Assembly: GCF_014843825.1 (NCBI RefSeq)
Contig: NZ_JHQR01000047.1
Coordinates: 1-64,000 of the forward strand
Direction of reading: 5' to 3'
DNA: 64,000 nt
From: Mesorhizobium silamurunense
GTDB lineage: Bacteria > Pseudomonadota > Alphaproteobacteria > Rhizobiales > Rhizobiaceae
Below are positions 1-64,000 of this stretch, piece by piece. The position numbers and the translations under genes are program-made. Every line of letters starts with the position of its first letter. Positions within the stretch are counted from its first letter, which is position 1. Under the pieces are notes generated by a model. The model did not search any database. It saw only the letters and a program-made list of their open reading frames with translations, and was not told where the DNA came from.

Positions 1-1
1 G

Positions 2-1060
2 TTCGACGATGACGGGCCGACAATCACGGTCGACGACATCTTGAACGGGACCTACGCCGCAGGCGGGAGCAGCACTTGGTCCGACGCTCCTGGCGCGGAC
101 GGGTTCAAGTCGCTGAACGTGACCTTCAACGACTACACAATCGACGCTAACTCCACTGTAACCGTCAATACCTCGCTCGGGACACTGACGACAACCAATG
201 CGGACGGGAACTATGTCTTCAACGGGACGATCACCGACGACTTCACTAACGACGGCGTCGTCAACCCTCAGCCGGTGGCGTTCAAGCTGACGTTCGATGC
301 GGTCGATCCGGGGTCCGGCACCTACAACATCCAGCTGACAACCCCGCCCGGGTCGATAACGACGATTTCGACCGCGAACGGAAGCCTCGGTGCGGGCGGA
401 CCGGATCCGGTGCAGACGCTGACGATCGGAAACCGGGCAATTGTGTTCTCGGCCGTCAAGGCCACTACGGCGACAGGCCCTATCGAAGCCAATCTCGACA
501 AGACCGAAGCCCAAATTCAGACCAACCCCCTGCCGTCCTATATCGACCCGGCGGCGATGAATGTCAGCACCTCGGGCATCGGGGTGGCCAACAACAACTT
601 CGAGGGTAACGCCCTTGGCGGCGTCGACGGCCAGACGACAAAGGGAGGTGCCTACGACGAAAGCTTCGTCGTTGACCCGACGGCTTTCCTGGTCAGCAGC
701 ATGAAGATCTTCATCGACAATTCGGTCGGCGGCTACGACCCCTCGACCGAGGGCCTCTTCTACAGGACCTACACCCGCAACCCCGACAACTCGATCACCG
801 TGGGCGCGATTACCAAGGTGACGACTCTCACTTCAGAAGCCGGCGGGCAAGTGAGCTTCGTCATCCCCTCCATCGACCAAAAGAACGACTTGGACGCGGT
901 CCAGCTCTTCATGGGTTCGGGCACCGTGAAGGTCCCGGTGATCGAGTTCAATATTTCCAACACGTTCAACCCGGAGCCGCTCAACATGAACTTCACGGCA
1001 ACCATCGCCGATGGCGATAATGATACCAAGAGCGACCCGTTCTCGATCCAGGTCGCTTAA
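2..1060 (+). CDS. C-terminal part of a large repeat-type type I secreted protein (5' truncated)
   Basis: The frame is open from base 2, so the gene begins outside the window and only about 352 C-terminal residues are visible. The fragment starts with a DDDGPTITV stretch and ends with a TATIADGDNDT...FSIQV motif. Both are typical of the Asp/Gly-rich beta-sandwich repeats (VCBS, DUF5801 or T1SS-143 type) of giant adhesins exported by type I systems. The composition is rich in Asp, Asn, Thr and Gly, with almost no Lys and no Cys. No clear RTX nonapeptide array is seen here. The exporter genes lie directly downstream, so this is probably their substrate. The family is inferred from composition and motifs. 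The exact repeat class is uncertain. Confidence 0.75.
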   Translation, partial: FDDDGPTITVDDILNGTYAAGGSSTWSDAPGADGFKSLNVTFNDYTIDANSTVTVNTSLGTLTTTNADGNYVFNGTITDDFTNDGVVNPQPVAFKLTFDAVDPGSGTYNIQLTTPPGSITTISTANGSLGAGGPDPVQTLTIGNRAIVFSAVKATTATGPIEANLDKTEAQIQTNPLPSYIDPAAMNVSTSGIGVANNNFEGNALGGVDGQTTKGGAYDESFVVDPTAFLVSSMKIFIDNSVGGYDPSTEGLFYRTYTRNPDNSITVGAITKVTTLTSEAGGQVSFVIPSIDQKNDLDAVQLFMGSGTVKVPVIEFNISNTFNPEPLNMNFTATIADGDNDTKSDPFSIQVA

Positions 1061-1072
1061 CGCGCATGCGCA

Positions 1073-1104
1073 GCGGCCGGGCCGAAAGCCCGGCCGCCTT
1101 TTTT
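1073..1104 (+). terminator. Rho-independent terminator after the secreted protein gene
   Basis: A perfect 10-bp stem, GCGGCCGGGC paired with GCCCGGCCGC around the loop CGAAA, is followed by CTTTTTT. It begins 12 bases after the stop codon of the secreted protein. It separates that gene from the small gene and exporter downstream, which may therefore be expressed at a lower level or from their own promoter. Confidence 0.9.
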
Positions 1105-1115
1105 GGGGTAGGTAA

Positions 1116-1499
1116 ATGGACGTAGTGCCCGAAACCTTTGTCGACGCGTTTGGCGAGATCTCGCTCAAGCACGGCATGATCCGCATCGAGCTGGTGTCGC
1201 TGTCGGGCTCCGAGCCGCGCGTTACGCAGCGGCTGATTACCAGCCTGCAGGCCTTCTCTCAAATGCTGCAGACGCAGAACGGCATGCGCGAACAGCTCGA
1301 GAAGGCGGGCGTGATGCGGTCGCAGGGAGCCGAGCCGGGCTCCCAGCCCACGTCTCCCCCGCCGGTCGGAGAGGAAACGGGAGAGGCTGGAGCGACGGTG
1401 GTGCGGCTGATGCCGCAGCCGGCATGGCCTGCTGCGGCAACGCCCGCGGCAACGGCGCTGCGGTTGCCGAAATCGCCAAATTTCAGCGACGAGCAATAG
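1116..1499 (+). CDS. Hypothetical 127-aa protein between a secreted substrate and its exporter
   Basis: I do not recognise the family. The protein is soluble, with no signal peptide or membrane segment. Residues 1 to about 70 look folded and helical (EISLKHGMIRIELVS, then a Gln/Leu-rich helix). The remainder is Pro/Ala/Ser-rich and probably disordered. It starts at an ATG preceded by GGGTAGGTAA, only about 12 bases after the terminator of the upstream gene. It is codirectional with the ABC exporter, which follows after 142 bases. Position suggests an accessory role in expression or export of the large protein, but nothing in the sequence proves that. The coding call rests on strand, spacing and a reasonable ribosome binding site. 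Confidence 0.6.
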   Translation: MDVVPETFVDAFGEISLKHGMIRIELVSLSGSEPRVTQRLITSLQAFSQMLQTQNGMREQLEKAGVMRSQGAEPGSQPTSPPPVGEETGEAGATVVRLMPQPAWPAAATPAATALRLPKSPNFSDEQ

Positions 1500-1641
1500 C
1501 CGAAATGCGTCAGTGCCTCATGCCGAACAGAGCCCCTCTCCGCTTGTCATGGCGCTGCGGAAGCGGGAGCACGCCGAGGCCCGTTAGCGTCACGGCGCCC
1601 GGCCACGCGCCGACCAGCCGGCACGCCGCGGAGCGAGAGCC

Positions 1642-4008
1642 ATGAACGATCTCTACGGCGAACTGAATCGCTGGTTGTCCGATGCGCTCGCCACTCTCGA
1701 CGCCGCCGGGCGCGGGCTGGTCGCCGAGTGGCTCCACAGGCCGAGCCCCCCGGGTCAGTTCCTGCTGTGTACGGTGTTCGTATGGCTCGTCCTGATCTGG
1801 ATGACCCGAACGCGCTCCTCCACGCTCCGCGCCGTCAAGGGTGACACTGCGAGTTATCTGCGCGGCAACGTGGAAGGATCTCCGGTCGAAACAGCGCTGC
1901 AGTGCCTTGTCGCCATCGGGCGGCATTACGGCATCGATCTTTCCCCCGAGCGCATCAAGCACGACTTTGCGCTGAGGCCCGACGACGACATCACCCGGCT
2001 GCTGCCGAGGATCGCCCGCAGCAGCGGCATGCGCAGCCGCAAATTGAAGGTCGGCTGGAAGGACCTGCAACGCCTCGGCGACGCCTATCCGGTGATCGCC
2101 CGGCTGACAAACGGCAACAGCGTCGTCCTGCTCGGATTCAACGAGAATAAGGTCGGGATCCTCGACCCCCTTGCTGACCGCCTCGCGATATTGCCCCTCG
2201 ACCAGGCGACGTTCTGCAGGAAGTGGACCGGCGAGCTCCTGCTGCTGCGCCGCACCTTCGCGCTGGGGGATGAGAGCCGGCCCTTCGGCTTTACCTGGTT
2301 CCTCCCGGAAGTCGTCCGCAACGGCGCGATGTTCCGGGACATCGCGGTGGCGGCGGTCGCGCTGCAGGTGCTGGCGCTTGCCCTGCCGATCTTCATCCAG
2401 ATCACGGTCGACAAGGTGCTCGTGCACCAAGCCTATACGACGCTCGCTGTGCTCGCCATCGGGGTCAGCGCCGCAGTCCTGTTCGACGCGATTTTCAACT
2501 ATCTGCGGCGCATCCTGCTGGTCTACGCCTCGGCGCGGATCGATGTGCGCACCTCGATCCGCACCTTCGCGCGTCTGCTGTCGTTGCCGATCGACTTCTT
2601 CGAGCGCGCCTCGGCCGGCGTCATCACCAAGCACATGCAGCAGGTCGAGAAGATCCGGGAGTTTCTGACCGGCCGCCTCTTCCTGACGTTGCTCGACGCC
2701 ACCTCGCTGCTGGTCATCGTGCCGCTGCTGTTCCTCTACAGCGGCCGCCTCGCCACAATGGTGCTCGGCTTTTCCGCCCTCACCGCTTGTGTGATCGGCG
2801 GGCTGATCCCGCTCTACCGCCGCAAGTTGCGCGTCCTTTACGAGGCCGAAGGGCAGCGTCAGGCCTATCTCGTCGAGACCATCCACGGCATGGAAACGGT
2901 CAAGGGGTTGGCGACCGAGCCCTTGCGCCAGCGCGACTGGGACGCGCTCTGCGCCCAGGCCGCCGAGTCGCGGTTCGACGTCGGGCGGATTTCGACCTCG
3001 GCGCAGGCGGTGATCGGGCTTCTCGAAAAGCTGCTGACGGTTGCGGTTGTCGGCTTCGGCGCCCTGCTGGTCTTCGACAACCAGATGACGGTGGGCGCGC
3101 TGATCGCGTTCAACATGCTGTCGGGCCGGGTCACCACGCCGCTCTCACAGATCGTCGGTCTGGTGCAAGGCTACCAGGAGGCCGGGCTCTCGGTGCGAAT
3201 GCTCGGCAACATCATGAACCGCAGTCCGGAGCGGCCACCGAATGTGCGCGGCCTGCGCCCGCCGATCGCGGGCACTGTCGAGTTCGAGCATGTGATCTTC
3301 CGCTACAGCGAAAGCGCTCCACCGGCCCTGAACGACGTGTCGCTGACCATCCCGGTCGGTTCGGTTTTCGGCATCGTCGGGCGGAGCGGCTCGGGCAAGT
3401 CGACATTGACGCGGCTGATGCGCGGCACGTACCCGATCCAGCACGGCTCGGTGCGGATCGACGGTCATGAAATTCGCGAGCTCGACCTCCCGCATCTGCG
3501 CAGCAACGTCGGCGTCGTGATGCAGCAGTGCTTTCTGTTCCGCGGCACCGTGCGCGAGAACATCGGGGCGACCAGGCCAGATGCGACCCTGGAGGAGATC
3601 GTCCACGCCGCGACGATGGCGGGCGCCGACGAGTTCATCAAGCTTCTGCCGCAGGGCTACGACACCTTGCTCGAGGAGGGCGGCACCAACCTGTCGGGCG
3701 GCCAGCAGCAGCGCCTGTCGATCGCTCGTGCCTTGCTGCGCCAACCGCGCATCCTCATCCTGGACGAGGCGACCTCCGCGCTTGATCCCGAGAGCGAGGC
3801 GATCGTCCAGGCAAACCTTGCCCGCATTGCCGAGGGGCGAACCGTGGTCATGGTTTCGCACCGTCTGTCCTCGCTCGTCGCAGCGGACGCCATTGTCATG
3901 CTCGATCGCGGCCGGATCGTCGATCACGGGAAGCATGGCGAACTTCTGTCCCGCTGCATGACTTACCGACAGCTATGGAACCAGCAGAACAGGCATCTTG
4001 CCCGATGA
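1642..4008 (+). CDS. Type I secretion ABC exporter with C39-like domain (HlyB/LapB type)
   Basis: Inner-membrane ATPase-permease of a type I secretion system, 788 aa. Residues about 60-180 form a C39-peptidase-like domain without a clear catalytic Cys, as in substrate-docking C39-like domains of HlyB-type exporters. A six-helix ABC membrane region follows (about 230-520). The nucleotide-binding domain has Walker A GRSGSGKST (near residue 580), signature LSGGQQQRLS (near 684), Walker B ILILDEATSALD (near 706) and an H-loop His in VSHRL (near 740). The stop overlaps the start of the HlyD adaptor gene as ATGA, so the two are translationally coupled. Its likely substrate is the large secreted protein encoded upstream. 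A TolC-like outer-membrane partner is not in the window. Confidence 0.93.
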   Translation: MNDLYGELNRWLSDALATLDAAGRGLVAEWLHRPSPPGQFLLCTVFVWLVLIWMTRTRSSTLRAVKGDTASYLRGNVEGSPVETALQCLVAIGRHYGIDLSPERIKHDFALRPDDDITRLLPRIARSSGMRSRKLKVGWKDLQRLGDAYPVIARLTNGNSVVLLGFNENKVGILDPLADRLAILPLDQATFCRKWTGELLLLRRTFALGDESRPFGFTWFLPEVVRNGAMFRDIAVAAVALQVLALALPIFIQITVDKVLVHQAYTTLAVLAIGVSAAVLFDAIFNYLRRILLVYASARIDVRTSIRTFARLLSLPIDFFERASAGVITKHMQQVEKIREFLTGRLFLTLLDATSLLVIVPLLFLYSGRLATMVLGFSALTACVIGGLIPLYRRKLRVLYEAEGQRQAYLVETIHGMETVKGLATEPLRQRDWDALCAQAAESRFDVGRISTSAQAVIGLLEKLLTVAVVGFGALLVFDNQMTVGALIAFNMLSGRVTTPLSQIVGLVQGYQEAGLSVRMLGNIMNRSPERPPNVRGLRPPIAGTVEFEHVIFRYSESAPPALNDVSLTIPVGSVFGIVGRSGSGKSTLTRLMRGTYPIQHGSVRIDGHEIRELDLPHLRSNVGVVMQQCFLFRGTVRENIGATRPDATLEEIVHAATMAGADEFIKLLPQGYDTLLEEGGTNLSGGQQQRLSIARALLRQPRILILDEATSALDPESEAIVQANLARIAEGRTVVMVSHRLSSLVAADAIVMLDRGRIVDHGKHGELLSRCMTYRQLWNQQNRHLAR

Positions 4009-5327
4009 GCACGCTCCTTCCAGCGGTGAGAGACTTTCAAAGCGATGCCCGCAAGATCGACGAGCGGCGTCCGCCCTGGGTCGTGGGGGCCACGCTGTAC
4101 GTACTTGTCGCGGTTATCATGGTCGCAGGCATTTGGGCGTCGGTGGCCAAGGTCGACCAGATCGTGGTCGCACGGGGCAAGCTGGTGACGACGGCCTCGA
4201 TGATTGTGGTGCAGCCGCTCGAGATCTCGACCGTGCGCAGCATCGACGCCAAGGTGGGCGACATCGTGCGCAAAGGCGACGCATTGGCGACCCTCGACGC
4301 GACTTTCAGTGAAGCCGATGCCGATCAATTGCGGGGAAAGGTCGCGAGCCTCGCCGCGCAAATCGGGCGGCTCGAGTCCGAGCTCGACGACCGGCCGTAC
4401 AAGCCCCAAAACCTGGATGACGAAACGCGCCTGCAGTCGACGATATGGATCCGAAGGATCGAGGAGAACAAGGCAAAGCTGGCCTCTTACGATCGGCAGA
4501 TCCGTAATGTTCAAGCCCAGATGGCGACCAAGAGCGCCGATCGCGAGGCATTGGAGGTTCGCCTTGGCGTGGCAAAGGATCTCGAGACGATGCGGGACGT
4601 TCTGGTGAAGAGGGAGGTCGGCTCGAAGATCGACTATCTCTCTGCCAAAGGTCAGCGGCTGCAGGTCGAGCAGGAATTTCTGCTTGCGGGCAATAACATG
4701 GCTGAGCTCGAGGAGAATGTGGAGCGCTTGAAGGCCGAGGAAGCGGCTTACCTCGCAGAGTTCCGCCAGAAGACCGCTGAGGACCTGGTCCAAGCGCGCC
4801 GCGAACACGATGCCGCGGCCAGAGAACTCGACAAGGCGGTGCGGCGGAAGGCTGTCACGGTGCTAACCGCACCCGCCGACGCGATCGTGCTCGAAGTGGC
4901 GCAGCGCTCTGTTGGCTCGGTCTTGAAAGAAGCAGAGCCGCTCTACACCCTCGTTCCTCTGGGCTCTCCGTTAGAGGCAGAAGTGTCTGTCGAGGGGCTC
5001 GATGTCGGCCACGTCGAGCCCGGCAGTGAAGTTCGCCTGAAACTCGAGGCGTGGCCCTTCCAGAAGCACGGTACCCTGTCCGGTAAGGTTCGAACCGTCT
5101 CGGACGACACCTTCACGCCGGATCCGAAGAATGGTGGGCAGCAGCGTCCTTACTACAAGGCACGGGTGGAGTTGACCGCGACCGACCTGCGTGATGTGCC
5201 GAGCAGTTTTCGCTTGATCCCCGGCATGGCGGTATCCGCGGAGATCAAGGTGGGTAACCGCACGATCTTGTCATATTTCCTCTATCCGCTCCTGCGTGGT
5301 CTCGACGAAAGCATCCGCGAACCCTGA
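4005..5327 (+). CDS. HlyD family type I secretion periplasmic adaptor
   Basis: Membrane fusion protein that bridges the ABC exporter and an outer-membrane channel. From the ATG at 4005 it is 440 aa: a short cytoplasmic N-terminus, one membrane helix (about residues 27-47), a lipoyl half-domain, a long coiled coil (about 110-290), then the second lipoyl half and beta-barrel domain ending in LIPGMAVSAEIKVGNRTILSYFLYPLL. That ending is typical of HlyD/PrsE proteins. The chosen start gives a 4-base ATGA overlap with the exporter gene. An in-frame ATG at 3975 would add 10 residues and cannot be excluded. The operon context supports a dedicated secretion system. Confidence 0.9.
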   Translation: MSTLLPAVRDFQSDARKIDERRPPWVVGATLYVLVAVIMVAGIWASVAKVDQIVVARGKLVTTASMIVVQPLEISTVRSIDAKVGDIVRKGDALATLDATFSEADADQLRGKVASLAAQIGRLESELDDRPYKPQNLDDETRLQSTIWIRRIEENKAKLASYDRQIRNVQAQMATKSADREALEVRLGVAKDLETMRDVLVKREVGSKIDYLSAKGQRLQVEQEFLLAGNNMAELEENVERLKAEEAAYLAEFRQKTAEDLVQARREHDAAARELDKAVRRKAVTVLTAPADAIVLEVAQRSVGSVLKEAEPLYTLVPLGSPLEAEVSVEGLDVGHVEPGSEVRLKLEAWPFQKHGTLSGKVRTVSDDTFTPDPKNGGQQRPYYKARVELTATDLRDVPSSFRLIPGMAVSAEIKVGNRTILSYFLYPLLRGLDESIREP

Positions 5328-5857
5328 GTCACGAAGCTAACGCGAACCGACGTTTTCTGGAGCGAGCGGTCGCTGACAACGGTTCACAGCACACGCACTT
5401 GGCGCCTCGTTCTTGACGCTGTTGACGTCCGGCTGACAGGCCGGCGATTCAACTCGCCATTGCTGGAGCTCAGGGACGCAGAGTTCTCTTGCACGGATCT
5501 GTCCTATGAAAATGGGGCTGGCCCGAGTTCCTCTTGCTCAAACAGGGAAGGTGCTGCCCGCGGGCTGCAGCCAAGTTCCCTGGTGAATCGGTCCGTGAGA
5601 TAGCGCACCTGTAACGTCAGCCCGAGCAACGATCAGTCGTCTCTGAGTCTCTGCGCCATGATCCTGACCGGCGAGCACACTTTGCTCGACTACATGCTGG
5701 CGCCGGTCGAGGCTTCGCTCACGCGTACCTTCAGGGAAAATTAGAGACGCGGCAGCGCTGACGCGCACCGCCACTCGGCGTCGGCCACTGGGGGCCGGCG
5801 CTCCATCAACTCAAGGGTCCGGCTTCCGTCAGGAGCAGCCAGAGGATCCGGGTAGCG
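5328..5857. other. Gene-poor stretch holding a HlyD remnant
   Basis: This stretch of about 530 bases lies between the HlyD adaptor gene and the DUF982 gene. Apart from the HlyD-like C-terminal remnant at 5658-5744 I see no supported gene, RNA or strong terminator in it. It looks like degraded sequence left by a lost or duplicated secretion gene. Confidence 0.5.
5658..5744 (+). pseudogene. Remnant of a second HlyD-type adaptor (C-terminal end only)
   Basis: A 28-codon open segment reads MILTGEHTLLDYMLAPVEAS followed by LTRTFREN and a stop. This matches the usual extreme C-terminus of HlyD/PrsE adaptors (pattern: Gly-Met-Pro-x-Glu, then Thr-Gly-x-x-Thr, then Tyr-Leu-x-x-Pro, ending Arg-x-Phe-Arg-Glu). 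The intact adaptor 330 bases upstream ends differently (LSYFLYPLLRGLDESIREP), so this is not simply its tail. The same frame is closed by a stop at 5601-5603 and no HlyD sequence is visible before the remnant. It is probably what remains of a replaced or duplicated adaptor gene. Confidence 0.6.
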
Positions 5858-6160
5858 CTACCGCCTCAAGGCGTAGACATTGTCCGTCGACGCGCCGCCC
5901 AGAGGCAGCGCCATGTCGTCGTCGAGAATCCGGGTGATGCGGGCAAAGCCGACAAAGGCTTTTCTCGCTTCCTCGGCCGACATCTTGCCCGCCATCGCAG
6001 CCGAGCAGCAATTCAAGGCACACTGGTAAACCGGTCCGCGCCGGCCGGCCGGCCATTTCCGCAGGAACACCATCGCTTCGGAGACGCTGTCGACTTCCTC
6101 CAAGGGGTATCCCTGCCCACGCGCGATCCGCACTGGGGTAAAGAAATGCAAGCGATCCAT
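5858..6160 (-). CDS. DUF982 domain-containing protein
   Basis: A 100-aa protein with the DUF982 pattern: an N-terminal F.PV segment, V.S..EA..FL..WP (residues about 25-40), a Cys/Ala-rich helix and an ARKAF..FARI helix. DUF982 proteins are small, often multicopy proteins of rhizobia with no known function. The ATG at 6160 is chosen because GGGAGG lies 7 bases upstream; a GTG at 6184 would overrun that site. It stands alone and points away from the NCS1 transporter gene. Confidence 0.8.
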   Translation of the reverse strand: MDRLHFFTPVRIARGQGYPLEEVDSVSEAMVFLRKWPAGRRGPVYQCALNCCSAAMAGKMSAEEARKAFVGFARITRILDDDMALPLGGASTDNVYALRR

Positions 6161-6468
6161 CGTTATCCTCCCGGTCGACCGCAACGCGGCCGAACCGCAT
6201 TAAACGCATGTCCAGGGGTTTGGTTCCAAACGAATTTGGTTGCTGGTCGAAAAAGTCTGGAACCGGCGGCCCGCTGTGCGGACTCTGCAGCAAAAGGTCG
6301 GCCGACTCAAGCTACGATGCCGACTCGGAACCGGCGACAACGATGATTCTCATTGAATGTCTTTAAGGCGAAAGCCGGCAAATGGGTTGCTTGCCGGTTC
6401 CCCTGCGTCAGGCTTAACCTCGACGGTTAACGCGTGAGGGCGCGTTTTGCAAAAGGGGAACACTTGCA
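6161..6468. other. Divergent promoter region of DUF982 and NCS1 genes
   Basis: About 308 bases without a gene between two divergent genes. The notable element is the interrupted palindrome TTAACC-TCGAC-GGTTAA at 6414-6430, about 40 bases before the transporter start. A ribosome binding site, AGGGGA, precedes the ATG at 6469. Nothing else in the stretch is supported. Confidence 0.5.
6414..6430. promoter_or_regulatory. Candidate operator upstream of the NCS1 transporter
   Basis: Perfect 6-bp arms TTAACC and GGTTAA are separated by 5 bases and centred 47 bases before the transporter start codon. This position fits a repressor or activator site for a purine/pyrimidine uptake gene. The regulator is unknown. 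The TTAA spacing (9 bases) does not match the 7-base spacing of CtrA boxes. Confidence 0.35.
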
Positions 6469-7944
6469 ATGACCATACAAGGCGCATCGACCATACAAGG
6501 CGCATCGCCCGGCCTCTACAACGAGGATCTGGCTCCGGCAACGGTCAGGAACTGGGGACCGTTTTCGATCTTCAACGTCTGGACCTCCGACGTCCACAGC
6601 CTCTGGGGCTACTATCTCGCCGCCAGTCTGTTCCTGTTCTGCGGCGGCTTCGTCAACTTCATCATCGCCATCGGCATCGGCTCGCTGATCATCTACGCGT
6701 TGATGAACCTGGTCGGCTATGCCGGCGTGAAGACCGGCGTGCCCTACCCCGTGCTTGCGCGCGCCTCCTTCGGCATCTGGGGCGCCAACATCCCGGCGCT
6801 GGTGCGCGCCGTCGTCGCCTGCTTCTGGTACGGCGCGCAGACAGCCGCCGCATCGGGCGCGATCGTGGCGCTGCTGACCCGGCTGCAGTGGTTCGACGAG
6901 CTCAACAAGAGCTCGCATCTTCTCGGCCATTCCACCCTGGAAGTGATCTGCTTCGTCGTCATCTGGGCGCTGCAGCTTTTGATCATCCAGAAAGGCATGG
7001 AAACGGTGCGCCGCTTCCAGGATTGGGCCGGCCCCGCCGTGTGGGTGATGATGCTCATCCTGGCGATCTATCTCTGCGTCAAGTCGGGCACTTTCGCCTT
7101 CACCAGCGATATTCCGATGGACGTGCTGCTCGACAAGACCAAGGATGCCGGCGTGCCGGGTCAACCGGGATCGTGGACGGCCCTGTTCGCGGTGGCGGCG
7201 ATCTGGGTGACCTATTTCTCGGCTCTCTACCTCAACTTCTGCGACTTCGCCCGCTACGCGCCGGACAATGCGGCGCTGCGCAAGGGCAACATCTGGGGCC
7301 TGCCCGTCAACCTCATCCTGTTCTCGCTGGTCGCCGGCGTCACCACGATCGCCGCCTACGACGTCTATCACGAGGTGCTGCTGCATCCCGACCAGATCTC
7401 GGCCAAGTTCGACAGCTGGTTCCTGGCGGCTCTCGCGGCGCTGACCTTCGCTGTGGCGACGCTCGGAATCAACGTCGTGGCGAACTTCGTCTCGCCGGCC
7501 TTCGACTTCTCCAACGTCTTCCCGCGCCAGATCGACTTCAAGAAGGGCGGCTATATCGCAGCGTTGATTGCACTCGTGCTGTATCCCTTCGCGCCCTGGG
7601 AAGGCAGCGCAGCCTCCTTCGTCAACATCATCGGCGCGACGATGGGGCCGATCTTCGGCGTGATGATGGTCGACTACTATCTCATCCGGAAGGGTGAGGT
7701 CGACGTCAACGCGCTCTACCTTGAGGACGGCGAGTTCCGCTACCAGGGCGGCTGGCACGTCAACGCCTTCATCGCCGCCGGCATCGGCGCGATCTTCTCC
7801 TCGATCCTGCCCAACTTCACCAACTGGCTGCCGTCCTGGTGGGGCGTCTATGGCTGGTTCTTCGGCGTAGCGATCGCGGGTGCCGTCTATTACGTGCTGC
7901 GCACCATGGCGCTGGGCGCAGGCGTCCGGACGGCAAAGGCTTGA
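6469..7944 (+). CDS. NCS1 family nucleobase:cation symporter
   Basis: Inner-membrane secondary transporter of the NCS1 family (PF02133), 491 aa with about 12 hydrophobic segments. Family motifs are seen: an N-terminal NEDLAP..VRNWGPFSIFNVW segment, then GVPYPVLARASFGIWGANIPALVRA, and later NLILFSLVAGVTT. Members take up uracil, allantoin, hydantoins, cytosine or similar; the substrate cannot be read from the sequence. The N-terminus carries an exact 18-base tandem duplication (6472-6489 and 6490-6507) giving TIQGAS twice. AGGGGA precedes the ATG. The gene is followed at once by a palindromic repeat shared with the convergent DUF1697 gene. Confidence 0.9.
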   Translation: MTIQGASTIQGASPGLYNEDLAPATVRNWGPFSIFNVWTSDVHSLWGYYLAASLFLFCGGFVNFIIAIGIGSLIIYALMNLVGYAGVKTGVPYPVLARASFGIWGANIPALVRAVVACFWYGAQTAAASGAIVALLTRLQWFDELNKSSHLLGHSTLEVICFVVIWALQLLIIQKGMETVRRFQDWAGPAVWVMMLILAIYLCVKSGTFAFTSDIPMDVLLDKTKDAGVPGQPGSWTALFAVAAIWVTYFSALYLNFCDFARYAPDNAALRKGNIWGLPVNLILFSLVAGVTTIAAYDVYHEVLLHPDQISAKFDSWFLAALAALTFAVATLGINVVANFVSPAFDFSNVFPRQIDFKKGGYIAALIALVLYPFAPWEGSAASFVNIIGATMGPIFGVMMVDYYLIRKGEVDVNALYLEDGEFRYQGGWHVNAFIAAGIGAIFSSILPNFTNWLPSWWGVYGWFFGVAIAGAVYYVLRTMALGAGVRTAKA

Positions 7945-7949
7945 AAATG

Positions 7950-8009
7950 AGGCAGTAGGCGTTAGGCAATAGGGAACGCACCCCTACTGCCTACTGCCCA
8001 CTGCCTACC
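7950..8009. repeat. Imperfect palindromic repeat, copy 1, between convergent genes
   Basis: A left arm of 25 bases (AGGCAGTAGGC..., 7950-7974) pairs with a right arm (7983-8007) at 21 of 25 positions around a loop of about 8 bases. It is built from GCAGTAGG-like heptamer units. It starts 6 bases after the NCS1 stop and runs into the 3' end of the DUF1697 gene, supplying that gene's last codons and TAG stop. A second copy lies at 25068-25122 in the same kind of convergent junction. It could act as a bidirectional terminator. Confidence 0.8.
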
Positions 8010-8536
8010 ATCTCGGCCAGCCTGCGCACCGTATTCCAGTTGCGCGAGGTGCCTATGCCCATGCGCTTGTGACTGGCGGCTGCAAGCAGCCGCGAACTTG
8101 GCCGCTCGCGCGAAAAGACAAGCCAGATATCGCCGTCGACCGAAGCCACCTTTTCATCCTCGGCGGCATAGGAATGCAGCGCCGCAACGGCCTCGACCGG
8201 CGCCGGGCTGCGCATGACACGTACTGCCACCTGGTCGGCGGTGTCCACGGATTCGGCGGGGAACGGATTGCCGGCTGCGAGCTTCAGCCAGTCTTCGGCG
8301 CCGCGCACGACAATGTCGACATGACGGCCGAAAGTCTCTTCGAAGGCCATCTCCAGCCGTCGCTCGAGATCGGGAATTTTGACCGTCCGCGCCTCGAAGA
8401 CCAGATTGCCCGTCGCCACCAGCGTGCGGACGTTCTTGAGGCCGATGCCTTCGGCCATCGCCTTGAGGTCGGCCATGACGACCCGCCGCCGCTCGCCCAG
8501 GATGATGCTGTAGAGCAGCGCGACATAGGTTTTCAT
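7991..8536 (-). CDS. DUF1697 domain-containing protein
   Basis: A 181-aa protein of the DUF1697 family. The N-terminal YVALLYSIILGERRRVVMADLK segment and the LVATGNLVF motif (residues about 40-46) are diagnostic. So are the F....P and NWNTVRRLAEM segments. Function is unknown; members are small cytosolic alpha/beta proteins. It begins 21 bases after the pyrG reading frame ends, so it is probably cotranscribed with pyrG. The final VGSGQ and stop codon are encoded by the palindromic repeat at 7950-8009, not by family-conserved sequence. Confidence 0.88.
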   Translation of the reverse strand: MKTYVALLYSIILGERRRVVMADLKAMAEGIGLKNVRTLVATGNLVFEARTVKIPDLERRLEMAFEETFGRHVDIVVRGAEDWLKLAAGNPFPAESVDTADQVAVRVMRSPAPVEAVAALHSYAAEDEKVASVDGDIWLVFSRERPSSRLLAAASHKRMGIGTSRNWNTVRRLAEMVGSGQ

Positions 8537-8557
8537 GACCGGCCCAAGCCTGATCGC

Positions 8558-10203
<1,646 letters not shown>

Positions 10204-10299
10204 TTAACGCGGCCTGATTGATTCCGCCAGAGAAAAAACCGCCGCGAAGGCTTTTTCCCAAAATGGCCTCGGTACCCGTGACGGGCATTTCACTGACGC

Positions 10300-10339
10300 A
10301 AGTCGCCCAAAATGCGCAGCGGTCTTGGGCGATAAGCTT
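10300..10339. repeat. Degenerate rhizobial palindromic intergenic element
   Basis: The segment resembles the 49-base element at 50118-50166: AGTCGCCCAAAA, GCGCAGCGG and CTTGGGCGA are shared in the same order, followed by TTCAAAAC. The inverted arms CGCCCAA and TTGGGCG remain complementary; the outer arms are degraded. It lies between the L,D-transpeptidase terminator and the pyrG start. Such hairpin elements are common in rhizobial intergenic DNA. Confidence 0.55.
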
Positions 10340-10359
10340 CAAAACAAAGACTCAAAACA

Positions 10360-10384
10360 AAAGGGCCGGCGGTGCCGGCCCTTT
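10360..10384 (-). terminator. Terminator of the L,D-transpeptidase gene
   Basis: AAAGGGCCGGC and GCCGGCCCTTT form an 11-bp stem around a 3-base loop, followed on the minus strand by TTGTTTTGAG. It lies 21 bases past the stop of the L,D-transpeptidase gene, so pyrG downstream needs its own promoter or readthrough. Confidence 0.85.
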
Positions 10385-10404
10385 CGGCAGTTTATCTCAA
10401 CGCG

Positions 10405-11529
10405 TCAGATGATCACGACCTTGGTGCCGATCTTGACGCGGCTGTAGAGGTCCATGACGTGCTCGTTGATCATGCGGAAGCAGCCGTTGGAGGCGCTGGT
10501 TCCGATAGACTGCGGCGCGATCGTGCCGTGGATGCGCAGATGCGTGTCCTTCTTGCCGTCATAGAGGTAGATGGCGCGCGCGCCGAGCGGGTTCTCGCCG
10601 CCGCCGGGCATGCCGTCCTTGTATTGGCCATAGTGCTTCGGCTCGCGCTTCTGCATGTCGAGCGTCGGGATCCAGCGCGGCCATTCCTGCTTGTCGCCGA
10701 CGGCCACCGTGCCCTTGAACTGCAGGCCTTCGCGGCCGACCGCGATGGCATAGCGGCGTGCAGTGGAAAACGACTCGACGAGGTAGAGGCGGCGGGCACT
10801 GGTATCGATCACAATGGTGCCCGGCTCATAGCCGGTGAACGTGACGTCCTGCGGAACGAATTCCGGCCTCACCTTGAACGGCCGCTTGGCATCCTTCTTG
10901 GCGAGCGCCGAATCGAGCGCACGGGTCTCGGGAAGATAGCTGATCGAGGACACGGACTGCCCGCCGAACAGGCCAGCGAACAGGCCGCCGCTGCTCGTCT
11001 GCCTCTGGCCAGGCTGCTCGCTGCGCAGCTCACCATTGTTGCCCGTGGCCGTGACGTTCATCGCCTCGGCCGGGATCGGTTCGTCGGCTTGGATCGGTGC
11101 GATCGGCGCCAAGGGCTCGAGCGGTGCGATGATCCGCACGGTCTTCTTCACCGGCATGGCATCGGCCACTTCCATTGATGCTGCCGACCCTTTCTTGGCA
11201 AGCCATTCCTGACGCGCCGCATCCGCCTTGGCCTTGGCCGCCTCGCGCATCGCCAGCTTGCGGGCTTCGAGCGCCTTGGCCTTGGCGGCTTCCTTGTCGG
11301 CCGCGATCTTGGCCTCGAGCTTGCTGATCTGCGCGAGGTCCTCTGAAGTCGGGTTTTTCTTCTTCTTGAGAAGCCTTAGCTGCGATGCGTCGCTCTTGGC
11401 GGCGACGGGGATGGCGTCGGTCTTTTCTACCGACGGCGAAGCGGCCAGGTTTGCCGGCGAGGCAAGGGCCGCGGAACCCATGCCGAATACGGCACAGAAT
11501 CCCAAAAGGATGAAGCTGCGAAGCTGCAT
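10405..11529 (-). CDS. L,D-transpeptidase (ErfK/YbiS/YcfS/YnhG family)
   Basis: Periplasmic enzyme that forms 3-3 crosslinks in peptidoglycan or anchors proteins to it. From the ATG at 11529 it is 374 aa. It has a signal peptide (MQLRSFILLGFCAVFGMGSAALA) and a Lys/Ala/Glu-rich helical linker (about residues 45-120). A low-complexity region follows. The YkuD domain has TIVIDTSARRLYLVE near the start and the catalytic motif HGT...SNGCFRM near residues 330-352, with Cys about 350. A longer in-frame start at 11586 would bury the signal peptide, so 11529 is preferred. A strong terminator follows. Confidence 0.9.
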   Translation of the reverse strand: MQLRSFILLGFCAVFGMGSAALASPANLAASPSVEKTDAIPVAAKSDASQLRLLKKKKNPTSEDLAQISKLEAKIAADKEAAKAKALEARKLAMREAAKAKADAARQEWLAKKGSAASMEVADAMPVKKTVRIIAPLEPLAPIAPIQADEPIPAEAMNVTATGNNGELRSEQPGQRQTSSGGLFAGLFGGQSVSSISYLPETRALDSALAKKDAKRPFKVRPEFVPQDVTFTGYEPGTIVIDTSARRLYLVESFSTARRYAIAVGREGLQFKGTVAVGDKQEWPRWIPTLDMQKREPKHYGQYKDGMPGGGENPLGARAIYLYDGKKDTHLRIHGTIAPQSIGTSASNGCFRMINEHVMDLYSRVKIGTKVVII

Positions 11530-11742
11530 GGCGAAGATCCGATCGTTCAATGCTTGTTGCCCACGGCGTCGCCCGGCGTCCCCCAAGGACGCCGAAAAGT
11601 GCCGCGCGCAATCTATAGTCGATTAGCCAGCGCGCCCTCAAGCTGAGCGACGCGCTACGCTTGGTTGAATCTTCGTGATCAAGCAGCATTTGCCGCGACT
11701 GTGTTCAAAGAACAACAGATCGCGGCAGCAATGCTTGCCCGG

Positions 11743-12240
11743 CTACTGGTTCGGAACCTGCGGAGTGACCGGCAAGGTAACGCCGTTCGTGGCCGGCGGC
11801 GTGGTCGGATTCGCCGGCGCCGGCGTGGCGGGAGCAGTGGCCGGAGCCGTAGTGGTGCCGCCATTCGACAGCGGCGTCGTGGTCGTCGTGCCGCCTGACG
11901 GGGCCGCCGGCTGCGAGCTGCCCACCGGACCGTTCGAGCCCGGCAGTTGGTTGAGCACACCCTTGCCGGCATTGTTGGTGGTCGAGGCCGGCGTGCGATC
12001 GAGAATGTCGATCGGCTTCTCGCCGTATCGGGCGATGATGGACAGGGCGAGCGAAGTCACGAAGAACGCCGCGGCCAGGATTGCCGTTGCGCGGGTAAGC
12101 GCATTGGCGGCACCCCGCGCCGTCATGAAACCGGAACCGCCGCCGATGCCGAGACCACCGCCTTCGGAGCGCTGCAGCAGCACCACGCCGACAAGGGCGA
12201 GCACGACCATGAGGTGAACGACGATCAGTACGGTTTCCAT
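11743..12240 (-). CDS. secG: Preprotein translocase subunit SecG
   Basis: SecG assists the SecYEG channel. Residues 1-75 carry two membrane helices (METVLIVVHLMVVLALVGVVLLQ and about 52-72) with the conserved QRSEGGGLGIGGGSG loop. The remaining 90 residues are a Pro/Thr/Gly/Asn-rich tail typical of the long SecG of rhizobia. It lies between tpiA (upstream) and the L,D-transpeptidase. The tpiA-secG-pyrG neighbourhood is conserved in alphaproteobacteria, here with the transpeptidase inserted between secG and pyrG. Confidence 0.93.
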   Translation of the reverse strand: METVLIVVHLMVVLALVGVVLLQRSEGGGLGIGGGSGFMTARGAANALTRATAILAAAFFVTSLALSIIARYGEKPIDILDRTPASTTNNAGKGVLNQLPGSNGPVGSSQPAAPSGGTTTTTPLSNGGTTTAPATAPATPAPANPTTPPATNGVTLPVTPQVPNQ

Positions 12241-12412
12241 AATTTATCCTGGCGAGGCCGTGCTCGGCCGCGCATACGACCGGTGATTTGGAGGCGGCTC
12301 CTTACAATGCTTTGACGGCATTTCCAAGCCCGTGGCCGGGAATATGGGGAGCAATCCGGCCATTGCAACGATTTGGGCCCGCGTCCCCTGCCTCTCTGGC
12401 GCGTGCTTGCGG

Positions 12413-13180
12413 CTAGGAGATGTTCATATAGGCTTCCGCAATGGCGAGGAAGTCGGCCGCCTTCAGGCTTGCGCCGCCGACCAGCGCGCCGTCGACATTC
12501 TCGACGCCAAGCAGTTCCACCGCATTGGACGGCTTGACCGAACCGCCATAGAGAATGCGCATCTTGGCCGCGGCATCGCCGAGCAGCGCGATGAGCTTGC
12601 CGCGGATATGCGCGTGGGCCTCGGCGACGTCGGCGGCGGTCGGCGTCAGGCCGGTGCCGATCGCCCAGACGGGCTCATAGGCGATGATGGTGTTGGCGGC
12701 GGTGGCGCTCGGAGGCACGGAACCGTTGAGCTGGCGCGACAGGACATCGAGCGTCGCGCCCGCCTCGCGTTCGGCGCGCGTCTCGCCGATGCAGATGATC
12801 GCCACCAGCCCTGCCCGCCAGGCCGCCGACGCCTTGGCGTTGACGATCGCGTCGTCGTCACCGCATTGCTCGCGGCGCTCGGAATGGCCGACGATGACGT
12901 GGCTGGCGCCGGCATCCTTCAGCATCTCGGCCGAAATCTCACCCGTATAGGCGCCGCTCTCCTTGGGATGGCAATCCTCGCCGCCGGCGCGAACCGGCGT
13001 GCGCGAAAGGATCTCGGCGGCTTGGTGAAGCAAGGTCGCGGGCACGCAGACCAATGCTTCCGTCTCCGCATCGAGCCCGCTCATGAAGCCGTTGCCGATC
13101 ATCCTCAGCTCGTTGAGCGAGGCGCTGGTACCGTTCATTTTCCAGTTGCCGGCGACGAGCGGACGGATTCCAGGGGTCAT
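12413..13180 (-). CDS. tpiA: Triosephosphate isomerase
   Basis: Interconverts dihydroxyacetone phosphate and glyceraldehyde 3-phosphate in glycolysis and gluconeogenesis. It is 255 aa from the ATG at 13180, which has GGAG about 11 bases upstream. Conserved sites are all present: AGNWKMNG with Asn and Lys (residues 11-14), catalytic His99 in GHSERR, catalytic Glu169 in [11 protein letters not shown], and the phosphate-binding YGGSV. It diverges from ppiD; secG follows downstream after about 170 bases. Confidence 0.96.
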
Positions 13181-13324
13181 GGGGTCGGTTTCTCCAGGCG
13201 ACATAAGGCAGCGCCCTCACTACCAAAATCAGGCCACAAAGCAATCGACAGTGAGCCGGAAGGACGCTATTGCGCTTGTTTCAGACTCGGCGCATGCGAA
13301 AATGCGCAAAAATCGGAAGTTAGC

Positions 13325-15217
13325 ATGCTTGGTTTATTGAGAAGCGCGGCGAGCACCTGGATCGCGAAGGCGTTGCTGTCGTTGCTGGTGGTGAGCTTTG
13401 CCGTCTGGGGTATTTCCGGGCGCCTGTCGGGAACCTTGGCCGGCCATCATTCCGTGATCACCGCCGGCGGCACAACGGTGTCGATCAATGAGTACCGCCT
13501 CGCCTACGATCGCCAGATCAATCTGTTGTCGCAGCAATACGGCCAGCGCATCACGCGGGAGCAGGCGAAGCTCCTCGGCATCGACAACCAGGTTCTGGCG
13601 CAACTCGTTTCGGGCGCCGTGCTTGACGAGCAGGCGCGCAAGCTGGGGCTTGGCCTTTCCAAGGATCGGCTGGCCGAGTTGACGCGCGAGGATCCGGCCT
13701 TCAAGGGCCCGAGCGGCCAGTTCGACCGCAGGACCTTCGAATATCTGCTTCGCCAGGTCGGCATGCGGCCCGAGGACTATCTGAAGAACCGCTCGCAGGT
13801 GGCAGTGCGCCAGCAGATCGTCGAGGCGATTTCCGACGGTCTCAAGGCGCCGCAGACCTTCCTGAAGGCTGTCGCGCTCTATCGCGGCGAGGACCGCACG
13901 ATCGATTATCTCGTTTTGCCGAAGACGCTTGTGCAGCCGATCGAGGCGCCGGCTGACAGCGCGCTGAAAACCTATTTCGAAGCCAACAAGAAGAACTACG
14001 CCGCGCCGGAATACCGCAAGTTCTCCTATATCCGGCTGGAGCCGCAGGACATCATGGACCCCACGGCGGTGACCGACAGCCAAGTCGCCGACGACTACAA
14101 CAAGAACAAAGCGCGATACACCACGCCTGAAATGCGCACCATCGAACAGCTGGTGTTCAAGACGCCGGATGCGGCCAAGGCGGCATATGACTCTCTGAAG
14201 ACCGGCGCTACCTTCGACAAGATCGTCACCGCCGAAGGCAAGACCCAGGCCGACACGCTGCTCGGCATGCTGGCCAAGGATAAGATCGCCGACAAGGCGG
14301 TCGCCGACGCTGCCTTCTCGCTCAACGCCAACGAGGTCAGCCCCGTGGTCCAGGGCGCCTTCGGCCCGGTGCTGCTGCGCGTCACTGAGATCAAGCCGCA
14401 GGTGGTGAAGCCCCTCTCCGAAGTGTCCGACCAGATCCGCAAGGACCTGGCGCTCGGCGAGGCGAGCCGCATCCTGCTCGACGTCCACGACAGCTACGAG
14501 GACACCCGCGCCTCGGGCGCCTCGCTTGCCCAGGCGGCAGAAAAGCTGAAGCTCAAGGTCGTCACTATCGACGCCATCGACCGCACCGGCCAGCGGCCGG
14601 ACGGCACGGTCGTCAACGACCTGCCGCAATCGGCGGATCTCATCAAGGCGGTCTTCGAGGCCGAGCCGAACACGGAGAATGAAGGCCTGACCACCGCCGA
14701 CAACGGCTTCGTTTTCTACGAAGTCCAGTCGATCACGCCGGCGCGTGACCGCGCGCTGGACGAAGTCCGCCAGAAGGTGGCTGCCGACTGGACGGCCGCC
14801 GAGACCGACAAGCGGCTCGACGCGAAGGCTGAGGAGTTGGAAAAGCGCCTCAAGGCCGGTACGACGCTCGACGTGATCGCGGGCGAGCTGAAACTCGAGA
14901 AACAGACCAAGCGCGGCCTGAAGCGCGAAGCCGACGATGCCGATTTCGGCAAGGAAGGTGCTGCGGCCATGTTCGGCGTCGGCGAAGGCGGTACGGGTCT
15001 GATCCCCTCGCCCACGGGCGACGGCCAGATCCTGTTCAAGGTCGCCGAGGTCTTTGAACCGGCCGGCGCCGATGGCAGCTCCGTCCCGGACGATGCGCAG
15101 AAGTCCTTCAGCGCCGGCATATCCGACGATCTGCTCGACCAGTTGGTGGCGCAGCTGCAGTCGCAGTATGACGTTCGCATCGATCCGGCCGCCGTTTCCC
15201 AAGCACAGACACGATGA
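13325..15217 (+). CDS. ppiD: Peptidyl-prolyl cis-trans isomerase PpiD (SurA_N/parvulin)
   Basis: Membrane-anchored periplasmic folding factor, 630 aa. One N-terminal helix (about residues 12-31, [14 protein letters not shown]) anchors it. A SurA-like N-domain with [27 protein letters not shown] follows, then a parvulin-like region (about residues 270-380) and a C-terminal domain. The frame is open far upstream, but the ATG at 13325 gives the anchor helix at the expected place and lies in the divergent region with tpiA. Its stop overlaps the trpD start by 4 bases, so ppiD and the trp/moa genes are one transcription unit. Confidence 0.9.
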
Positions 15218-16224
15218 GCGCTCTCAAGACACACATAGCCAAGGTCGCCACCGGCACCGCGCTCTCCTTCGAGGAGGCGCGCGAGGCCTTCGACATCATC
15301 ATGTCTGGCGATGCGACGCCGGGCCAGATCGGCGGTTTCTTGATGGCGTTGCGCGTGCGCGGCGAAGCCGTAAGCGAGATTTCCGGCGCCGTGGCCACCA
15401 TGCGCGCCAAGATGCTGCGCGTCGAAGCTCCGCATGGCGCCATCGACATCGTCGGCACCGGCGGTGACAATTCGCACAGCGTCAACATCTCGACCGCCTC
15501 GGCCTTCGTCATCGCGGCGGCGGGCGTTCCGGTCGCCAAGCACGGCAATCGCGGCCTGTCCTCTTTGACCGGTTCCGCCGACGTGCTGACGGCAATCGGC
15601 GTCAAGATCGACATTCCGCCGGAGACGATCAGCCGCTGCATCCACGAGGCCGGCGTCGGCTTCATGTTCGCGCCGGCGCATCATCCGGCAATGAAGCATG
15701 TAGGCCCGATCCGGGGTGAACTCGGCACTCGCACGATCTTCAACCTGCTTGGTCCGCTGTCCAATCCGGCCGGCGTCAGCCGCCAGATGGTCGGCGTCTT
15801 CCTGCCGGAATGGATCACGCCGGTGGCCGAGACGCTGAAGGCGCTTGGGGCCGATCACGCCTGGGTCGTGCACGGCGACGGCTACGACGAGATCACCACC
15901 ACCGGCGAGACGCAGGTGGCCGAGCTCGCCGGCGGCGAAATCCGCGGCTTCACGCTCACCCCGGAAGCGGTGGGACTGAAGCGGCACAGCAAGGAAGAGC
16001 TGCGCGGTGGCGATGCGGCCTATAATGCCACGGCATTGCGCGATATGCTGGGCGGCGATCCCGGCGCCTATCGCGACACGGTGCTGATGAATGCCGGCGC
16101 CGGGCTGGTGGTGGCCGGCAAGGCGACGACGTTTGCCGACGGTATTGAGGCCGCCGCGCAAGCCATCGACAGCGGCCGGGCGCTCGCGGTGCTCGACAAG
16201 CTCATCGAGATTTCGAACGGTTAG
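15214..16224 (+). CDS. trpD: Anthranilate phosphoribosyltransferase
   Basis: Second step of tryptophan synthesis: transfers phosphoribose from PRPP to anthranilate. It is 336 aa, the normal length. Key motifs are seen: the N-terminal [26 protein letters not shown] helix pair, the PRPP-binding [28 protein letters not shown], and [15 protein letters not shown]. It overlaps ppiD by ATGA at its start. trpC follows after 4 bases. Confidence 0.96.
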
Positions 16225-16228
16225 AACC

Positions 16229-17041
16229 TTGTCCGACATACTGCGCAAGATCGAAGCCTATAAGCGTGAAGAGATCGCCGCGGCGAAGCTCAGCGCGCCG
16301 CTTGCCGGTATCAAGGCCAAGGCCAAGGATACGGAGCCGCCGCGCGGCTTCCTCGCGGCGCTCGAGACCAAGCGGAAGGCTGGCGGCTTCGCGCTGATCG
16401 CCGAGATCAAGAAGGCCAGTCCCTCCAAGGGCTTGATCCGCGCCGACTTCGATCCGCCGGCGCTCGCCAGGGCATATCAGCAGGGGGGTGCTGCCTGCCT
16501 TTCGGTCCTGACCGACGCTCCGTCCTTCCAGGGCGCGCCGGGCTTTCTGACCGCGGCGCGCGCCGCCGTCGGCCTGCCCGCCCTGCGGAAGGATTTCCTC
16601 TTCGATCCATACCAGGTCTATGAAGCCAGGGCCTGGGGCGCGGACGCGATCCTCATCATCATGGCAAGCGTCGACGACGCTTTGGCCAGCGAGCTCGAAG
16701 CGACGGCCTGCGAACTCGGCATGGACGCGCTGGTCGAGGTGCATGACGAGAAGGAAACGGAGCGCGCGCTTCGCCTCTCGTCACGGCTGATCGGCATCAA
16801 CAATCGCGATTTGAGGACGTTCGAGACCAGCCTCGACGTTTCCGAGCGGCTTGCCGCCATGGTGCCGGCCGACCGGCTGCTGGTCAGCGAGAGCGGCATC
16901 TTCACCCATCAGGATTGCCGCCGGCTGGAAAAGAGCAAGATCGGCACCTTCCTCGTCGGCGAGAGCCTGATGCGGCAGGCCGACGTGGCAGCCGCGACCT
17001 CGCTTCTGCTGACGGGCAAGGCGCCGGCCGAGGCCGTTTGA
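16229..17041 (+). CDS. trpC: Indole-3-glycerol phosphate synthase
   Basis: Fourth step of tryptophan synthesis, closing the indole ring. It is 270 aa from a TTG start 4 bases after the trpD stop; the protein then begins (Met)[19 protein letters not shown], the expected N-terminus. TIM-barrel active-site motifs are present: [21 protein letters not shown]-like [49 protein letters not shown] and VSESGI. The rare TTG start so close to trpD suggests translational coupling. Confidence 0.94.
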
Positions 17042-17043
17042 GG

Positions 17044-17538
17044 ATGCCTGAGCTTACCCATCTCGGCGCCAAGGGCGAAGCCAACATGGTCGATGTCGGC
17101 GACAAGGCCGAGACGACACGCACGGCAATTGCCGAAGGTTTTGTTTCCATGCGGCCGGAAACACTGGAGATGATCCTCGCAGGCGACGCCAAGAAAGGCG
17201 ACGTTCTGGGCACGGCGCGCATCGCCGGCATCATGGCGGCCAAGAAGACGCATGAGCTGATCCCGCTCTGCCATCCATTGCTTCTGACCAAGGTCGCCGT
17301 CGATATCGAGCCCGACCGCACGCTCCCCGGCCTAAGGGTGACCGCGCTTGCCCGCGTCACCGCCAAGACTGGGGTGGAGATGGAGGCGCTGACCGCGGCG
17401 TCGGTCGCCTGCCTCACCATCTACGACATGGCCAAGGCGGTGGACCGCGCCATGGTGATTTCCGGCATCAGGCTGGTCGAGAAGACCGGCGGCAAGTCGG
17501 GCGACTACAAAGCCGCCAAACATGGGGCAGGTTCTTAA
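17044..17538 (+). CDS. moaC: Cyclic pyranopterin monophosphate synthase MoaC
   Basis: Acts with MoaA in the first stage of molybdenum cofactor synthesis. It is 164 aa. The start [21 protein letters not shown], the active-site segment [13 protein letters not shown] and [23 protein letters not shown] are diagnostic. It lies 2 bases after trpC and just before moeA. The linkage of trpDC with moaC-moeA-lexA is a conserved rhizobial arrangement. Confidence 0.96.
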
Positions 17539-17539
17539 G

Positions 17540-18745
17540 ATGGCGCTGGTTCCGGTCGCCGAGGCGCTCGAGCGCCTGTTGGACGGCGCAACCGCGTTGC
17601 CTGGCGAAAGCGTTCCAATCGCCGAGGCGGCCGGTCGGGTGCTGGCCGAACCGGTGGTGGCGCTGCGCACGCAGCCACCGTTCAATGCGTCAGCGATGGA
17701 CGGTTATGCCGCACGCTTTGCGGACGTGGCCTCGGCTCCGGCGCGACTCTCCGTGATCGGCATGGCGCCCGCCGGAAGCGGCTTTGCCGGCTCCGTCGGC
17801 AAGGGCGAGGCCGTGCGCATCTTCACCGGCGCGCCGCTCCCCGAAGGCGCCGACACCGTCGTCATCCAGGAGAATGTCCGCGACCTCGGCGGCGGCGGCA
17901 TCGAAGTGACCGAGCCGACCGCGCAAGGACGCAATGTCCGTCGCCGTGGGCTCGACTTTGGCCAGGGCGACCTGCTGCTCGAAAAAGGTCGCCAGCTCGA
18001 TCCCGCGGCGCTTTCGCTGGCGGCGTCCGCCAACCATCCAAGCCTCAATGTGGTGCGTCGGCCGCTGGTTGCCATCATCGCCACGGGCGACGAGTTGCTG
18101 CCTCCCGGCAGCGCGCTCGGCCCCGACCAGATCATCTCGTCCAATGCCTATGGCGTCACAGCCACGGCCCAGTCGGTTGGAGCGCGCGCGCTCGACCTCG
18201 GCATCGCCGCCGACCGGCAGCACGCGATCGCGGCTTTGGTCAAGAAAGCGGTCTCAGCAGGCGCCGATATCATCGTCACTCTCGGCGGCGCCTCGGTCGG
18301 CGACCACGACCTGATCCACGACGTGCTCACCGGCGAAGGCATGCAGCTCGATTTCTGGAAGATCGCCATGCGTCCCGGCAAACCGTTGATGTTTGGCCGG
18401 CTTGGTAACATCCGCTGCCTTGGCCTGCCTGGCAATCCGGTGGCGAGCCTTGTCTGCTCGCAATTGTTCCTGAAGCCGCTTCTGGCGCGGCTGGGCGGCC
18501 GCAATTACCGACAGGACATCCGCACCGCGCGGTTGGCTGCCGCGATGCACGCCAACGATCTCAGGCAGGACTATGTGCGGGCCGTCGTGCGCGAGGAGGC
18601 CGGACAGTTGGTCGCGACACCGTTTGGCATCCAGGATTCCTCGATGCTGAGAATGCTTGCCGAGGCTAATGGCCTGATCGTGCGTGAGCCCTTCGCCCCG
18701 GCGGCGGAAGCCGGCGCCGAATGCAGCGTTCTGATGTTACGCTGA
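17540..18745 (+). CDS. moeA: Molybdopterin molybdenumtransferase MoeA
   Basis: Inserts molybdate into adenylylated molybdopterin. It is 401 aa from the ATG at 17540, one base after the moaC stop; an alternative ATG at 17522 overlaps moaC. Domains appear in normal order: N-terminal domain with PPFNASAMDGYA, the beta-rich domain, the MPT-binding domain with IIATGDEL, SNAYG and VTLGGASVGDHD, KIAMRPGKPLMFG and LGLPGNPVAS, and the C-terminal barrel. It is followed by the lexA promoter. Confidence 0.95.
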   Translation: MALVPVAEALERLLDGATALPGESVPIAEAAGRVLAEPVVALRTQPPFNASAMDGYAARFADVASAPARLSVIGMAPAGSGFAGSVGKGEAVRIFTGAPLPEGADTVVIQENVRDLGGGGIEVTEPTAQGRNVRRRGLDFGQGDLLLEKGRQLDPAALSLAASANHPSLNVVRRPLVAIIATGDELLPPGSALGPDQIISSNAYGVTATAQSVGARALDLGIAADRQHAIAALVKKAVSAGADIIVTLGGASVGDHDLIHDVLTGEGMQLDFWKIAMRPGKPLMFGRLGNIRCLGLPGNPVASLVCSQLFLKPLLARLGGRNYRQDIRTARLAAAMHANDLRQDYVRAVVREEAGQLVATPFGIQDSSMLRMLAEANGLIVREPFAPAAEAGAECSVLMLR

Positions 18746-18785
18746 ACAAAACGTCAACACATTCACTAAACTTTAAACGGTTGCG

Positions 18786-18800
18786 GAACACAACTGGAAC
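18786..18800. promoter_or_regulatory. SOS box (LexA operator) upstream of lexA
   Basis: GAAC-N7-GAAC is an exact match, on the reverse strand, to the alphaproteobacterial LexA operator GTTC-N7-GTTC. It lies 60-74 bases before the lexA start. Autoregulation of lexA by such a site is established for rhizobia. Confidence 0.85.
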
Positions 18801-18811
18801 AGATAGTGTTT

Positions 18812-18826
18812 GTTCTGGGTTTGTTT
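18812..18826. promoter_or_regulatory. Second, near-match SOS box upstream of lexA
   Basis: GTTC-N7-GTTT differs by one base from the alphaproteobacterial LexA operator. It starts 26 bases after the start of the perfect site on the opposite strand, in the region where promoter or leader should lie. It may be a weak second operator. Confidence 0.5.
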
Positions 18827-18859
18827 TCTGATTCTGGTTTCAGAACCCATGGGGTCGCC

Positions 18860-19594
18860 ATGCTGACGCGCAAACAACATGAACTGCTGATGTTCATCCA
18901 TGAACGGCTCAAGGAAAGCGGCATTCCGCCGTCTTTCGACGAGATGAAGGAAGCGCTCGACCTTGCCTCGAAGTCCGGCATCCATCGCCTGATCACGGCG
19001 CTGGAAGAGCGCGGTTTCATTCGCCGGCTGCCGAACCGGGCGCGCGCTCTTGAAGTCCTGAGGCTGCCCGATTCGATCGCGCCCGGCCTCAATGCGGCGA
19101 AGAAATTCTCGCCGAGCGTCATCCAGGGCGGCCAAGGCAATCTCGGCCGGCAGATCAAGCCTGCGGCGCCCTCGCGCACGCCTACGCCCAGCAATGACGA
19201 CGACGCCGTTTCAGCCGTGTCCATTCCGGTTATGGGCCGCATCGCAGCGGGTGTGCCGATCGATGCCATCCAGCACCAGACGCATTCGATCACGGTGCCG
19301 CCGGACATGATCGCGGGCGGCGAGCACTACGCCCTGGAGGTCAAGGGCGACTCGATGATCGAGGCGGGCATCTTCGACGGCGATACGGTGATCATCCGCA
19401 ACGCCAACACGGCTAGCCCCGGCGAGATCGTGGTGGCCCTTGTCGACGACGAGGAAGCGACGCTGAAGCGCTTCCGCCGCAAGGGTGCCTCGATCGCGCT
19501 CGAGGCCGCCAACCCGGCCTATGAGACCCGCATCTTCGGTCCCGATCGCGTCAAGGTGCAGGGCAAGCTCGTCGGGCTCATCCGCCGCTACTGA
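18860..19594 (+). CDS. lexA: SOS repressor LexA
   Basis: Represses DNA-damage genes and self-cleaves when RecA is activated. It is 244 aa from [10 protein letters not shown], the standard N-terminus; an ATG at 18806 lies among the operators and is rejected. The winged-helix DNA-binding domain covers residues 1-65. The cleavage bond is Ala130-Gly131 in GRIAAGVP. The catalytic dyad is Ser165 ([10 protein letters not shown]) and Lys203 (EEATLKRF). Its 3' end overlaps the convergent comEC reading frame by 7 bases. Confidence 0.97.
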
Positions 19595-22032
19595 GTGGCT
19601 GGCTGCGTGGTCTGTGGCTTCTCAGGCTTCTTGTAAGGCGCTAACCCTCTCGCCTCGCGCGAGTAGCGCCGCTGTTCGTGCCAGGGGCGGTACGGTTTTT
19701 CGACGGCATATTGAATAGTTGGTCGCGCCGTCGCCGATTGCGGGTCGAAGAAGACGGCTCACGCGCAAGCTGGCGCTTGGTGACGACGAGAATGCGCGGA
19801 TCGCGGCAAGGATTGTAGGCCGTTGCGTCATTGATGACGATGAGGTCGGCGAAGCCGCAGGCCGGGCGAGCGCTGTTGCGATTTTCCGCCAACGCGACGA
19901 TCGCGCCGGATGGGTGCCGGCCAATGCAGAGATCGCTCGTGCAGTAAAAGGGCGATCCCGGCGGCAGGTCGACGGGGTCGGCAATATCCAGCGCGCCTTT
20001 CGCAAATGTCTCCGGCGGCACGATTGTTTCGGCCTTGAGCGCGCGTTTCCAGTTCTCGGTGGTGAACTCGTTGGAGCGGGCACGGTTGACGGCGAGCTCG
20101 CCGCCGCCGATCGGCATGGCCACCAGATGCGCATCCTCCGAGATCAGCAGGTCCGGCGTGCGCACCTGCGGGATGGTCAGCAAGGCCGCGACTGCGAAAG
20201 GAATTGCGGCCAGCCTGAGCCAGGTGGTCGCCATAGTGCCGATGACGAGCGCGATCGTCGCCAACAGCACCGAGTGGATCGAGATCAGCCCCACGGCATC
20301 GACCGGCGACCATTCCGAAATGCACGCCGAGATCGCGATCATCGCCGTCAGGCCCTTGCCCATCACGTAGAGGAAAGGCCCGTCGAAGCCGAAGGGCATC
20401 ATGACCGCGCTGGCGACAGCGAGGAACATCACGACCGTGACGATCGGCATGATCGCCAGATTGGCCAATAGGCTGAGTGGCGAGACGCGCTGGAAGTGCC
20501 AGATGGCAAACAGCGCCGTGGCACTTCCGGCGATGATCGACGTCAAAGCAGCGCCACCCGCTCCGGCTGCGAGCTTTCTGGACAGGAAGCCGACGAACGA
20601 GCGCTTGATCGGCGGCGCTCTCACTTTGTCGGCGCGGTAGTCGGCCCAGCCGGCGTAAGCGCCGACAAGGGCGGCCGTGGCTGCAAACGACATCTGGAAG
20701 CTCGGCCCAACCACTTCATGCGGCGACACCAGGATGACGGCAATGGCCGAGATCGCCAGGTTGCGCATCGTCAGCGCCGCGCGGTCGAACAGCACGGCGA
20801 CCAGCATCACCGCCAGCATGATGAAGCTTCGCTCGGCCGGCGACCACCACGCCGGAGATGACGAGATAAGCGGCGATCGACACCAGCGCGATTGCCGCTG
20901 CGTATTTCTTCACCGGGCGCCGTGACGAAAAATCCGGAAACAGCGCGAACGCACCGCGCAGCAGAAGCATGACCGTGCCGGCGACCAGCGCCATGTGCAG
21001 GCCGGAAATCGAGATGATGTGATAGATGCCCGTCCGCCGCATCGCTTCGTTGATGTCCTCGGGAATGCCGGCGCGAACGCCGACGATCAGCGCCGCGGCG
21101 ATCTCGCCTTCAGGACCGCCGACGGTGCTTCTGATATGATCGGCAATGTTTTCGCGCGCGTTCTCAATCGTCGAGGCGATGTTCGTCTCGGCGGGCGGGT
21201 CGGTTGTCGGAACGACTTTGGGATCGCCGAGGAAAAACCCGCTGCCTCCGATGCCGGAAAAATAGCTGTCGAAGGAAAAGTCATAGCTTTCGGGGCGGAC
21301 CGGTCCGGTCGGCGGCAAAAGCCGTGCATAGCCCGTCACCAGCGATCCTGCCTTCATGTCGGGCGGGATCCTGCGCGCCGAAAGCCTGACGCGGTCCGGA
21401 GCGTAGCGCAGCTTCGGGTGCGCGGTCGAGACGAGGTCGATCGTCAACCTGACGCGGCCATTGGCCATCTCCTCGGCAACGACGACGCGCCCCGTCAGCC
21501 GCGTCTGGATCTCGGAACCGAGCATCGGTGTTGCGACCCGCCATGTCTCGACCTTCGCGGCGACAAAGCCCAAGGCGCAAAACAGCGCCGCCATGAAGAC
21601 GAGATGCGTCTTCTACCAGGAGCGGGATACCGCTGCGCAGACAGCCATCAGCGCCACCGCCGCCAGCGGCCTGTAGAGATCCGGCTCGGCATTCAGGGAA
21701 AAATAGAGGATCACGCCGGCGGCCAGGAACACCGGCACCAGCAGGAAGCCGACGCCGCGGTCGAGTTCGGTGGCGGCCGCGACGGCGGCGCTCCGGCGAA
21801 ACGCGAAAAACGAGGCGCCGCGGAACTGCCGGCGGATCCGGTCGATGGCTGCCGGCGGAGACGTCGGGCGGGCGGGGGCGCCGTCGGGCGACGGAACCTC
21901 CGCAGGCGGGTGTCGCTCGGGGAGCAAAACCGGTGCTGCTTCAGCAGGCATTGTGCCGGCAAACAGCAGGCGCTCGCTGACGCCAGCCGTCGTCCCCTCG
22001 CCCTCCTCCGCACCCCGGCCACGTCCAGCCAT
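19588..22032 (-). pseudogene. comEC: ComEC/Rec2-type DNA uptake channel, three inactivating lesions
   Basis: ComEC carries single-stranded DNA across the inner membrane. The full gene is recognisable from an ATG at 22032 to a stop at 19588, about 815 codons. It covers the N-terminal membrane part (FLLVPVFLAAGVILYFSL), the competence domain (GIYHIISISGLHMALVAG) and the C-terminal beta-lactamase-like part. Three lesions break it. There is an in-frame TAG at 21613-21615 between AVSRSW and KTHLVFMAALF. One base is inserted near 20835-20840 (VVVA | ERSFIMLAVM). One base is deleted near 19755-19758; beyond it the correct frame reads VEKPYRPWHEQRRYSREARG. The last two indels compensate in frame. It diverges from gltX. 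Confidence 0.85.
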
Positions 22033-22133
22033 CGGGTCTGCCCCTTGCGCCCCAGACCTCCTATGCTACATCAACGCCGACCGCGCGAAAGTCCGCGCAA
22101 TCACGCCCGCTTCAGTGCTTCCTCGAGAGTTCC

Positions 22134-23558
22134 ATGTCCGACAAGGTCGTCACCCGCTTTGCCCCCTCGCCAACTGGCTACCTGCATATCGGCGGGGCGC
22201 GCACGGCGCTGTTCAACTGGCTTTACTCCAAGCACACCGGCGGCACGATGCTGCTGCGCATCGAGGACACCGATCGCGAACGCTCCACCGACGCTGCGAC
22301 GGCTGCCATCCTGGACGGACTGACCTGGCTCGGCCTCTCATGGGACGGCGAGGCCGTGTCGCAGTTCGAGCGCGCGCCACGCCACCGCGAGGTGGCCGAG
22401 GAGCTCGTGCGCCTGGGCAAGGCTTATTACAGCTATGAGACGCCCGCCGAGTTGGAGGCGATGCGCGAGGCGGCGCGGGCCAAGGGCCTGCCGCCGCGCT
22501 ACAACGGCCAGTGGCGCGACCGCGACCCGTCCGAGGCGCCCCCCGGCGTCAAGGGCGCCATCCGCATCAAGGCCCCGAAAGAGGGCGAGACGATCGTGCA
22601 CGACCGCGTGCAGGGCGAGGTGCGCTTTCCGAACAAGGACCTCGACGACTTCATCATCCTGCGTTCGGACGGCAATCCGACCTACATGCACGCCGTCGTC
22701 GTCGACGATCACGACATGGGCGTCACCCACATCATCCGCGGCGACGACCACCTGACCAATGCCGCGCGCCAGACCGTGATCTACAACGCCATGGGCTGGA
22801 CCGTGCCGTCGATGTCGCACATCCCGCTGATCCACGGCGCTGACGGCGCCAAGCTGTCGAAGCGCCACGGCGCGCTCGGCGTCGAAGCCTATCGCGCGAT
22901 GGGCTATCTGCCGGAGGCCCTGCTCAACTATCTGGCGAGGCTCGGCTGGAGCCACGGCGACGACGAGGTGATGTCGATCAAGGACATGATCTCCTGGTTC
23001 GATATCGGCGACGTCAACAAGGGCGCCGCACGCTTCGACTTCGCCAAGCTCGAGGCGCTGAACGGCGTGCATATGCGCAAGATGGACGACAGCGCTCTCT
23101 TCGACGTCTTCGTCGCCACCCTGCCCTATCTCGAAGGCGGCCCGGCGCTCGCGGCCAAGCTCGATGACAGGCGCAAGGCACAACTGCTTGCCGCCATGCC
23201 TGGTCTCAAGGAGCGCGCGAAGACGCTGGTCGAGCTCGTGGACGGAGCCGCCTTTCTGTTCGCCGAGCGGCCGCTGCAGCTTGAGGAGAAGGCCGCCGGA
23301 TTGCTCGGCATTGATGCGCGAGCCATTCTGCGCGGCGCCTATGCCGCGCTCGCCGCGATCTCCGGCGAATGGAGCGCCGCAGCCGCGGAAGCCGCAATTC
23401 GCGACTTTGCCCAGGCCGGCGGCCACAAGCTCGGCGCCGTGGCCCAACCGCTGAGAGCCGCGCTCACCGGCCGCAGCACCTCGCCCGGCGTGTTCGACGT
23501 GCTTGCCGTGCTGGGGCGCGAGGAAAGCCTGGCGCGGATTGGAGATCAAATCGATTAG
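22134..23558 (+). CDS. gltX: Glutamate--tRNA ligase
   Basis: Charges tRNA-Glu (and possibly tRNA-Gln, which gatA/gatC in this window would then correct). It is 474 aa with the class I HIGH-type motif [20 protein letters not shown] at residues 9-28, [10 protein letters not shown], and the KMSKS-type motif AKLSKRHG near residue 240. The C-terminal anticodon-binding domain is complete. It is transcribed divergently from comEC, and gltA follows 181 bases downstream. Confidence 0.96.
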
Positions 23559-23739
23559 GAGCGAACTGGCCCAAAAAGATTGGCATTGAAAGGTGTGTTT
23601 CGCAGTGCAACATTAGGCCCTGGCCCAATCTGGCACGCACCTCCTAAAATGCGGTGGCAAGTTCGCGCATTCCGGTGATTTCGACGTGTCGTTTGCAGGA
23701 ATTGCCTTGCCGGCATGAGGAAACATAAAGGAGTTTGCA

Positions 23740-25067
<1,328 letters not shown>

Positions 25068-25068
<1 letters not shown>

Positions 25069-25122
25069 GAATAGGGAATGGGCAGTAGGGAATAAGATGC
25101 CTACTGCCCACTGCCTACTGCC
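25068..25122. repeat. Imperfect palindromic repeat, copy 2, between convergent gltA and lpxB
   Basis: A left arm ending GGGCAGTAGGGA (to 25092) pairs with the right arm TGCCTACTGCCC... (25098-25122) at about 20 of 24 positions with one gap. The right arm contains the same CTACTGCC units, and the 10-mer CTACTGCCCA with the stop codon, as the repeat at 7950-8009. It fills the gltA-lpxB gap and extends into lpxB, encoding its VGSGQ tail and TAG stop. A bidirectional terminator role is plausible. Confidence 0.8.
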
Positions 25123-26288
25123 TTCTTCATGCATCCCAACACCACCTCGGCCGCGATCTCCCCCGATGGCCTCTCCGTTGCCATGCGCCTGGCGATCTCG
25201 GCGAAACCTGCCTTCTGCCAGGCGCGCACGCCGGTATCGGCAAACAGGGCTTCCAGCTGACGCGCCAGGTTCTCCGGCCTGACATACTGATCGTAGAACT
25301 CCGGCACCAGCGCGCGATCGGCGATCAGATTGGGCAGCAGCGCCGACCACGTCGTCACCAGGTGCTGCAGCAATTGCCGCGCTATCGGGTCGAGCTTGTA
25401 GCTGGAGACCATCGGAACACCGGATAGCGCCAGCTCCAGCGAAACCGTTCCGGACGCGATCAGAGCCGCGTCGGCCTTGCCGAAAGCCTGCCATTTGCGC
25501 TCCGGGTCGGTGATGATCTCGGGCTTCTCGTCCCAACTCGCGACCGACGTTTTCACCAAGTCAGCGACATGCGGCACCGTCGGCAGCAGCAGGCGCAACC
25601 GGTGGCCGCGCTGGCGCAGGACCGACATTGCCTTGCCGAACGGCTCGATCAGCCGACGCACCTCGCCGCGGCGTGAGCCCGGCAGCACCAGCAGCGTCTT
25701 GACGCGATCCTCCGACAGGTCGCGCGGCAAGCTCTGCGCCTTGACGGCGCCGAGTACGCCAGGATCCTGCGTCAGCCGGTGGCCGACATAGGTGCCGGGT
25801 GGCCCGCCGAGCCGGGCAAGCGCCTTCACTTCGAAAGGCAGAATGCAAAGGATGTGATCGACATAGGGTTTCATTGCCGCCGCCCTGCCCGGTCGCCACG
25901 CCCAAACGCTCGGGCAGACATAGTGGACGATCGGGATAGTTGGCGCGGCGGCACGGACCTTTTTGGCAACGCGCAACGAAAAGTCAGGGCTGTCGATGGT
26001 GATCAGGCAATCCGGCCGCTCCGCCGCAATGGTGGCTGCCGTCTGGCTGATCCGGCGCATCAGCCGCGGCAGGTCGCGCAAGACGGCGCTGAAGCCCATC
26101 AGCGCGATCTCGCTGCCGTCGAAGAGCGGTGTCAGCCCCAGTTCCTGCAGATGCCGGCCGCCAATGCCGACGAGCTGGATCTTACGGCCGGTGGTCTTCT
26201 CGAGCGCGCGCACGATGTCAGCGCCGAGCAGGTCGCCGGATTCCTCGCCGGCGACGATGGCGATCCTGAGCGGCTTCTCACCGACCAT
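25101..26288 (-). CDS. lpxB: Lipid-A-disaccharide synthase
   Basis: Joins UDP-diacylglucosamine and lipid X into the lipid A disaccharide at the inner membrane. It is 395 aa from MVGEKPLRIAIVAGEESGD (26288). GT19 family motifs are present: GEESGDLLGA, GIGGRHLQELG, the substrate-site IDSPDFSLRVAKKV, HYVCPSVWAWRPGR and ASGTVSLELAL.GVPMV. It overlaps lpxI by 11 bases. The last residues VGSGQ come from the palindromic repeat, so the family-conserved end is about ...LGCMKKA. Confidence 0.95.
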   Translation of the reverse strand: MVGEKPLRIAIVAGEESGDLLGADIVRALEKTTGRKIQLVGIGGRHLQELGLTPLFDGSEIALMGFSAVLRDLPRLMRRISQTAATIAAERPDCLITIDSPDFSLRVAKKVRAAAPTIPIVHYVCPSVWAWRPGRAAAMKPYVDHILCILPFEVKALARLGGPPGTYVGHRLTQDPGVLGAVKAQSLPRDLSEDRVKTLLVLPGSRRGEVRRLIEPFGKAMSVLRQRGHRLRLLLPTVPHVADLVKTSVASWDEKPEIITDPERKWQAFGKADAALIASGTVSLELALSGVPMVSSYKLDPIARQLLQHLVTTWSALLPNLIADRALVPEFYDQYVRPENLARQLEALFADTGVRAWQKAGFAEIARRMATERPSGEIAAEVVLGCMKKAVGSGQ

Positions 26289-27180
26289 CAGCCGGCTCCG
26301 TCGCGGGAAGCCCGACGATGAACAAGCCAAGCGCATTGGCTCGCGCCAATGTCGTCGGGCCTTCGAGAATGAGCGAGCGGCCGGCTTCAACGCCTATGCC
26401 GGCAAGGCCGGCGGCATGTGCCGCCTCGACCGTCTGCGGACCGATCGAGGGCAGGTCGGCGCGCAGTTCCTGACCCGGCTTGGCGCATTTGACGAGCACG
26501 CCGCGCGTCTTTCCGGCGAGCCGGCCGTGCCCGCGCAATTCGCGTGTCCTTTCGAGCAGGCCCTTGGTGCCTTCGATGCCTTCCAGCGCAATCACCCTTC
26601 CTCCGACCGCAATCGCCGCCTGGCCGATGTCCAGCGCGCCGATCGCCTTGGCCGCCGCACGGCCTGCCTCGATATCGCGCCAATCCGATTGCTTAGGTCC
26701 TGTGGCGGTGAGTGTGCCCTCGCCGGCGGTAAGCTCCGCGACGATCTCATGTGCGCCGACAACCGTGATGCCGCGCTTTTCCAGCCCGCGGGTAAGAACC
26801 TTCAAAAGTCCGTCGTCGCCGCGCGCCAGCGCAATGATCACCGAGGGAATTATCGCCAGCAGACCGGGAGTCGGGCGTATCTTGGTGAGCCGTGGCCTGC
26901 GCCTGATCTCGCCGGCCAGAACCAGGTGGCTGATGCCTTGGCGTTTCAGCAAGGGAAGCAAGGAGCCGATGTCTTCCAGCGCGAGCGTCGCCTGCTCATA
27001 GGCGGCGAAGTCCGCTTCGCGATCCACCTCGCCCTTGGCCAGGATGATGAAAGGCGGATGTCCTTGCTTGGCCAGGCCTTCCGCCACCTCGACCGGCAGG
27101 CTGCCGCCACCGGCAATGATGCCGACCCTGGAGCCCGGCGCGAGAGCAAGCCTTGCTTCGGCGGGCTCAGCCCTCGTCAT
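26278..27180 (-). CDS. lpxI: UDP-2,3-diacylglucosamine diphosphatase LpxI
   Basis: Hydrolyses UDP-2,3-diacylglucosamine to lipid X, the step before LpxB; LpxI replaces LpxH in many alphaproteobacteria. It is about 300 aa from the ATG at 27180. Family features are GSRVGIIAGGGSLPVEVAE at the N-terminus, IIPSVIIALARGDDGLL in the middle, and the C-terminal DUF1009 domain with KCAKPGQELRADLPSIGPQTV. It overlaps lpxA by 14 bases and lpxB by 11, so the three are one operon. Confidence 0.94.
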   Translation of the reverse strand: MTRAEPAEARLALAPGSRVGIIAGGGSLPVEVAEGLAKQGHPPFIILAKGEVDREADFAAYEQATLALEDIGSLLPLLKRQGISHLVLAGEIRRRPRLTKIRPTPGLLAIIPSVIIALARGDDGLLKVLTRGLEKRGITVVGAHEIVAELTAGEGTLTATGPKQSDWRDIEAGRAAAKAIGALDIGQAAIAVGGRVIALEGIEGTKGLLERTRELRGHGRLAGKTRGVLVKCAKPGQELRADLPSIGPQTVEAAHAAGLAGIGVEAGRSLILEGPTTLARANALGLFIVGLPATEPADGR

Positions 27181-28003
27181 CGCCGTCGTCATTGCCGCCG
27201 CCACCCTTGAGCGACGGGACGGCATAGTGCCGCTTGCCACGGCTGGTGATGAAGTCGATGATCTTCATGGCCGTTGGCGACGAGGCGAATTCGGCCTTGG
27301 CGATTTCCACGTTCTCGCCAACGGTCCGGGAGCGGTCGAAAATCGTCCTATAGGCCTTGCGCAGCAGGTAGATCTCAGAGCGCGGCAGGCCGGAGCGCTT
27401 CAAGCCGATGATGTTGAGGCCACGCAGGCTGGCGCGATTGCCGACGGCAATGGCATAGGGGATGACGTCGCCGACAAAGGCCGAGCACCCACCGAGAAAG
27501 GCGTTGTCGCCGACACGCACGAATTGATGAACGGCGCTGAGGCCGCCGATATAGACGTTGTCGCCGATCTCGCAATGCCCGCCGAGCGTTGCCCCATTGG
27601 CGAAGGTGGCGTTCTTGCCGACGACGCAATCGTGGGCGATGTGGGCATAGGCCAGGAAATTGCCGTTGTCGCCCACGGTCGTCTCACCCCGGCTGGAATC
27701 CGTGCCGAGATGCATGGTGACACCTTCGCGGATCGTGCAGTTCTCGCCGATGACCAGCGTGGTGCGGCCGCCCTTGTGCTTTGTGTTCTGCGGCGGGCCA
27801 CCCAGGATCGCCATCGGATAGACCTTGGTCGCGGCGCCGATGGTGGTCGCGCCCATCACCGCGACGTGGCTGACCAACTCGACACGGTCACCGATCACCG
27901 CGTCGGCGCTGACATGGCAGAATGGCCCGATGCGGACGCCCTCGCCGATCTGGGCCCCTTCTTCGACGACCGAGGAAGGATGGATTGATGTCGCAACTTT
28001 CAT
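27167..28003 (-). CDS. lpxA: Acyl-ACP--UDP-N-acetylglucosamine O-acyltransferase
   Basis: First step of lipid A synthesis. It is about 278 aa from the ATG at 28003; an ATG two codons earlier is also possible. The left-handed beta-helix is made of hexapeptide repeats (IHPSSVV, IGEGVRIGPFCHVS, IGDRVELVSHVAV). The catalytic His lies in AYAHIAHDCVVG, and the C-terminal helical domain is intact. It sits between fabZ and lpxI in the conserved order lpxD-fabZ-lpxA-lpxI-lpxB. Confidence 0.96.
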   Translation of the reverse strand: MKVATSIHPSSVVEEGAQIGEGVRIGPFCHVSADAVIGDRVELVSHVAVMGATTIGAATKVYPMAILGGPPQNTKHKGGRTTLVIGENCTIREGVTMHLGTDSSRGETTVGDNGNFLAYAHIAHDCVVGKNATFANGATLGGHCEIGDNVYIGGLSAVHQFVRVGDNAFLGGCSAFVGDVIPYAIAVGNRASLRGLNIIGLKRSGLPRSEIYLLRKAYRTIFDRSRTVGENVEIAKAEFASSPTAMKIIDFITSRGKRHYAVPSLKGGGGNDDGDDEG

Positions 28004-28018
28004 GAGCATTTCGAACCG

Positions 28019-28480
28019 TCAGCCGGTGACCATCATAGCCGAAACTTCGGCTTCGGCGGCTTTTGCGCCATCCACTATCGCCTCGCAGGCGAATTTCAGC
28101 AGGTTGCCGCGCTTCTTGATTTTCTTGACGTGAATCCTGAGCTGATCGCCCGGAACGACCGGCTTGCGGAACTTCGCGTTGTCGATGGTCATGAAATAAA
28201 CCAGCGACGGCTTTTCCGTGTTGAGGCTGCGGATGCAGATCGCGCCCGCGGTCTGCGCCATAGCCTCGATGATGAGCACGCCCGGCATCACCGGCTGCTG
28301 CGGAAAATGACCCTGGAAATGCGGCTCGTTGATGGTCACGTTCTTGATGCCGACCGCGGACTCGTCGCCGTCGATATCGACGATGCGGTCGATCAGCAGG
28401 AACGGATAGCGGTGCGGCAGGAGCTTCATGAGCCCCATTATGTCGACCGCCTCGAGTGTCGTTGCCACCATGTCAGCCAT
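28019..28480 (-). CDS. fabZ: 3-hydroxyacyl-ACP dehydratase FabZ
   Basis: Dehydrates 3-hydroxyacyl-ACP in fatty acid elongation and competes with LpxA/LpxD for 3-hydroxyacyl-ACP. It is 153 aa, a hot-dog fold. [14 protein letters not shown], the catalytic His in [17 protein letters not shown] and the Glu in [10 protein letters not shown] are all present. It overlaps lpxD by 8 bases and precedes lpxA by 15. Confidence 0.96.
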
Positions 28481-29528
28481 TTCCGTCGCCCTGCTTGCGC
28501 GTCCTGGCCAGCCTGCGCAGCATCGCGATCTCGCGCATGGCTTCCGCCATCGGCTGCGCCGGATAGCCTCCCCAGACCTCGCCCGCCGGCACGTTGCTCA
28601 TGAATCCGCTTCTCGCAGCAAGCTTGGCTCCCGGACCAATGGTCAAATGATCGGCGAGACCGACACCGCCACCCATGGTAACGTTGTCGCCCACGACGAC
28701 GGAACCGGAAATACCCGAAAGCCCGGCTATAATGCAATTGCGACCGATGCGGACATTGTGGGCGATCTGCACCAGATTGTCGATCTTGGTGCCTTGTCCG
28801 ATGACGGTGTCGGACATCGCGCCGCGATCGACGGTCGAGTTGGAGCCGATCTCGACATCGTCCTGGATAATGACGCGGCCGATCTGCGGCACGCGCTCAG
28901 GGCCCTTGGCGCCGGCCACGAAGCCAAAGCCGTCCTGGCCGATCCTTGCGCCGCCATGGATGATGACGCGATTGCCGATCAGCGCATATTGGATGCTGGC
29001 GCCCGGGCCGACGTAGCCGTCGCGGCCTATCTTGCAGGAACGGCCAATGACGGCATGCGGCGCAATGACCGTGCCGGCGCCAATCGAGGCATCGGGACCG
29101 ATCACGGCGCCCGCCTCCACGATAGCGCCGGTTTCGACGTGCGCGGACGGATCGATATGCGCCTGCGGCGAAATGCCGGTTTCGCCGGTCATCGGCCCTG
29201 GAGTGGCAGCTTGCGGAAAGAGCAGCCGCCCCACCATGGCGAAGGCCTGCTGCGGGCGCGGATGCACCAGCACCGCGATCCCTTGCGGGGCTCTGGTGGC
29301 GAAGTCGGCGGGACAGAGAACGGCAGCCGCCTTGAGCGCCTGCATCAAAGCGAAATTGCGCTTGCCGTCGACAAAGACAAGCGCACCATCGCCGCCCTCA
29401 TTGGCGGGTGCCAGCGCTTCGATGGCGATATCGGCCTGCGAGGCATCAACGAGATTGGCGCCGGTCAGATTCGCGACCTCGCCGGCCGTATACCGGCGTG
29501 AAGGCGCGAAGAACACCGGATCGGTCAT
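28473..29528 (-). CDS. lpxD: UDP-3-O-(3-hydroxymyristoyl)glucosamine N-acyltransferase
   Basis: Third step of lipid A synthesis. It is 351 aa: an N-terminal uridine-binding domain (residues 1 to about 105), then a left-handed beta-helix with repeats such as [14 protein letters not shown]. The catalytic His lies in [15 protein letters not shown], and a C-terminal helix follows. It lies 78 bases after bamA, with a hairpin between them. Confidence 0.95.
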
Positions 29529-29564
29529 TCCACAAACATTATCCAGCTCGGTCGGATCAGTCTA

Positions 29565-29589
29565 TTCCGGGCCATCAGGCGGCCCGGAA
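29565..29589 (-). other. Hairpin between bamA and lpxD
   Basis: TTCCGGGCC and GGCCCGGAA form a perfect 9-bp stem with a 7-base loop, 18 bases past the bamA stop. No T-run follows on the minus strand, so it is more likely an mRNA-stabilising or attenuating hairpin within the operon than a full terminator. Confidence 0.5.
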
Positions 29590-29606
29590 ACATCGTAACC
29601 CGCGGA

Positions 29607-31979
29607 TTAGAAACGGGTCGCTATGCCGAAGTTGAATTCCTGCACGTCGTCGCCCGGCTGCTTCTCGACCGGAATCGCATAATCGATGCGGATCGGCCCG
29701 AACGGCGAAGCCCACATCAGGCCGACGCCGACCGAAGCGCGCAAATGCATGTCAGCCGATCCCGGCTTGATCAGGCTTGGGTCAAGCTTGTTGCCATAGA
29801 GCGTCGCCGCGTCGGCGAACACCGCGCCACGCAGGCCGAAGCTTTCCGGAATGACCGGCAGCGGGAACTGGGCTTCCGCCGACGCATTGAAATAGGTCGT
29901 GCCGCCGAGATGGTCGCCGCTGCTGTCGCTGGCAATCGGGCCAATGCCGCCATAGGCGAAACCGCGGATCATGCGGTCGTTGCTCTGGAAGTGATCGAAG
30001 ATACGCAGATCGCCATTGCCGTAGCCTGCGATATAGCCCGCGCCGCCCGACACCAGGCCGACCAGGTCGAGCTGCTCGGACAAGGTCTGGTACACGCTTG
30101 CACGGCCGGTCAACTTCACCCACTTGGCGTCACCGCCGAGACCAGCGACCTCCGTCGTGCCGGTGATATAAAGACCCTCATGCGGGTTCTTCATGTCGTC
30201 GATCGTGTTGTAGACCAGACCGAGACTGACCGAAGACTTGACCCACGGGCTTTCGGCAACGCCGTCCCGTATCGCCTGGGAAATGGTGCACTTGCTCGGA
30301 TCGTAGTTCCCGCTTGCGTCCAAGCAGCCATCCGCAAGGGTATATTTCTCTTGCGAGATATTATACGCCAGCTGCGTCGAGATGCTGTCGGTGATCGGCA
30401 GACCGAAGCGGATGGTCGCGCCGGTGACGTCAGTGTCGTAGTGATTGTACTCACGGGTCGACTTATAGATATCGAAGCCCGCCGCAATGCGCCGGCCGAG
30501 GAAATACGGCTCGGTGAAGGAGATCGCGTAGTCGCGCGAGTGCTTGCCGCCGCCGGCCGACAGCTTGATGTACTGGCCGCGGCCGAGGAAGTTGCGCTCG
30601 GTGATCGAACCTTCGACGGATGGGCCCGGCGTGTCGCCACCGGTCGAATAGCCGGCGCCGACCGAGAACTCGCCGGTCGACTTCTCGACCACGTCAACGA
30701 CCAGGACGACCTGGTCGGGAGCCGATCCGGGAACAGTCGAGATGTCGACTTTTTCAAAGTAATCCAGTGCTTCCAGCCGCTTCTTCGCGCGCTGGATGAG
30801 AACCTGATTGAACGCGTCGCCTTCGCTGACGTCGAATTCGCGGCGGATGACATAGTCGCGCGTGCGGTCGTTGCCGCGGATTTCGATGCGCTCGACATAG
30901 GCCTTGGTGCCCTGGTCGATGGTGTAGACGACCGAGATCGTATGATTCTCGAAATTGCGGTCGCCGCGCGGCGTCACCTGGGCAAAGGCGTAGCCCGAAC
31001 CGGCGACCTTCTCGGTCAGCGCGACAATCGAATCCTCGACGTCCTTGGCGTTGTAGACATCGCCCTTGTGGGTCTCGACCACCGATTCCAGCGACTTGGA
31101 GTCGACTTCGGGAATGGTGCTCTCGACGCTGATGTCGCCGAAGGTGTAGCGCTCGCCTTCCTGCACGGTGATGGTGACCGTGTATTTGTTGGTGGTGTCG
31201 TCGAGCTCGCCGACAGCGGAAACGACCTGGAAGTCGGCATAGCCGTGATTGTAGTAGAAGCGACGCAGCAGCTCCTGGTCGGCGCGCAGCTTGTCCTCGT
31301 CATAGACGTCGTCGCGCAGCACGAACGAAAGCCAGGACGAACGTTTGGTGTTGATCACGTCCGAAAGGCGGCGGCTGGAAAACGCGCTGTTGCCAACGAA
31401 GTTGATGGCCGCGATCTGGGTACGGCCGCCTTCGTTGATGTTGAAGACCACGTTGACGCGATTGTCGCCGAGATCCATGATCTGGGTGGTCACGGCAGCG
31501 TCGTCGCGGCCGATGCGCCGATAGGCGGCCTTGACCGCCTCGACGTCGGCATCGAGCGCCTGCTGCGAGAAGGTCGCGCGCGGCTTCAGCTGGATGGCAG
31601 CCTGGAGCGCGTTGTCCTTGAGCTTCTTGTTGCCCTGGAACAGGACCTGGTTGACGACCTTGTATTCGGAAACCTTGACGACCAGGGTCGAGCCGACCTG
31701 ATTGATCTGGACGTCCGAGAACAGCCCGGTGCCGAACAGCGCCTTCACGGCGCTATCGATATCGGCGCTTGAAAACGCCTTGCCGGGCTTGATCGAGATG
31801 TAGTTGCGGATGGTTTCGGCATCGACACGCTGGTTGCCGCTGACCTCTACCCTGCTGACCACCGCTGCTTCGGCTACCGATGTGGCAACGAACTGCACTG
31901 CGAGCGCGCCTGGCAAAACCAGGGCGGCGGACAAAGCCGCCGCGGACGCGGCGCTCAGAAACTTGGATGCTGCCTTCAT
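29607..31979 (-). CDS. bamA: Outer membrane protein assembly factor BamA
   Basis: Essential outer-membrane insertase for beta-barrel proteins. It is 790 aa from the ATG at 31979, giving a signal peptide MKAASKFLSAASAAALSAAL...VAEA. Five POTRA domains follow (about residues 40-390; VVSRVEVSGNQRVDAETIRNYI starts the first). The C-terminal 16-strand barrel includes the conserved FGPIRIDYAIP region and ends FGIATRF with a terminal aromatic. It sits between rseP and lpxD. Confidence 0.96.
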   Translation of the reverse strand: MKAASKFLSAASAAALSAALVLPGALAVQFVATSVAEAAVVSRVEVSGNQRVDAETIRNYISIKPGKAFSSADIDSAVKALFGTGLFSDVQINQVGSTLVVKVSEYKVVNQVLFQGNKKLKDNALQAAIQLKPRATFSQQALDADVEAVKAAYRRIGRDDAAVTTQIMDLGDNRVNVVFNINEGGRTQIAAINFVGNSAFSSRRLSDVINTKRSSWLSFVLRDDVYDEDKLRADQELLRRFYYNHGYADFQVVSAVGELDDTTNKYTVTITVQEGERYTFGDISVESTIPEVDSKSLESVVETHKGDVYNAKDVEDSIVALTEKVAGSGYAFAQVTPRGDRNFENHTISVVYTIDQGTKAYVERIEIRGNDRTRDYVIRREFDVSEGDAFNQVLIQRAKKRLEALDYFEKVDISTVPGSAPDQVVLVVDVVEKSTGEFSVGAGYSTGGDTPGPSVEGSITERNFLGRGQYIKLSAGGGKHSRDYAISFTEPYFLGRRIAAGFDIYKSTREYNHYDTDVTGATIRFGLPITDSISTQLAYNISQEKYTLADGCLDASGNYDPSKCTISQAIRDGVAESPWVKSSVSLGLVYNTIDDMKNPHEGLYITGTTEVAGLGGDAKWVKLTGRASVYQTLSEQLDLVGLVSGGAGYIAGYGNGDLRIFDHFQSNDRMIRGFAYGGIGPIASDSSGDHLGGTTYFNASAEAQFPLPVIPESFGLRGAVFADAATLYGNKLDPSLIKPGSADMHLRASVGVGLMWASPFGPIRIDYAIPVEKQPGDDVQEFNFGIATRF

Positions 31980-32050
31980 CGGGCTTTTGTACCTTTTTCT
32001 CGTAGTCCCCACGGCGAGAAAACCGGACGTGCGGTATTTTCCCTTACCGT

Positions 32051-32106
32051 ATTAACCGGATTTTCCCTACACGCAAGGCTCCCGGTTAATTTGTATTTAC
32101 TTAACC
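32051..32106. promoter_or_regulatory. Cluster of TTAACC/GGTTAA half-sites upstream of bamA
   Basis: ATTAACCGG (32051-32059) and CCGGTTAAT (32082-32090) form a perfect 9-bp inverted repeat with a 22-base spacer. A further TTAACC lies at 32101-32106. They sit 72-127 bases upstream of the bamA start in AT-rich DNA between rseP and bamA. The arrangement suggests a regulator binding region at a bamA promoter. TTAACC resembles a CtrA half-site, but the spacings do not match TTAA-N7-TTAA. Confidence 0.4.
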
Positions 32107-32197
32107 CTGATGCGTGGCTTTCGCGTCACGCATATCCCCACGCATGGTAAACGGCGTCTCAATATGGCCGGGCCCGAAGCCAAATTTCTTCATGATT

Positions 32198-33340
32198 TCA
32201 GCACCCAAACAGATCATTCCAAAAAACGAAGCCCATGAATCCGAGCACCAGAAAGAGACCCGCCCGGTAGGCTATCTCCATCATCCGCTCCGACACAGGC
32301 CGCCTTATGACGGCCTCCACGCCGTAGAACAAGAGGTGGCCGCCGTCGAGAGGAGGAATCGGCAGAAGATTGAGAATCCCTATCCCGACTGACAAGAATG
32401 CAACAAGCTGCACCAGCCACTCGAAGCCGAGCTTGGCTGCCTGACCCGACATTTTTGCGATCTTGATCGGTCCGCCGAGCTGACACTTGTCCTCGCGCCC
32501 GATGACAAACCGCTTCAGGAACTGGCCGGTGCGCTCGATGACATGCCCGGTTTCCTCGAAAGCCGCCGCCAGCGCGCCCGCGGGCGTGTAGGAGACCAAT
32601 CGCGGCTGCCCGAGCTCGGCGTTGTTGGCGACGCCGATGATCGCCACCTTGACCTTGTTGCCCAGCGCATCCTGCTGCTCCATCGGCTCCGGCGTCGCCG
32701 TGACGGTGATTTCGGTGCCGTCGCGCAACATGGTGAAAGTGATGGCGTCGCCGGCGCGGCCCGAGACCAGGCGCTGAACGTCGGCGAAGGTCTCCACCTT
32801 GCTGCCGTCGACTTTGACGAATCGGTCACCGGGCTGGATGCCTGCCCGCGCCGCCGGGCTGCCGGCGGTGACTTCGGCCACGGTCGGCTCCATGACCGGG
32901 CGGCCGTATAGCGAGAACAGCACCGCGAAGACGGCGATCGTCAGCAGGAAATTGAACAGCGGTCCGGCGACGACGGTCGCCGCGCGTTTCCAGATCGGCT
33001 GGGTATGGAAGGCGACCTTGCGCTCGGCCTCGGTCAGCGATTCGAGGTCTTCGGCGCTCAGCTGGCTCGATGACGCATTCATGTCGCCGACGAATTTGAC
33101 GTAGCCGCCGAGCGGGATGGCGCAAAGCTTCCAGCGGGTGCCGTGGCGGTCGTTGAAACCAAAGAGTTCCGGGCCGAAGCCGATGGCAAAAGCCTTCACT
33201 CCGATGCCGCACCAGCGGCCGACAAGGTAGTGGCCCATCTCATGGACGAACACCACGACGGTAAGCACGAACAGGAACGGCACCAGGGTGCCGAGGACAA
33301 AGCCTTGCGTGCTGAAGAGCGCGTGAAGAATCTCGTTCAA
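32198..33340 (-). CDS. rseP: RIP metalloprotease RseP
   Basis: Inner-membrane site-2 protease that cleaves anti-sigma factors and signal peptides. It is 380 aa. Zinc motif HEMGH is at residues 33-37 in the first helix. A PDZ domain is central (about 125-200, GIQPGDRFVKVDGSKV). The third ligand region NLLPIPPLDGG is near residue 330, and a last helix follows. It is in the conserved order cdsA-rseP-bamA, with about 218 bases to bamA. Confidence 0.95.
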   Translation of the reverse strand: MNEILHALFSTQGFVLGTLVPFLFVLTVVVFVHEMGHYLVGRWCGIGVKAFAIGFGPELFGFNDRHGTRWKLCAIPLGGYVKFVGDMNASSSQLSAEDLESLTEAERKVAFHTQPIWKRAATVVAGPLFNFLLTIAVFAVLFSLYGRPVMEPTVAEVTAGSPAARAGIQPGDRFVKVDGSKVETFADVQRLVSGRAGDAITFTMLRDGTEITVTATPEPMEQQDALGNKVKVAIIGVANNAELGQPRLVSYTPAGALAAAFEETGHVIERTGQFLKRFVIGREDKCQLGGPIKIAKMSGQAAKLGFEWLVQLVAFLSVGIGILNLLPIPPLDGGHLLFYGVEAVIRRPVSERMMEIAYRAGLFLVLGFMGFVFWNDLFGC

Positions 33341-33443
33341 GTCATGCCCTCAAATTCGCCCAGCGCGACCGTCCGCCGCGACTGTGGCATCAATCCGGGC
33401 GAATCCGTGGCACGCGTCGTTTTTCGCCCAGCGGCGACGCCAT

Positions 33444-34259
33444 TCAGTTTGGAAACAGCCCCGTTGCCGGATGATCGGCGCCCGCCGCAATCCAACCGAT
33501 GACGTACAGGGCAAAAGCCGCCGCGACAAGCCCATCGACCCTGTCCATGACACCGCCATGCCCAGGAATCAGATTGCTCGAATCCTTGCAGCCGTGCCGA
33601 CGCTTGACCCAGGATTCGAAGAGGTCGCCGACCTGCGAGACGATCGAGAGCACCAGCGCCACGAGACCGAGCATGACGAGATTGTCCGCTCTGGCCGCGA
33701 TTGCCAGCAGCAGTCCGGCGACAACACCGCCGACGGCGCCGCCAAGCGCGCCGCTTTGCGTCTTGCCGGGCGAGATCGACGGCGCCAGCTTCGGGCCGCC
33801 GACCGCGCGGCCGACGAAATAGGCCGCTATGTCGGTCGCCCAGACCACCGCGAACAGAAAGAGAATGGCGATCAAGCCGGCATGGTCGCTACCACGCAGC
33901 AGCGCCAGCGACAGGCTGGAGAGAGACGCATAGGCCAGGCCGGCTGCGTCCCAATGCGTCGTTCCGCGCATCTGAGCGCCGGCGACGGTGATGACGACCA
34001 GCGCCACCACAAGGATCAGAAGCCAGGCCGCCGGCACGCCGGCAATCAGGGTGCCGACAAAAGCCAGCAACAGCGCCTCCGGCAAAAAGCCCAGGCTCCC
34101 GCCGGTAGCAGGGCGCGACATGCGCGACCATTCGTAGAATATGATGGAGGCAAGGAAGCTGCAGAACAGCCGGAACGGCAGCCCCCCGAGCCAGGTGAGC
34201 GCAAGCGTGACCGCCGCCATCACGATGGCCGAGATGACGCGCTGCTGGAGATTGCTCAT
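33444..34259 (-). CDS. cdsA: Phosphatidate cytidylyltransferase
   Basis: Makes CDP-diacylglycerol for phospholipid synthesis at the inner membrane. It is 271 aa with about 7-8 hydrophobic segments. The CDP-alcohol signature is complete near the C-terminus: SWVKRRHGCKDSSNLIPGHG followed by GVMDRVDGL. It lies 11 bases after uppS. Confidence 0.94.
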   Translation of the reverse strand: MSNLQQRVISAIVMAAVTLALTWLGGLPFRLFCSFLASIIFYEWSRMSRPATGGSLGFLPEALLLAFVGTLIAGVPAAWLLILVVALVVITVAGAQMRGTTHWDAAGLAYASLSSLSLALLRGSDHAGLIAILFLFAVVWATDIAAYFVGRAVGGPKLAPSISPGKTQSGALGGAVGGVVAGLLLAIAARADNLVMLGLVALVLSIVSQVGDLFESWVKRRHGCKDSSNLIPGHGGVMDRVDGLVAAAFALYVIGWIAAGADHPATGLFPN

Positions 34260-34270
34260 CGATGCCGGCG

Positions 34271-34990
34271 CTACAAGGCGACGTCGCGGGCGGCGAGCCC
34301 GCCGAAACGGCGCTCCCGGCCGGCAAAGTCGCGCAGGGCGTCGGCGAGATGCTCCCGGCTGAAGTCCGGCCAGTAACAGGGCAGGAAGACGAGCTCACTG
34401 TAGGCGGCCTGCCACAAGAGGAAGTTCGACAGCCTGAGCTCGCCGCTGGTGCGGACCACCAGGTCGGGATCGGGAATGCCTTCGGTGTCGAGCGAACCGG
34501 CAAAGCTCTCCATCGTGATCGCGTCGCTTGTCATCTCGCCGCGCGCCACGGCGGCGGCAAGCTTGCGCGCGGTGCGCACGATCTCGTCGCGGCCGCCATA
34601 GTTGAAGGCGATGACCAGCGTCAGCGCCTCGTTGGCCGCGGTCAGCGATTCGGCTTCCTGCAGCAGGCCCCTGATGTCCGGCTGCAGCCCTTCCCTGTCG
34701 CCAATCACCCGCACCCGCACGCCGTTCTGGTGCAGTTCGGCGAGATCGCGGCGGATGAAGAGCTTCAAGAGACCCATCAGGTCGCTGACTTCGGATTTCG
34801 GCCGCGACCAGTTTTCCGAAGAGAACGCGTAGACCGTCAGGTAGGAGATGCCGAGCTCAGGCGCGGCGCGCACCGTCTTGCGCAAGGCCTCGACGCCGGC
34901 GCGATGGCCGGCAAGCCTCGGCATGCCGCGCGCCTTGGCCCAGCGTCCATTTCCGTCCATGATGATCGCGACATGCGCGGGCGTTGCCAT
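34271..34990 (-). CDS. uppS: Isoprenyl transferase (undecaprenyl diphosphate synthase)
   Basis: Builds the C55 lipid carrier for peptidoglycan and polysaccharides. It is 239 aa. The substrate motif [17 protein letters not shown] (residues about 6-22, catalytic Asp) is present, with [13 protein letters not shown], and [20 protein letters not shown] and F..CYWPDF near the C-terminus. It lies 32 bases after frr and 11 before cdsA. Confidence 0.95.
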
Positions 34991-35022
34991 GGTCTCGCTT
35001 TCGAGCCGGTGAGAAACCGACC

Positions 35023-35577
35023 CTAAACCTGCATGATTTCAGCTTCCTTATCGGAAAGCAGGTGATCGATGGTGCTGATCATCTCGTCGGTCAGCTTCTG
35101 TACCTGGTCGGAGCGCTTGCGATGATCGTCCTCGCTGATCGTGCCGTCCTTTTCGGCCTTCTTGAGGAAATCCATGCCGTCGCGACGGACATGGCGAACC
35201 GCGACGCGGGCGTTCTCGGCATAGCCATGCGAGATCTTGACCAGTTCCTTGCGGCGCTGCTCGTTGAGCTCGGGCAAAGGAATCCTCAGATTGGTGCCGT
35301 CGACGATCGGATTGAAACCGAGATTGGCTTCGCGGATAGCCCGGTCGACGGCGCTGACCATCGACTTGTCCCAGACCGAGACCGAAATCATGCGCGGCTC
35401 CGGCACCGTGACGTTGGCCACCTGGTTGATCGGCATCGTCGTGCCATAGGCCTGCACCTGGACGGCGTCGAGCAGGTTGCTGGAGGCGCGACCGGTGCGC
35501 AGCGAAGCGAGATCGTGCTTGAAGGCCGCGACCGCCCCGTCCATGCGCCGCTTGAGATCGTCATACTCGCCACTCAT
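35023..35577 (-). CDS. frr: Ribosome recycling factor
   Basis: Releases ribosomes from mRNA after termination with EF-G. It is 184 aa from [19 protein letters not shown]; an ATG two codons earlier is also possible. The hallmark [12 protein letters not shown] (residues about 27-38) and the C-terminal helix ending [12 protein letters not shown] are present. It sits between pyrH and uppS. Confidence 0.95.
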
Positions 35578-35667
35578 GATCATCTCCTCGACCCGTTCGC
35601 CGGGTTCACTGCTTGTCTTCTAGTCTCGTCCGGAAACCGGCAATTATTTAGCCGACCCCGGCCCCGG

Positions 35668-36390
35668 TCAATTGTCCGCGACGATCGTGCAACGGCCGCC
35701 GCCCCTCAGAATTTCGCCGAAACCACCTTTTTCGTGGATCGAATAGACGATTATCGGAATGTTGTTTTCGCGCGCAAGTGCAATCGCGGCCGTATCCATG
35801 ATCGTAAGCCCGCGTTTTATGACTTCGGCATGACTTATGCGGTCGAAGCGCACCGCGTTCGGATCCTTTTTCGGGTCGGCCGAATAGACGCCATCGACCT
35901 GCGTGCCCTTGAACAGCGCGTCGGCGCCGATCTCGGCGGCGCGCAGCGCCGCGGCCGAATCGGTGGTGAAGAACGGATTGCCGGTGCCGCCGGCGAAGAT
36001 CACCACCTTGCCCTGGTTCATATAGGCGGTCGCCTGGCGCTGCGAGAAGCTTTCGCAGAGCTCCGGCATGGCGATGGCCGAAAGCACCACGGCATCGACG
36101 CCGATCTTGTTCAGCGAGGTGCGCAGCGCCAGCGAGTTGATGACGGTGGCGAGCATTCCCATGTGGTCGCCGGTGACGCGGTCGCCGCCCTTGGAGGCGA
36201 CGGCCACGCCGCGGAAGATGTTGCCGCCGCCGATGACGACGCCGACTTCGATGCCGAGCGCCCGCGCTTCGGCAATGTCGGCCGCGATGCGATCGACGAC
36301 CGAAACGTCGATGCCGAAATGCTGTTCTCCCATCAACGCTTCGCCCGAAGCTTTCAGCAAGACACGTCGATAGAGGGGCTTCACCGTCAT
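35668..36390 (-). CDS. pyrH: Uridylate kinase
   Basis: Phosphorylates UMP to UDP. It is 240 aa from MTVKPLYRRVLLKASGEAL (ATG at 36390); longer in-frame starts lack family conservation. GVVIGGGNIFRG, the UMP-binding GDHMGMLATVINS and GGTGNPFFTTD are present. In most rhizobial relatives pyrH follows tsf; here an aldo-keto reductase/LysR module lies between, so pyrH must have its own promoter, probably within 36391-36486. Confidence 0.95.
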   Translation of the reverse strand: MTVKPLYRRVLLKASGEALMGEQHFGIDVSVVDRIAADIAEARALGIEVGVVIGGGNIFRGVAVASKGGDRVTGDHMGMLATVINSLALRTSLNKIGVDAVVLSAIAMPELCESFSQRQATAYMNQGKVVIFAGGTGNPFFTTDSAAALRAAEIGADALFKGTQVDGVYSADPKKDPNAVRFDRISHAEVIKRGLTIMDTAAIALARENNIPIIVYSIHEKGGFGEILRGGGRCTIVADN

Positions 36391-36486
36391 CTGGTTCCTC
36401 GAAAATCTCGGCGCGGGCAAATCTGGAGGCGAAAGCTGCCCCGCTTCGCCTGGCGGCGCTGGCACGACGGTTCGACCCGATACACG

Positions 36487-36516
36487 AAGGGCGCGGCGAT
36501 GTCACGCCGCGCCCTT
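36487..36516 (-). terminator. Hairpin after the aldo-keto reductase gene
   Basis: AAGGGCGCGGCG and CGCCGCGCCCTT form a perfect 12-bp stem with a 6-base loop, starting 25 bases past the aldo-keto reductase stop and about 97 bases before pyrH. There is no clear T-run, so termination efficiency is uncertain. Confidence 0.6.
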
Positions 36517-36540
36517 GCGCAAAATCCCAGGCTTTTTCGA

Positions 36541-37650
36541 TCAGTTGCTGCTGACGCTGACCGCCTCGCCTTCGATCAGGACCGGCAGAGAATAGCCGGA
36601 CGGTTTGTCGCCGGTCGCGGCGCCGCCGGTCACCCTCCCCTGGATCTCGGGCCCGAAATAGGAATGTGGGAACGGTGCCGGCATGTTGCTCGCCGAACCG
36701 AGCCGCTTGCGGAGCTCTGGAGCAATCGAAAAATCGAGCGCCGCGAGATTGTCCTGCAATTGGGCAAGCTTCGTCGCGCCAAGGATGACTGTGGCGATGC
36801 CGGGCTGCGTCGCCGCCCAGTTGAGCGCTACCTGCGCCATGCTGCGGCCGAGTTCGGAAGCCACCTTCTCGAGCTCGGCCACGATTGCCCAGTTGCGGTC
36901 GCTGAATTTCTGGAAACCCGGATGCGTGGTGTTGCGAAAACCATCGAGCCGCCCGGCGTTCCCGGCCTGCGTCGGGCGGTATTTGCCGCTGAGCAGCCCG
37001 CTGGCCAGCGGGCTCCAGACCATGATGCCGGCGCCGTGACGTGTCGCGAAAGGCACGAATTCATGCTCGATCGTGCGCTCGGTCAGCGAATATTCGAGCT
37101 GCAGGGCCGAGATCGGCTCATAGCCGCGCAGTTCGGCGATCGCCTGTGCCCGGCCCGCATACCAGGCCGGCACGTCGGAAAGGCCGACATGGCGTATCTT
37201 GCCCGCGCGAACGAGGTCGTCTAGCGTCCGCAACACCTCCTCGGCCGGCGTCAGCCTGTCCCAGACATGCATGAGATAGAGGTCGATATAGTCGGTTCCG
37301 AGGCGCTTCAGCGAAGCGTCCACGGCGCGCATGATGTTCTTGCGGCCGTTGCCGCCGGCATTCGGATTGCCGGGATCCATGTTCATCGTGAATTTGGTGG
37401 AGATCACCGCCTTGTCGCGCAAGCCGCGCTCGGCGACGAATTCGCCGAGCCAGGTCTCGGCGGTACCGCCCGTGTAGAGATCGGCGGTGTCGAAGAAATT
37501 TCCGCCTGCCTCGACATAGGCATCGAACATGGCGCGGGCGGTTTCCCTGTCAGCGCCCCAGCCCCATTCTGTGCCGAAGGTCATGGTGCCCAGTGCCAGC
37601 CGGCTGACGCGCAGGCCGCTGTTGCCAAGCGTGTAATAGGTCATGCTCAT
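36541..37650 (-). CDS. Aldo/keto reductase
   Basis: NAD(P)H-dependent oxidoreductase of the YajO/Tas-like group, 369 aa. The N-terminal YYTLGNSGLRVSRLALGTMTFG and the catalytic set are visible: Asp and Tyr in FFDTADLYTGGTAE, Lys in ISTKF, His in LYLMHVWD. NADP-binding segments IMVWSPLASGLLSGKY and VILGATK lie towards the C-terminus. The substrate is unknown. It is cotranscribed with the NTF2-like gene upstream and is divergent from a LysR regulator that probably controls both. Confidence 0.9.
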   Translation of the reverse strand: MSMTYYTLGNSGLRVSRLALGTMTFGTEWGWGADRETARAMFDAYVEAGGNFFDTADLYTGGTAETWLGEFVAERGLRDKAVISTKFTMNMDPGNPNAGGNGRKNIMRAVDASLKRLGTDYIDLYLMHVWDRLTPAEEVLRTLDDLVRAGKIRHVGLSDVPAWYAGRAQAIAELRGYEPISALQLEYSLTERTIEHEFVPFATRHGAGIMVWSPLASGLLSGKYRPTQAGNAGRLDGFRNTTHPGFQKFSDRNWAIVAELEKVASELGRSMAQVALNWAATQPGIATVILGATKLAQLQDNLAALDFSIAPELRKRLGSASNMPAPFPHSYFGPEIQGRVTGGAATGDKPSGYSLPVLIEGEAVSVSSN

Positions 37651-37679
37651 GATGTGTTCCGATCGTGCTTGATGTCTGA

Positions 37680-38207
37680 CTATTGGCCGGGGGTCGACTT
37701 GACCCAGGGATTGCCGCGCTCATGCGTCATGCGGAAGGTGAAGCCGTCGACCTTCCAGCCGGCGCCGGAGCGGATAAGGTGGTGCTCGTAGGTGCCCCAG
37801 ACTTCCCATAGCGGGTCGCCATTTCCTTCCATCCGGTTCCAGGCATAGCCGTTGGAACGGACGGTCGCCGTATCGGCCTTTATGTCGATCTGATGGTTGG
37901 TTCGCAGATGCAGGCTGGTCTTGCTGCCCTTGAGGTTAGCCGCCCAGGTGCCGATCAGGTCGTCGGAGGCGATGGTGGCCGGCGGCTGCCCGGAAAGGCT
38001 GCTGAAATCGACCGTGACGCGATCGGCGAAGTAGCTGCGCGCAAGATTCCAGTCCTGCGCATCGACGGCGCGGTCGATGGCATCCGCGATGCGGATGACC
38101 GCGCGCTCGTCGGCAAGCGCCTGCCAGCCAGCCGGTTCGGCTCCACCGGCATCGACCGGCGCCAGCGCCAGTCCTGCCACGAAAGTCACATGTCTCAACG
38201 CATTCAT
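37680..38207 (-). CDS. Exported NTF2-like (SnoaL-type) protein
   Basis: A 175-aa protein with an N-terminal hydrophobic segment that may be a signal peptide (residues 1 to about 22, ending DAGGAEPA). An NTF2-like fold follows: IADAIDRAVDAQDWNLARSYFADRVTVDFS, LIGTWAANLKG, and a C-terminal WEVWGTYEHHLIRSGAGWKVDGFTFR beta sheet. SnoaL-like proteins bind or convert small molecules; no specific reaction can be assigned. It lies 29 bases upstream of the aldo-keto reductase in one unit and faces a LysR gene. Confidence 0.8.
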   Translation of the reverse strand: MNALRHVTFVAGLALAPVDAGGAEPAGWQALADERAVIRIADAIDRAVDAQDWNLARSYFADRVTVDFSSLSGQPPATIASDDLIGTWAANLKGSKTSLHLRTNHQIDIKADTATVRSNGYAWNRMEGNGDPLWEVWGTYEHHLIRSGAGWKVDGFTFRMTHERGNPWVKSTPGQ

Positions 38208-38277
38208 GTCTCTTCTCCTCGAGCATCAGCCCGCCGCCGATGTGCTGGTGACAATATGGGCCGACGTATCGATAAGA

Positions 38278-38292
38278 TTGCATTGTTCGCAA
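38278..38292. promoter_or_regulatory. Candidate LysR binding site in the divergent promoter
   Basis: TTGC-ATTGTTC-GCAA is a dyad containing a T-N11-A core, the general LysR-type regulator motif. It lies 23 bases before the LysR start and 70 bases before the NTF2-like gene, the usual position for control of both directions. Confidence 0.55.
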
Positions 38293-38315
38293 AGACTGTG
38301 CGATATCATTCATGA

Positions 38316-39242
38316 ATGGACAGAGACTTGCTCACACATCTGCCTGTTGTCGTCGCCGTGGCGCGACGCGGCGGCTTCGCGCTTGCAGCGGCCGAGCTCG
38401 GCATGAGCCCGTCGGCGGTCAGCCATGCCGTGCGGCTGGTGGAGGAGCGCATCGGGCAGCCGTTGTTCGCGCGTACCACGCGCAGCGTTTCACTGACCGA
38501 AGCCGGCAAGGCATTGGTCGAGACGGCGGCCCCTGCCCTTCAGGACATAGCCGAACGGATGGACCACATCCGCGGCATCAAGGGCCGCCCCTCCGGCCTG
38601 CTCAGGATCAACGCCTCCAACATCGCGATCCCCTTGGCTGTGACGCCGGTGGTCGCGGCCATGGCTGAGCGCTATCCGGACGTGACGGTCGAGGTTTTCG
38701 CCGACCAGGCTCTGGTCGATATCGTGGGTGAAGGTTTCGATGCCGGCATCAGGCTCGGCGAGATGATCGCGCAGGACATGGTCACCGTGCGGCTCACGCC
38801 GCCCTTCAGGGCCGTGGTCGTCGCTTCGCCTGCCTATATCGGAAAGTACGGCCGCCCGCGCGACGTGGCCGACCTCGCGAAGCACAATTGCATCGGCTAC
38901 CGGCTTGTCCGCTCCGGCGGGCTCTATCACTGGGATTTGAACGAGAACGGCAAGGATGTCGTGGTCGAGACCCGCGGCACGGCTGTCGTCACCGATTCGC
39001 TCGCGGCTATCGATCTCGCGCTTGCGGGCGTCGGGCTCGCCTATGTGTTCGAGCCGCTGGTGCGCGCCGATCTCGCCGCCGGGCGCCTGGTCCAGATCCT
39101 GCCGAAGACGGCGATCGAGGAGCCCGGCCTTTTCCTCTATTTCCCGCGCCGGGCGTCGATGGCGCCGAAGCTCAGAGCCTTTATCGACACCGCTCAAGAG
39201 ATCGGCCGGGCATCCATGCGGACACCCGGCCGAGTTGCCTGA
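38316..39242 (+). CDS. LysR family transcriptional regulator
   Basis: A 308-aa protein. The N-terminal winged helix-turn-helix covers residues 1-60 (GGFALAAAELGMSPSAVSHAVRLVEERIGQPLF), followed by a linker helix and a periplasmic-binding-like effector domain from about residue 90 (LLRINASN...). It diverges from the NTF2-like/aldo-keto reductase genes and probably regulates them in response to an unknown ligand. Its start overlaps the 12-bp palindrome CATTCATGAATG (38307-38318). It is convergent with tsf. Confidence 0.92.
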   Translation: MDRDLLTHLPVVVAVARRGGFALAAAELGMSPSAVSHAVRLVEERIGQPLFARTTRSVSLTEAGKALVETAAPALQDIAERMDHIRGIKGRPSGLLRINASNIAIPLAVTPVVAAMAERYPDVTVEVFADQALVDIVGEGFDAGIRLGEMIAQDMVTVRLTPPFRAVVVASPAYIGKYGRPRDVADLAKHNCIGYRLVRSGGLYHWDLNENGKDVVVETRGTAVVTDSLAAIDLALAGVGLAYVFEPLVRADLAAGRLVQILPKTAIEEPGLFLYFPRRASMAPKLRAFIDTAQEIGRASMRTPGRVA

Positions 39243-39269
39243 GCTCTGTAGCCTTACTTTTGCTTCGGG

Positions 39270-40190
39270 CTATTTCTTGACCGCGGCCGCGACTTCCGCC
39301 GCGAAATCGGTCGTTTCCTTCTCGATGCCTTCGCCGAGGGCGAAACGCAGGTAAGCGCTGATCTTGGTCGGAGCCCCGATCTCCTTCTCCGCGTCCTTCA
39401 GCGCCTTCTCGACGGTGATGTCGGGGTTGAGCACGAAGGCCTGCTTCAAAAGCACCACCTCTTCGTAAAACTTGCGCAGGCGGCCCTCGACCATCTTCTC
39501 GATGATCGCCTCCGGCTTGCCGGTCTGGCGCGCCTGGTCGGCGAATATCGCCTTCTCGCGCTCGACCGCGGCCGGATCGAGTTCCTCCGTGGTCAGCGCC
39601 ATCGGGTTGGTGGCGGCGACATGCATGGCGACCTGACGGCCGAAGGCGTTCGCCGCGTGCTCATTGCCGGTGGTCTCGATCGCGACCAGCACGCCGAGCT
39701 TGCCGAGGCCATCGGCAACGGCATTGTGCACATAGGTCGCGACAGCGCCGTGCGGGACGGTGAGCTTGGCCGAGCGGCGGAAGCCCATATTCTCGCCGAT
39801 GGTGCCGACCGCGTCCTTGATGGTTTCGGTAACCGACTTGTCGGAACCCGGATACTTGGCCGCGGCCACCGCCTCGGTCGTGCCGTAGGCGAGCGCGACC
39901 TTGGCGACGTTGGCGACGATTTCCTGGAAGGCGGCGTTGCGCGCGACGAAGTCGGTCTCGGAATTGACCTCGACGACGGCGGCTTCGCGAACGCCGGAAT
40001 CGACGCCGATCAGGCCCTCCGCCGCGGTGCGGCCGGCCTTCTTGTCGGCCTTGGAGATGCCCTTCTTGCGCAGCCAGTCGACCGCCTCTTCCATGTTGCC
40101 GTTGGTTTCGTTCAACGCCGCCTTGCAGTCCATCATGCCCGCGCCGGTCAAGTCGCGGAGTTCTTTGACCTGTGCAGCCGAAATGCTCAT
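39270..40190 (-). CDS. tsf: Elongation factor Ts
   Basis: Nucleotide exchange factor for EF-Tu, 306 aa. The N-terminal UBA-like domain [19 protein letters not shown] is followed by [13 protein letters not shown] (EF-Tu contact) and two core subdomains. It lies downstream of rpsB in the standard operon with a hairpin between them. pyrH, its usual next neighbour, is displaced by about 2.9 kb. Confidence 0.96.
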
Positions 40191-40284
40191 TGTCGCCTCT
40201 TTGTTTCAAATGCGCCGACGCACCATCGAGTCCCGATGATGCGCCCGGCAAAAGCGCTTTAGCGCGCCAACTTATTGGAAAGAT

Positions 40285-40304
40285 GAAGGCCGGAACCGGC
40301 CTTC
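40285..40304 (-). other. Hairpin between rpsB and tsf
   Basis: GAAGGCCGG and CCGGCCTTC form a perfect 9-bp stem with a 2-base spacer, only 6 bases past the rpsB stop; on the minus strand it is followed by ATCTTTCC. It may act as a partial terminator that lowers tsf expression relative to rpsB, or as a processing or stability hairpin. Confidence 0.55.
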
Positions 40305-40309
40305 GCTTT

Positions 40310-41089
40310 TCAAGCTTCCGGAGCTTCAGTGGCCGGGGCGTCGAGCGCCGGCTCGACCGGAGCCTCGGCCGACGCGCCGATATCCATGCCGAGCGCGCCC
40401 TGCTGACGGGCGATGCCGTCGATGGCAGCCTTTGCGATCAGGTCGCAGTAGAGCTGGATGGCGCGCGCCGCGTCGTCATTGCCGGGGATCGGGAAGTCGA
40501 TCTTGTCCGGATCGCAGTTCGAATCGATGATGGCGACGACCGGGATGCCGAGGCGCTTGGCCTCGAGGATGGCGATCGCCTCCTTGTTGGTGTCGATGAC
40601 GAACATCAGGTCCGGCGTCGAGCCCATGTCCTTGATGCCGCCCAGCGCCTTGTTGAGCTTCTCGCGCTCGCGGTCGAGGTTGAGGCGCTCCTTCTTGGTG
40701 AGGCCCTGGGCCTCGCCGGCCAGCAACTCGTCGAGCTTGCGCAGGCGCTGGATCGAGTTCGAGATCGTCTTCCAGTTGGTCAGCATGCCGCCCAGCCAAC
40801 GCGAGTTGACATAGTACTGGGCCGAACGCTGCGCGGCATCGGCGACGATGTCCGAAGCCTGGCGCTTGGTGCCGACGAACAGCACGCGGCCGCCCTTGGC
40901 GACGGTGTCGGAAACCTGCTTCAAGGCCTGGTGCAGCAGCGGCACCGTCTGCGACAGGTCGATGATGTGGATGTTGTTGCGGGCGCCATAGATGTAAGGC
41001 GCCATCTTCGGGTTCCAGCGGTGGGTCTGGTGGCCGAAGTGAGCACCAGCTTCCAAAAGCTGACGCATGCTGAAATCAGGCAGAGCCAT
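40310..41089 (-). CDS. rpsB: 30S ribosomal protein S2
   Basis: A 259-aa protein with the S2 signatures [24 protein letters not shown] (residues 5-28) and [37 protein letters not shown]. The last 25 residues are an Ala/Pro/Glu-rich extension common in alphaproteobacteria. It is the first gene of the rpsB-tsf operon. Its leader can form a nested hairpin (41112-41160). Confidence 0.96.
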
Positions 41090-41111
41090 TCTTTAGTTCC
41101 TTTCCGGTTGG

Positions 41112-41160
41112 CCTCCACGGACACAGGCATTTCGGACCTATGTCCTGATGCCACCGGAGG
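41112..41160 (-). ncRNA. Candidate structured leader of the rpsB mRNA
   Basis: Read on the minus strand, the leader folds as nested stems: outer CCTCC/GGAGG, middle GGCAT/ATGCC, inner GGAC-ATAG-GTCC. It ends 23 bases before the rpsB start codon, close to the ribosome binding site (GGAAAGGAAC). Feedback of ribosomal protein S2 on its own leader is known in other bacteria. The structure here is my reading of base pairing only. Confidence 0.5.
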
Positions 41161-41264
41161 TTTCAGCCGGATTTCTCCCGGGCAGACACCAAAGTCCGTG
41201 TGTGGAATGAGCGCGCATATAGAGGGGAAGTGCGACAAACGCAAGCGCTGCCGCGTCTCCCAGT

Positions 41265-41876
41265 TCAGCGTGCGGCGATCAGCGCACCGGTGCCGATCAT
41301 AGCGCCGCCGGCGAACTTGTTCATCAGGCGCATGCGCCTCGGTGTTCTGAACCAGACCGAGGCCCGCCCGGCAAGCGACGCATAGACGCCCATTGTGGCG
41401 ATATTGACGCTGATGACGATAGCGACGACGAGCAGCCCGTCGGCGAAGGTCATGGTATCGAGGTCAAGGATCAGCGGCATGATCGATGCGTGGAACAGGA
41501 TTGCCTTGGGGTTGCCAAGTGCGATGGAGGCGCCGAGGAAAAACGACCGGGACAGCCTCGCCTGAGGCGCCTGCGACTCAACTGCCTGGGTAGCAGCCGA
41601 CCGCCACATCCTGATACCGAGAAACACGAGATAGGCCGCACCTGCATATTTCAAGGCGAGAAACACCCATTCGAAGGTCTGTGCCAGCGCCACAAGACCG
41701 AGCAATGCCAAGATCACCAGCACGGCGTCACCGGCGGCGATGCCGACACCGGCCATGAATGCCCTGACAAAGCCGCGCGAGACACCGTTGGTGATGACGG
41801 TGAACATCGATGGGCCGGGCGTGGCGGCGGCAAGTGTGATCGCCGCGCAGTAGGCCAGAAATGCCGTAAACGTCAT
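41265..41876 (-). CDS. LysE family translocator
   Basis: Inner-membrane exporter of amino acids or related compounds (LysE/RhtB), 203 aa with about six membrane helices. The start MTFTAFLAYCAAITLAAATP and the following GPSMFTVITNGVSRG are characteristic of the family. The central GIRMWRS and the C-terminal helices are intact. The start overlaps the stop of the DUF4031 gene by 4 bases (ATGA type), so the pair is coupled. The substrate is unknown. Confidence 0.9.
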   Translation of the reverse strand: MTFTAFLAYCAAITLAAATPGPSMFTVITNGVSRGFVRAFMAGVGIAAGDAVLVILALLGLVALAQTFEWVFLALKYAGAAYLVFLGIRMWRSAATQAVESQAPQARLSRSFFLGASIALGNPKAILFHASIMPLILDLDTMTFADGLLVVAIVISVNIATMGVYASLAGRASVWFRTPRRMRLMNKFAGGAMIGTGALIAAR

Positions 41877-42151
41877 GGTCGTATCTTCCCATTCGGCACC
41901 CGCACGCGGCGGAAGATCGCGACGATCTCCTCGCGGCTGCATTCGATCGCGCCCAGCCGCACCGCGCGGTCGCGCTCGAAGCCGGTTATGTCATAGTGCG
42001 GCGCCGATGTCTTCGGCGGCCCCTGATAGGACGAGTGCTTGAGGCCGAGTTCTGCCGCGAAGCGATGCAATTCGTCGGTGTCGTCGGCCATCAGGTGGCA
42101 CCAGCGGTGGCCGGCCCATTTCCAGATTGCCGCGTCGACATAGATCGCCAT
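41873..42151 (-). CDS. DUF4031 domain-containing protein
   Basis: A small 92-aa cytosolic protein with the DUF4031 pattern: MAIYVDAAIWKWAGHRWCHL at the start, then DDTDELHRFAAELGL and PHYDITGFERDRAVRLGA. Function is unknown. The ATG at 42151 matches the family N-terminus better than the ATG at 42175. It is translationally coupled to the LysE gene. Confidence 0.85.
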   Translation of the reverse strand: MAIYVDAAIWKWAGHRWCHLMADDTDELHRFAAELGLKHSSYQGPPKTSAPHYDITGFERDRAVRLGAIECSREEIVAIFRRVRVPNGKIRP

Positions 42152-42208
42152 GAGGCTTGCCGCTTCCTCTTTCACGCCAATGGCCCGGCAATCAGCCGAG
42201 CCCCGGCG

Positions 42209-43504
42209 TCAGCGATGATAGAAGGGATTCGGATAGGAAATGAAGCCGCCGCTAGCCTCGAGCCCAGCCACGACAGCGTTGATGGCGCCCTGCATGCGCG
42301 AGCGCAGTTCGGCGAGCGCCTCGTCGACCGAACCGTCGTAGTTGTGCAATCCCAAAGGCTCGGGCACGCGAATGTGGACGCAGCGCGGTCCCGCGGGCTG
42401 CGGCACGAAGCGGTTGATCGTGTCGCGCAACGTGCCTTTGCAATAATCGTTGCGGATGCGCTTCAGATGCTCGGCGATCTCTTCTTGCGTGATCGTTTGA
42501 TTGGCGAAGGCCCATGGGCCGACGCGCTGGATGCGCTGGATCGTTTCCGCCAATTTTCGCACGCGCTTCTGCTCTTCGGCGTCTGCCTTGCCCTCGCGCA
42601 GCCAGCGGCGCGAGCGCCGTAGCAGCTCGGCCAAGTCGAGGCCGGCGTCGGCAGCCGTGCCTTCGGCGAGCTGCAGGCCAAGCGTGGCCAGCACGCTTTG
42701 CTGGCGGGTGGCATAAGAAGCGCCCTCCTCCGCCGTCAGTCCGCAGGCTCGCTCGTCCCGGGTCAGCAGCGTTGAATAGATGCGATAGACGCGTTCCGGC
42801 AACGAGCCGCCTCCGGCCCCTTCGATTTTCAGGCTCTTCTCGACATAGACGCATTCCCTGGCGAGCGCCCGCTCGACATTGCCGGTGAAGGCGAGCTTCC
42901 AGACCACCGGAGCGACCCAGGCCCTGAAATCCTTGTTCGTTTCGCGACCGCGCTGCAGCGCCTCAAGCCCCATTTCCACCGCGCCGGGAAGCAGTGGCCC
43001 GACACAGCCGCCATGCCAGCCGACGCCGCCTTCCGGATGAAGCAGCACGCCATGGCCCTTGAGCGCCCAGTCGACCGAATGCGCCTTGGCGGCTTCGTTG
43101 TTGCCGGGGATCTGCGCGATCAGATTGTTGGCCAGCCAGAATTTCTGCATCAGCCGGCCGAGCCCGTTCACCACGCCATGCGTTGCCCAGGACGCGGCAA
43201 GCGGGCTGACGCGCGAGACGATCTCCTTGTCGATCATCCAGTCGGTGAAGAATTCGGGATGGTTGGGCGTGATGAATGTTGCCTGCCCCGCGCCGCAGCA
43301 GGCCTTCAGACTTTGCTCGTCGGCGGCGGGGAAATCGATGTGGCGGACATTGGCGACACCGCGCAAGCCGGCCAGCCGGTTGAACGGTAACAAGTCGCGA
43401 AAGCCCGGAACCCCACGCAGCATGACGATGCGATTGACGATCGTCATTATTTTGATCAGCGCCGGATTGGGTCGCGGCGCCACGAACACGTCGATCCTGC
43501 CCAA
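42209..43504 (-). CDS. PlsC-like 1-acyl-glycerol-phosphate acyltransferase family protein
   Basis: A 431-aa protein. Acyltransferase motif I appears as NHPEFFTD (residues 81-88) and a motif III-like HPEGGVGWHGG lies near residue 155. The spacing between His82 and Asp88 is five residues rather than the usual four, so it is a divergent member. The C-terminal 200 residues are helical and not typical of PlsC; they may form an accessory domain. The likely role is phospholipid or other lipid acylation at the inner membrane. The acceptor is unknown. It stands alone between DUF4031 and EipB genes. Confidence 0.72.
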   Translation of the reverse strand: MGRIDVFVAPRPNPALIKIMTIVNRIVMLRGVPGFRDLLPFNRLAGLRGVANVRHIDFPAADEQSLKACCGAGQATFITPNHPEFFTDWMIDKEIVSRVSPLAASWATHGVVNGLGRLMQKFWLANNLIAQIPGNNEAAKAHSVDWALKGHGVLLHPEGGVGWHGGCVGPLLPGAVEMGLEALQRGRETNKDFRAWVAPVVWKLAFTGNVERALARECVYVEKSLKIEGAGGGSLPERVYRIYSTLLTRDERACGLTAEEGASYATRQQSVLATLGLQLAEGTAADAGLDLAELLRRSRRWLREGKADAEEQKRVRKLAETIQRIQRVGPWAFANQTITQEEIAEHLKRIRNDYCKGTLRDTINRFVPQPAGPRCVHIRVPEPLGLHNYDGSVDEALAELRSRMQGAINAVVAGLEASGGFISYPNPFYHR

Positions 43505-43600
43505 GCCTCTCCCCCGAAATGCCTTCAGGAAAGCTGGGACAGGATTGCGGCGCCTTCAAGTCAGGCCGCCTCGGCAGGCCGCTTCGTGGTTAACCCGCTG

Positions 43601-44431
43601 CTATTTCGAGGCCGGGCAAGGCTTGGTCTGATCGAACAGCGACAGGTTCACCAATTTGCCGGTCATCGAGAAGTCGCCATAGTCCATGACGAGATCGCGC
43701 GTGATGCCGTTCTCATGCAGCTTGAAGCTGATCCGGTATTCCGGCACCTCTTCGCCGCTTTTGTCGGTGTCGTCGAAATAGGCGATGTTGACCGGCCAGT
43801 ATTTGTCGGTGGCGAGCTTGGCGAGCGCCGGCGCTTCCGGGTCCGACTTGTCGGCGTCGGTCTTCTTGCCGACGACGATGGTGGTCGTCATCACCTTGTT
43901 GGCATCCTCGGAGCCGTCGAACAGATTGGTCTGATAGAAGTTCTCTCCGCTCTCGGCCTTGCCGATCAGCTCGACGAGATGCTGGGTGGGGAACTGCGTG
44001 GCGGCCAGCTCGAGCGTGTTCTTCTCGGGCTTGTCGATGTCGACCTTGAGACCTTTCGGCTCCCTGGTCGCCATGCCCTTGACCTCCTTGTCCAAATTCT
44101 GGTCGACGAAGGACTTCGTCACGAAGGAGAACGTCTTGCCTTCGGCGTCCTCGAACGTCGTCGTCTGCTGGTCGGTCAGCCTGGTGTTGTCGCTGGTGAC
44201 GATCTGGGTGACGAAGCGGAACTTCACCGTGTAGCCTTCGCAGGGAGAGCCGTTGAATTCATACACCATGCGCCCGGAGATGCCGGTAATGCCCGAGCGG
44301 TCGGACGCCTTATTGAGAGTAAGGTCGTAGACGGCGCGGTGCGCCTGCAGCGCGGGCACGGCAAAGGCCGGAGCCATCGGGATGGCCGCCGACAGGAGGG
44401 CGGCGGAAAGGAAAAGGCGCGTCACGCGCAT
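43601..44431 (-). CDS. EipB family cell envelope integrity protein (DUF1849)
   Basis: A 276-aa periplasmic protein with a signal peptide (MRVTRLFLSAALLSAAIPMAPAFA, residues 1-24). DUF1849/EipB features follow: LQAHRAVYDLTL, GRMVYEFNGSPCEGYTV, and a C-terminal Cys in TKPCPASK that could pair with the Cys near residue 64. EipB in Brucella forms a beta-spiral and supports envelope integrity. Function here is inferred from the family. It diverges from the RidA gene. Confidence 0.87.
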   Translation of the reverse strand: MRVTRLFLSAALLSAAIPMAPAFAVPALQAHRAVYDLTLNKASDRSGITGISGRMVYEFNGSPCEGYTVKFRFVTQIVTSDNTRLTDQQTTTFEDAEGKTFSFVTKSFVDQNLDKEVKGMATREPKGLKVDIDKPEKNTLELAATQFPTQHLVELIGKAESGENFYQTNLFDGSEDANKVMTTTIVVGKKTDADKSDPEAPALAKLATDKYWPVNIAYFDDTDKSGEEVPEYRISFKLHENGITRDLVMDYGDFSMTGKLVNLSLFDQTKPCPASK

Positions 44432-44569
44432 GAAGTGCTCCGATCGTCGCGACCGATGGCAGGCCGCAGGGAAAGATGGTCCAGCTTAAAAAAAGTCGTG
44501 GCGGAAGCGAGGCAAAAATAGCAATTTCGGCCCGGCCAACGCGGCGCCTTCCAGCAATAGGGAAAACCA

Positions 44570-45034
44570 ATGAGCGAAACAATCGAAAAGCGGCTAAGCG
44601 ATCTCGGCGTAACCATCCCGGCCGCCGCCGCGCCCGCCGCAAATTACGTGCCCTACTGCCGGACAGGCAACACGCTCTTCACCGCCGGCCAACTGCCGCT
44701 GAAGGACGGCAAGCTGCAGGCAAGCGGATTGCTCGGCCGCGACATCGATACTGCCGCCGGCAGGGAGGGCGCGAAATTCTGCGCCATCAACGTCCTGGCG
44801 CAGGCCAAAGCAGCCCTCGGCGATCTCGAAAAAATCCGCCGGCTGGTCAAGATCACGGTCTTCGTCGCCTCGGCGCCGGACTTCGTCGAACAGCATCTGG
44901 TCGCCAACGGCGCCTCCGACTTCCTGGTCGCGGGCCTCGGCGAACGCGGCAAGCATGCCCGCTCCGCCGTCGGCACCGCCTCGCTGCCGCTCAATGCCGC
45001 GGTCGAGATCGAAGCGATCTTCGAAGTCGAGTAA
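44570..45034 (+). CDS. RidA family protein
   Basis: A 154-aa protein of the YjgF/YER057c/UK114 superfamily; archetypal RidA hydrolyses reactive enamine/imine intermediates. NTLFTAGQLPLKDGKL, CAINVLAQAKAALGDLEKI and the C-terminal HARSAVGTASLPLNAAVEIEAIFEV are seen. The archetypal catalytic Arg region reads HARSAVG, so it belongs to a RidA subgroup whose substrate is unclear. It lies 12 bases upstream of a glycerophosphodiesterase gene. Confidence 0.9.
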   Translation: MSETIEKRLSDLGVTIPAAAAPAANYVPYCRTGNTLFTAGQLPLKDGKLQASGLLGRDIDTAAGREGAKFCAINVLAQAKAALGDLEKIRRLVKITVFVASAPDFVEQHLVANGASDFLVAGLGERGKHARSAVGTASLPLNAAVEIEAIFEVE

Positions 45035-45046
45035 GAAGAGCCTGAG

Positions 45047-45775
45047 ATGACCGACCTTTCCTGGCTGATTGCCCGCCCGGTTGCGCATCGCGGCTTTCAC
45101 GACATGAACAAGACGCGCTGGGAAAACACGCTGTCGGCCTTCGCCGCAGCCGTCGAGCGCGGCTATGCGATCGAATGCGACGTGCATATCTCCTCCGACG
45201 GCGTGCCGGTCATCATCCACGACGGCGACCTCAAGCGCCTGACCGGCGAGGACGGCTTCGTCTGGCAACGCACTGCGGCCGAACTCACGACGCTCAAGGT
45301 GGGCGGCACGAAAGACCATGTGCCGACATTGCAGGAGGCGCTCGACCTGATCGGCGGCCAGGTGCCGCTGGTGGTCGAGCTGAAAGGCGTATCGGGCCAC
45401 GACGCCGGGCTGGTGGCGAGCGTAGGCAGGCTGCTCAAGCGCTACAAGGGCAAGGTGGCGATCATGTCGTTCGACCACTGGCTGATCCGCGATTTTGCAA
45501 AAGATGCGCCGGGCATTCCCGGCGGGTTGACCGCTTATGGCAAGGACAACCAGCTGATCGAGGCGCATTTCGCCATGCTGGCGCACAACCTCGCCTTCAC
45601 CTCTTACGCCGCCGGCGACCTGCCGAACCCATTCGTCAGCTTCGTTCGCGAAAAGCTCGGGATGCCGGTCATCACCTGGACGGTGCACGACCAGCCGGCG
45701 GTCGATCTCACCTTCAAATATGCCGACCAGATGACCTTCGAGGGTTTTGAGCCCGATCTGGTCAAGGTCGCCTGA
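45047..45775 (+). CDS. Glycerophosphodiester phosphodiesterase family protein
   Basis: A 242-aa TIM-barrel hydrolase that releases glycerol 3-phosphate from deacylated phospholipids. Catalytic residues are seen in HRGFHD (His), WENTLSAF (Glu-Asn), ECDVHISSDG (Glu, Asp, His) and IIHDGDLKRLT (His-Asp). No signal peptide is seen, so it should be cytosolic. It follows the RidA gene in an apparent operon. Confidence 0.92.
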   Translation: MTDLSWLIARPVAHRGFHDMNKTRWENTLSAFAAAVERGYAIECDVHISSDGVPVIIHDGDLKRLTGEDGFVWQRTAAELTTLKVGGTKDHVPTLQEALDLIGGQVPLVVELKGVSGHDAGLVASVGRLLKRYKGKVAIMSFDHWLIRDFAKDAPGIPGGLTAYGKDNQLIEAHFAMLAHNLAFTSYAAGDLPNPFVSFVREKLGMPVITWTVHDQPAVDLTFKYADQMTFEGFEPDLVKVA

Positions 45776-45829
45776 GGCAGTGCCTGAAACGTGACTTGTA
45801 GCTGCCCTGAGGACGCTTAAATAAGCCGC

Positions 45830-47044
45830 ATGGATCAGGGTGACGACGACGATGGACGGACAGCGAATGCGGACTATGCGATCCGCGTCGCGGCGGGCAT
45901 CGGCGCGTTCACTTGCGAGGAATGGAACGGCTTTGCGGGAACCACGCGCGGCGACAAGGAAAACAGCTACAACCCGCTCGTTTCATTCGCTTTCCTGAGC
46001 GCGCTTGAAGATTCCGGCTGTGCCGTGCGGCGCACCGGCTGGCAGGGTCATCACCTCAGGCTCGAGACGGCGCAAGGCAAGCTGCTGGGCGCCGTGCCCT
46101 GCTATCTCAAATCGCACAGCCAGGGCGAATATGTCTTCGACCATGGCTGGTCCGACGCCTTCGAGCGCGCCGGCGGGCGCTATTACCCCAAGCTGCAATG
46201 TTCGGTGCCCTTCACGCCTGTCACCGGCCCTCGCCTGCTGGTCGGCAAAGGCGAGGACGAAGGCGCGGTAAAGGCCGGCCTCGCCGCCGGCCTGAAATTG
46301 GTGACCGATAAGCTCGGCGTGTCCTCCGCGCATGTCACCTTCGCAACGGAGTCCGACACAGCAACGCTGGAAGCGGCGGGTTTCCTGCACCGGACCGACC
46401 AGCAGTTCCATTTCTTCAACGAAGGCTTTTCCAGCTATGACGACTTCCTCGCCACGCTTGCCTCGCGCAAACGCAAGGCGATGAAAAAGGAGCGCCGCGA
46501 AGCGCTGGCCGATGGCATCTCGATCGACTGGCTGACCGGTAAGGACATCACCGAGCGCGCCTGGGACGAATTCTTTGCCTTCTACATGGATACCGGCGGC
46601 AGGAAATGGGGCCGGCCCTATCTCAATCGCCAGTTCTTCTCGCTGATCGGCGAGCGCATGGCCGAGGACATTCTCCTGGTGATGGCCAAGCGCAATGGCC
46701 GCTATATCGCTGGCGCCATCAACTTCATCGGCTCCGACGCGCTCTACGGCCGCAACTGGGGCTGCGTCGAGGATCACCCCTTCCTGCATTTTGAGGTCTG
46801 CTACCACCAGGCGATCGACTTTGCGATCGAGCGCAAGCTGAAGGTGGTGGAGGCGGGCGCGCAAGGCGAGCACAAGCTGGCACGCGGCTACCAGCCGGTG
46901 ACCATGCATTCGGCGCACTACATTGCCCACCCCGGCCTGCGCAACGCGGTCGCCGATTACCTTCGCCGCGAGCGGCGCGAGGTCGAGCGGATGGGCGAAT
47001 ATCTCGAAGAGCACACGCCGTTCCGCAAGAACCTCAACGAATAG
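45830..47044 (+). CDS. FemAB-like GNAT family N-acyltransferase (PF04339 type)
   Basis: A 404-aa protein of the FemAB-like GNAT group (DUF482, often labelled peptidoglycan biosynthesis-like). Conserved parts include NSYNPLVSFAFLSALEDSGC near residue 45, CSVPFTPVTGPRLL, the basic helix LASRKRKAMKKERREAL, and WGRPYLNRQFFSLIGERM. The C-terminal HLA.GYQPV.MHSAHYI-like segment is ARGYQPVTMHSAHYIAHPGL. The substrate is unknown. It lies 55 bases after the glycerophosphodiesterase gene. Confidence 0.88.
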   Translation: MDQGDDDDGRTANADYAIRVAAGIGAFTCEEWNGFAGTTRGDKENSYNPLVSFAFLSALEDSGCAVRRTGWQGHHLRLETAQGKLLGAVPCYLKSHSQGEYVFDHGWSDAFERAGGRYYPKLQCSVPFTPVTGPRLLVGKGEDEGAVKAGLAAGLKLVTDKLGVSSAHVTFATESDTATLEAAGFLHRTDQQFHFFNEGFSSYDDFLATLASRKRKAMKKERREALADGISIDWLTGKDITERAWDEFFAFYMDTGGRKWGRPYLNRQFFSLIGERMAEDILLVMAKRNGRYIAGAINFIGSDALYGRNWGCVEDHPFLHFEVCYHQAIDFAIERKLKVVEAGAQGEHKLARGYQPVTMHSAHYIAHPGLRNAVADYLRRERREVERMGEYLEEHTPFRKNLNE

Positions 47045-47068
47045 GTCCGCGCGGCGTTACCCGAGGAA

Positions 47069-47233
47069 TCATTGCGGCTTTCTGGCCGCAATGGGAACGA
47101 GGAACGAAAAACGCGCGACCAGGAAAAAGATGCCGCCGCCAAGCGCCAGCAGATCGCCCGCACGCCATGCGGCGGCAATGAAGAACAGCGCCGACACAAT
47201 GAACAAAAGCCAACCGGCGACAATCCACTTCAT
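47069..47233 (-). CDS. Small two-helix membrane protein
   Basis: A 54-aa hydrophobic protein, MKWIVAGWLLFIVSALFFIA at the N-terminus and a second hydrophobic segment (about residues 28-45). The ATG at 47233 has GGAGAGG just upstream, a good ribosome binding site that supports a real gene. It is convergent with the FemAB-like gene. Function is unknown. Confidence 0.65.
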   Translation of the reverse strand: MKWIVAGWLLFIVSALFFIAAAWRAGDLLALGGGIFFLVARFSFLVPIAARKPQ

Positions 47234-47585
47234 GGCCTCTCCATTCTGACGTTGACGTATCAGACGACAAACATCTCCGGTTAGGCAACAGCCAGCGAGC
47301 CTCCACTCTTGCGACACAAACAACATTTACGCGGGAAGAAGTCCTAGGCTGCACGTTTACCGCGCAAACGGAATCCGCTAAGTCCCGCCAGAGAACACAT
47401 CCGGCATCCATGAATGCCGGGCAATGGCTCGGTGTGGCGGGTCTTTTGATTATCCTGCCGCTGGTCGCCTGGTTCGAGCGCAGGCCGGCGACGTGGCATC
47501 TCGGCTGGCAGACCGGCCTAATCGGCTTGCCGCTCGGAAGCGGCTTCGCTACACCGGACGAGGACTGCAATCCGGAGTGCCCACC
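47234..47585. other. Intergenic stretch before the HIT gene
   Basis: About 350 bases without a convincing gene. An open frame from 47410 begins like a membrane protein (MNAGQWLGVAGLLIILPLVA) but soon runs out of frame into the HIT gene, so it may be a short leader gene or chance. Promoters for the small membrane protein (minus) and HIT (plus) must lie here. Confidence 0.4.
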
Positions 47586-48008
47586 ATGGCCGAAGCCTAT
47601 GATCCCGGCAACATCTTTGCAAAAATCCTGCGCGGAGAGATTCCGTCGCATCGCGTCTATGAGGACGACGCGGTCGTTGCCTTCATGGATGTGATGCCGC
47701 AAGGGGTCGGCCACACGCTGGTGCTGCCGAAGGCCCCGTCGCGCAATATCCTCGACGCCGATCCGGCGACGTTCGGTCCGCTGTTTGCCGTGGTGCAGAA
47801 AGTGGCGGTGGCCGTGAAGAAGGCCTTCAACGCCGACGGCGTGACGCTCCTGCAGTTCAACGAGCCGGCCTCCGGGCAGACCGTCTACCACCTCCATGTC
47901 CACGTCATCCCGCGCTTCGAGGGCGTGCCGTTGAAGCCGCATTCCGGGCAGATGGAAAAGCCGGAGGTGCTGGCCGAGAACGCCGGCAAGATCCGCGCGG
48001 CACTGTGA
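47586..48008 (+). CDS. HIT family protein
   Basis: A 140-aa histidine triad nucleotide hydrolase (purine nucleoside phosphoramidase type). The HIT motif is HLHVHVIPR (residues about 98-106), preceded by NEPASGQTVYH; the N-terminus has IFAKILRGEIPSHRVYED. The ATG at 47586 gives the normal family length. An open frame upstream (from 47424) lacks family similarity and is not used. Confidence 0.93.
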   Translation: MAEAYDPGNIFAKILRGEIPSHRVYEDDAVVAFMDVMPQGVGHTLVLPKAPSRNILDADPATFGPLFAVVQKVAVAVKKAFNADGVTLLQFNEPASGQTVYHLHVHVIPRFEGVPLKPHSGQMEKPEVLAENAGKIRAAL

Positions 48009-48216
48009 AGCTCGCGGGTCCGCCTACATTGCCGATAGCCTCGGACTGACGAGCCCGATTTCGGTTTGCCGCGAGAACCTCCGCGCGATTTTCGAGTCTA
48101 GCCGGCCGCGTGCAGCGCCGGATGAGACCGTTTGCACTCGAATAGTTTGGTTAGGAAATATCGAACCATCTCGCTGTAGAACGCTGAGGCAGTGGCGAGC
48201 TTTTGGGTTTCGAACC

Positions 48217-49311
48217 ATGGAAAATTCGGTTGCGGCGTCGACGCCCCTAGCGAGGACGGCTGTCGGACGTGCTTTTCTGATTGCCTTGGCGGACGCCTTT
48301 CGACGGCACCGGTTGCTGCACGCCATGGCCGTCGGTGCCCTGCTGCTGGCAACAGTGATCGGCATGCATACCGGAAACATGCCAGATTTCGGCGTACTGA
48401 AGGAATACATTCAGTACCTTTCCATCGCTTTCTGGATCTGCGGCTGCGTCTTTGCACTTGGGATCTTTCTCCACCTTGCGCTGGTCAAGCGGGATACCGC
48501 ACCGCTCGGCACCTTCCTGAAATCGCTGGGCAGCTTTTTCGGCGACGCCGAACGCACTGCCAACAGCCTGAATGGCCTGACCGCGAGCATCGCCTTCGTA
48601 TCCGCCGTCGGTGTGCTGAAGGGAGCCATCGCAATCCTTTCCCCATTTGCATGGGACAAGGCGCTGGCCCACGCCGATCGGATCCTGCATTTCGGTAGAG
48701 CACCAGACGAATGGCTATGGTTTGTCGTCCAGTCGCCATTTGCGTTGAGGATGCTCAATATCGCGTACAATTTCTGGTTCATCGTGCTCATCGCCACGGT
48801 TTTCACTGCCTGCATCACACGCAACGATACGAAGCTACGTCATCAGTTCCTGATGAGCTTCATGCTGATATGGACGCTCGGCGGCTTCTTCCTGGCGATG
48901 GGGCTGTCGTCGGCAGGGCCGTGCTTTTACGAGCGGCTGGGACTCGGCGATGACTTTCGCCCCCTCATGCAAGCACTTGCTGCCGCCGATCGCATCTATC
49001 CGATCTGGGCGCTCAGCACGCAAGACATGCTATGGAGCGGCTATACCGGAGCGACCGACGGCAGTATCGGAATATCCGCTTTCCCATCCATGCACGTGGC
49101 GATGGCGGTGCTTTTCTCTCTTTACGCAGCACGGCGCTCCCGGCTGGCCGGTATCCTGATGTGGGCATTCGCCAGTATGATAGTGGTCGGCTCGGTCGTG
49201 CTTGGCTGGCACTATGCCATCGACGGCTACGCGGGTGCGCTCTTATCGATCATGATCTGGAAGGCGTGCGGATACTTCCTGACACGCTTCGCGCCGGACG
49301 GCGTTGCTTGA
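48217..49311 (+). CDS. PAP2 superfamily membrane phosphatase
   Basis: A 364-aa inner-membrane protein with about eight hydrophobic segments. The PAP2 catalytic parts lie in the C-terminal third: SAFPSMHVAMAVLFSLYA (His) and VVLGWHYAIDGYAGALLSI (His-x3-Asp). It resembles the PAP2_3 (AUR1/Ipt1-like) group. Such enzymes dephosphorylate lipid phosphates or transfer phospho-head groups; the substrate is unknown. It is convergent with the CPT-like kinase gene. Confidence 0.87.
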   Translation: MENSVAASTPLARTAVGRAFLIALADAFRRHRLLHAMAVGALLLATVIGMHTGNMPDFGVLKEYIQYLSIAFWICGCVFALGIFLHLALVKRDTAPLGTFLKSLGSFFGDAERTANSLNGLTASIAFVSAVGVLKGAIAILSPFAWDKALAHADRILHFGRAPDEWLWFVVQSPFALRMLNIAYNFWFIVLIATVFTACITRNDTKLRHQFLMSFMLIWTLGGFFLAMGLSSAGPCFYERLGLGDDFRPLMQALAAADRIYPIWALSTQDMLWSGYTGATDGSIGISAFPSMHVAMAVLFSLYAARRSRLAGILMWAFASMIVVGSVVLGWHYAIDGYAGALLSIMIWKACGYFLTRFAPDGVA

Positions 49312-49386
49312 CTTCCGCAACCGGCAAGGCATGAAATGAAAGTTCCGTCATTTCACGCCTTGGGAGTTTTTTGATCCTCAGGCCTT

Positions 49387-50061
49387 TCAGCCCTTGCGCG
49401 GCAGTCGCGGCACCGGGCCGCACTGGTAGCCGTCCTTGCCCTTTGCTCGCATTTGCGCCAGCCTCCGGAAGGCCAGCGGCTCCGGTCCCGCGAGAAGCCG
49501 CTGCCGAATTGCCTCGGCGCACGCTTGCAGGCCCAGCCGCGACGTATCGACTTCCAGGTCGTAGATGCCGGGCTTGTGCATCTCTTCCTGCCACAGGCGC
49601 ACGGGCCGCGGTATCGGATACTCGTCCGATCCGGTCACATATGTTCCGTCCGCCGCGCTTGCGGCGCGCCGCTGCAGGATCACTCCGATCGGACAGCGGA
49701 CGCCGACGAACAGCACCGGCAGGCCGGCCAGGCGCCAGGCGCAATCGGGAAGGATGTCGAGCGGCCTCGAATGGGCATCGTGGTGGCCGACATCGGTGAC
49801 GACATTCAGCCCTAGCCGGCTGTGTGCGGCGATGGAGTCATAAAGCGCGGCGTAAAGGCGCGGCACGAAGGCCTCGAGGTCGGGTCGTTCGCCGCCGGGG
49901 CGCAAACCAATGCCCGGACGCAGTCGCGGCGGTGTGACTTGCGCATAGACGTCGACGCCGAGATTGATCCACACGCCGTCGAACGTCTCTTGAACCGCAG
50001 CGGCAATGCTCGACTTTCCGGAGCGCGGCGCGCCGTTCAGAATGATGATTTGCCCATGCAT
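49387..50061 (-). CDS. Chloramphenicol phosphotransferase-like (CPT) kinase with a clpA-derived tail
   Basis: A 224-aa P-loop kinase of the CPT family. Walker A is at the N-terminus (ILNGAPRSGKSSIA, residues 6-19), followed by WINLGVDVY, NVVTDVGHH and GVRCPIGVILQRR. Family members phosphorylate chloramphenicol or other small molecules; the substrate here is not known. The ATG at 50061 has GGAGG about 12 bases upstream. The last 19 codons (KGKDGYQCGPVPRLPRKG) are not part of the family and match the end of ClpA ([18 protein letters not shown]) at DNA level, a local 57-bp duplication. A strong hairpin terminator lies only 20 bases before the start. Confidence 0.85.
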   Translation of the reverse strand: MHGQIIILNGAPRSGKSSIAAAVQETFDGVWINLGVDVYAQVTPPRLRPGIGLRPGGERPDLEAFVPRLYAALYDSIAAHSRLGLNVVTDVGHHDAHSRPLDILPDCAWRLAGLPVLFVGVRCPIGVILQRRAASAADGTYVTGSDEYPIPRPVRLWQEEMHKPGIYDLEVDTSRLGLQACAEAIRQRLLAGPEPLAFRRLAQMRAKGKDGYQCGPVPRLPRKG

Positions 50062-50080
50062 CACGTGGGTTCCTCCAACG

Positions 50081-50110
50081 AAGAAAAGCCCCGTTGCCGG
50101 GGCTTTTCTT
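50081..50110 (-). terminator. Terminator/attenuator between clpA and the CPT-like gene
   Basis: AAGAAAAGCCCC and GGGGCTTTTCTT form a perfect 12-bp stem with a 6-base loop. On the minus strand it ends in TTTTCTT, as a rho-independent terminator for clpA. Its downstream edge is 20 bases before the CPT-like start codon, so it also governs how much of the clpA transcript reaches that gene. Confidence 0.85.
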
Positions 50111-50117
50111 GACTTCA

Positions 50118-50166
50118 ATGCATGTCGCCCAAAAGGGCGCAGCGGATTTGGGAGAACGACATGCAT
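50118..50166. repeat. Rhizobial 49-base palindromic intergenic element
   Basis: Arms ATGCATGTCG (50118-50127) and CGACATGCAT (50157-50166) are perfect inverted repeats. Inner arms CCCAAAAG and TTTGGG add to the hairpin, with GCGCAGCGG in the middle. This is the common ATGCATGTCG...TTTTGGGCGACATGCAT hairpin of rhizobial intergenic regions. A degraded copy lies at 10300-10339. It sits between the clpA stop and the terminator. Confidence 0.75.
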
Positions 50167-50227
50167 CAAAACGAACACATGAAGCGCGTCGCCTGAATCC
50201 GTTTCAGCGCGACGCGTTTCAGGCCGA

Positions 50228-52693
50228 TCAGCCCTTGCGGGGCAGTTGCGGCACCAGGCTGCGCTTGCCGCCGTCCTTGCCCTTCGGCTCCGGCTTCTGG
50301 GCCACCGCCTTCTTGGCGGCGGGCTTCTTCGCCGTTGCCTTCCTCGGCTTCGGCGCGTCCTCCGGCTCTTCCTTCTTCGGCTTCACCGGGGCTTCGTCGG
50401 CGAGCGATTCGAGCTTCAGGCCGGTCTCGCCGGTCTCCTTCTTCTCGACGGTGACACGCACCGTGCCGCCCTTCTTCAGCTTGCCGAACAGCACCTCGTC
50501 CGCCAGCGGCTTCTTGATGTGCTCTTGGATGACACGACCGAGCGGACGCGCGCCCATGCGCTCGTCATAGCCCTTGTCGGCCAGCCAGGCGATCGCGTCC
50601 GGCGACAGGTCGAAGGTGACGCCCCGCTCGGAGAGCTGAGCTTCGAGCTGCATGACGAACTTCTGCACCACCTGGTGGATCACCGGCACCGGCAGCGAGC
50701 CGAACGGGATGATCGCATCTAGGCGGTTGCGGAACTCCGGCGTGAACAGCCGGTTGATCGCCTCGATGTCGTCGCCCTCGCGCTTGGTCGAGCCGAAGCC
50801 GATCGCCGCGCGCTGAGCGTCCGACGCGCCCGCATTGGTCGTCATGATCAGAATGACGTTGCGGAAGTCGATCTGCTTGCCGTTGTGGTCGGTCAGCTTG
50901 CCGTGGTCCATCACCTGCAACAGGATGTTGAACAGGTCCGGATGCGCCTTCTCCACCTCGTCGAGCAGCAGCACGCAATGCGGATGCTGGTCGACGCCGT
51001 CGGTAAGCAAGCCACCCTGGTCGAAGCCGACATAGCCGGGAGGCGCGCCGATCAGCCGCGAGACGGTGTGGCGTTCCATGTATTCCGACATGTCGAAGCG
51101 GATGAGCTCGACACCGAGCGAGGCCGCGAGTTGCTTGGCCACTTCCGTCTTGCCGACGCCGGTCGGCCCTGAGAACAGGTAGGAACCGATCGGCTTCTCC
51201 GGCTCACGCAGGCCGGCGCGCGCCAGCTTGATTGCCGACGTCAGCGCGGTGATCGCGGTATCCTGACCGTAGACGACGCGCTTCAGCTCGATATCGAGAC
51301 CCTGCAGCACCTTCTCGTCGTCGGCCGAAACCGTCTTCGGCGGGATGCGCGCCATGGTGGCGATCGTCGCCTCGATTTCCTTGATGCCGATCGTCTTCTT
51401 GCGCTTGGCCTCCGGCACCAGCATCTGCGAGGCGCCGGTCTCGTCGATCACGTCGATCGCCTTGTCCGGCAGCTTGCGGTCGTTGATGTAGCGGGCCGAA
51501 AGCTCGACCGAGGCCTTGATCGCCTCGCTCGTGTAGCGGACCTTGTGGAACTCCTCGAAATAGGGCTTCAGGCCCTTCATGATCTCGATGGCGTCCTCGA
51601 TGGTCGGCTCGTTGACGTCGATCTTCTGGAAGCGCCGCACCAGCGCGCGGTCCTTCTCGAAGAACTGGCGAAACTCCTTGTAGGTAGTCGAGCCGATGCA
51701 GCGGATCGCGCCTGACGAGAGCGCCGGCTTCAAGAGGTTCGACGCATCCATGGCGCCGCCGGACGTGGCTCCCGCCCCGATCACGGTGTGGATCTCGTCG
51801 ATGAACAGCACCGCGCCGGGATAGTCCTCGAGTTCCTTGACGACCTGCTTCAGCCGCTCCTCGAAGTCGCCGCGATAGCGGGTGCCGGCCAAGAGCGTGC
51901 CCATGTCGAGCGCGAAGATGGTGGCGTCCTGCAGCACCTCGGGCACGTCGCCTTCGACGATGCGCTTGGCCAGGCCCTCGGCGATCGCCGTCTTGCCGAC
52001 GCCGGGGTCGCCGACATAGAGCGGGTTGTTCTTGGAGCGGCGGCACAGCACCTGGATGGTGCGGTTGATCTCGCTCTCGCGGCCGATCAGCGGATCAATC
52101 TTGCCGGCCTTGGCCTTGTTGTTGAGGTTGATGCAGTAGGCCGTCAGCGCGTCCTGCGGCTTCTTCTTGCCGCCGTCCTCCTGCGGCTCGGCGCCGTTCT
52201 GGCCGCCCTGCTCGTCCTCGGCGCCGCGCGGCGTGCGCGACTCCGAAGCGCCGGGGCGCTTGGCGATGCCGTGCGAGATGTAGTTGACCGCATCGTAGCG
52301 GGTCATCTGCTGTTCCTGCAGGAAATAGGCGGCGTGGCTCTCGCGCTCGGCAAAGATTGCGACGAGCACATTGGCGCCGGACACTTCCTCGCGGCCGGAC
52401 GACTGCACATGGATGACGGCGCGCTGGATGACGCGCTGGAACCCGGCGGTCGGCTTGGAATCCTCGTCGTAACCGGTGACGAGGTTGTCGAGCTCGGTGT
52501 CGATATAGGTGAGAACGGTGTGCTTGAGCTCGTCGAGATCGACGTTGCAGGCGCGCATCACGGCGGCCGCCTCGGTGTCGTCGATGAGCGCGAGCAGCAG
52601 GTGTTCGAGCGTCGCATATTCATGATGCCGCTCGTTGGCGAATGTCAGCGCCTGATGTAGCGCCTTTTCCAGGCCTTGGGAGAAAGCCGGCAT
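50228..52693 (-). CDS. clpA: ATP-dependent Clp protease ATP-binding subunit ClpA
   Basis: AAA+ unfoldase that feeds ClpP, 821 aa. It has an N-domain for ClpS binding ([37 protein letters not shown]), then D1 with [15 protein letters not shown] and [11 protein letters not shown], then D2 with [15 protein letters not shown] and [16 protein letters not shown]. The ClpP-docking loop region lies within D2. The last 70 or so residues are a Lys/Ala/Pro/Glu-rich extension ending LVPQLPRKG. It lies 6 bases after clpS. Confidence 0.96.
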
Positions 52694-52699
52694 GTTACC

Positions 52700-53026
52700 T
52701 CACTTCTTCTCCATCACGCATTGCAGCGGATGCTGATTCTGTCGGGCGAAATCCATGACCTGAGACACTTTGGTCTCGGCCACCTCGAATGTGTAGACCC
52801 CGCACTCGCCCACTCCATGATTATGAACATGCAGCATGATGCGTGTGGCGGCCTCGCGGTCCTTCTGGAAAAAACGCTCCAGGACGTGGACCACGAACTC
52901 CATGGGAGTGTAGTCGTCGTTGAGAATGAGGACCCTGTAGAGGCTGGGCTTCTTGGTCTTGGTTTTGGTGCGCGTGATGACCGCCGTGCCGCGGCCGGGA
53001 TCGTTTCGGTCGTCGTCACTTTGCAT
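52700..53026 (-). CDS. clpS: ATP-dependent Clp protease adaptor ClpS
   Basis: N-end rule adaptor for ClpA. From the ATG at 53026 it is 108 aa: a disordered N-terminal tail, then the core with [20 protein letters not shown] and [22 protein letters not shown] longer frame from 53104 adds residues without family similarity. It precedes clpA by 6 bases, the standard clpS-clpA operon. Confidence 0.95.
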
Positions 53027-53226
53027 TCGCACCACGCCTGCCGTGGCAGTCAAACCGATCGTCACGTAGTCCTGCCTTTTCGAATCCTCATGCGAGTTCA
53101 ACATGTAGGTCTTCGATGGCCGATTTTAAGCCCTTCTGTTTAGCTGACAATATGGCTAGGTGGGCAAACTTCAGCGAATTTCTCAATCGTGAATGCGGCA
53201 AGGGCGCGGGCGCTGCGATCGCGCAT

Positions 53227-53258
53227 GAAAAAACCCGGCCGCGTTTCCGCGACCGGGT
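53227..53258 (-). terminator. Terminator of the phasin gene
   Basis: ACCCGGTCGCG and CGCGGCCGGGT form an 11-bp stem with one mismatch around a GAAA loop on the minus strand and are followed by a run of Ts. It begins 46 bases past the phasin stop. Confidence 0.9.
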
Positions 53259-53303
53259 CCTTCCTGCAGGCACGCAGGCCGTGTCAGATGGGATCGGACG
53301 AAA

Positions 53304-53633
53304 TTACTTCGCCTTGGCGACGACCGATTCGAACGGCTTGTAGGCTTCCTTGGCGAGCTCGGCATAGAGATTGCCGATCTTGCTGGCCTCCGCCACGAAG
53401 CTCTCGTAGCTCTGCTTGGCGTAGTCGGTCTGGATCTCGATGGCCTTCTCGATCGACTTGGCCGAGAACAGCTTCTCGACGGCAGCGCTGCCGGCCTCGA
53501 AGCTCTTCTTGGTATATTCGCCGGCTTCGGTGGCGATCGCCTGCGCGCCCTTGGTGAGCGAGGCGAAGCTCTTCAGCCCGGTGTCGGCAAATTCCTTGCC
53601 GTATTTCGTGAAGTCCTCATAGGTCTGGGTCAT
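53304..53633 (-). CDS. Phasin family protein
   Basis: A small granule-associated protein, 109 aa from MTQTYEDFTKYGKEF (ATG at 53633 with GGGAAG upstream). The phasin_2 (PF09361) pattern is clear: amphipathic helices with LKSFASLTKGAQAIATEAGEY, SFEAGSAAVEKLFSAKSIEKAI and YAKQSYESFVAEASKIGNLYAEL. It probably coats polyhydroxybutyrate granules or acts as a stress protein. Two tandem palindromes lie 45-81 bases upstream; a strong terminator follows. Confidence 0.92.
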   Translation of the reverse strand: MTQTYEDFTKYGKEFADTGLKSFASLTKGAQAIATEAGEYTKKSFEAGSAAVEKLFSAKSIEKAIEIQTDYAKQSYESFVAEASKIGNLYAELAKEAYKPFESVVAKAK

Positions 53634-53677
53634 TTCATTCTTCCCTTGGTTGAAACGCCCATTAGCCCCGGGCGCCC

Positions 53678-53714
53678 TTGTGCAATGCACCTCAATATAT
53701 TGTGCATTGCACAA
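53678..53714. promoter_or_regulatory. Two tandem palindromic operators upstream of the phasin gene
   Basis: TGTGCA-T-TGCACA (53701-53713) is a perfect palindrome, and TGTGCA-A-TGCACC (53679-53691) has one mismatch. Their centres are 22 bp apart, two helical turns, and together they form a perfect 13-bp inverted repeat (53678-53690 with 53702-53714). Placement before a phasin gene suggests the PHB-responsive repressor PhaR/AniA, whose known sites are TGCA-rich. The regulator assignment is inference. Confidence 0.7.
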
Positions 53715-53814
53715 AAGTCAAGAATCCCTAGGGCCGCAAGGGAGCTGGGCAGCAGCAACGGCTAAAATTCGAATAAACAGAGGCTCAAATCGCCAGAAAT
53801 TGGTGAACGCGGCA

Positions 53815-53837
53815 GTTACCATAAACGGATTGGTAAC
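53815..53837. promoter_or_regulatory. Candidate operator upstream of the DD-carboxypeptidase gene
   Basis: GTTACCA-N9-TGGTAAC is a perfect 7-bp inverted repeat lying 84-106 bases before the GTG start of the carboxypeptidase gene. It is in the divergent region shared with the phasin gene. The cognate regulator is unknown. Confidence 0.4.
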
Positions 53838-53920
53838 GCTGACCGCGATAGCTTGGCCGGAAGCGAGGCAGGCACTCCCTCTGCCGCCTCCGGGGCAACG
53901 AAAATTCAGGGTAAGTAGCG

Positions 53921-55339
53921 GTGCGTCAGGCGTTGTCGGGCTTCGTCTCCAAATCTTCATTTTCCTTCAAGGCGATCATGGTCGCCGCGCTCGCGGTGAC
54001 GATTGTCGCCGCCGATGTCGCATCGGCTCTTGCCGCCAAGTCAGCGGCCATTGTCGTCGATGCCAAGACCGGCAAGGTGCTCTATTCGGCCGACGCCAAC
54101 GGCCGGCGCTATCCGGCCTCGCTTACCAAGATGATGACGCTCTACCTCACCTTCGAGGCGCTGGCGAAGGGCAGAATCAGCAAGAACACGCCAGTGCCGT
54201 ATTCGGCGCATGCGGCGTCCGAGCCGCCGACCAAGCTCGGTGTGCGCGCCGGCGGCTCGGTGCCGGTCGAGACCGCGATCCTGTCGATGGTGACGAAGTC
54301 GGCGAACGACTCGGCGACCGCGCTGGGCGAGATGTTGGGCGGCAGCGAAGACAATTTTGCCCGTATGATGACGGCCAAGGCCCGCCAGCTCGGCATGAAC
54401 GGCACCGTCTTCCGCAACGCCAATGGCCTGCCCGATCCTGGCCAATTCACGACGGCGCACGACATGGCCATGCTGGGCATCGCGCTCCGCGAGCACTTCC
54501 CGCAATATTACGGCTATTTCTCGCAGCGCTCGTTCCTATACGGCCGCCAGCGCATCAACGGTCACAACCGCCTGCTCGGCCGCATCAAGGGCGTCGACGG
54601 GATCAAGACCGGCTACACGCGCGCTTCCGGCTACAACCTGGTTTCCTCCGTCGCCGATGGTGATCGCCGCCTCGTTGCCGTGGTGATGGGCGGTACTTCC
54701 GGCCGCAGCCGCGACAACCAGATGGCCACCCTGATCAACACCTACCTGCCGCGCGCCTCGACCCGCGGCGGCGGCGATCTGATCGCCAAGGCGGGCGGCG
54801 ACAATCCGATCAAGGCTTTGGCAAAGGTCTTCCTGCCGAAGCACGACGCGCCGACTCCGGATGAAAAGCCGGCCGTCGACGACACCGAAGTCGCGTCAGC
54901 TGATGACAGCGTTCCGGTGGCCGACGAGACCAAGCCGGTCATCCAGGTCAGGAAGGTGAAGACGGTGGCCGTGGCCGCCATGGCTCCCGCACCCGCGACA
55001 CAGGAAACAGCTTCGCAAACTGTTGCCGCATACGCCGAGCCGGCGCCGGCGGCCCCGCCGGCCGTCGATCCGGTCAAGACGTCGTCGCTGCCGTCGGGAT
55101 GGGTGGTGCAGGTTGCGTCCTCGCCGACGCAATCCGGTGCCCAGGCCCTTCTCGACAAGACGAGCAAGCAGGCGCCGAAGGTGTTGGCGGATGCGTCGGG
55201 CTTCACGGTCGCGTTCGACAAGGACGGCGTCACCTACTACCGTGCCCGCTTCGGCGGCTTTGGCTCCAAGGACGCAGCCTGGAAGGCCTGCGATGCCCTG
55301 AAGCGAAAGAAAATCTCGTGCTACGCCGTCCAGCAATAG
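53921..55339 (+). CDS. D-alanyl-D-alanine carboxypeptidase with C-terminal SPOR domain
   Basis: Periplasmic low-molecular-weight penicillin-binding protein that trims peptidoglycan stem peptides, 472 aa. A signal or anchor helix covers residues about 17-38. Serine-protease motifs are complete: SLTKMM (SxxK), KSANDS (SxN) and KTGYTRASGY (KTG). A Pro/Ala/Val-rich linker follows (about 300-390). The C-terminal region SGWVVQVASSPTQSGAQALL... is a SPOR domain that binds denuded septal peptidoglycan. The start is a GTG with AGGG upstream. Confidence 0.92.
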   Translation: MRQALSGFVSKSSFSFKAIMVAALAVTIVAADVASALAAKSAAIVVDAKTGKVLYSADANGRRYPASLTKMMTLYLTFEALAKGRISKNTPVPYSAHAASEPPTKLGVRAGGSVPVETAILSMVTKSANDSATALGEMLGGSEDNFARMMTAKARQLGMNGTVFRNANGLPDPGQFTTAHDMAMLGIALREHFPQYYGYFSQRSFLYGRQRINGHNRLLGRIKGVDGIKTGYTRASGYNLVSSVADGDRRLVAVVMGGTSGRSRDNQMATLINTYLPRASTRGGGDLIAKAGGDNPIKALAKVFLPKHDAPTPDEKPAVDDTEVASADDSVPVADETKPVIQVRKVKTVAVAAMAPAPATQETASQTVAAYAEPAPAAPPAVDPVKTSSLPSGWVVQVASSPTQSGAQALLDKTSKQAPKVLADASGFTVAFDKDGVTYYRARFGGFGSKDAAWKACDALKRKKISCYAVQQ

Positions 55340-55380
55340 GCGGCCTTTGAAACTCCGGGAAAGTTCCGCGTCGAAGGAGA

Positions 55381-56079
55381 CTAGTCGTGATTGGAGAGCA
55401 AGACGTCCTTGGCTTCATTGATCCGCGCCGCCAGGACAGACGTGCCGCCGACATCGGCATTCAGGCGCTGCATCAGGCGGCGGTGCGCCTTGCGGATATC
55501 CGCCGCGGCAGCCCCCGCTTCAAGACCAAGGATCTTGTAGGCCTCCTCCTTAGTCATGGCGCCCGCACCTGGCGCAACACCCAGCCCTTCGCCACTGTCC
55601 GGCTGCGCGTCCTTGCGCCAGACGGGAAAACGGCCGTCAAGATACGTCTCTAGCAGCTGGCGGCTCTCCGGGTCCGGCCGCAGCTCGACGTGGAGTTGCT
55701 GCAGGTCCGCGAGCCCCATGGCGCCCAGCATTTTACCCTCATAGTGGCCAGCGAGAACAAGGCCCTCGAGCTTGCCGCTGTCGTGGTCGAGGTCCATTTC
55801 GAGAGCCGCGGTGCGCACGGTCGAGCGTTTGGCCGCGACAGCCTTCGCCGGCGGCCGTCTCGCCCGCATCCAGGCATACCAGCCTGCCGCCGCAATCATC
55901 AGCAGGCCGCCAATACTGCTGCGGCCGACCACGAGCATCGTCGCGCCGAACAGGCCCAGCAGCGCGGGCCCAAGCGTTCTAAGATTGTCCGCCATCCTGG
56001 TGGCGTCGGCGCGTACAAAGACTGTCGCGACGCCGAAAAGCACCAGAAGCAAGGCCGCCAATGCGATGATCACGCCCAT
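55381..56079 (-). CDS. DnaJ-like membrane protein with a degenerate J-domain
   Basis: A 232-aa protein: two N-terminal hydrophobic segments (about residues 3-22 and 35-70), a middle region, and a C-terminal TIM14-like J-domain (about 175-232). The J-domain keeps EEAYKILGLEAGAAAADIRKAHRRLMQRL and the INEAKDVLL helix. The invariant HPD loop reads Asn-Ala-Asp. Without His-Pro it should not stimulate DnaK ATPase. Function may be structural or regulatory. It is convergent with the carboxypeptidase gene. Confidence 0.82.
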   Translation of the reverse strand: MGVIIALAALLLVLFGVATVFVRADATRMADNLRTLGPALLGLFGATMLVVGRSSIGGLLMIAAAGWYAWMRARRPPAKAVAAKRSTVRTAALEMDLDHDSGKLEGLVLAGHYEGKMLGAMGLADLQQLHVELRPDPESRQLLETYLDGRFPVWRKDAQPDSGEGLGVAPGAGAMTKEEAYKILGLEAGAAAADIRKAHRRLMQRLNADVGGTSVLAARINEAKDVLLSNHD

Positions 56080-56199
56080 CGGTTTGCATCATCCAGATGA
56101 TTGCGCCTGCAAATCAGGATGGGGTGTGGGTCGAATGCTTGCAAGTCCCACATCGGACGAGCCGAAGGGCCAGCAACCGGAAGATGAGGCCGTGCGGCC

Positions 56200-56637
56200 T
56201 TACAGCAGGCCGAGTTCGGCAAGCTCCATGCGCAGTTTCGGCGGCATCTCGGCCAATGCGGCCCTGCCGTTGCCGAGATCGGCGGGGGCGTCGGACGGCT
56301 TGAGATAACGCCAGCCCTGGAAGGCACGGCGCGGCTGCCAGTCGGTGCGCACCACTTCGGGATCGAGCACCAGATGGCAGCGGCCGATGCCTTCGCCGTC
56401 GACGAAGGGCCGGATCTGGGTGATGAGTTGCCGGCACTGCACGTTGCCCTTGATCACCCAGTAGAGCGAGCCGCCGTCGGTGATCTCGTCGCCGCGCGTC
56501 GGCACCATACGCGTGGTGTGCCAGTGCTCGGCCGGGTCGCCGGCGCGGCGCCGCTCGTCGAGCCGGAAGGCAATCCACTCTTCCAGATCCTCGACGCTGT
56601 CGCAGCCGACGCAGAGCTTGATGAGATTGAGAGACAT
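56200..56637 (-). CDS. DUF1489 family protein
   Basis: A 145-aa protein of the alphaproteobacterial DUF1489 family. The N-terminal MSLNLIKLCVGCDSVEDLEEW, the central HTTRMVPTRGDEITDGGSLYWVIKG and the C-terminal RAFQGWRYL segments are characteristic. Function is unknown; no signal peptide is seen. It lies downstream of the hicB gene and upstream of the DnaJ-like gene. Confidence 0.88.
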   Translation of the reverse strand: MSLNLIKLCVGCDSVEDLEEWIAFRLDERRRAGDPAEHWHTTRMVPTRGDEITDGGSLYWVIKGNVQCRQLITQIRPFVDGEGIGRCHLVLDPEVVRTDWQPRRAFQGWRYLKPSDAPADLGNGRAALAEMPPKLRMELAELGLL

Positions 56638-56710
56638 GACCGCAATCTAGCGACTGCCCCCAAGGCGTTCAACGCCGGGCGACGTTATACACAGGCCGAT
56701 GCCTGCCCGA

Positions 56711-57049
56711 TTATTCGGCCAGGGCAGCCGTCGAGATTGCTTCGGCAACCCACTCATTGAGGCTCTTGTTCTCGGCCGCGGCAGCGATGACAGCAGCTTC
56801 GTGAGTGGCCGGATCAAGCCGAACGTTGAAGCGGCCAGAAAATTCTCGAAAAGGCTTGATGCCCTTCTCGCGGCACAGGTCAAGAAAAACTTTCAACGAC
56901 GTTGCACCCTCGGCGTAGAGTTGGTCGACATTCGCGGCGTAAAAATCCGCGCCGCCGGCCAGTCCCAGGAATTCGCCCCTCAGCATTCCAAGCTCCGGGT
57001 CGAAAGACACCGATGCCTTGTGGCCGTCGATCTCAATGATATTCTTCAT
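56711..57049 (-). CDS. hicB: HicB family antitoxin
   Basis: A 112-aa antitoxin. The N-terminal half is the degenerate RNase H-like domain (MKNIIEIDGHKASVSFDPEL, GLAGGADFYAANVDQLYAEG). The C-terminal half is a ribbon-helix-helix DNA-binding domain (FREFSGRFNVRLDPATHEAAVIAAAAENKSLNEWVAEAI). The ATG at 57049 overlaps the stop of the hicA reading frame as ATGA. The partner toxin is frameshifted, so this may be an orphan antitoxin or a repressor acting on the palindrome upstream. Confidence 0.9.
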   Translation of the reverse strand: MKNIIEIDGHKASVSFDPELGMLRGEFLGLAGGADFYAANVDQLYAEGATSLKVFLDLCREKGIKPFREFSGRFNVRLDPATHEAAVIAAAAENKSLNEWVAEAISTAALAE

Positions 57050-57314
57050 GGTCTCACTCCATGGCTCTCCAGCCATTTCCTGATGCTGGCAACCGCGCCC
57101 TTGTCAGTGTCCGGTGTCGGATGCGGCCGATGGAAAACCCGGACCTCGCCGAACAGAAACACACCGACACGCGACCCTTCGCGTTCACTGACTTCGGCAC
57201 CTAAGGCTCGATATCCGACCATCGAATTGTGCCGCTTACCGGCCGCGCGAAAATCTGCGCGAGCGTTGCCTGATGCTCCGCTTCATGCAGTTCAGTACCA
57301 TAAAATGGTATCAT
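57046..57314 (-). pseudogene. hicA: Frameshifted HicA family toxin
   Basis: HicA toxins are small mRNA interferases. The C-terminal two thirds read in one frame (GAEVSEREGSRVGVFLFG, then EVRVFHRPHPTPDTDKGAVASIR). The N-terminal part (EHQATLAQIFARPVSGTIRW, then SDIE) is in another. The frames break at about 57205-57208, where one base (or a short non-triplet segment) is missing after SDIE. The catalytic His is likely in the FHRPHP segment. The start is unclear: an in-frame ATG is at 57314, while an ATG at 57286 with a better position is out of frame, hinting at a second lesion. It overlaps hicB by 4 bases. Confidence 0.72.
57296..57310. promoter_or_regulatory. Palindromic operator of the hicAB unit
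   Basis: TACCAT-AAA-ATGGTA is a perfect 6-bp inverted repeat at the 5' end of hicA. HicB antitoxins with a ribbon-helix-helix domain bind palindromes at their own promoter, so this is the likely autoregulatory site. Confidence 0.55.
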
Positions 57315-57352
57315 AAGGCAAGAAATGCAATGGCGAAGACGGCTTGCCGTCT

Positions 57353-58756
57353 TCAGCACTCGACTACATTGACGGCCAGCCCGCCGAGGCTTGTTTCCTT
57401 GTACTTCTCGTTCATGTCGAGGCCGGTCTGGCGCATGGTTTCGATCGCAGCATCCAGTGGCACGAAATGGGTGCCGTCGCCCTTGATGGCTAGCGAGGCG
57501 GCGGTGACCGCCTTGACCGCGCCGAGCGCATTGCGCTCGATGCAGGGCACTTGCACAAGACCGCCGACCGGATCGCAGGTCATGCCGAGATGATGCTCGA
57601 GCGCGATCTCGGCGGCGTTCTCGACCTGCTCCGGCGTGCCGCCCATGACCGCGCAAAGGCCGGCGGCCGCCATCGCCGAAGCGGAACCCACCTCGCCCTG
57701 GCAGCCGACTTCGGCGCCGGAAATCGAGGCGTTGGACTTGATGATGCCGCCGACGGCGGCAGCCGTCAGCAGGAAGTCGCGGATGCTCGGCTGGTCGGCT
57801 TCTGGGTGGAAATGCAGCCAGTAGCGGAGCACCGCCGGCAGCGTGCCGGCCGCGCCATTGGTCGGCGCAGTCACCACGCGCCCACCGGCCGCGTTCTCCT
57901 CGTTGACCGCCATGGCGTAGATCGACAGCCAATCATTGGCGAGCAACGGATTGGGCCGGTTCTGCTGCCACTGCTCCTTCAGCTTGTCGTGCAGCTGGCG
58001 CGCGCGGCGGCGCACCTTCAATCCGCCCGGCATGACGCCGTCCTGCGACAGGCCGCGGTCGATGCAGCCCTTCATGGCGCTCCAGATCGCGTCGAGGCCG
58101 GCATCGAGCTCCTCGCGCGACATGTGCCTTTCCTCGTTGACGCGCTTCATCTCGGCGATGGAAAGCCCGCTCTTGGCCGCCATTGCCAGCATCTCGACGG
58201 CGTTCTTGAACGGATACGGCACTTTCTTGCCTTCAGTCGTCACCGAGCCCTTGGCCTTCATGCGCTGCAATTCTTCCTCGGAGACGACGAAGCCGCCGCC
58301 GATCGAATAATAGATGCGCTTGAGCAGCAGCCGGTCGGATGCGTCATAGGCGTAGAACGCCATGCCGTTGGCGTGGCCGGTCAGCGGCGTCTTGCGGTCG
58401 AGCACAAGGTCCTTGGCGGGGTCGAAGCGATAGGACGGATGCCCGGGCGGCGAAATCCGCTTTTCGCTGTTTATGCGGGCGACGATGCCATCCGCCTCGT
58501 CAGGATCGACCGTCTGCGGCGTCTGGCCGGCAAGGCCGAGGATGACGGCGCGGTCCGAGCCATGGCCAATGCCGGTATAGGCAAGCGAGCCGTGCAGGCT
58601 GGCGCCGATGCGATCGACCTTGACGCCGGCGGGACGCGGCCAGTCGCCGGCGATAATTTCGTCGAGGAAGCGGCGCGCCGCCGTCATCGGTCCCATCGTG
58701 TGCGAGCTCGATGGACCAATGCCGATCTTGAACAGGTCGAATACCGAAAGGAACAC
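57353..58756 (-). CDS. sdaA: L-serine ammonia-lyase (iron-sulfur, single chain)
   Basis: Deaminates L-serine to pyruvate. It is 467 aa with the fused beta and alpha domains of the single-chain type. [20 protein letters not shown] starts the beta domain. The alpha domain carries cluster and substrate segments [20 protein letters not shown] and [20 protein letters not shown] with the conserved Cys residues, and a C-terminal Cys in VNVVEC. It lies upstream of hicA on the same strand and diverges from the DUF599 gene. Confidence 0.94.
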
Positions 58757-58932
58757 GCGCCGTTGTCTCCTGAGGGCCGCTCAAACCTTACATATAGGAA
58801 TTCCCGTGATGTTTCCGCTGTTTTGCGTGTGGCGGCGCGGCGTCAGCCGACCTTGTTTGCTCCGGCAGCGACATCATCAGGTGCTTGCCTCGGCTGTCGA
58901 AGCACCCGCCGGGCCTGTGGTAAAAGGCATGC

Positions 58933-59676
58933 ATGGGCGATTCCCTCCATCTTTCAGCGGCAGACCTGGCGGCGCTGGCCTTCTTCCTGGTTGTCTGGGT
59001 GCTGCATACTCTTGCCTCGGACGGCAAGCTCGTCAGCCGCGTGTCGTTGACGACAGCGATGAACGCCCAGCGCGAGGCCTGGATGCGCAACATGGCCGAG
59101 CGCGAGGTGCGCATCGTCGACACCGCCATCATGAACGGCCTGCAGCAAGGCACCGCCTTCTTCGCTTCGAGCTCGCTGATCGCGCTGGGCGGCTGCTTCG
59201 CCCTGCTCGGCGCATCCGACCGGGTTCTAACCGTGCTGGCCGACCTGCCGTTAGCCGCCGCATCCTCCCGCGAGGCCTTTCAGGCCAAGATGTTCGGCCT
59301 GGTGCTGATCCTCGCCTTCGCCTTCTTCAAGTTCGGCTGGGCCTACCGGCTGTTCAATTATTGCTCGATCCTGATCGGCGCCGTGCCGGTCCCGCATGGC
59401 GAGGCCTCGCGCAATCCGGTCAGCGAGACGGCAGTGTGGCGGGCCACACGCATGAACGTGCTTGCCGGCAAGCATTTCAATTCCGGCCTGCGCGCCGTCT
59501 TTTTCTCGATCGGCTATCTCGGCTGGTTCGTCGGCCCGACAGTGTTCGTGCTGTCAACGCTGGTGCTGCTGGCGGTGCTGGTGCGGCGCCAGTTCTTCTC
59601 GGCCGCGCGCCAGGCAGTGCTCGGTCAACCGCCCGGTGCAGGAAAGGGCCGATCGATGCGGCCCGACAGCCAGTAA
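58933..59676 (+). CDS. DUF599 domain-containing membrane protein
   Basis: A 247-aa protein with about four membrane helices. The DUF599 pattern includes LVSRVSLTTAMNAQREAWMR near residue 35, IVDTAIMNGLQQGTAFFAS, FAFFKFGWAYRLFNYCSILIG and a C-terminal AVFFSIGYLGWF. Function is unknown. Its 3' end overlaps the convergent YdcF gene by 52 bases, an unusually long antisense overlap. Confidence 0.87.
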   Translation: MGDSLHLSAADLAALAFFLVVWVLHTLASDGKLVSRVSLTTAMNAQREAWMRNMAEREVRIVDTAIMNGLQQGTAFFASSSLIALGGCFALLGASDRVLTVLADLPLAAASSREAFQAKMFGLVLILAFAFFKFGWAYRLFNYCSILIGAVPVPHGEASRNPVSETAVWRATRMNVLAGKHFNSGLRAVFFSIGYLGWFVGPTVFVLSTLVLLAVLVRRQFFSAARQAVLGQPPGAGKGRSMRPDSQ

Positions 59677-60422
59677 GCGAAGAGCCCGATCCATTCGCGG
59701 ATTGCCGTCGTGGTCGCCTGCAGCGCGTCAGACGGGTTGTCGCGGTAGAGGCCGATGCCTTCGCGCCCCGATGTTCGGTAGTCGACCGGCCAGGCAACGG
59801 TTGGAAAAGCCGCCTTGTCGAACAGCGCCTTGGCGCGGGGCATGTGGAAGGCGGACGTCACCAGCAGCCATGTCTCGCCGGGCTTCGGCTCGACCAGCCT
59901 GCGGGTGAAGACGGCATTCTCGTAGGTGTTGCGCGACTTGTTCTCTAGAATCAGCCGATCGGACGCAACACCCAGGGCGCCGAGCAGGCGCGGCGCGGTG
60001 TCGGCATCGCCCTCGCCGTTGAGGAAAAGCTCGCCAATGCCGCCCGAGACGACCACTTTCGCTTGCGGAAAGCGCCGGGCGAGTATCGCCGTCTCGACCA
60101 TGCGGTCGCCGCCGCTGTTCAGCTCATAGCCGCCGCGCGCCAGGTTGATGGCGCCCTCGAAGCCGCCGCCGAGCACGACGATGCCGTCGACCTTTTCCGG
60201 CAGCGGCGGCTTCGGAAAGCGTTCCTCCAGCGGGGTAAGCATCGTCGCGCCAATAGAGGTCCAGGCTGAAAGAGCAAGGATCAGAAAGGCGAGCACGCTA
60301 CCGGTGGCGGCCAGCCGCCGGCGACCGAACAGCGCCGCCAGCAAGCCGGCAAGCAGCAGGAAAATCGCCAGGTTGAGCGGCTGGACGAAGAACCAGAGGA
60401 TCTTGGAAAGATAATAAAACAT
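59625..60422 (-). CDS. YdcF family protein (DUF218)
   Basis: A 265-aa envelope protein. Two N-terminal membrane helices (about residues 5-30 and 36-60) are followed by the DUF218 domain with VDGIVVLGGGFEGAI, VVVSGGIGE, ENKSRNTYENAVFTRR and WLLVTSAFHMPRAKALF. Relatives such as ElyC and SanA act in peptidoglycan or lipid carrier metabolism and vancomycin resistance. It is convergent with, and overlaps, the DUF599 gene. Confidence 0.9.
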   Translation of the reverse strand: MFYYLSKILWFFVQPLNLAIFLLLAGLLAALFGRRRLAATGSVLAFLILALSAWTSIGATMLTPLEERFPKPPLPEKVDGIVVLGGGFEGAINLARGGYELNSGGDRMVETAILARRFPQAKVVVSGGIGELFLNGEGDADTAPRLLGALGVASDRLILENKSRNTYENAVFTRRLVEPKPGETWLLVTSAFHMPRAKALFDKAAFPTVAWPVDYRTSGREGIGLYRDNPSDALQATTTAIREWIGLFAYWLSGRIDRPFPAPGG

Positions 60423-60451
60423 CCCTCACCCCTTTCAGATGAGGGACGACG

Positions 60452-62017
60452 CTACCACCACTTTTCCGGCTGAAATTTGCCCGCCGCCTGTTCGATGACA
60501 TGCGCGGTCTGGAACAGCGTTTCCTCGTCGAACGGCCGGCCGATGAGCTGCAGGCCAAGCGGCAGACCCTTGCCGTCGAGGCCGGCAGGCACCGAGATGC
60601 CCGGCAGGCCAGCCATGTTCACCGTCACGGTGAAGATGTCGTTGAGATACATTTTCACCGGATCGGAATTCATGTCCTCGTCGGCGACGCCGAAAGCGGC
60701 CGACGGCGTTGCCGGGGTCAGGATGACGTCGACACCGGCGGCAAAGACGTTCTCGAAATCGCGCCTGATCAAGGTGCGCACCTTCTGCGCCTGCAGGTAG
60801 TAGGCGTCGTAATAGCCAGCCGAAAGCACGTAGGTGCCGATCATGATGCGGCGCTTGACTTCGCGGCCGAAGCCGGCGGCGCGCGTCTTCTCATACATGT
60901 CGACAATGTCCTTGCCGGGCACGCGCAATCCGTAGCGCACGCCATCATAGCGGGCGAGGTTGGACGAGGCTTCGGCAGGCGCCACGATGTAGTAGGCAGG
61001 CAGCGCGTATTTGGTATGCGGCAGCGAGATGTCGACGATCTCGGCGCCGGCGTCCTTCAGCCAGGCGATGCCCTGCTGCCAGAGCGCCTCGATGTCTTCC
61101 GGCATGCCGTCGACGCGGTATTCCTTCGGGATGCCGACCATCATGCCCTTGATCGGCTTGCCGATCACTGCTTCGTAGTCCGGCACCGGCCGGTCGACCG
61201 ACGTCGTGTCCTTCGGGTCGGACGAGGCCATCGACTTCAACAGGATCGCGGCGTCGCGCACGTCGCGCGCGATCGGTCCGGCCTGGTCGAGCGACGAGGC
61301 GAAGGCAACCACGCCCCAGCGCGAGCAGCGGCCATAGGTCGGCTTGATGCCAACGGTGCCGGTGAAGGCCGCGGGCTGGCGGATCGAGCCGCCGGTGTCG
61401 GTCGCGGTGGCGCCGGCACAGAGGAAGGCAGCAACAGCCGAAGCCGAGCCACCGGAGGAACCGCCTGGCACAAGCTGGGCGTTGTCGAGCGTGCGCTCCG
61501 TCTTCGTGCCGCCAGCGGAGACAAAGCCGCCGTCGCCCTGGTGCGTCGTCGGCATGACAACCGTGTCAAGCCGCGAGCGCCGCCACGGGTTGATCACCGG
61601 GCCGTAGTAGGAGGTCTCGTTGGAGGAGCCCATGGCGAACTCGTCCATGTTGAGCTTGCCGAGCATGACGGCACCGTCGGCCCATAGATTGCTGGTGACG
61701 GTCGATTCGTAGTGCGGCTTGAAGCCGTCCAGCACATGGCTGCAGGCCTGGGTGTGGACGCCTTCGGTGGCGAACAGGTCCTTGATGCCGAGCGGAATGC
61801 CTTCGAGCGCCCCGCCCTCGCCCTTGCCCAGCTTCGCATCGGAGGTCTTGGCCATGGCGCGCGCCCTGTCGGCGGTCACCGCGATGTAGGCATTGAGCAC
61901 CGGATTGGCGCGCTCGATCGCCGAGAGATAGGCTTCCGTGATCTCGGCGGCGGAGATCTCCTTGCCGCGCAGCTTGGCGCGGGCCTCGGAAATGGTGAGA
62001 TGTGTGAGGTCGCTCAT
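60452..62017 (-). CDS. gatA: Glutamyl-tRNA(Gln) amidotransferase subunit A
   Basis: Amidase subunit of GatCAB, which converts Glu-tRNA-Gln to Gln-tRNA-Gln. It is 521 aa from the ATG at 62017. The Ser-cisSer-Lys triad is intact: Lys79 in GIPLGIKD, the cis-Ser in [10 protein letters not shown] (about 187-188) and Ser211 in [10 protein letters not shown]. Relative to usual GatA there is an insert of about 25 residues (150-178, [20 protein letters not shown]...) before PGGSSGG. Its start overlaps the stop of the GNAT gene by one base. gatB is not in the window. Confidence 0.95.
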
Positions 62018-62475
62018 CAGGCAAGGCTCTTTTCGTAAAACACCGACCACTTGGAGTCGGGATAATCCAGCACCGGACCGCAACGCGAAAACCCGGCACG
62101 CTCGTAGACGGTCCAGGCGGCCGGGTGGCGATCGCCGGTTTCGAGAACCAGACGTTGCAGCCCTTCCTGCCGCGCCAGCGCCTCGACCCGCTCGACGATT
62201 TGCGCACCGATCTTCTGGCCGCGATGCGAGGGCCGCGTGTACATGCGCTTGACCTCGCCAGTCACCTCGTCATGCCGCTTCAGCGCGCCGCAGCCGACGG
62301 CAAGGCCACCGTCGCGGGCAATGAACACCGTCGTGTCGTGGCCAGCCATCTGCTCGACGGTCAGGTGGTAGCAATGCTCCGGCGGCGTCAGTTCGAGCAG
62401 CGCGGCATTGAGCTCCGCGACCAGCGCCCGCACGTCGTCCTGCAAGGGCGTCTCGACGGCGATCTCGACGGCCAT
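62017..62475 (-). CDS. GNAT family N-acetyltransferase
   Basis: A 152-aa acetyltransferase. The acetyl-CoA binding segment is [27 protein letters not shown] (the RGQKIG P-loop near residue 95), followed by [10 protein letters not shown] and [16 protein letters not shown]. The substrate is unknown. It is embedded between gatC (6 bases upstream) and gatA (1-base overlap), so it is expressed with the tRNA amidotransferase subunits. Confidence 0.9.
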
Positions 62476-62481
62476 CCTGCC

Positions 62482-62769
62482 CTACTCCACGACCTTGGGA
62501 ACGAGGAAGAAGTTTTCTTCGGTGGCGGGCGCGTTGGCGACGATGTCGGCCGCCTTGTCGCCGTCGGTGACGACATCCTGCCGCTTCTTCATCTCCATGG
62601 GGGTGACCGAGGTCATCGGCTCGACGCCGGACACATCGACCTCGTTCAACTGCTCGACGAAGCCGAGGATGGCGTTCAGCTCGCCGGTCATGCGCTCGGC
62701 GTCCTCCTCGCTCACCGCAATGCGAGCAAGGTGAGCGACGCGCTTCACGGTCTGAAGATCAACGGACAT
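62482..62769 (-). CDS. gatC: Glutamyl-tRNA(Gln) amidotransferase subunit C
   Basis: A 95-aa subunit that stabilises GatA within Gat[44 protein letters not shown] and the C-terminal [11 protein letters not shown] are the family signature. It is the first gene of the gatC-GNAT-gatA unit. Confidence 0.95.
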
Positions 62770-62887
62770 GTCTATTTGCCTCGGAAAAACCAGTGCGGGC
62801 TATAGCGGCGCAACGCTTGCGGTGCAACATCGATCATGTTGAACCGAACAGACTGCGGATAGCTCCGGCGCGCCTAGGGAGTGCTGC

Positions 62888-63595
62888 TCAGATCGTAATC
62901 GCCTTTCCGATCTCGGGCAGCGCTACCTTGACCCCGGACCCTTCCATGCCGGCCACGAATTTGTCGGCGGTCTGATCGATGATCGGGAAGGTGCCGAAAT
63001 GGCAGGGAACGACCGTATCGAAGCTGAAAAAGCGGCGGCAGGCAAGGGCCGCCACCGCCCCGCCCATGGTGAAGCGGTCGCCGATCGGCACGATGCCGAT
63101 CTTCGGTTCATGCAATTCGTTGATCAGCCCCATGTCGGAAAAGATGTCGGTGTCGCCCATGTGGTAAAGCGTCTTGTCCTGCGGGAAATGCAGCACGAGC
63201 CCGCCCGGGTTGCCGAGATAGGTGTTGGTGCCGCCCTGGCCGCCGAACGAGGAGGAGTGCAGCGCCTGGACGAAGGTGGTGGTGAAGGGGCCGCAATCGA
63301 CGGTGCCGCCGATGTTGCCGGGGTTGATCTTCTTGTCGCTGACGCCCTGCCCGACGAGATACATGCAGACCTCGAAATTGGCGACCAGCATGGCGCCGCT
63401 CTTCTTCAGCACCTCGATCGAACCGCTGACATGGTCGTTGTGGCCATGGGTCAGGAGAACATGCGTCACCCCTTCCGCCGGCCCTTCCCAGCCGCCCGTC
63501 CAGGACGGATTGCCGACCAGATACGGGTCGATGAGGATGGTGGCGTCCTTTGTCTCGATGCGGAATGCCGAATGGCCGTACCAGGTCAGTTTCAT
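62888..63595 (-). CDS. UPF0173 metal-dependent hydrolase
   Basis: A 235-aa metallo-beta-lactamase-fold protein. From [20 protein letters not shown] (ATG at 63595) it has the metal motif [12 protein letters not shown] (His-x-His-x-Asp-His), later [13 protein letters not shown] (Asp ligand) and VPCHFGTFP. The family is UPF0173 (YtkL-like); the substrate is unknown. A longer open frame upstream lacks similarity. It diverges from ruvX. Confidence 0.93.
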
Positions 63596-63701
63596 GATTG
63601 GGTTCCTCGATTTTCTCGTTGTCAAAGGATAGAACGCCGGGGGCAAATTGAAAGTCCCGCGGTCTATCAAAAGGCCGCGCGGCGAAGACCGGGGAGAGTT
63701 G

Positions 63702-64000
63702 TTGAGCATCATCGGCATTGAAGAATTGCCGGCACGGCTTGCCGGCGGCCGGACGCTCGCCGGCCTCGACCTGGGCGACAAGACGATCGGCGTGGCGGTG
63801 TCGGACCGTGGCTTGTCCTTTGCCCATCCGCGCCCGGTCATCCTGCGCAGGAAGTTTTCGCTCGATGCCGCCCAGTTGCTGGCACAGCTCGAGAAGGACA
63901 ATGTCGGGGCGATCGTGCTTGGCCTTCCCGTCAACATGGACGGATCGGAAGGCCCGCGCGCGCAGAAATCCCGCGCCTTCGCGCGCAACATGGCTGCCCT
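63702..64000 (+). CDS. ruvX: Putative pre-16S rRNA nuclease / Holliday junction resolvase-like RuvX (YqgF), 3' truncated
   Basis: The frame runs from a TTG at 63702 (GGGGAGA upstream) to the window edge without a stop, so only the first 99 residues are seen. It reads (Met)[18 protein letters not shown], then [20 protein letters not shown] with the acidic site Asp of the RNase H fold, and [18 protein letters not shown]. These are YqgF/RuvX hallmarks. The family matures 16S rRNA in Escherichia coli. TTG as start is inferred from the family N-terminus and the spacing. Confidence 0.9.

Follow-up and report, generated by a model that had tools for sequence, protein, structure and literature searches.

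Heptad-array hairpins at Mesorhizobium gene 3' ends look like ORF-less relatives of intervening-sequence-type elements

Two unrelated proteins encoded in a 64,000-nucleotide stretch of Mesorhizobium silamurunense DNA (contig NZ_JHQR01000047.1, positions 1 to 64,000; hereafter the window) end in the same five residues, VGSGQ, which raises the question of what kind of sequence lies behind the shared ending. At the first of the two places, an NCS1-type transporter gene (PF02133; 6469–7944, plus strand) converges with a DUF1697 gene (PF08002; 7991–8536, minus strand) at copy 1 of a heptad hairpin (7951–8007, no strand assigned), which has a G-rich arm at 7951–7973, a loop at about 7974–7982 and a C-rich arm at 7983–8007. 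At the second, gltA (citrate synthase; 23740–25068, plus strand) converges with lpxB (25101–26288, minus strand) at copy 2 (25069–25124, also unstranded), with its G-rich arm at 25069–25089, loop at about 25090–25099 and C-rich arm at 25100–25124. All four gene families were confirmed, and the LpxB of the window is at most 95% identical to Mesorhizobium LpxB. The first-pass annotation of this DNA had claimed that both copies sit at convergent ends and encode VGSGQ and the stop, and this is what we found: the arrays are there, and both minus-strand proteins end inside the C-rich arm (VGSGQ-stop codons at 7991–8008 and 25101–25118). The 8-bp unit GCAGTAGG that it had proposed is corrected here to the 7-bp unit NSANTRG.

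Both copies are imperfect inverted arrays of this unit, with the G-rich arm first on either strand. The strand read first carries NSANTRG units (GGCAGTA, GGGAATA and others), followed by a short loop and then the complement. In the window, 9-mers resembling GGCAGTAGG (at most one mismatch) number 19, compared with a mean of 8.3 in shuffled sequence, and none of 100 shuffles reached 19. As RNA, copy 1 is predicted to fold with −36.6 and −45.0 kcal/mol on the two strands (z −7.3 and −8.2), and copy 2 with −34.1 and −33.8 kcal/mol (z −5.2 and −6.0). Neither copy contains an ORF, and Rfam covariance models gave no match between 7700 and 25400 of the window.

The element is dispersed. In the host genome, a 7.04-Mb draft, the pattern CCTANTSCCTANTSCCTA with up to two mismatches matched 64 places, 18 of them exactly, against 4 for the reversed pattern. 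From these and looser matches, examined together with their flanking genes, about 20 elements were recognised; one of them (L033) has a C-rich array only. The matches L045 and L046 were rejected as chance, since they are partial units and one lies within a gene. A genus-wide pattern search found matches in 139 of 146 genomes, ranging from 0 to 171 per genome. With a stricter pattern, 40 of 397 genomes of the order matched, comprising 9/9 of the genus, 3/12 other members of the family and 28/376 beyond the family. Run over 119 loci totalling 877 kb, almost all of them labelled Mesorhizobium, a unit detector called 81 elements; the reversed sequence gave none.

All 20 host-genome elements lie within 13 nt of a gene 3' end or overlap one. 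After four elements at locus edges were excluded, the detector set contained 31 elements away from lpxB, of which 28 had a 3' end no more than 25 nt away, a proximity reached by 18% of random 80-nt intergenic segments. A further 20 elements from other Mesorhizobium genomes gave 19/20, and none of the 51 usable elements at non-lpxB sites in the genus lies inside a called gene. The earlier description of a dispersed repeat at gene 3' ends is thus upheld, while its restriction to convergent ends is not: the host-genome elements divide into 9 convergent, 11 tandem and 0 divergent, the 31 into 13, 16 and 2, and the further 20 into 2 convergent and 18 tandem. Convergent gaps were nevertheless enriched (14/33 elements versus 47/258 gaps, p = 0.003), as expected if every 3' end counts once. 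In tandem gaps the next start codon can be as close as 7–38 nt. Placement was looser in other Rhizobiales families, where 15 of 23 elements were near a 3' end and another 3 within predicted genes; this set includes a few arms of the long elements described next. Five elements (L165, L166, L168, L169 and L170) have unequal arms, with 10–16 units on one and 2–3 on the other, as if slippage had acted on one arm only.

In some elements the arms are about 400 nt apart and enclose a small ORF, which encodes a 23S-rRNA intervening-sequence protein (IVP/S23; PF05635, E = 9e-38; TIGR02436, E = 1.5e-36). The host IVP also matched Avd-type profiles, both under cut-off (bAvd PF22296, E = 3e-7; NF033474, E = 2e-5), and 2gsc and 2rld are related solved structures. 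Of 144 Mesorhizobium genomes, 116 carry PF05635, and 14 control genomes gave no match; the host genome has one such gene (G000:C215:2002-2316). A first set of 35 IVP loci (34 distinct) comprised the best 30 loci of the genus, the host gene, one duplicate place and three loci from other Rhizobiales families. A G-array upstream and a C-array downstream were detected in 34 of the 35, and by eye in the remaining one (L293). Among 20 further loci, taken down the score list, 8 had SANTRG arrays and 12 had inverted 8-bp arrays of the GAATTGAA type. All 51 distinct Mesorhizobium IVP genes examined therefore have a G-rich array upstream and a complementary C-rich array downstream, one array being seen by eye only. 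The arms of one IVP element (L346) are 9 and 14 copies of the octamer AGGGGAGT and its complement, an octamer that the available text of PMC6749651 describes as a Mesorhizobium ciceri satellite family.

Wherever the junction was examined, the IVP ORF begins directly past the upstream gene and in the same sense. The 51 genes fall into only five sites, with 23, 12, 8, 5 and 3 genes. By inspection, we take the sites with 23, 12, 8 and 3 genes to be acyl-CoA dehydrogenase/hydroxyisobutyrate-dehydrogenase-like (acd|mmsB), tolB-like, nuoC/nuoD and ATP-grasp-like, respectively. No rRNA match was present in 8 Mesorhizobium IVP loci covering all five sites. The acd|mmsB site was compared in 25 genomes, 19 without and 6 with IVP: 3 had full IVP elements, 16 were empty, 4 had short or relic arrays (two of them mainly by eye) and 2 had another palindrome. 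This different palindrome (ATGCATGTCGCCCAAAAGTG...), in L361 and L365, occupies the gap that holds IVP elements in other species. L366, also at this site, could be what an internal deletion left of an IVP element: it has short matches to both ends of the ORF, though too short for proof. The IVP itself is under strong purifying selection, with omega of 0.06–0.09 at three sites (22, 12 and 6 sequences).

The arms have two properties bearing on what they could do in a transcript. The upstream arms of Mesorhizobium IVP elements stop all three reading frames in 37 of 42 cases (arms shorter than 20 nt, 9 of the 51 upstream, were excluded), compared with a mean of 7.4 and a maximum of 15 in 200 rounds of shuffling. 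Downstream arms read in the sense direction do so in 0 of 51. In other lineages the counts are 5/8 upstream and 1/12 downstream. Neither 7 nor 8 is divisible by 3, and a stop within a unit of either length therefore closes every frame within three units. The second property is the predicted fold. At least 10 arm-arm pairs formed in 47 of 47 Mesorhizobium IVP elements, four loci with N being left out, and the arm duplex had z < −3 in 39 of these 47. The 16 short host-genome copies folded with median z of −5.3 and −5.2 on the two strands.

We think it probable that both window copies belong, as members lacking an ORF, to a family of intervening-sequence-like stem-loops that live in mRNAs. An element consists of two arms of 7- or 8-bp unit arrays; in Mesorhizobium, the G-rich arm precedes its complement whichever strand is read. 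A full-length member has a loop of about 400 nt holding the gene for the IVP/S23 four-helix bundle in the same sense as the upstream gene, and the common short member a loop of roughly 10–70 nt. The entry-strand unit usually contains TAG or TGA and its length is not divisible by 3, so the entry arm usually stops translation in all frames and gives the host gene its stop codon together with a short element-encoded tail. These features come from sequence comparison. In the RNA, the arms are predicted to pair into a strong stem at the stop codon, in the ribosome-free 3' end of the mRNA. This stem, by analogy with 23S rRNA intervening sequences, probably serves as an RNase III-type processing site or a 3'-end barrier, able to replace a canonical terminator; on the same grounds, we infer that heptad stems undergo RNase III processing or termination in vivo.

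Short copies may arise from IVP elements or spread with their help. Genomes with a GGCAGTA-flavour IVP (23) had a median of 67 matches to the GGCAGTA pattern, compared with 13.5 in 20 IVP-less genomes (p = 9e-6), a comparison that counts the arms of the IVP elements themselves and takes no account of relatedness, so that p is too small. For IVP of any flavour the contrast in pattern counts was weak (p = 0.04, again too small because the genomes are related). IVP-less genomes retain short copies (0–54 matches in the 20 listed of 28 such genomes), so the copies can persist without IVP. IVP occurs at five sites only, far fewer than the short copies, and IVP elements therefore need not be their source.

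The most serious competitor, which we rate as quite possible though somewhat short of probable, holds that these are selfish or neutral MITE-like palindromes, spread by some enzyme and surviving where they are harmless, past stop codons. There would then be no selection for termination or processing, and tails and stops would be by-products. Several observations agree with this: the range of 0–171 matches among congeneric genomes, the 0/51 usable non-lpxB elements inside called genes in Mesorhizobium, the emptiness of acd|mmsB in 16 of 25 genomes, and arm lengths that vary freely (e.g. 3 versus 16 units). IVP elements have matching ends, but IVP is not a known transposase. The mobility suggested in the first-pass annotation would fit the pattern of presence and absence, but no target duplication was recognised when filled and empty acd|mmsB sites were compared by eye, and no RAYT was found in the host genome. 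Against the MITE-like reading, the maintained arm complementarity (z about −5) suggests that the stem matters, and the IVP is under strong purifying selection. The lpxB slot likewise suggests that the stem matters.

The gap between gltA and lpxB was parsed in 76 of 81 loci (L056, L072, L092, L095 and L120 were left out). Of the 76, 51 held a heptad array (in L114 as judged by eye) and the other 25 a GC stem with a T-run behind it; this alternation with terminator-like stems counts against elements that merely survive. The canonical terminator was absent from 49 of 50 machine-called heptad gaps, and in the exception it lies within a 2.9-kb insert. When slot state was placed on a quick tree of the flanking genes, 11 changes were needed, at least 8 of them forced by starred branches. 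LpxB ends in RHIK or similar with a canonical stem and mostly in KAVGSRQ- or KRANRE-like tails with arrays; since the tail differs with slot state, it is the array that supplies it. The final LpxB codons vary together with slot state, which suggests that some switches were carried by ordinary homologous recombination between species. In one locus (L129:4211-7032, Mesorhizobium sp. LNHC252B00), the loop of the heptad element carries a 2,822-bp insertion with perfect 30-bp terminal inverted repeats, whose content resembles an adenylate-cyclase/TPR gene by eye. In four others (L070, L074, L075 and L077), an inner TCAGTAG/TGAGTAG hairpin appears by eye to be nested in outer GCGAATA-type arms.

A similar choice of stems was seen next to DUF1697, counted in the best 30 loci of 136 genomes with a match. 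Arrays were present in 20 of these 30, 16 of them with an S[RG][QPE] tail, and a GC hairpin in 5, all without this tail; the remaining 5 were of other kinds, one having the tail plus array remnants. The array-coded tail is thus absent from 25/25 LpxB with a canonical stem and 5/5 DUF1697 with a GC hairpin, in agreement with the earlier proposal that the repeat extends proteins.

The lpxB slot also bears on the function given in the first-pass annotation, in which the hairpins are bidirectional transcription terminators selected at convergent gene ends. They share the lpxB/gltA slot with the GC stem and T-run, their stems are strong on both strands, convergent gaps are enriched (p = 0.003, above), and copy 1 has TTTT after its stem on the DUF1697 (minus) strand. 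However, copy 1 is the only one of 16 host-genome elements with TTTT past the stem, so the GC-rich stem followed by a T-run that defines an intrinsic terminator is not their usual form. Moreover, 11 of 20 host-genome elements are in tandem gaps, where the next start can be 7–38 nt off, and IVP elements lie between apparent operon genes (nuoC|nuoD, for instance), a place in which complete termination would do harm. The proposal agrees with the alternation between arrays and canonical stems and disagrees with the scarcity of T-runs; we regard it as unlikely.

Purely local growth at stop codons, in which quasi-palindromes expand by tandem slippage and template-switch repair and do not disperse, is improbable. 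It would accommodate the variation in unit copy number within one slot (e.g. L056) and the fact that the unit types at lpxB (GGCAGTA, GCGAATA, TGAGTAG and TGAATGG) differ between sister rows with both arms changing together, and it fits the finding that the M. ciceri 'satellite' octamer AGGGGAGT (PMC6749651, in the text available) is the arm unit of L346. But slippage does not predict identical units and unit orders at unrelated genes within one genome, nor a tendency for the unit type to agree with that of the genome's own IVP arms. A REP/BIME family mobilised by RAYT (a Y1 tyrosine transposase) would share the palindromic, intergenic, 3'-end, many-copy character, but is very improbable, since PF01797 had 0 matches in the host genome (the only Mesorhizobium genome searched; control genomes, 5/14) and the arms are 7-bp tandem arrays, which the REP consensus is not. 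As with REP/BIME and RAYT-REP systems, the palindromes are dispersed and sit at gene 3' ends, and a repeat-flanked, trans-acting partner gene would be analogous; the differences are that the candidate partner is IVP and not a Y1 transposase, the 7–8 bp tandem arrays and the all-frame stops.

The association of IVP genes with periodic arrays extends outside Mesorhizobium. PF05635 was found in 62 of 398 Pseudomonadota genomes, and we analysed 21 IVP loci, with flanks located by coordinates that are approximate at four loci shortened by contig ends (L311, L313, L315 and L323). The best tandem period was 7 or 14 in 35 of 42 flanks versus 9 of 84 control windows; a strong tandem run also occurred in 5 of the 84 control windows. 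The unit sequences differ from those of Mesorhizobium. Arms were inverted and G-rich first in 14 of the 21 loci and not G-rich-first in 7, and arm complementarity reached z < −3 in 7/21 loci versus 0/19 control pairs. In two loci from other classes (L306 and L316), clear period-7 arrays are both on the same strand, so the stem is not universal; others of the seven lack a clear array on one or both sides. No rRNA match was found in 18 of the non-Mesorhizobium loci.

Solo copies of the local unit were sought in genomes whose IVP flanks have GTGAGG-type units. The pattern GTGAGGN matched 72, 49, 29 and 6 times in G724, G577, G556 and G548, and 0–5 times in 13 others, the unit having been picked from IVP flanks already seen, which means that the comparison was not blind. 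The reversed pattern gave 33 matches in G724 (versus 72), and G548 barely exceeds the other genomes; three or four of the tested genomes thus carry solo copies. Of 31 arrays in stretches of G724, G577 and G556, 20 were near a 3' end and 4 inside predicted genes.

The closest known system is the intervening sequence (IVS) in the 23S rRNA of Coxiella burnetii, described in the accessible part of PMC4990558 as a 428-nt stem-loop with complementary ends and the S23 ORF in its loop. According to the same text, 2–3 heptameric repeats precede the S23p start, RNase III cuts the stem, and IVP/S23 proteins have no known function. The long Mesorhizobium elements share with it the S23/IVP ORF in the loop, the complementary ends and the heptameric repeats by the ORF start; the two window copies lack the ORF. 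Unlike the Coxiella IVS, the Mesorhizobium elements are at mRNA stop codons and gene junctions, none of the 26 IVP loci searched in and beyond the genus has an rRNA match, the arm arrays are longer and there are many ORF-less solo copies. The long stem is general in Mesorhizobium and partial elsewhere (the 7/21 loci with z < −3). IVP is strongly conserved here; the ORF of the Coxiella IVS, by contrast, reportedly decays. On present sequence comparisons, the short hairpins seem to be relatives of such IVS-type elements that have no ORF and live in mRNAs.

Other published repeats are more distant. Br-REP1 and Br-REP2 of Bradyrhizobium, as far as the consulted part of PMC5082802 describes them, are likewise repeated stem-loops, found where the 3' UTRs of convergent genes overlap; identity with them was rejected by sequence, their consensus (e.g. 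CCGGAATCTCGAGATTCCGG) being unrelated. The TAACTGA heptamers of Beggiatoaceae are also intergenic and tandem, with stop codons in the unit, but according to PMC4679880 they are direct arrays, mostly just upstream of starts, unlike the heptad hairpins, and the terms S23, four helix bundle and 23S are absent from its text. Avd of diversity-generating retroelements, described in the excerpt of PMC10053308 as essential for retrohoming, belongs to a four-helix-bundle family homologous to IVP; IVP differs in being set within heptad arrays. A figure legend in PMC10910872, the part consulted, lists a 23S rRNA IVP domain among CRISPR-associated proteins and does not mention heptads. No link of PF05635/IVP genes to dispersed heptad hairpins was found in the partial texts searched, which cover few subscription journals, and a search by exact heptad strings returned nothing on bacterial repeats among the matches listed. 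The IVP gene has so far been known mainly from rRNA inserts, and its link to dispersed heptad hairpins may be new.

A broader reading, which we put forward only tentatively, is that IVP/S23 proteins, as ring-forming relatives of Avd, could be the trans-acting partner of heptad-array stem-loops across Pseudomonadota and perhaps beyond. IVP would recognise arms of 7- or 8-bp period and drive their copying, possibly via RNA, to the 3' ends of new mRNAs; classical 23S IVS would be one specialised niche, and the unit would be 7 or 8 bp because such arrays stop all frames. That the arms are inverted in just 14 of 21 non-Mesorhizobium loci lowers its probability.

Heptad hairpins may represent a type of bacterial genome element that has been overlooked. 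At one slot they are a second structure type that exchanges with canonical terminators, and they may explain unannotated 'satellites' and the short common C-terminal tails of annotated proteins. The pairing of IVP with period-7/8 arrays, the matching solo units and the purifying selection on IVP together point to a testable function for this protein, as partner to a dispersed RNA or DNA element.
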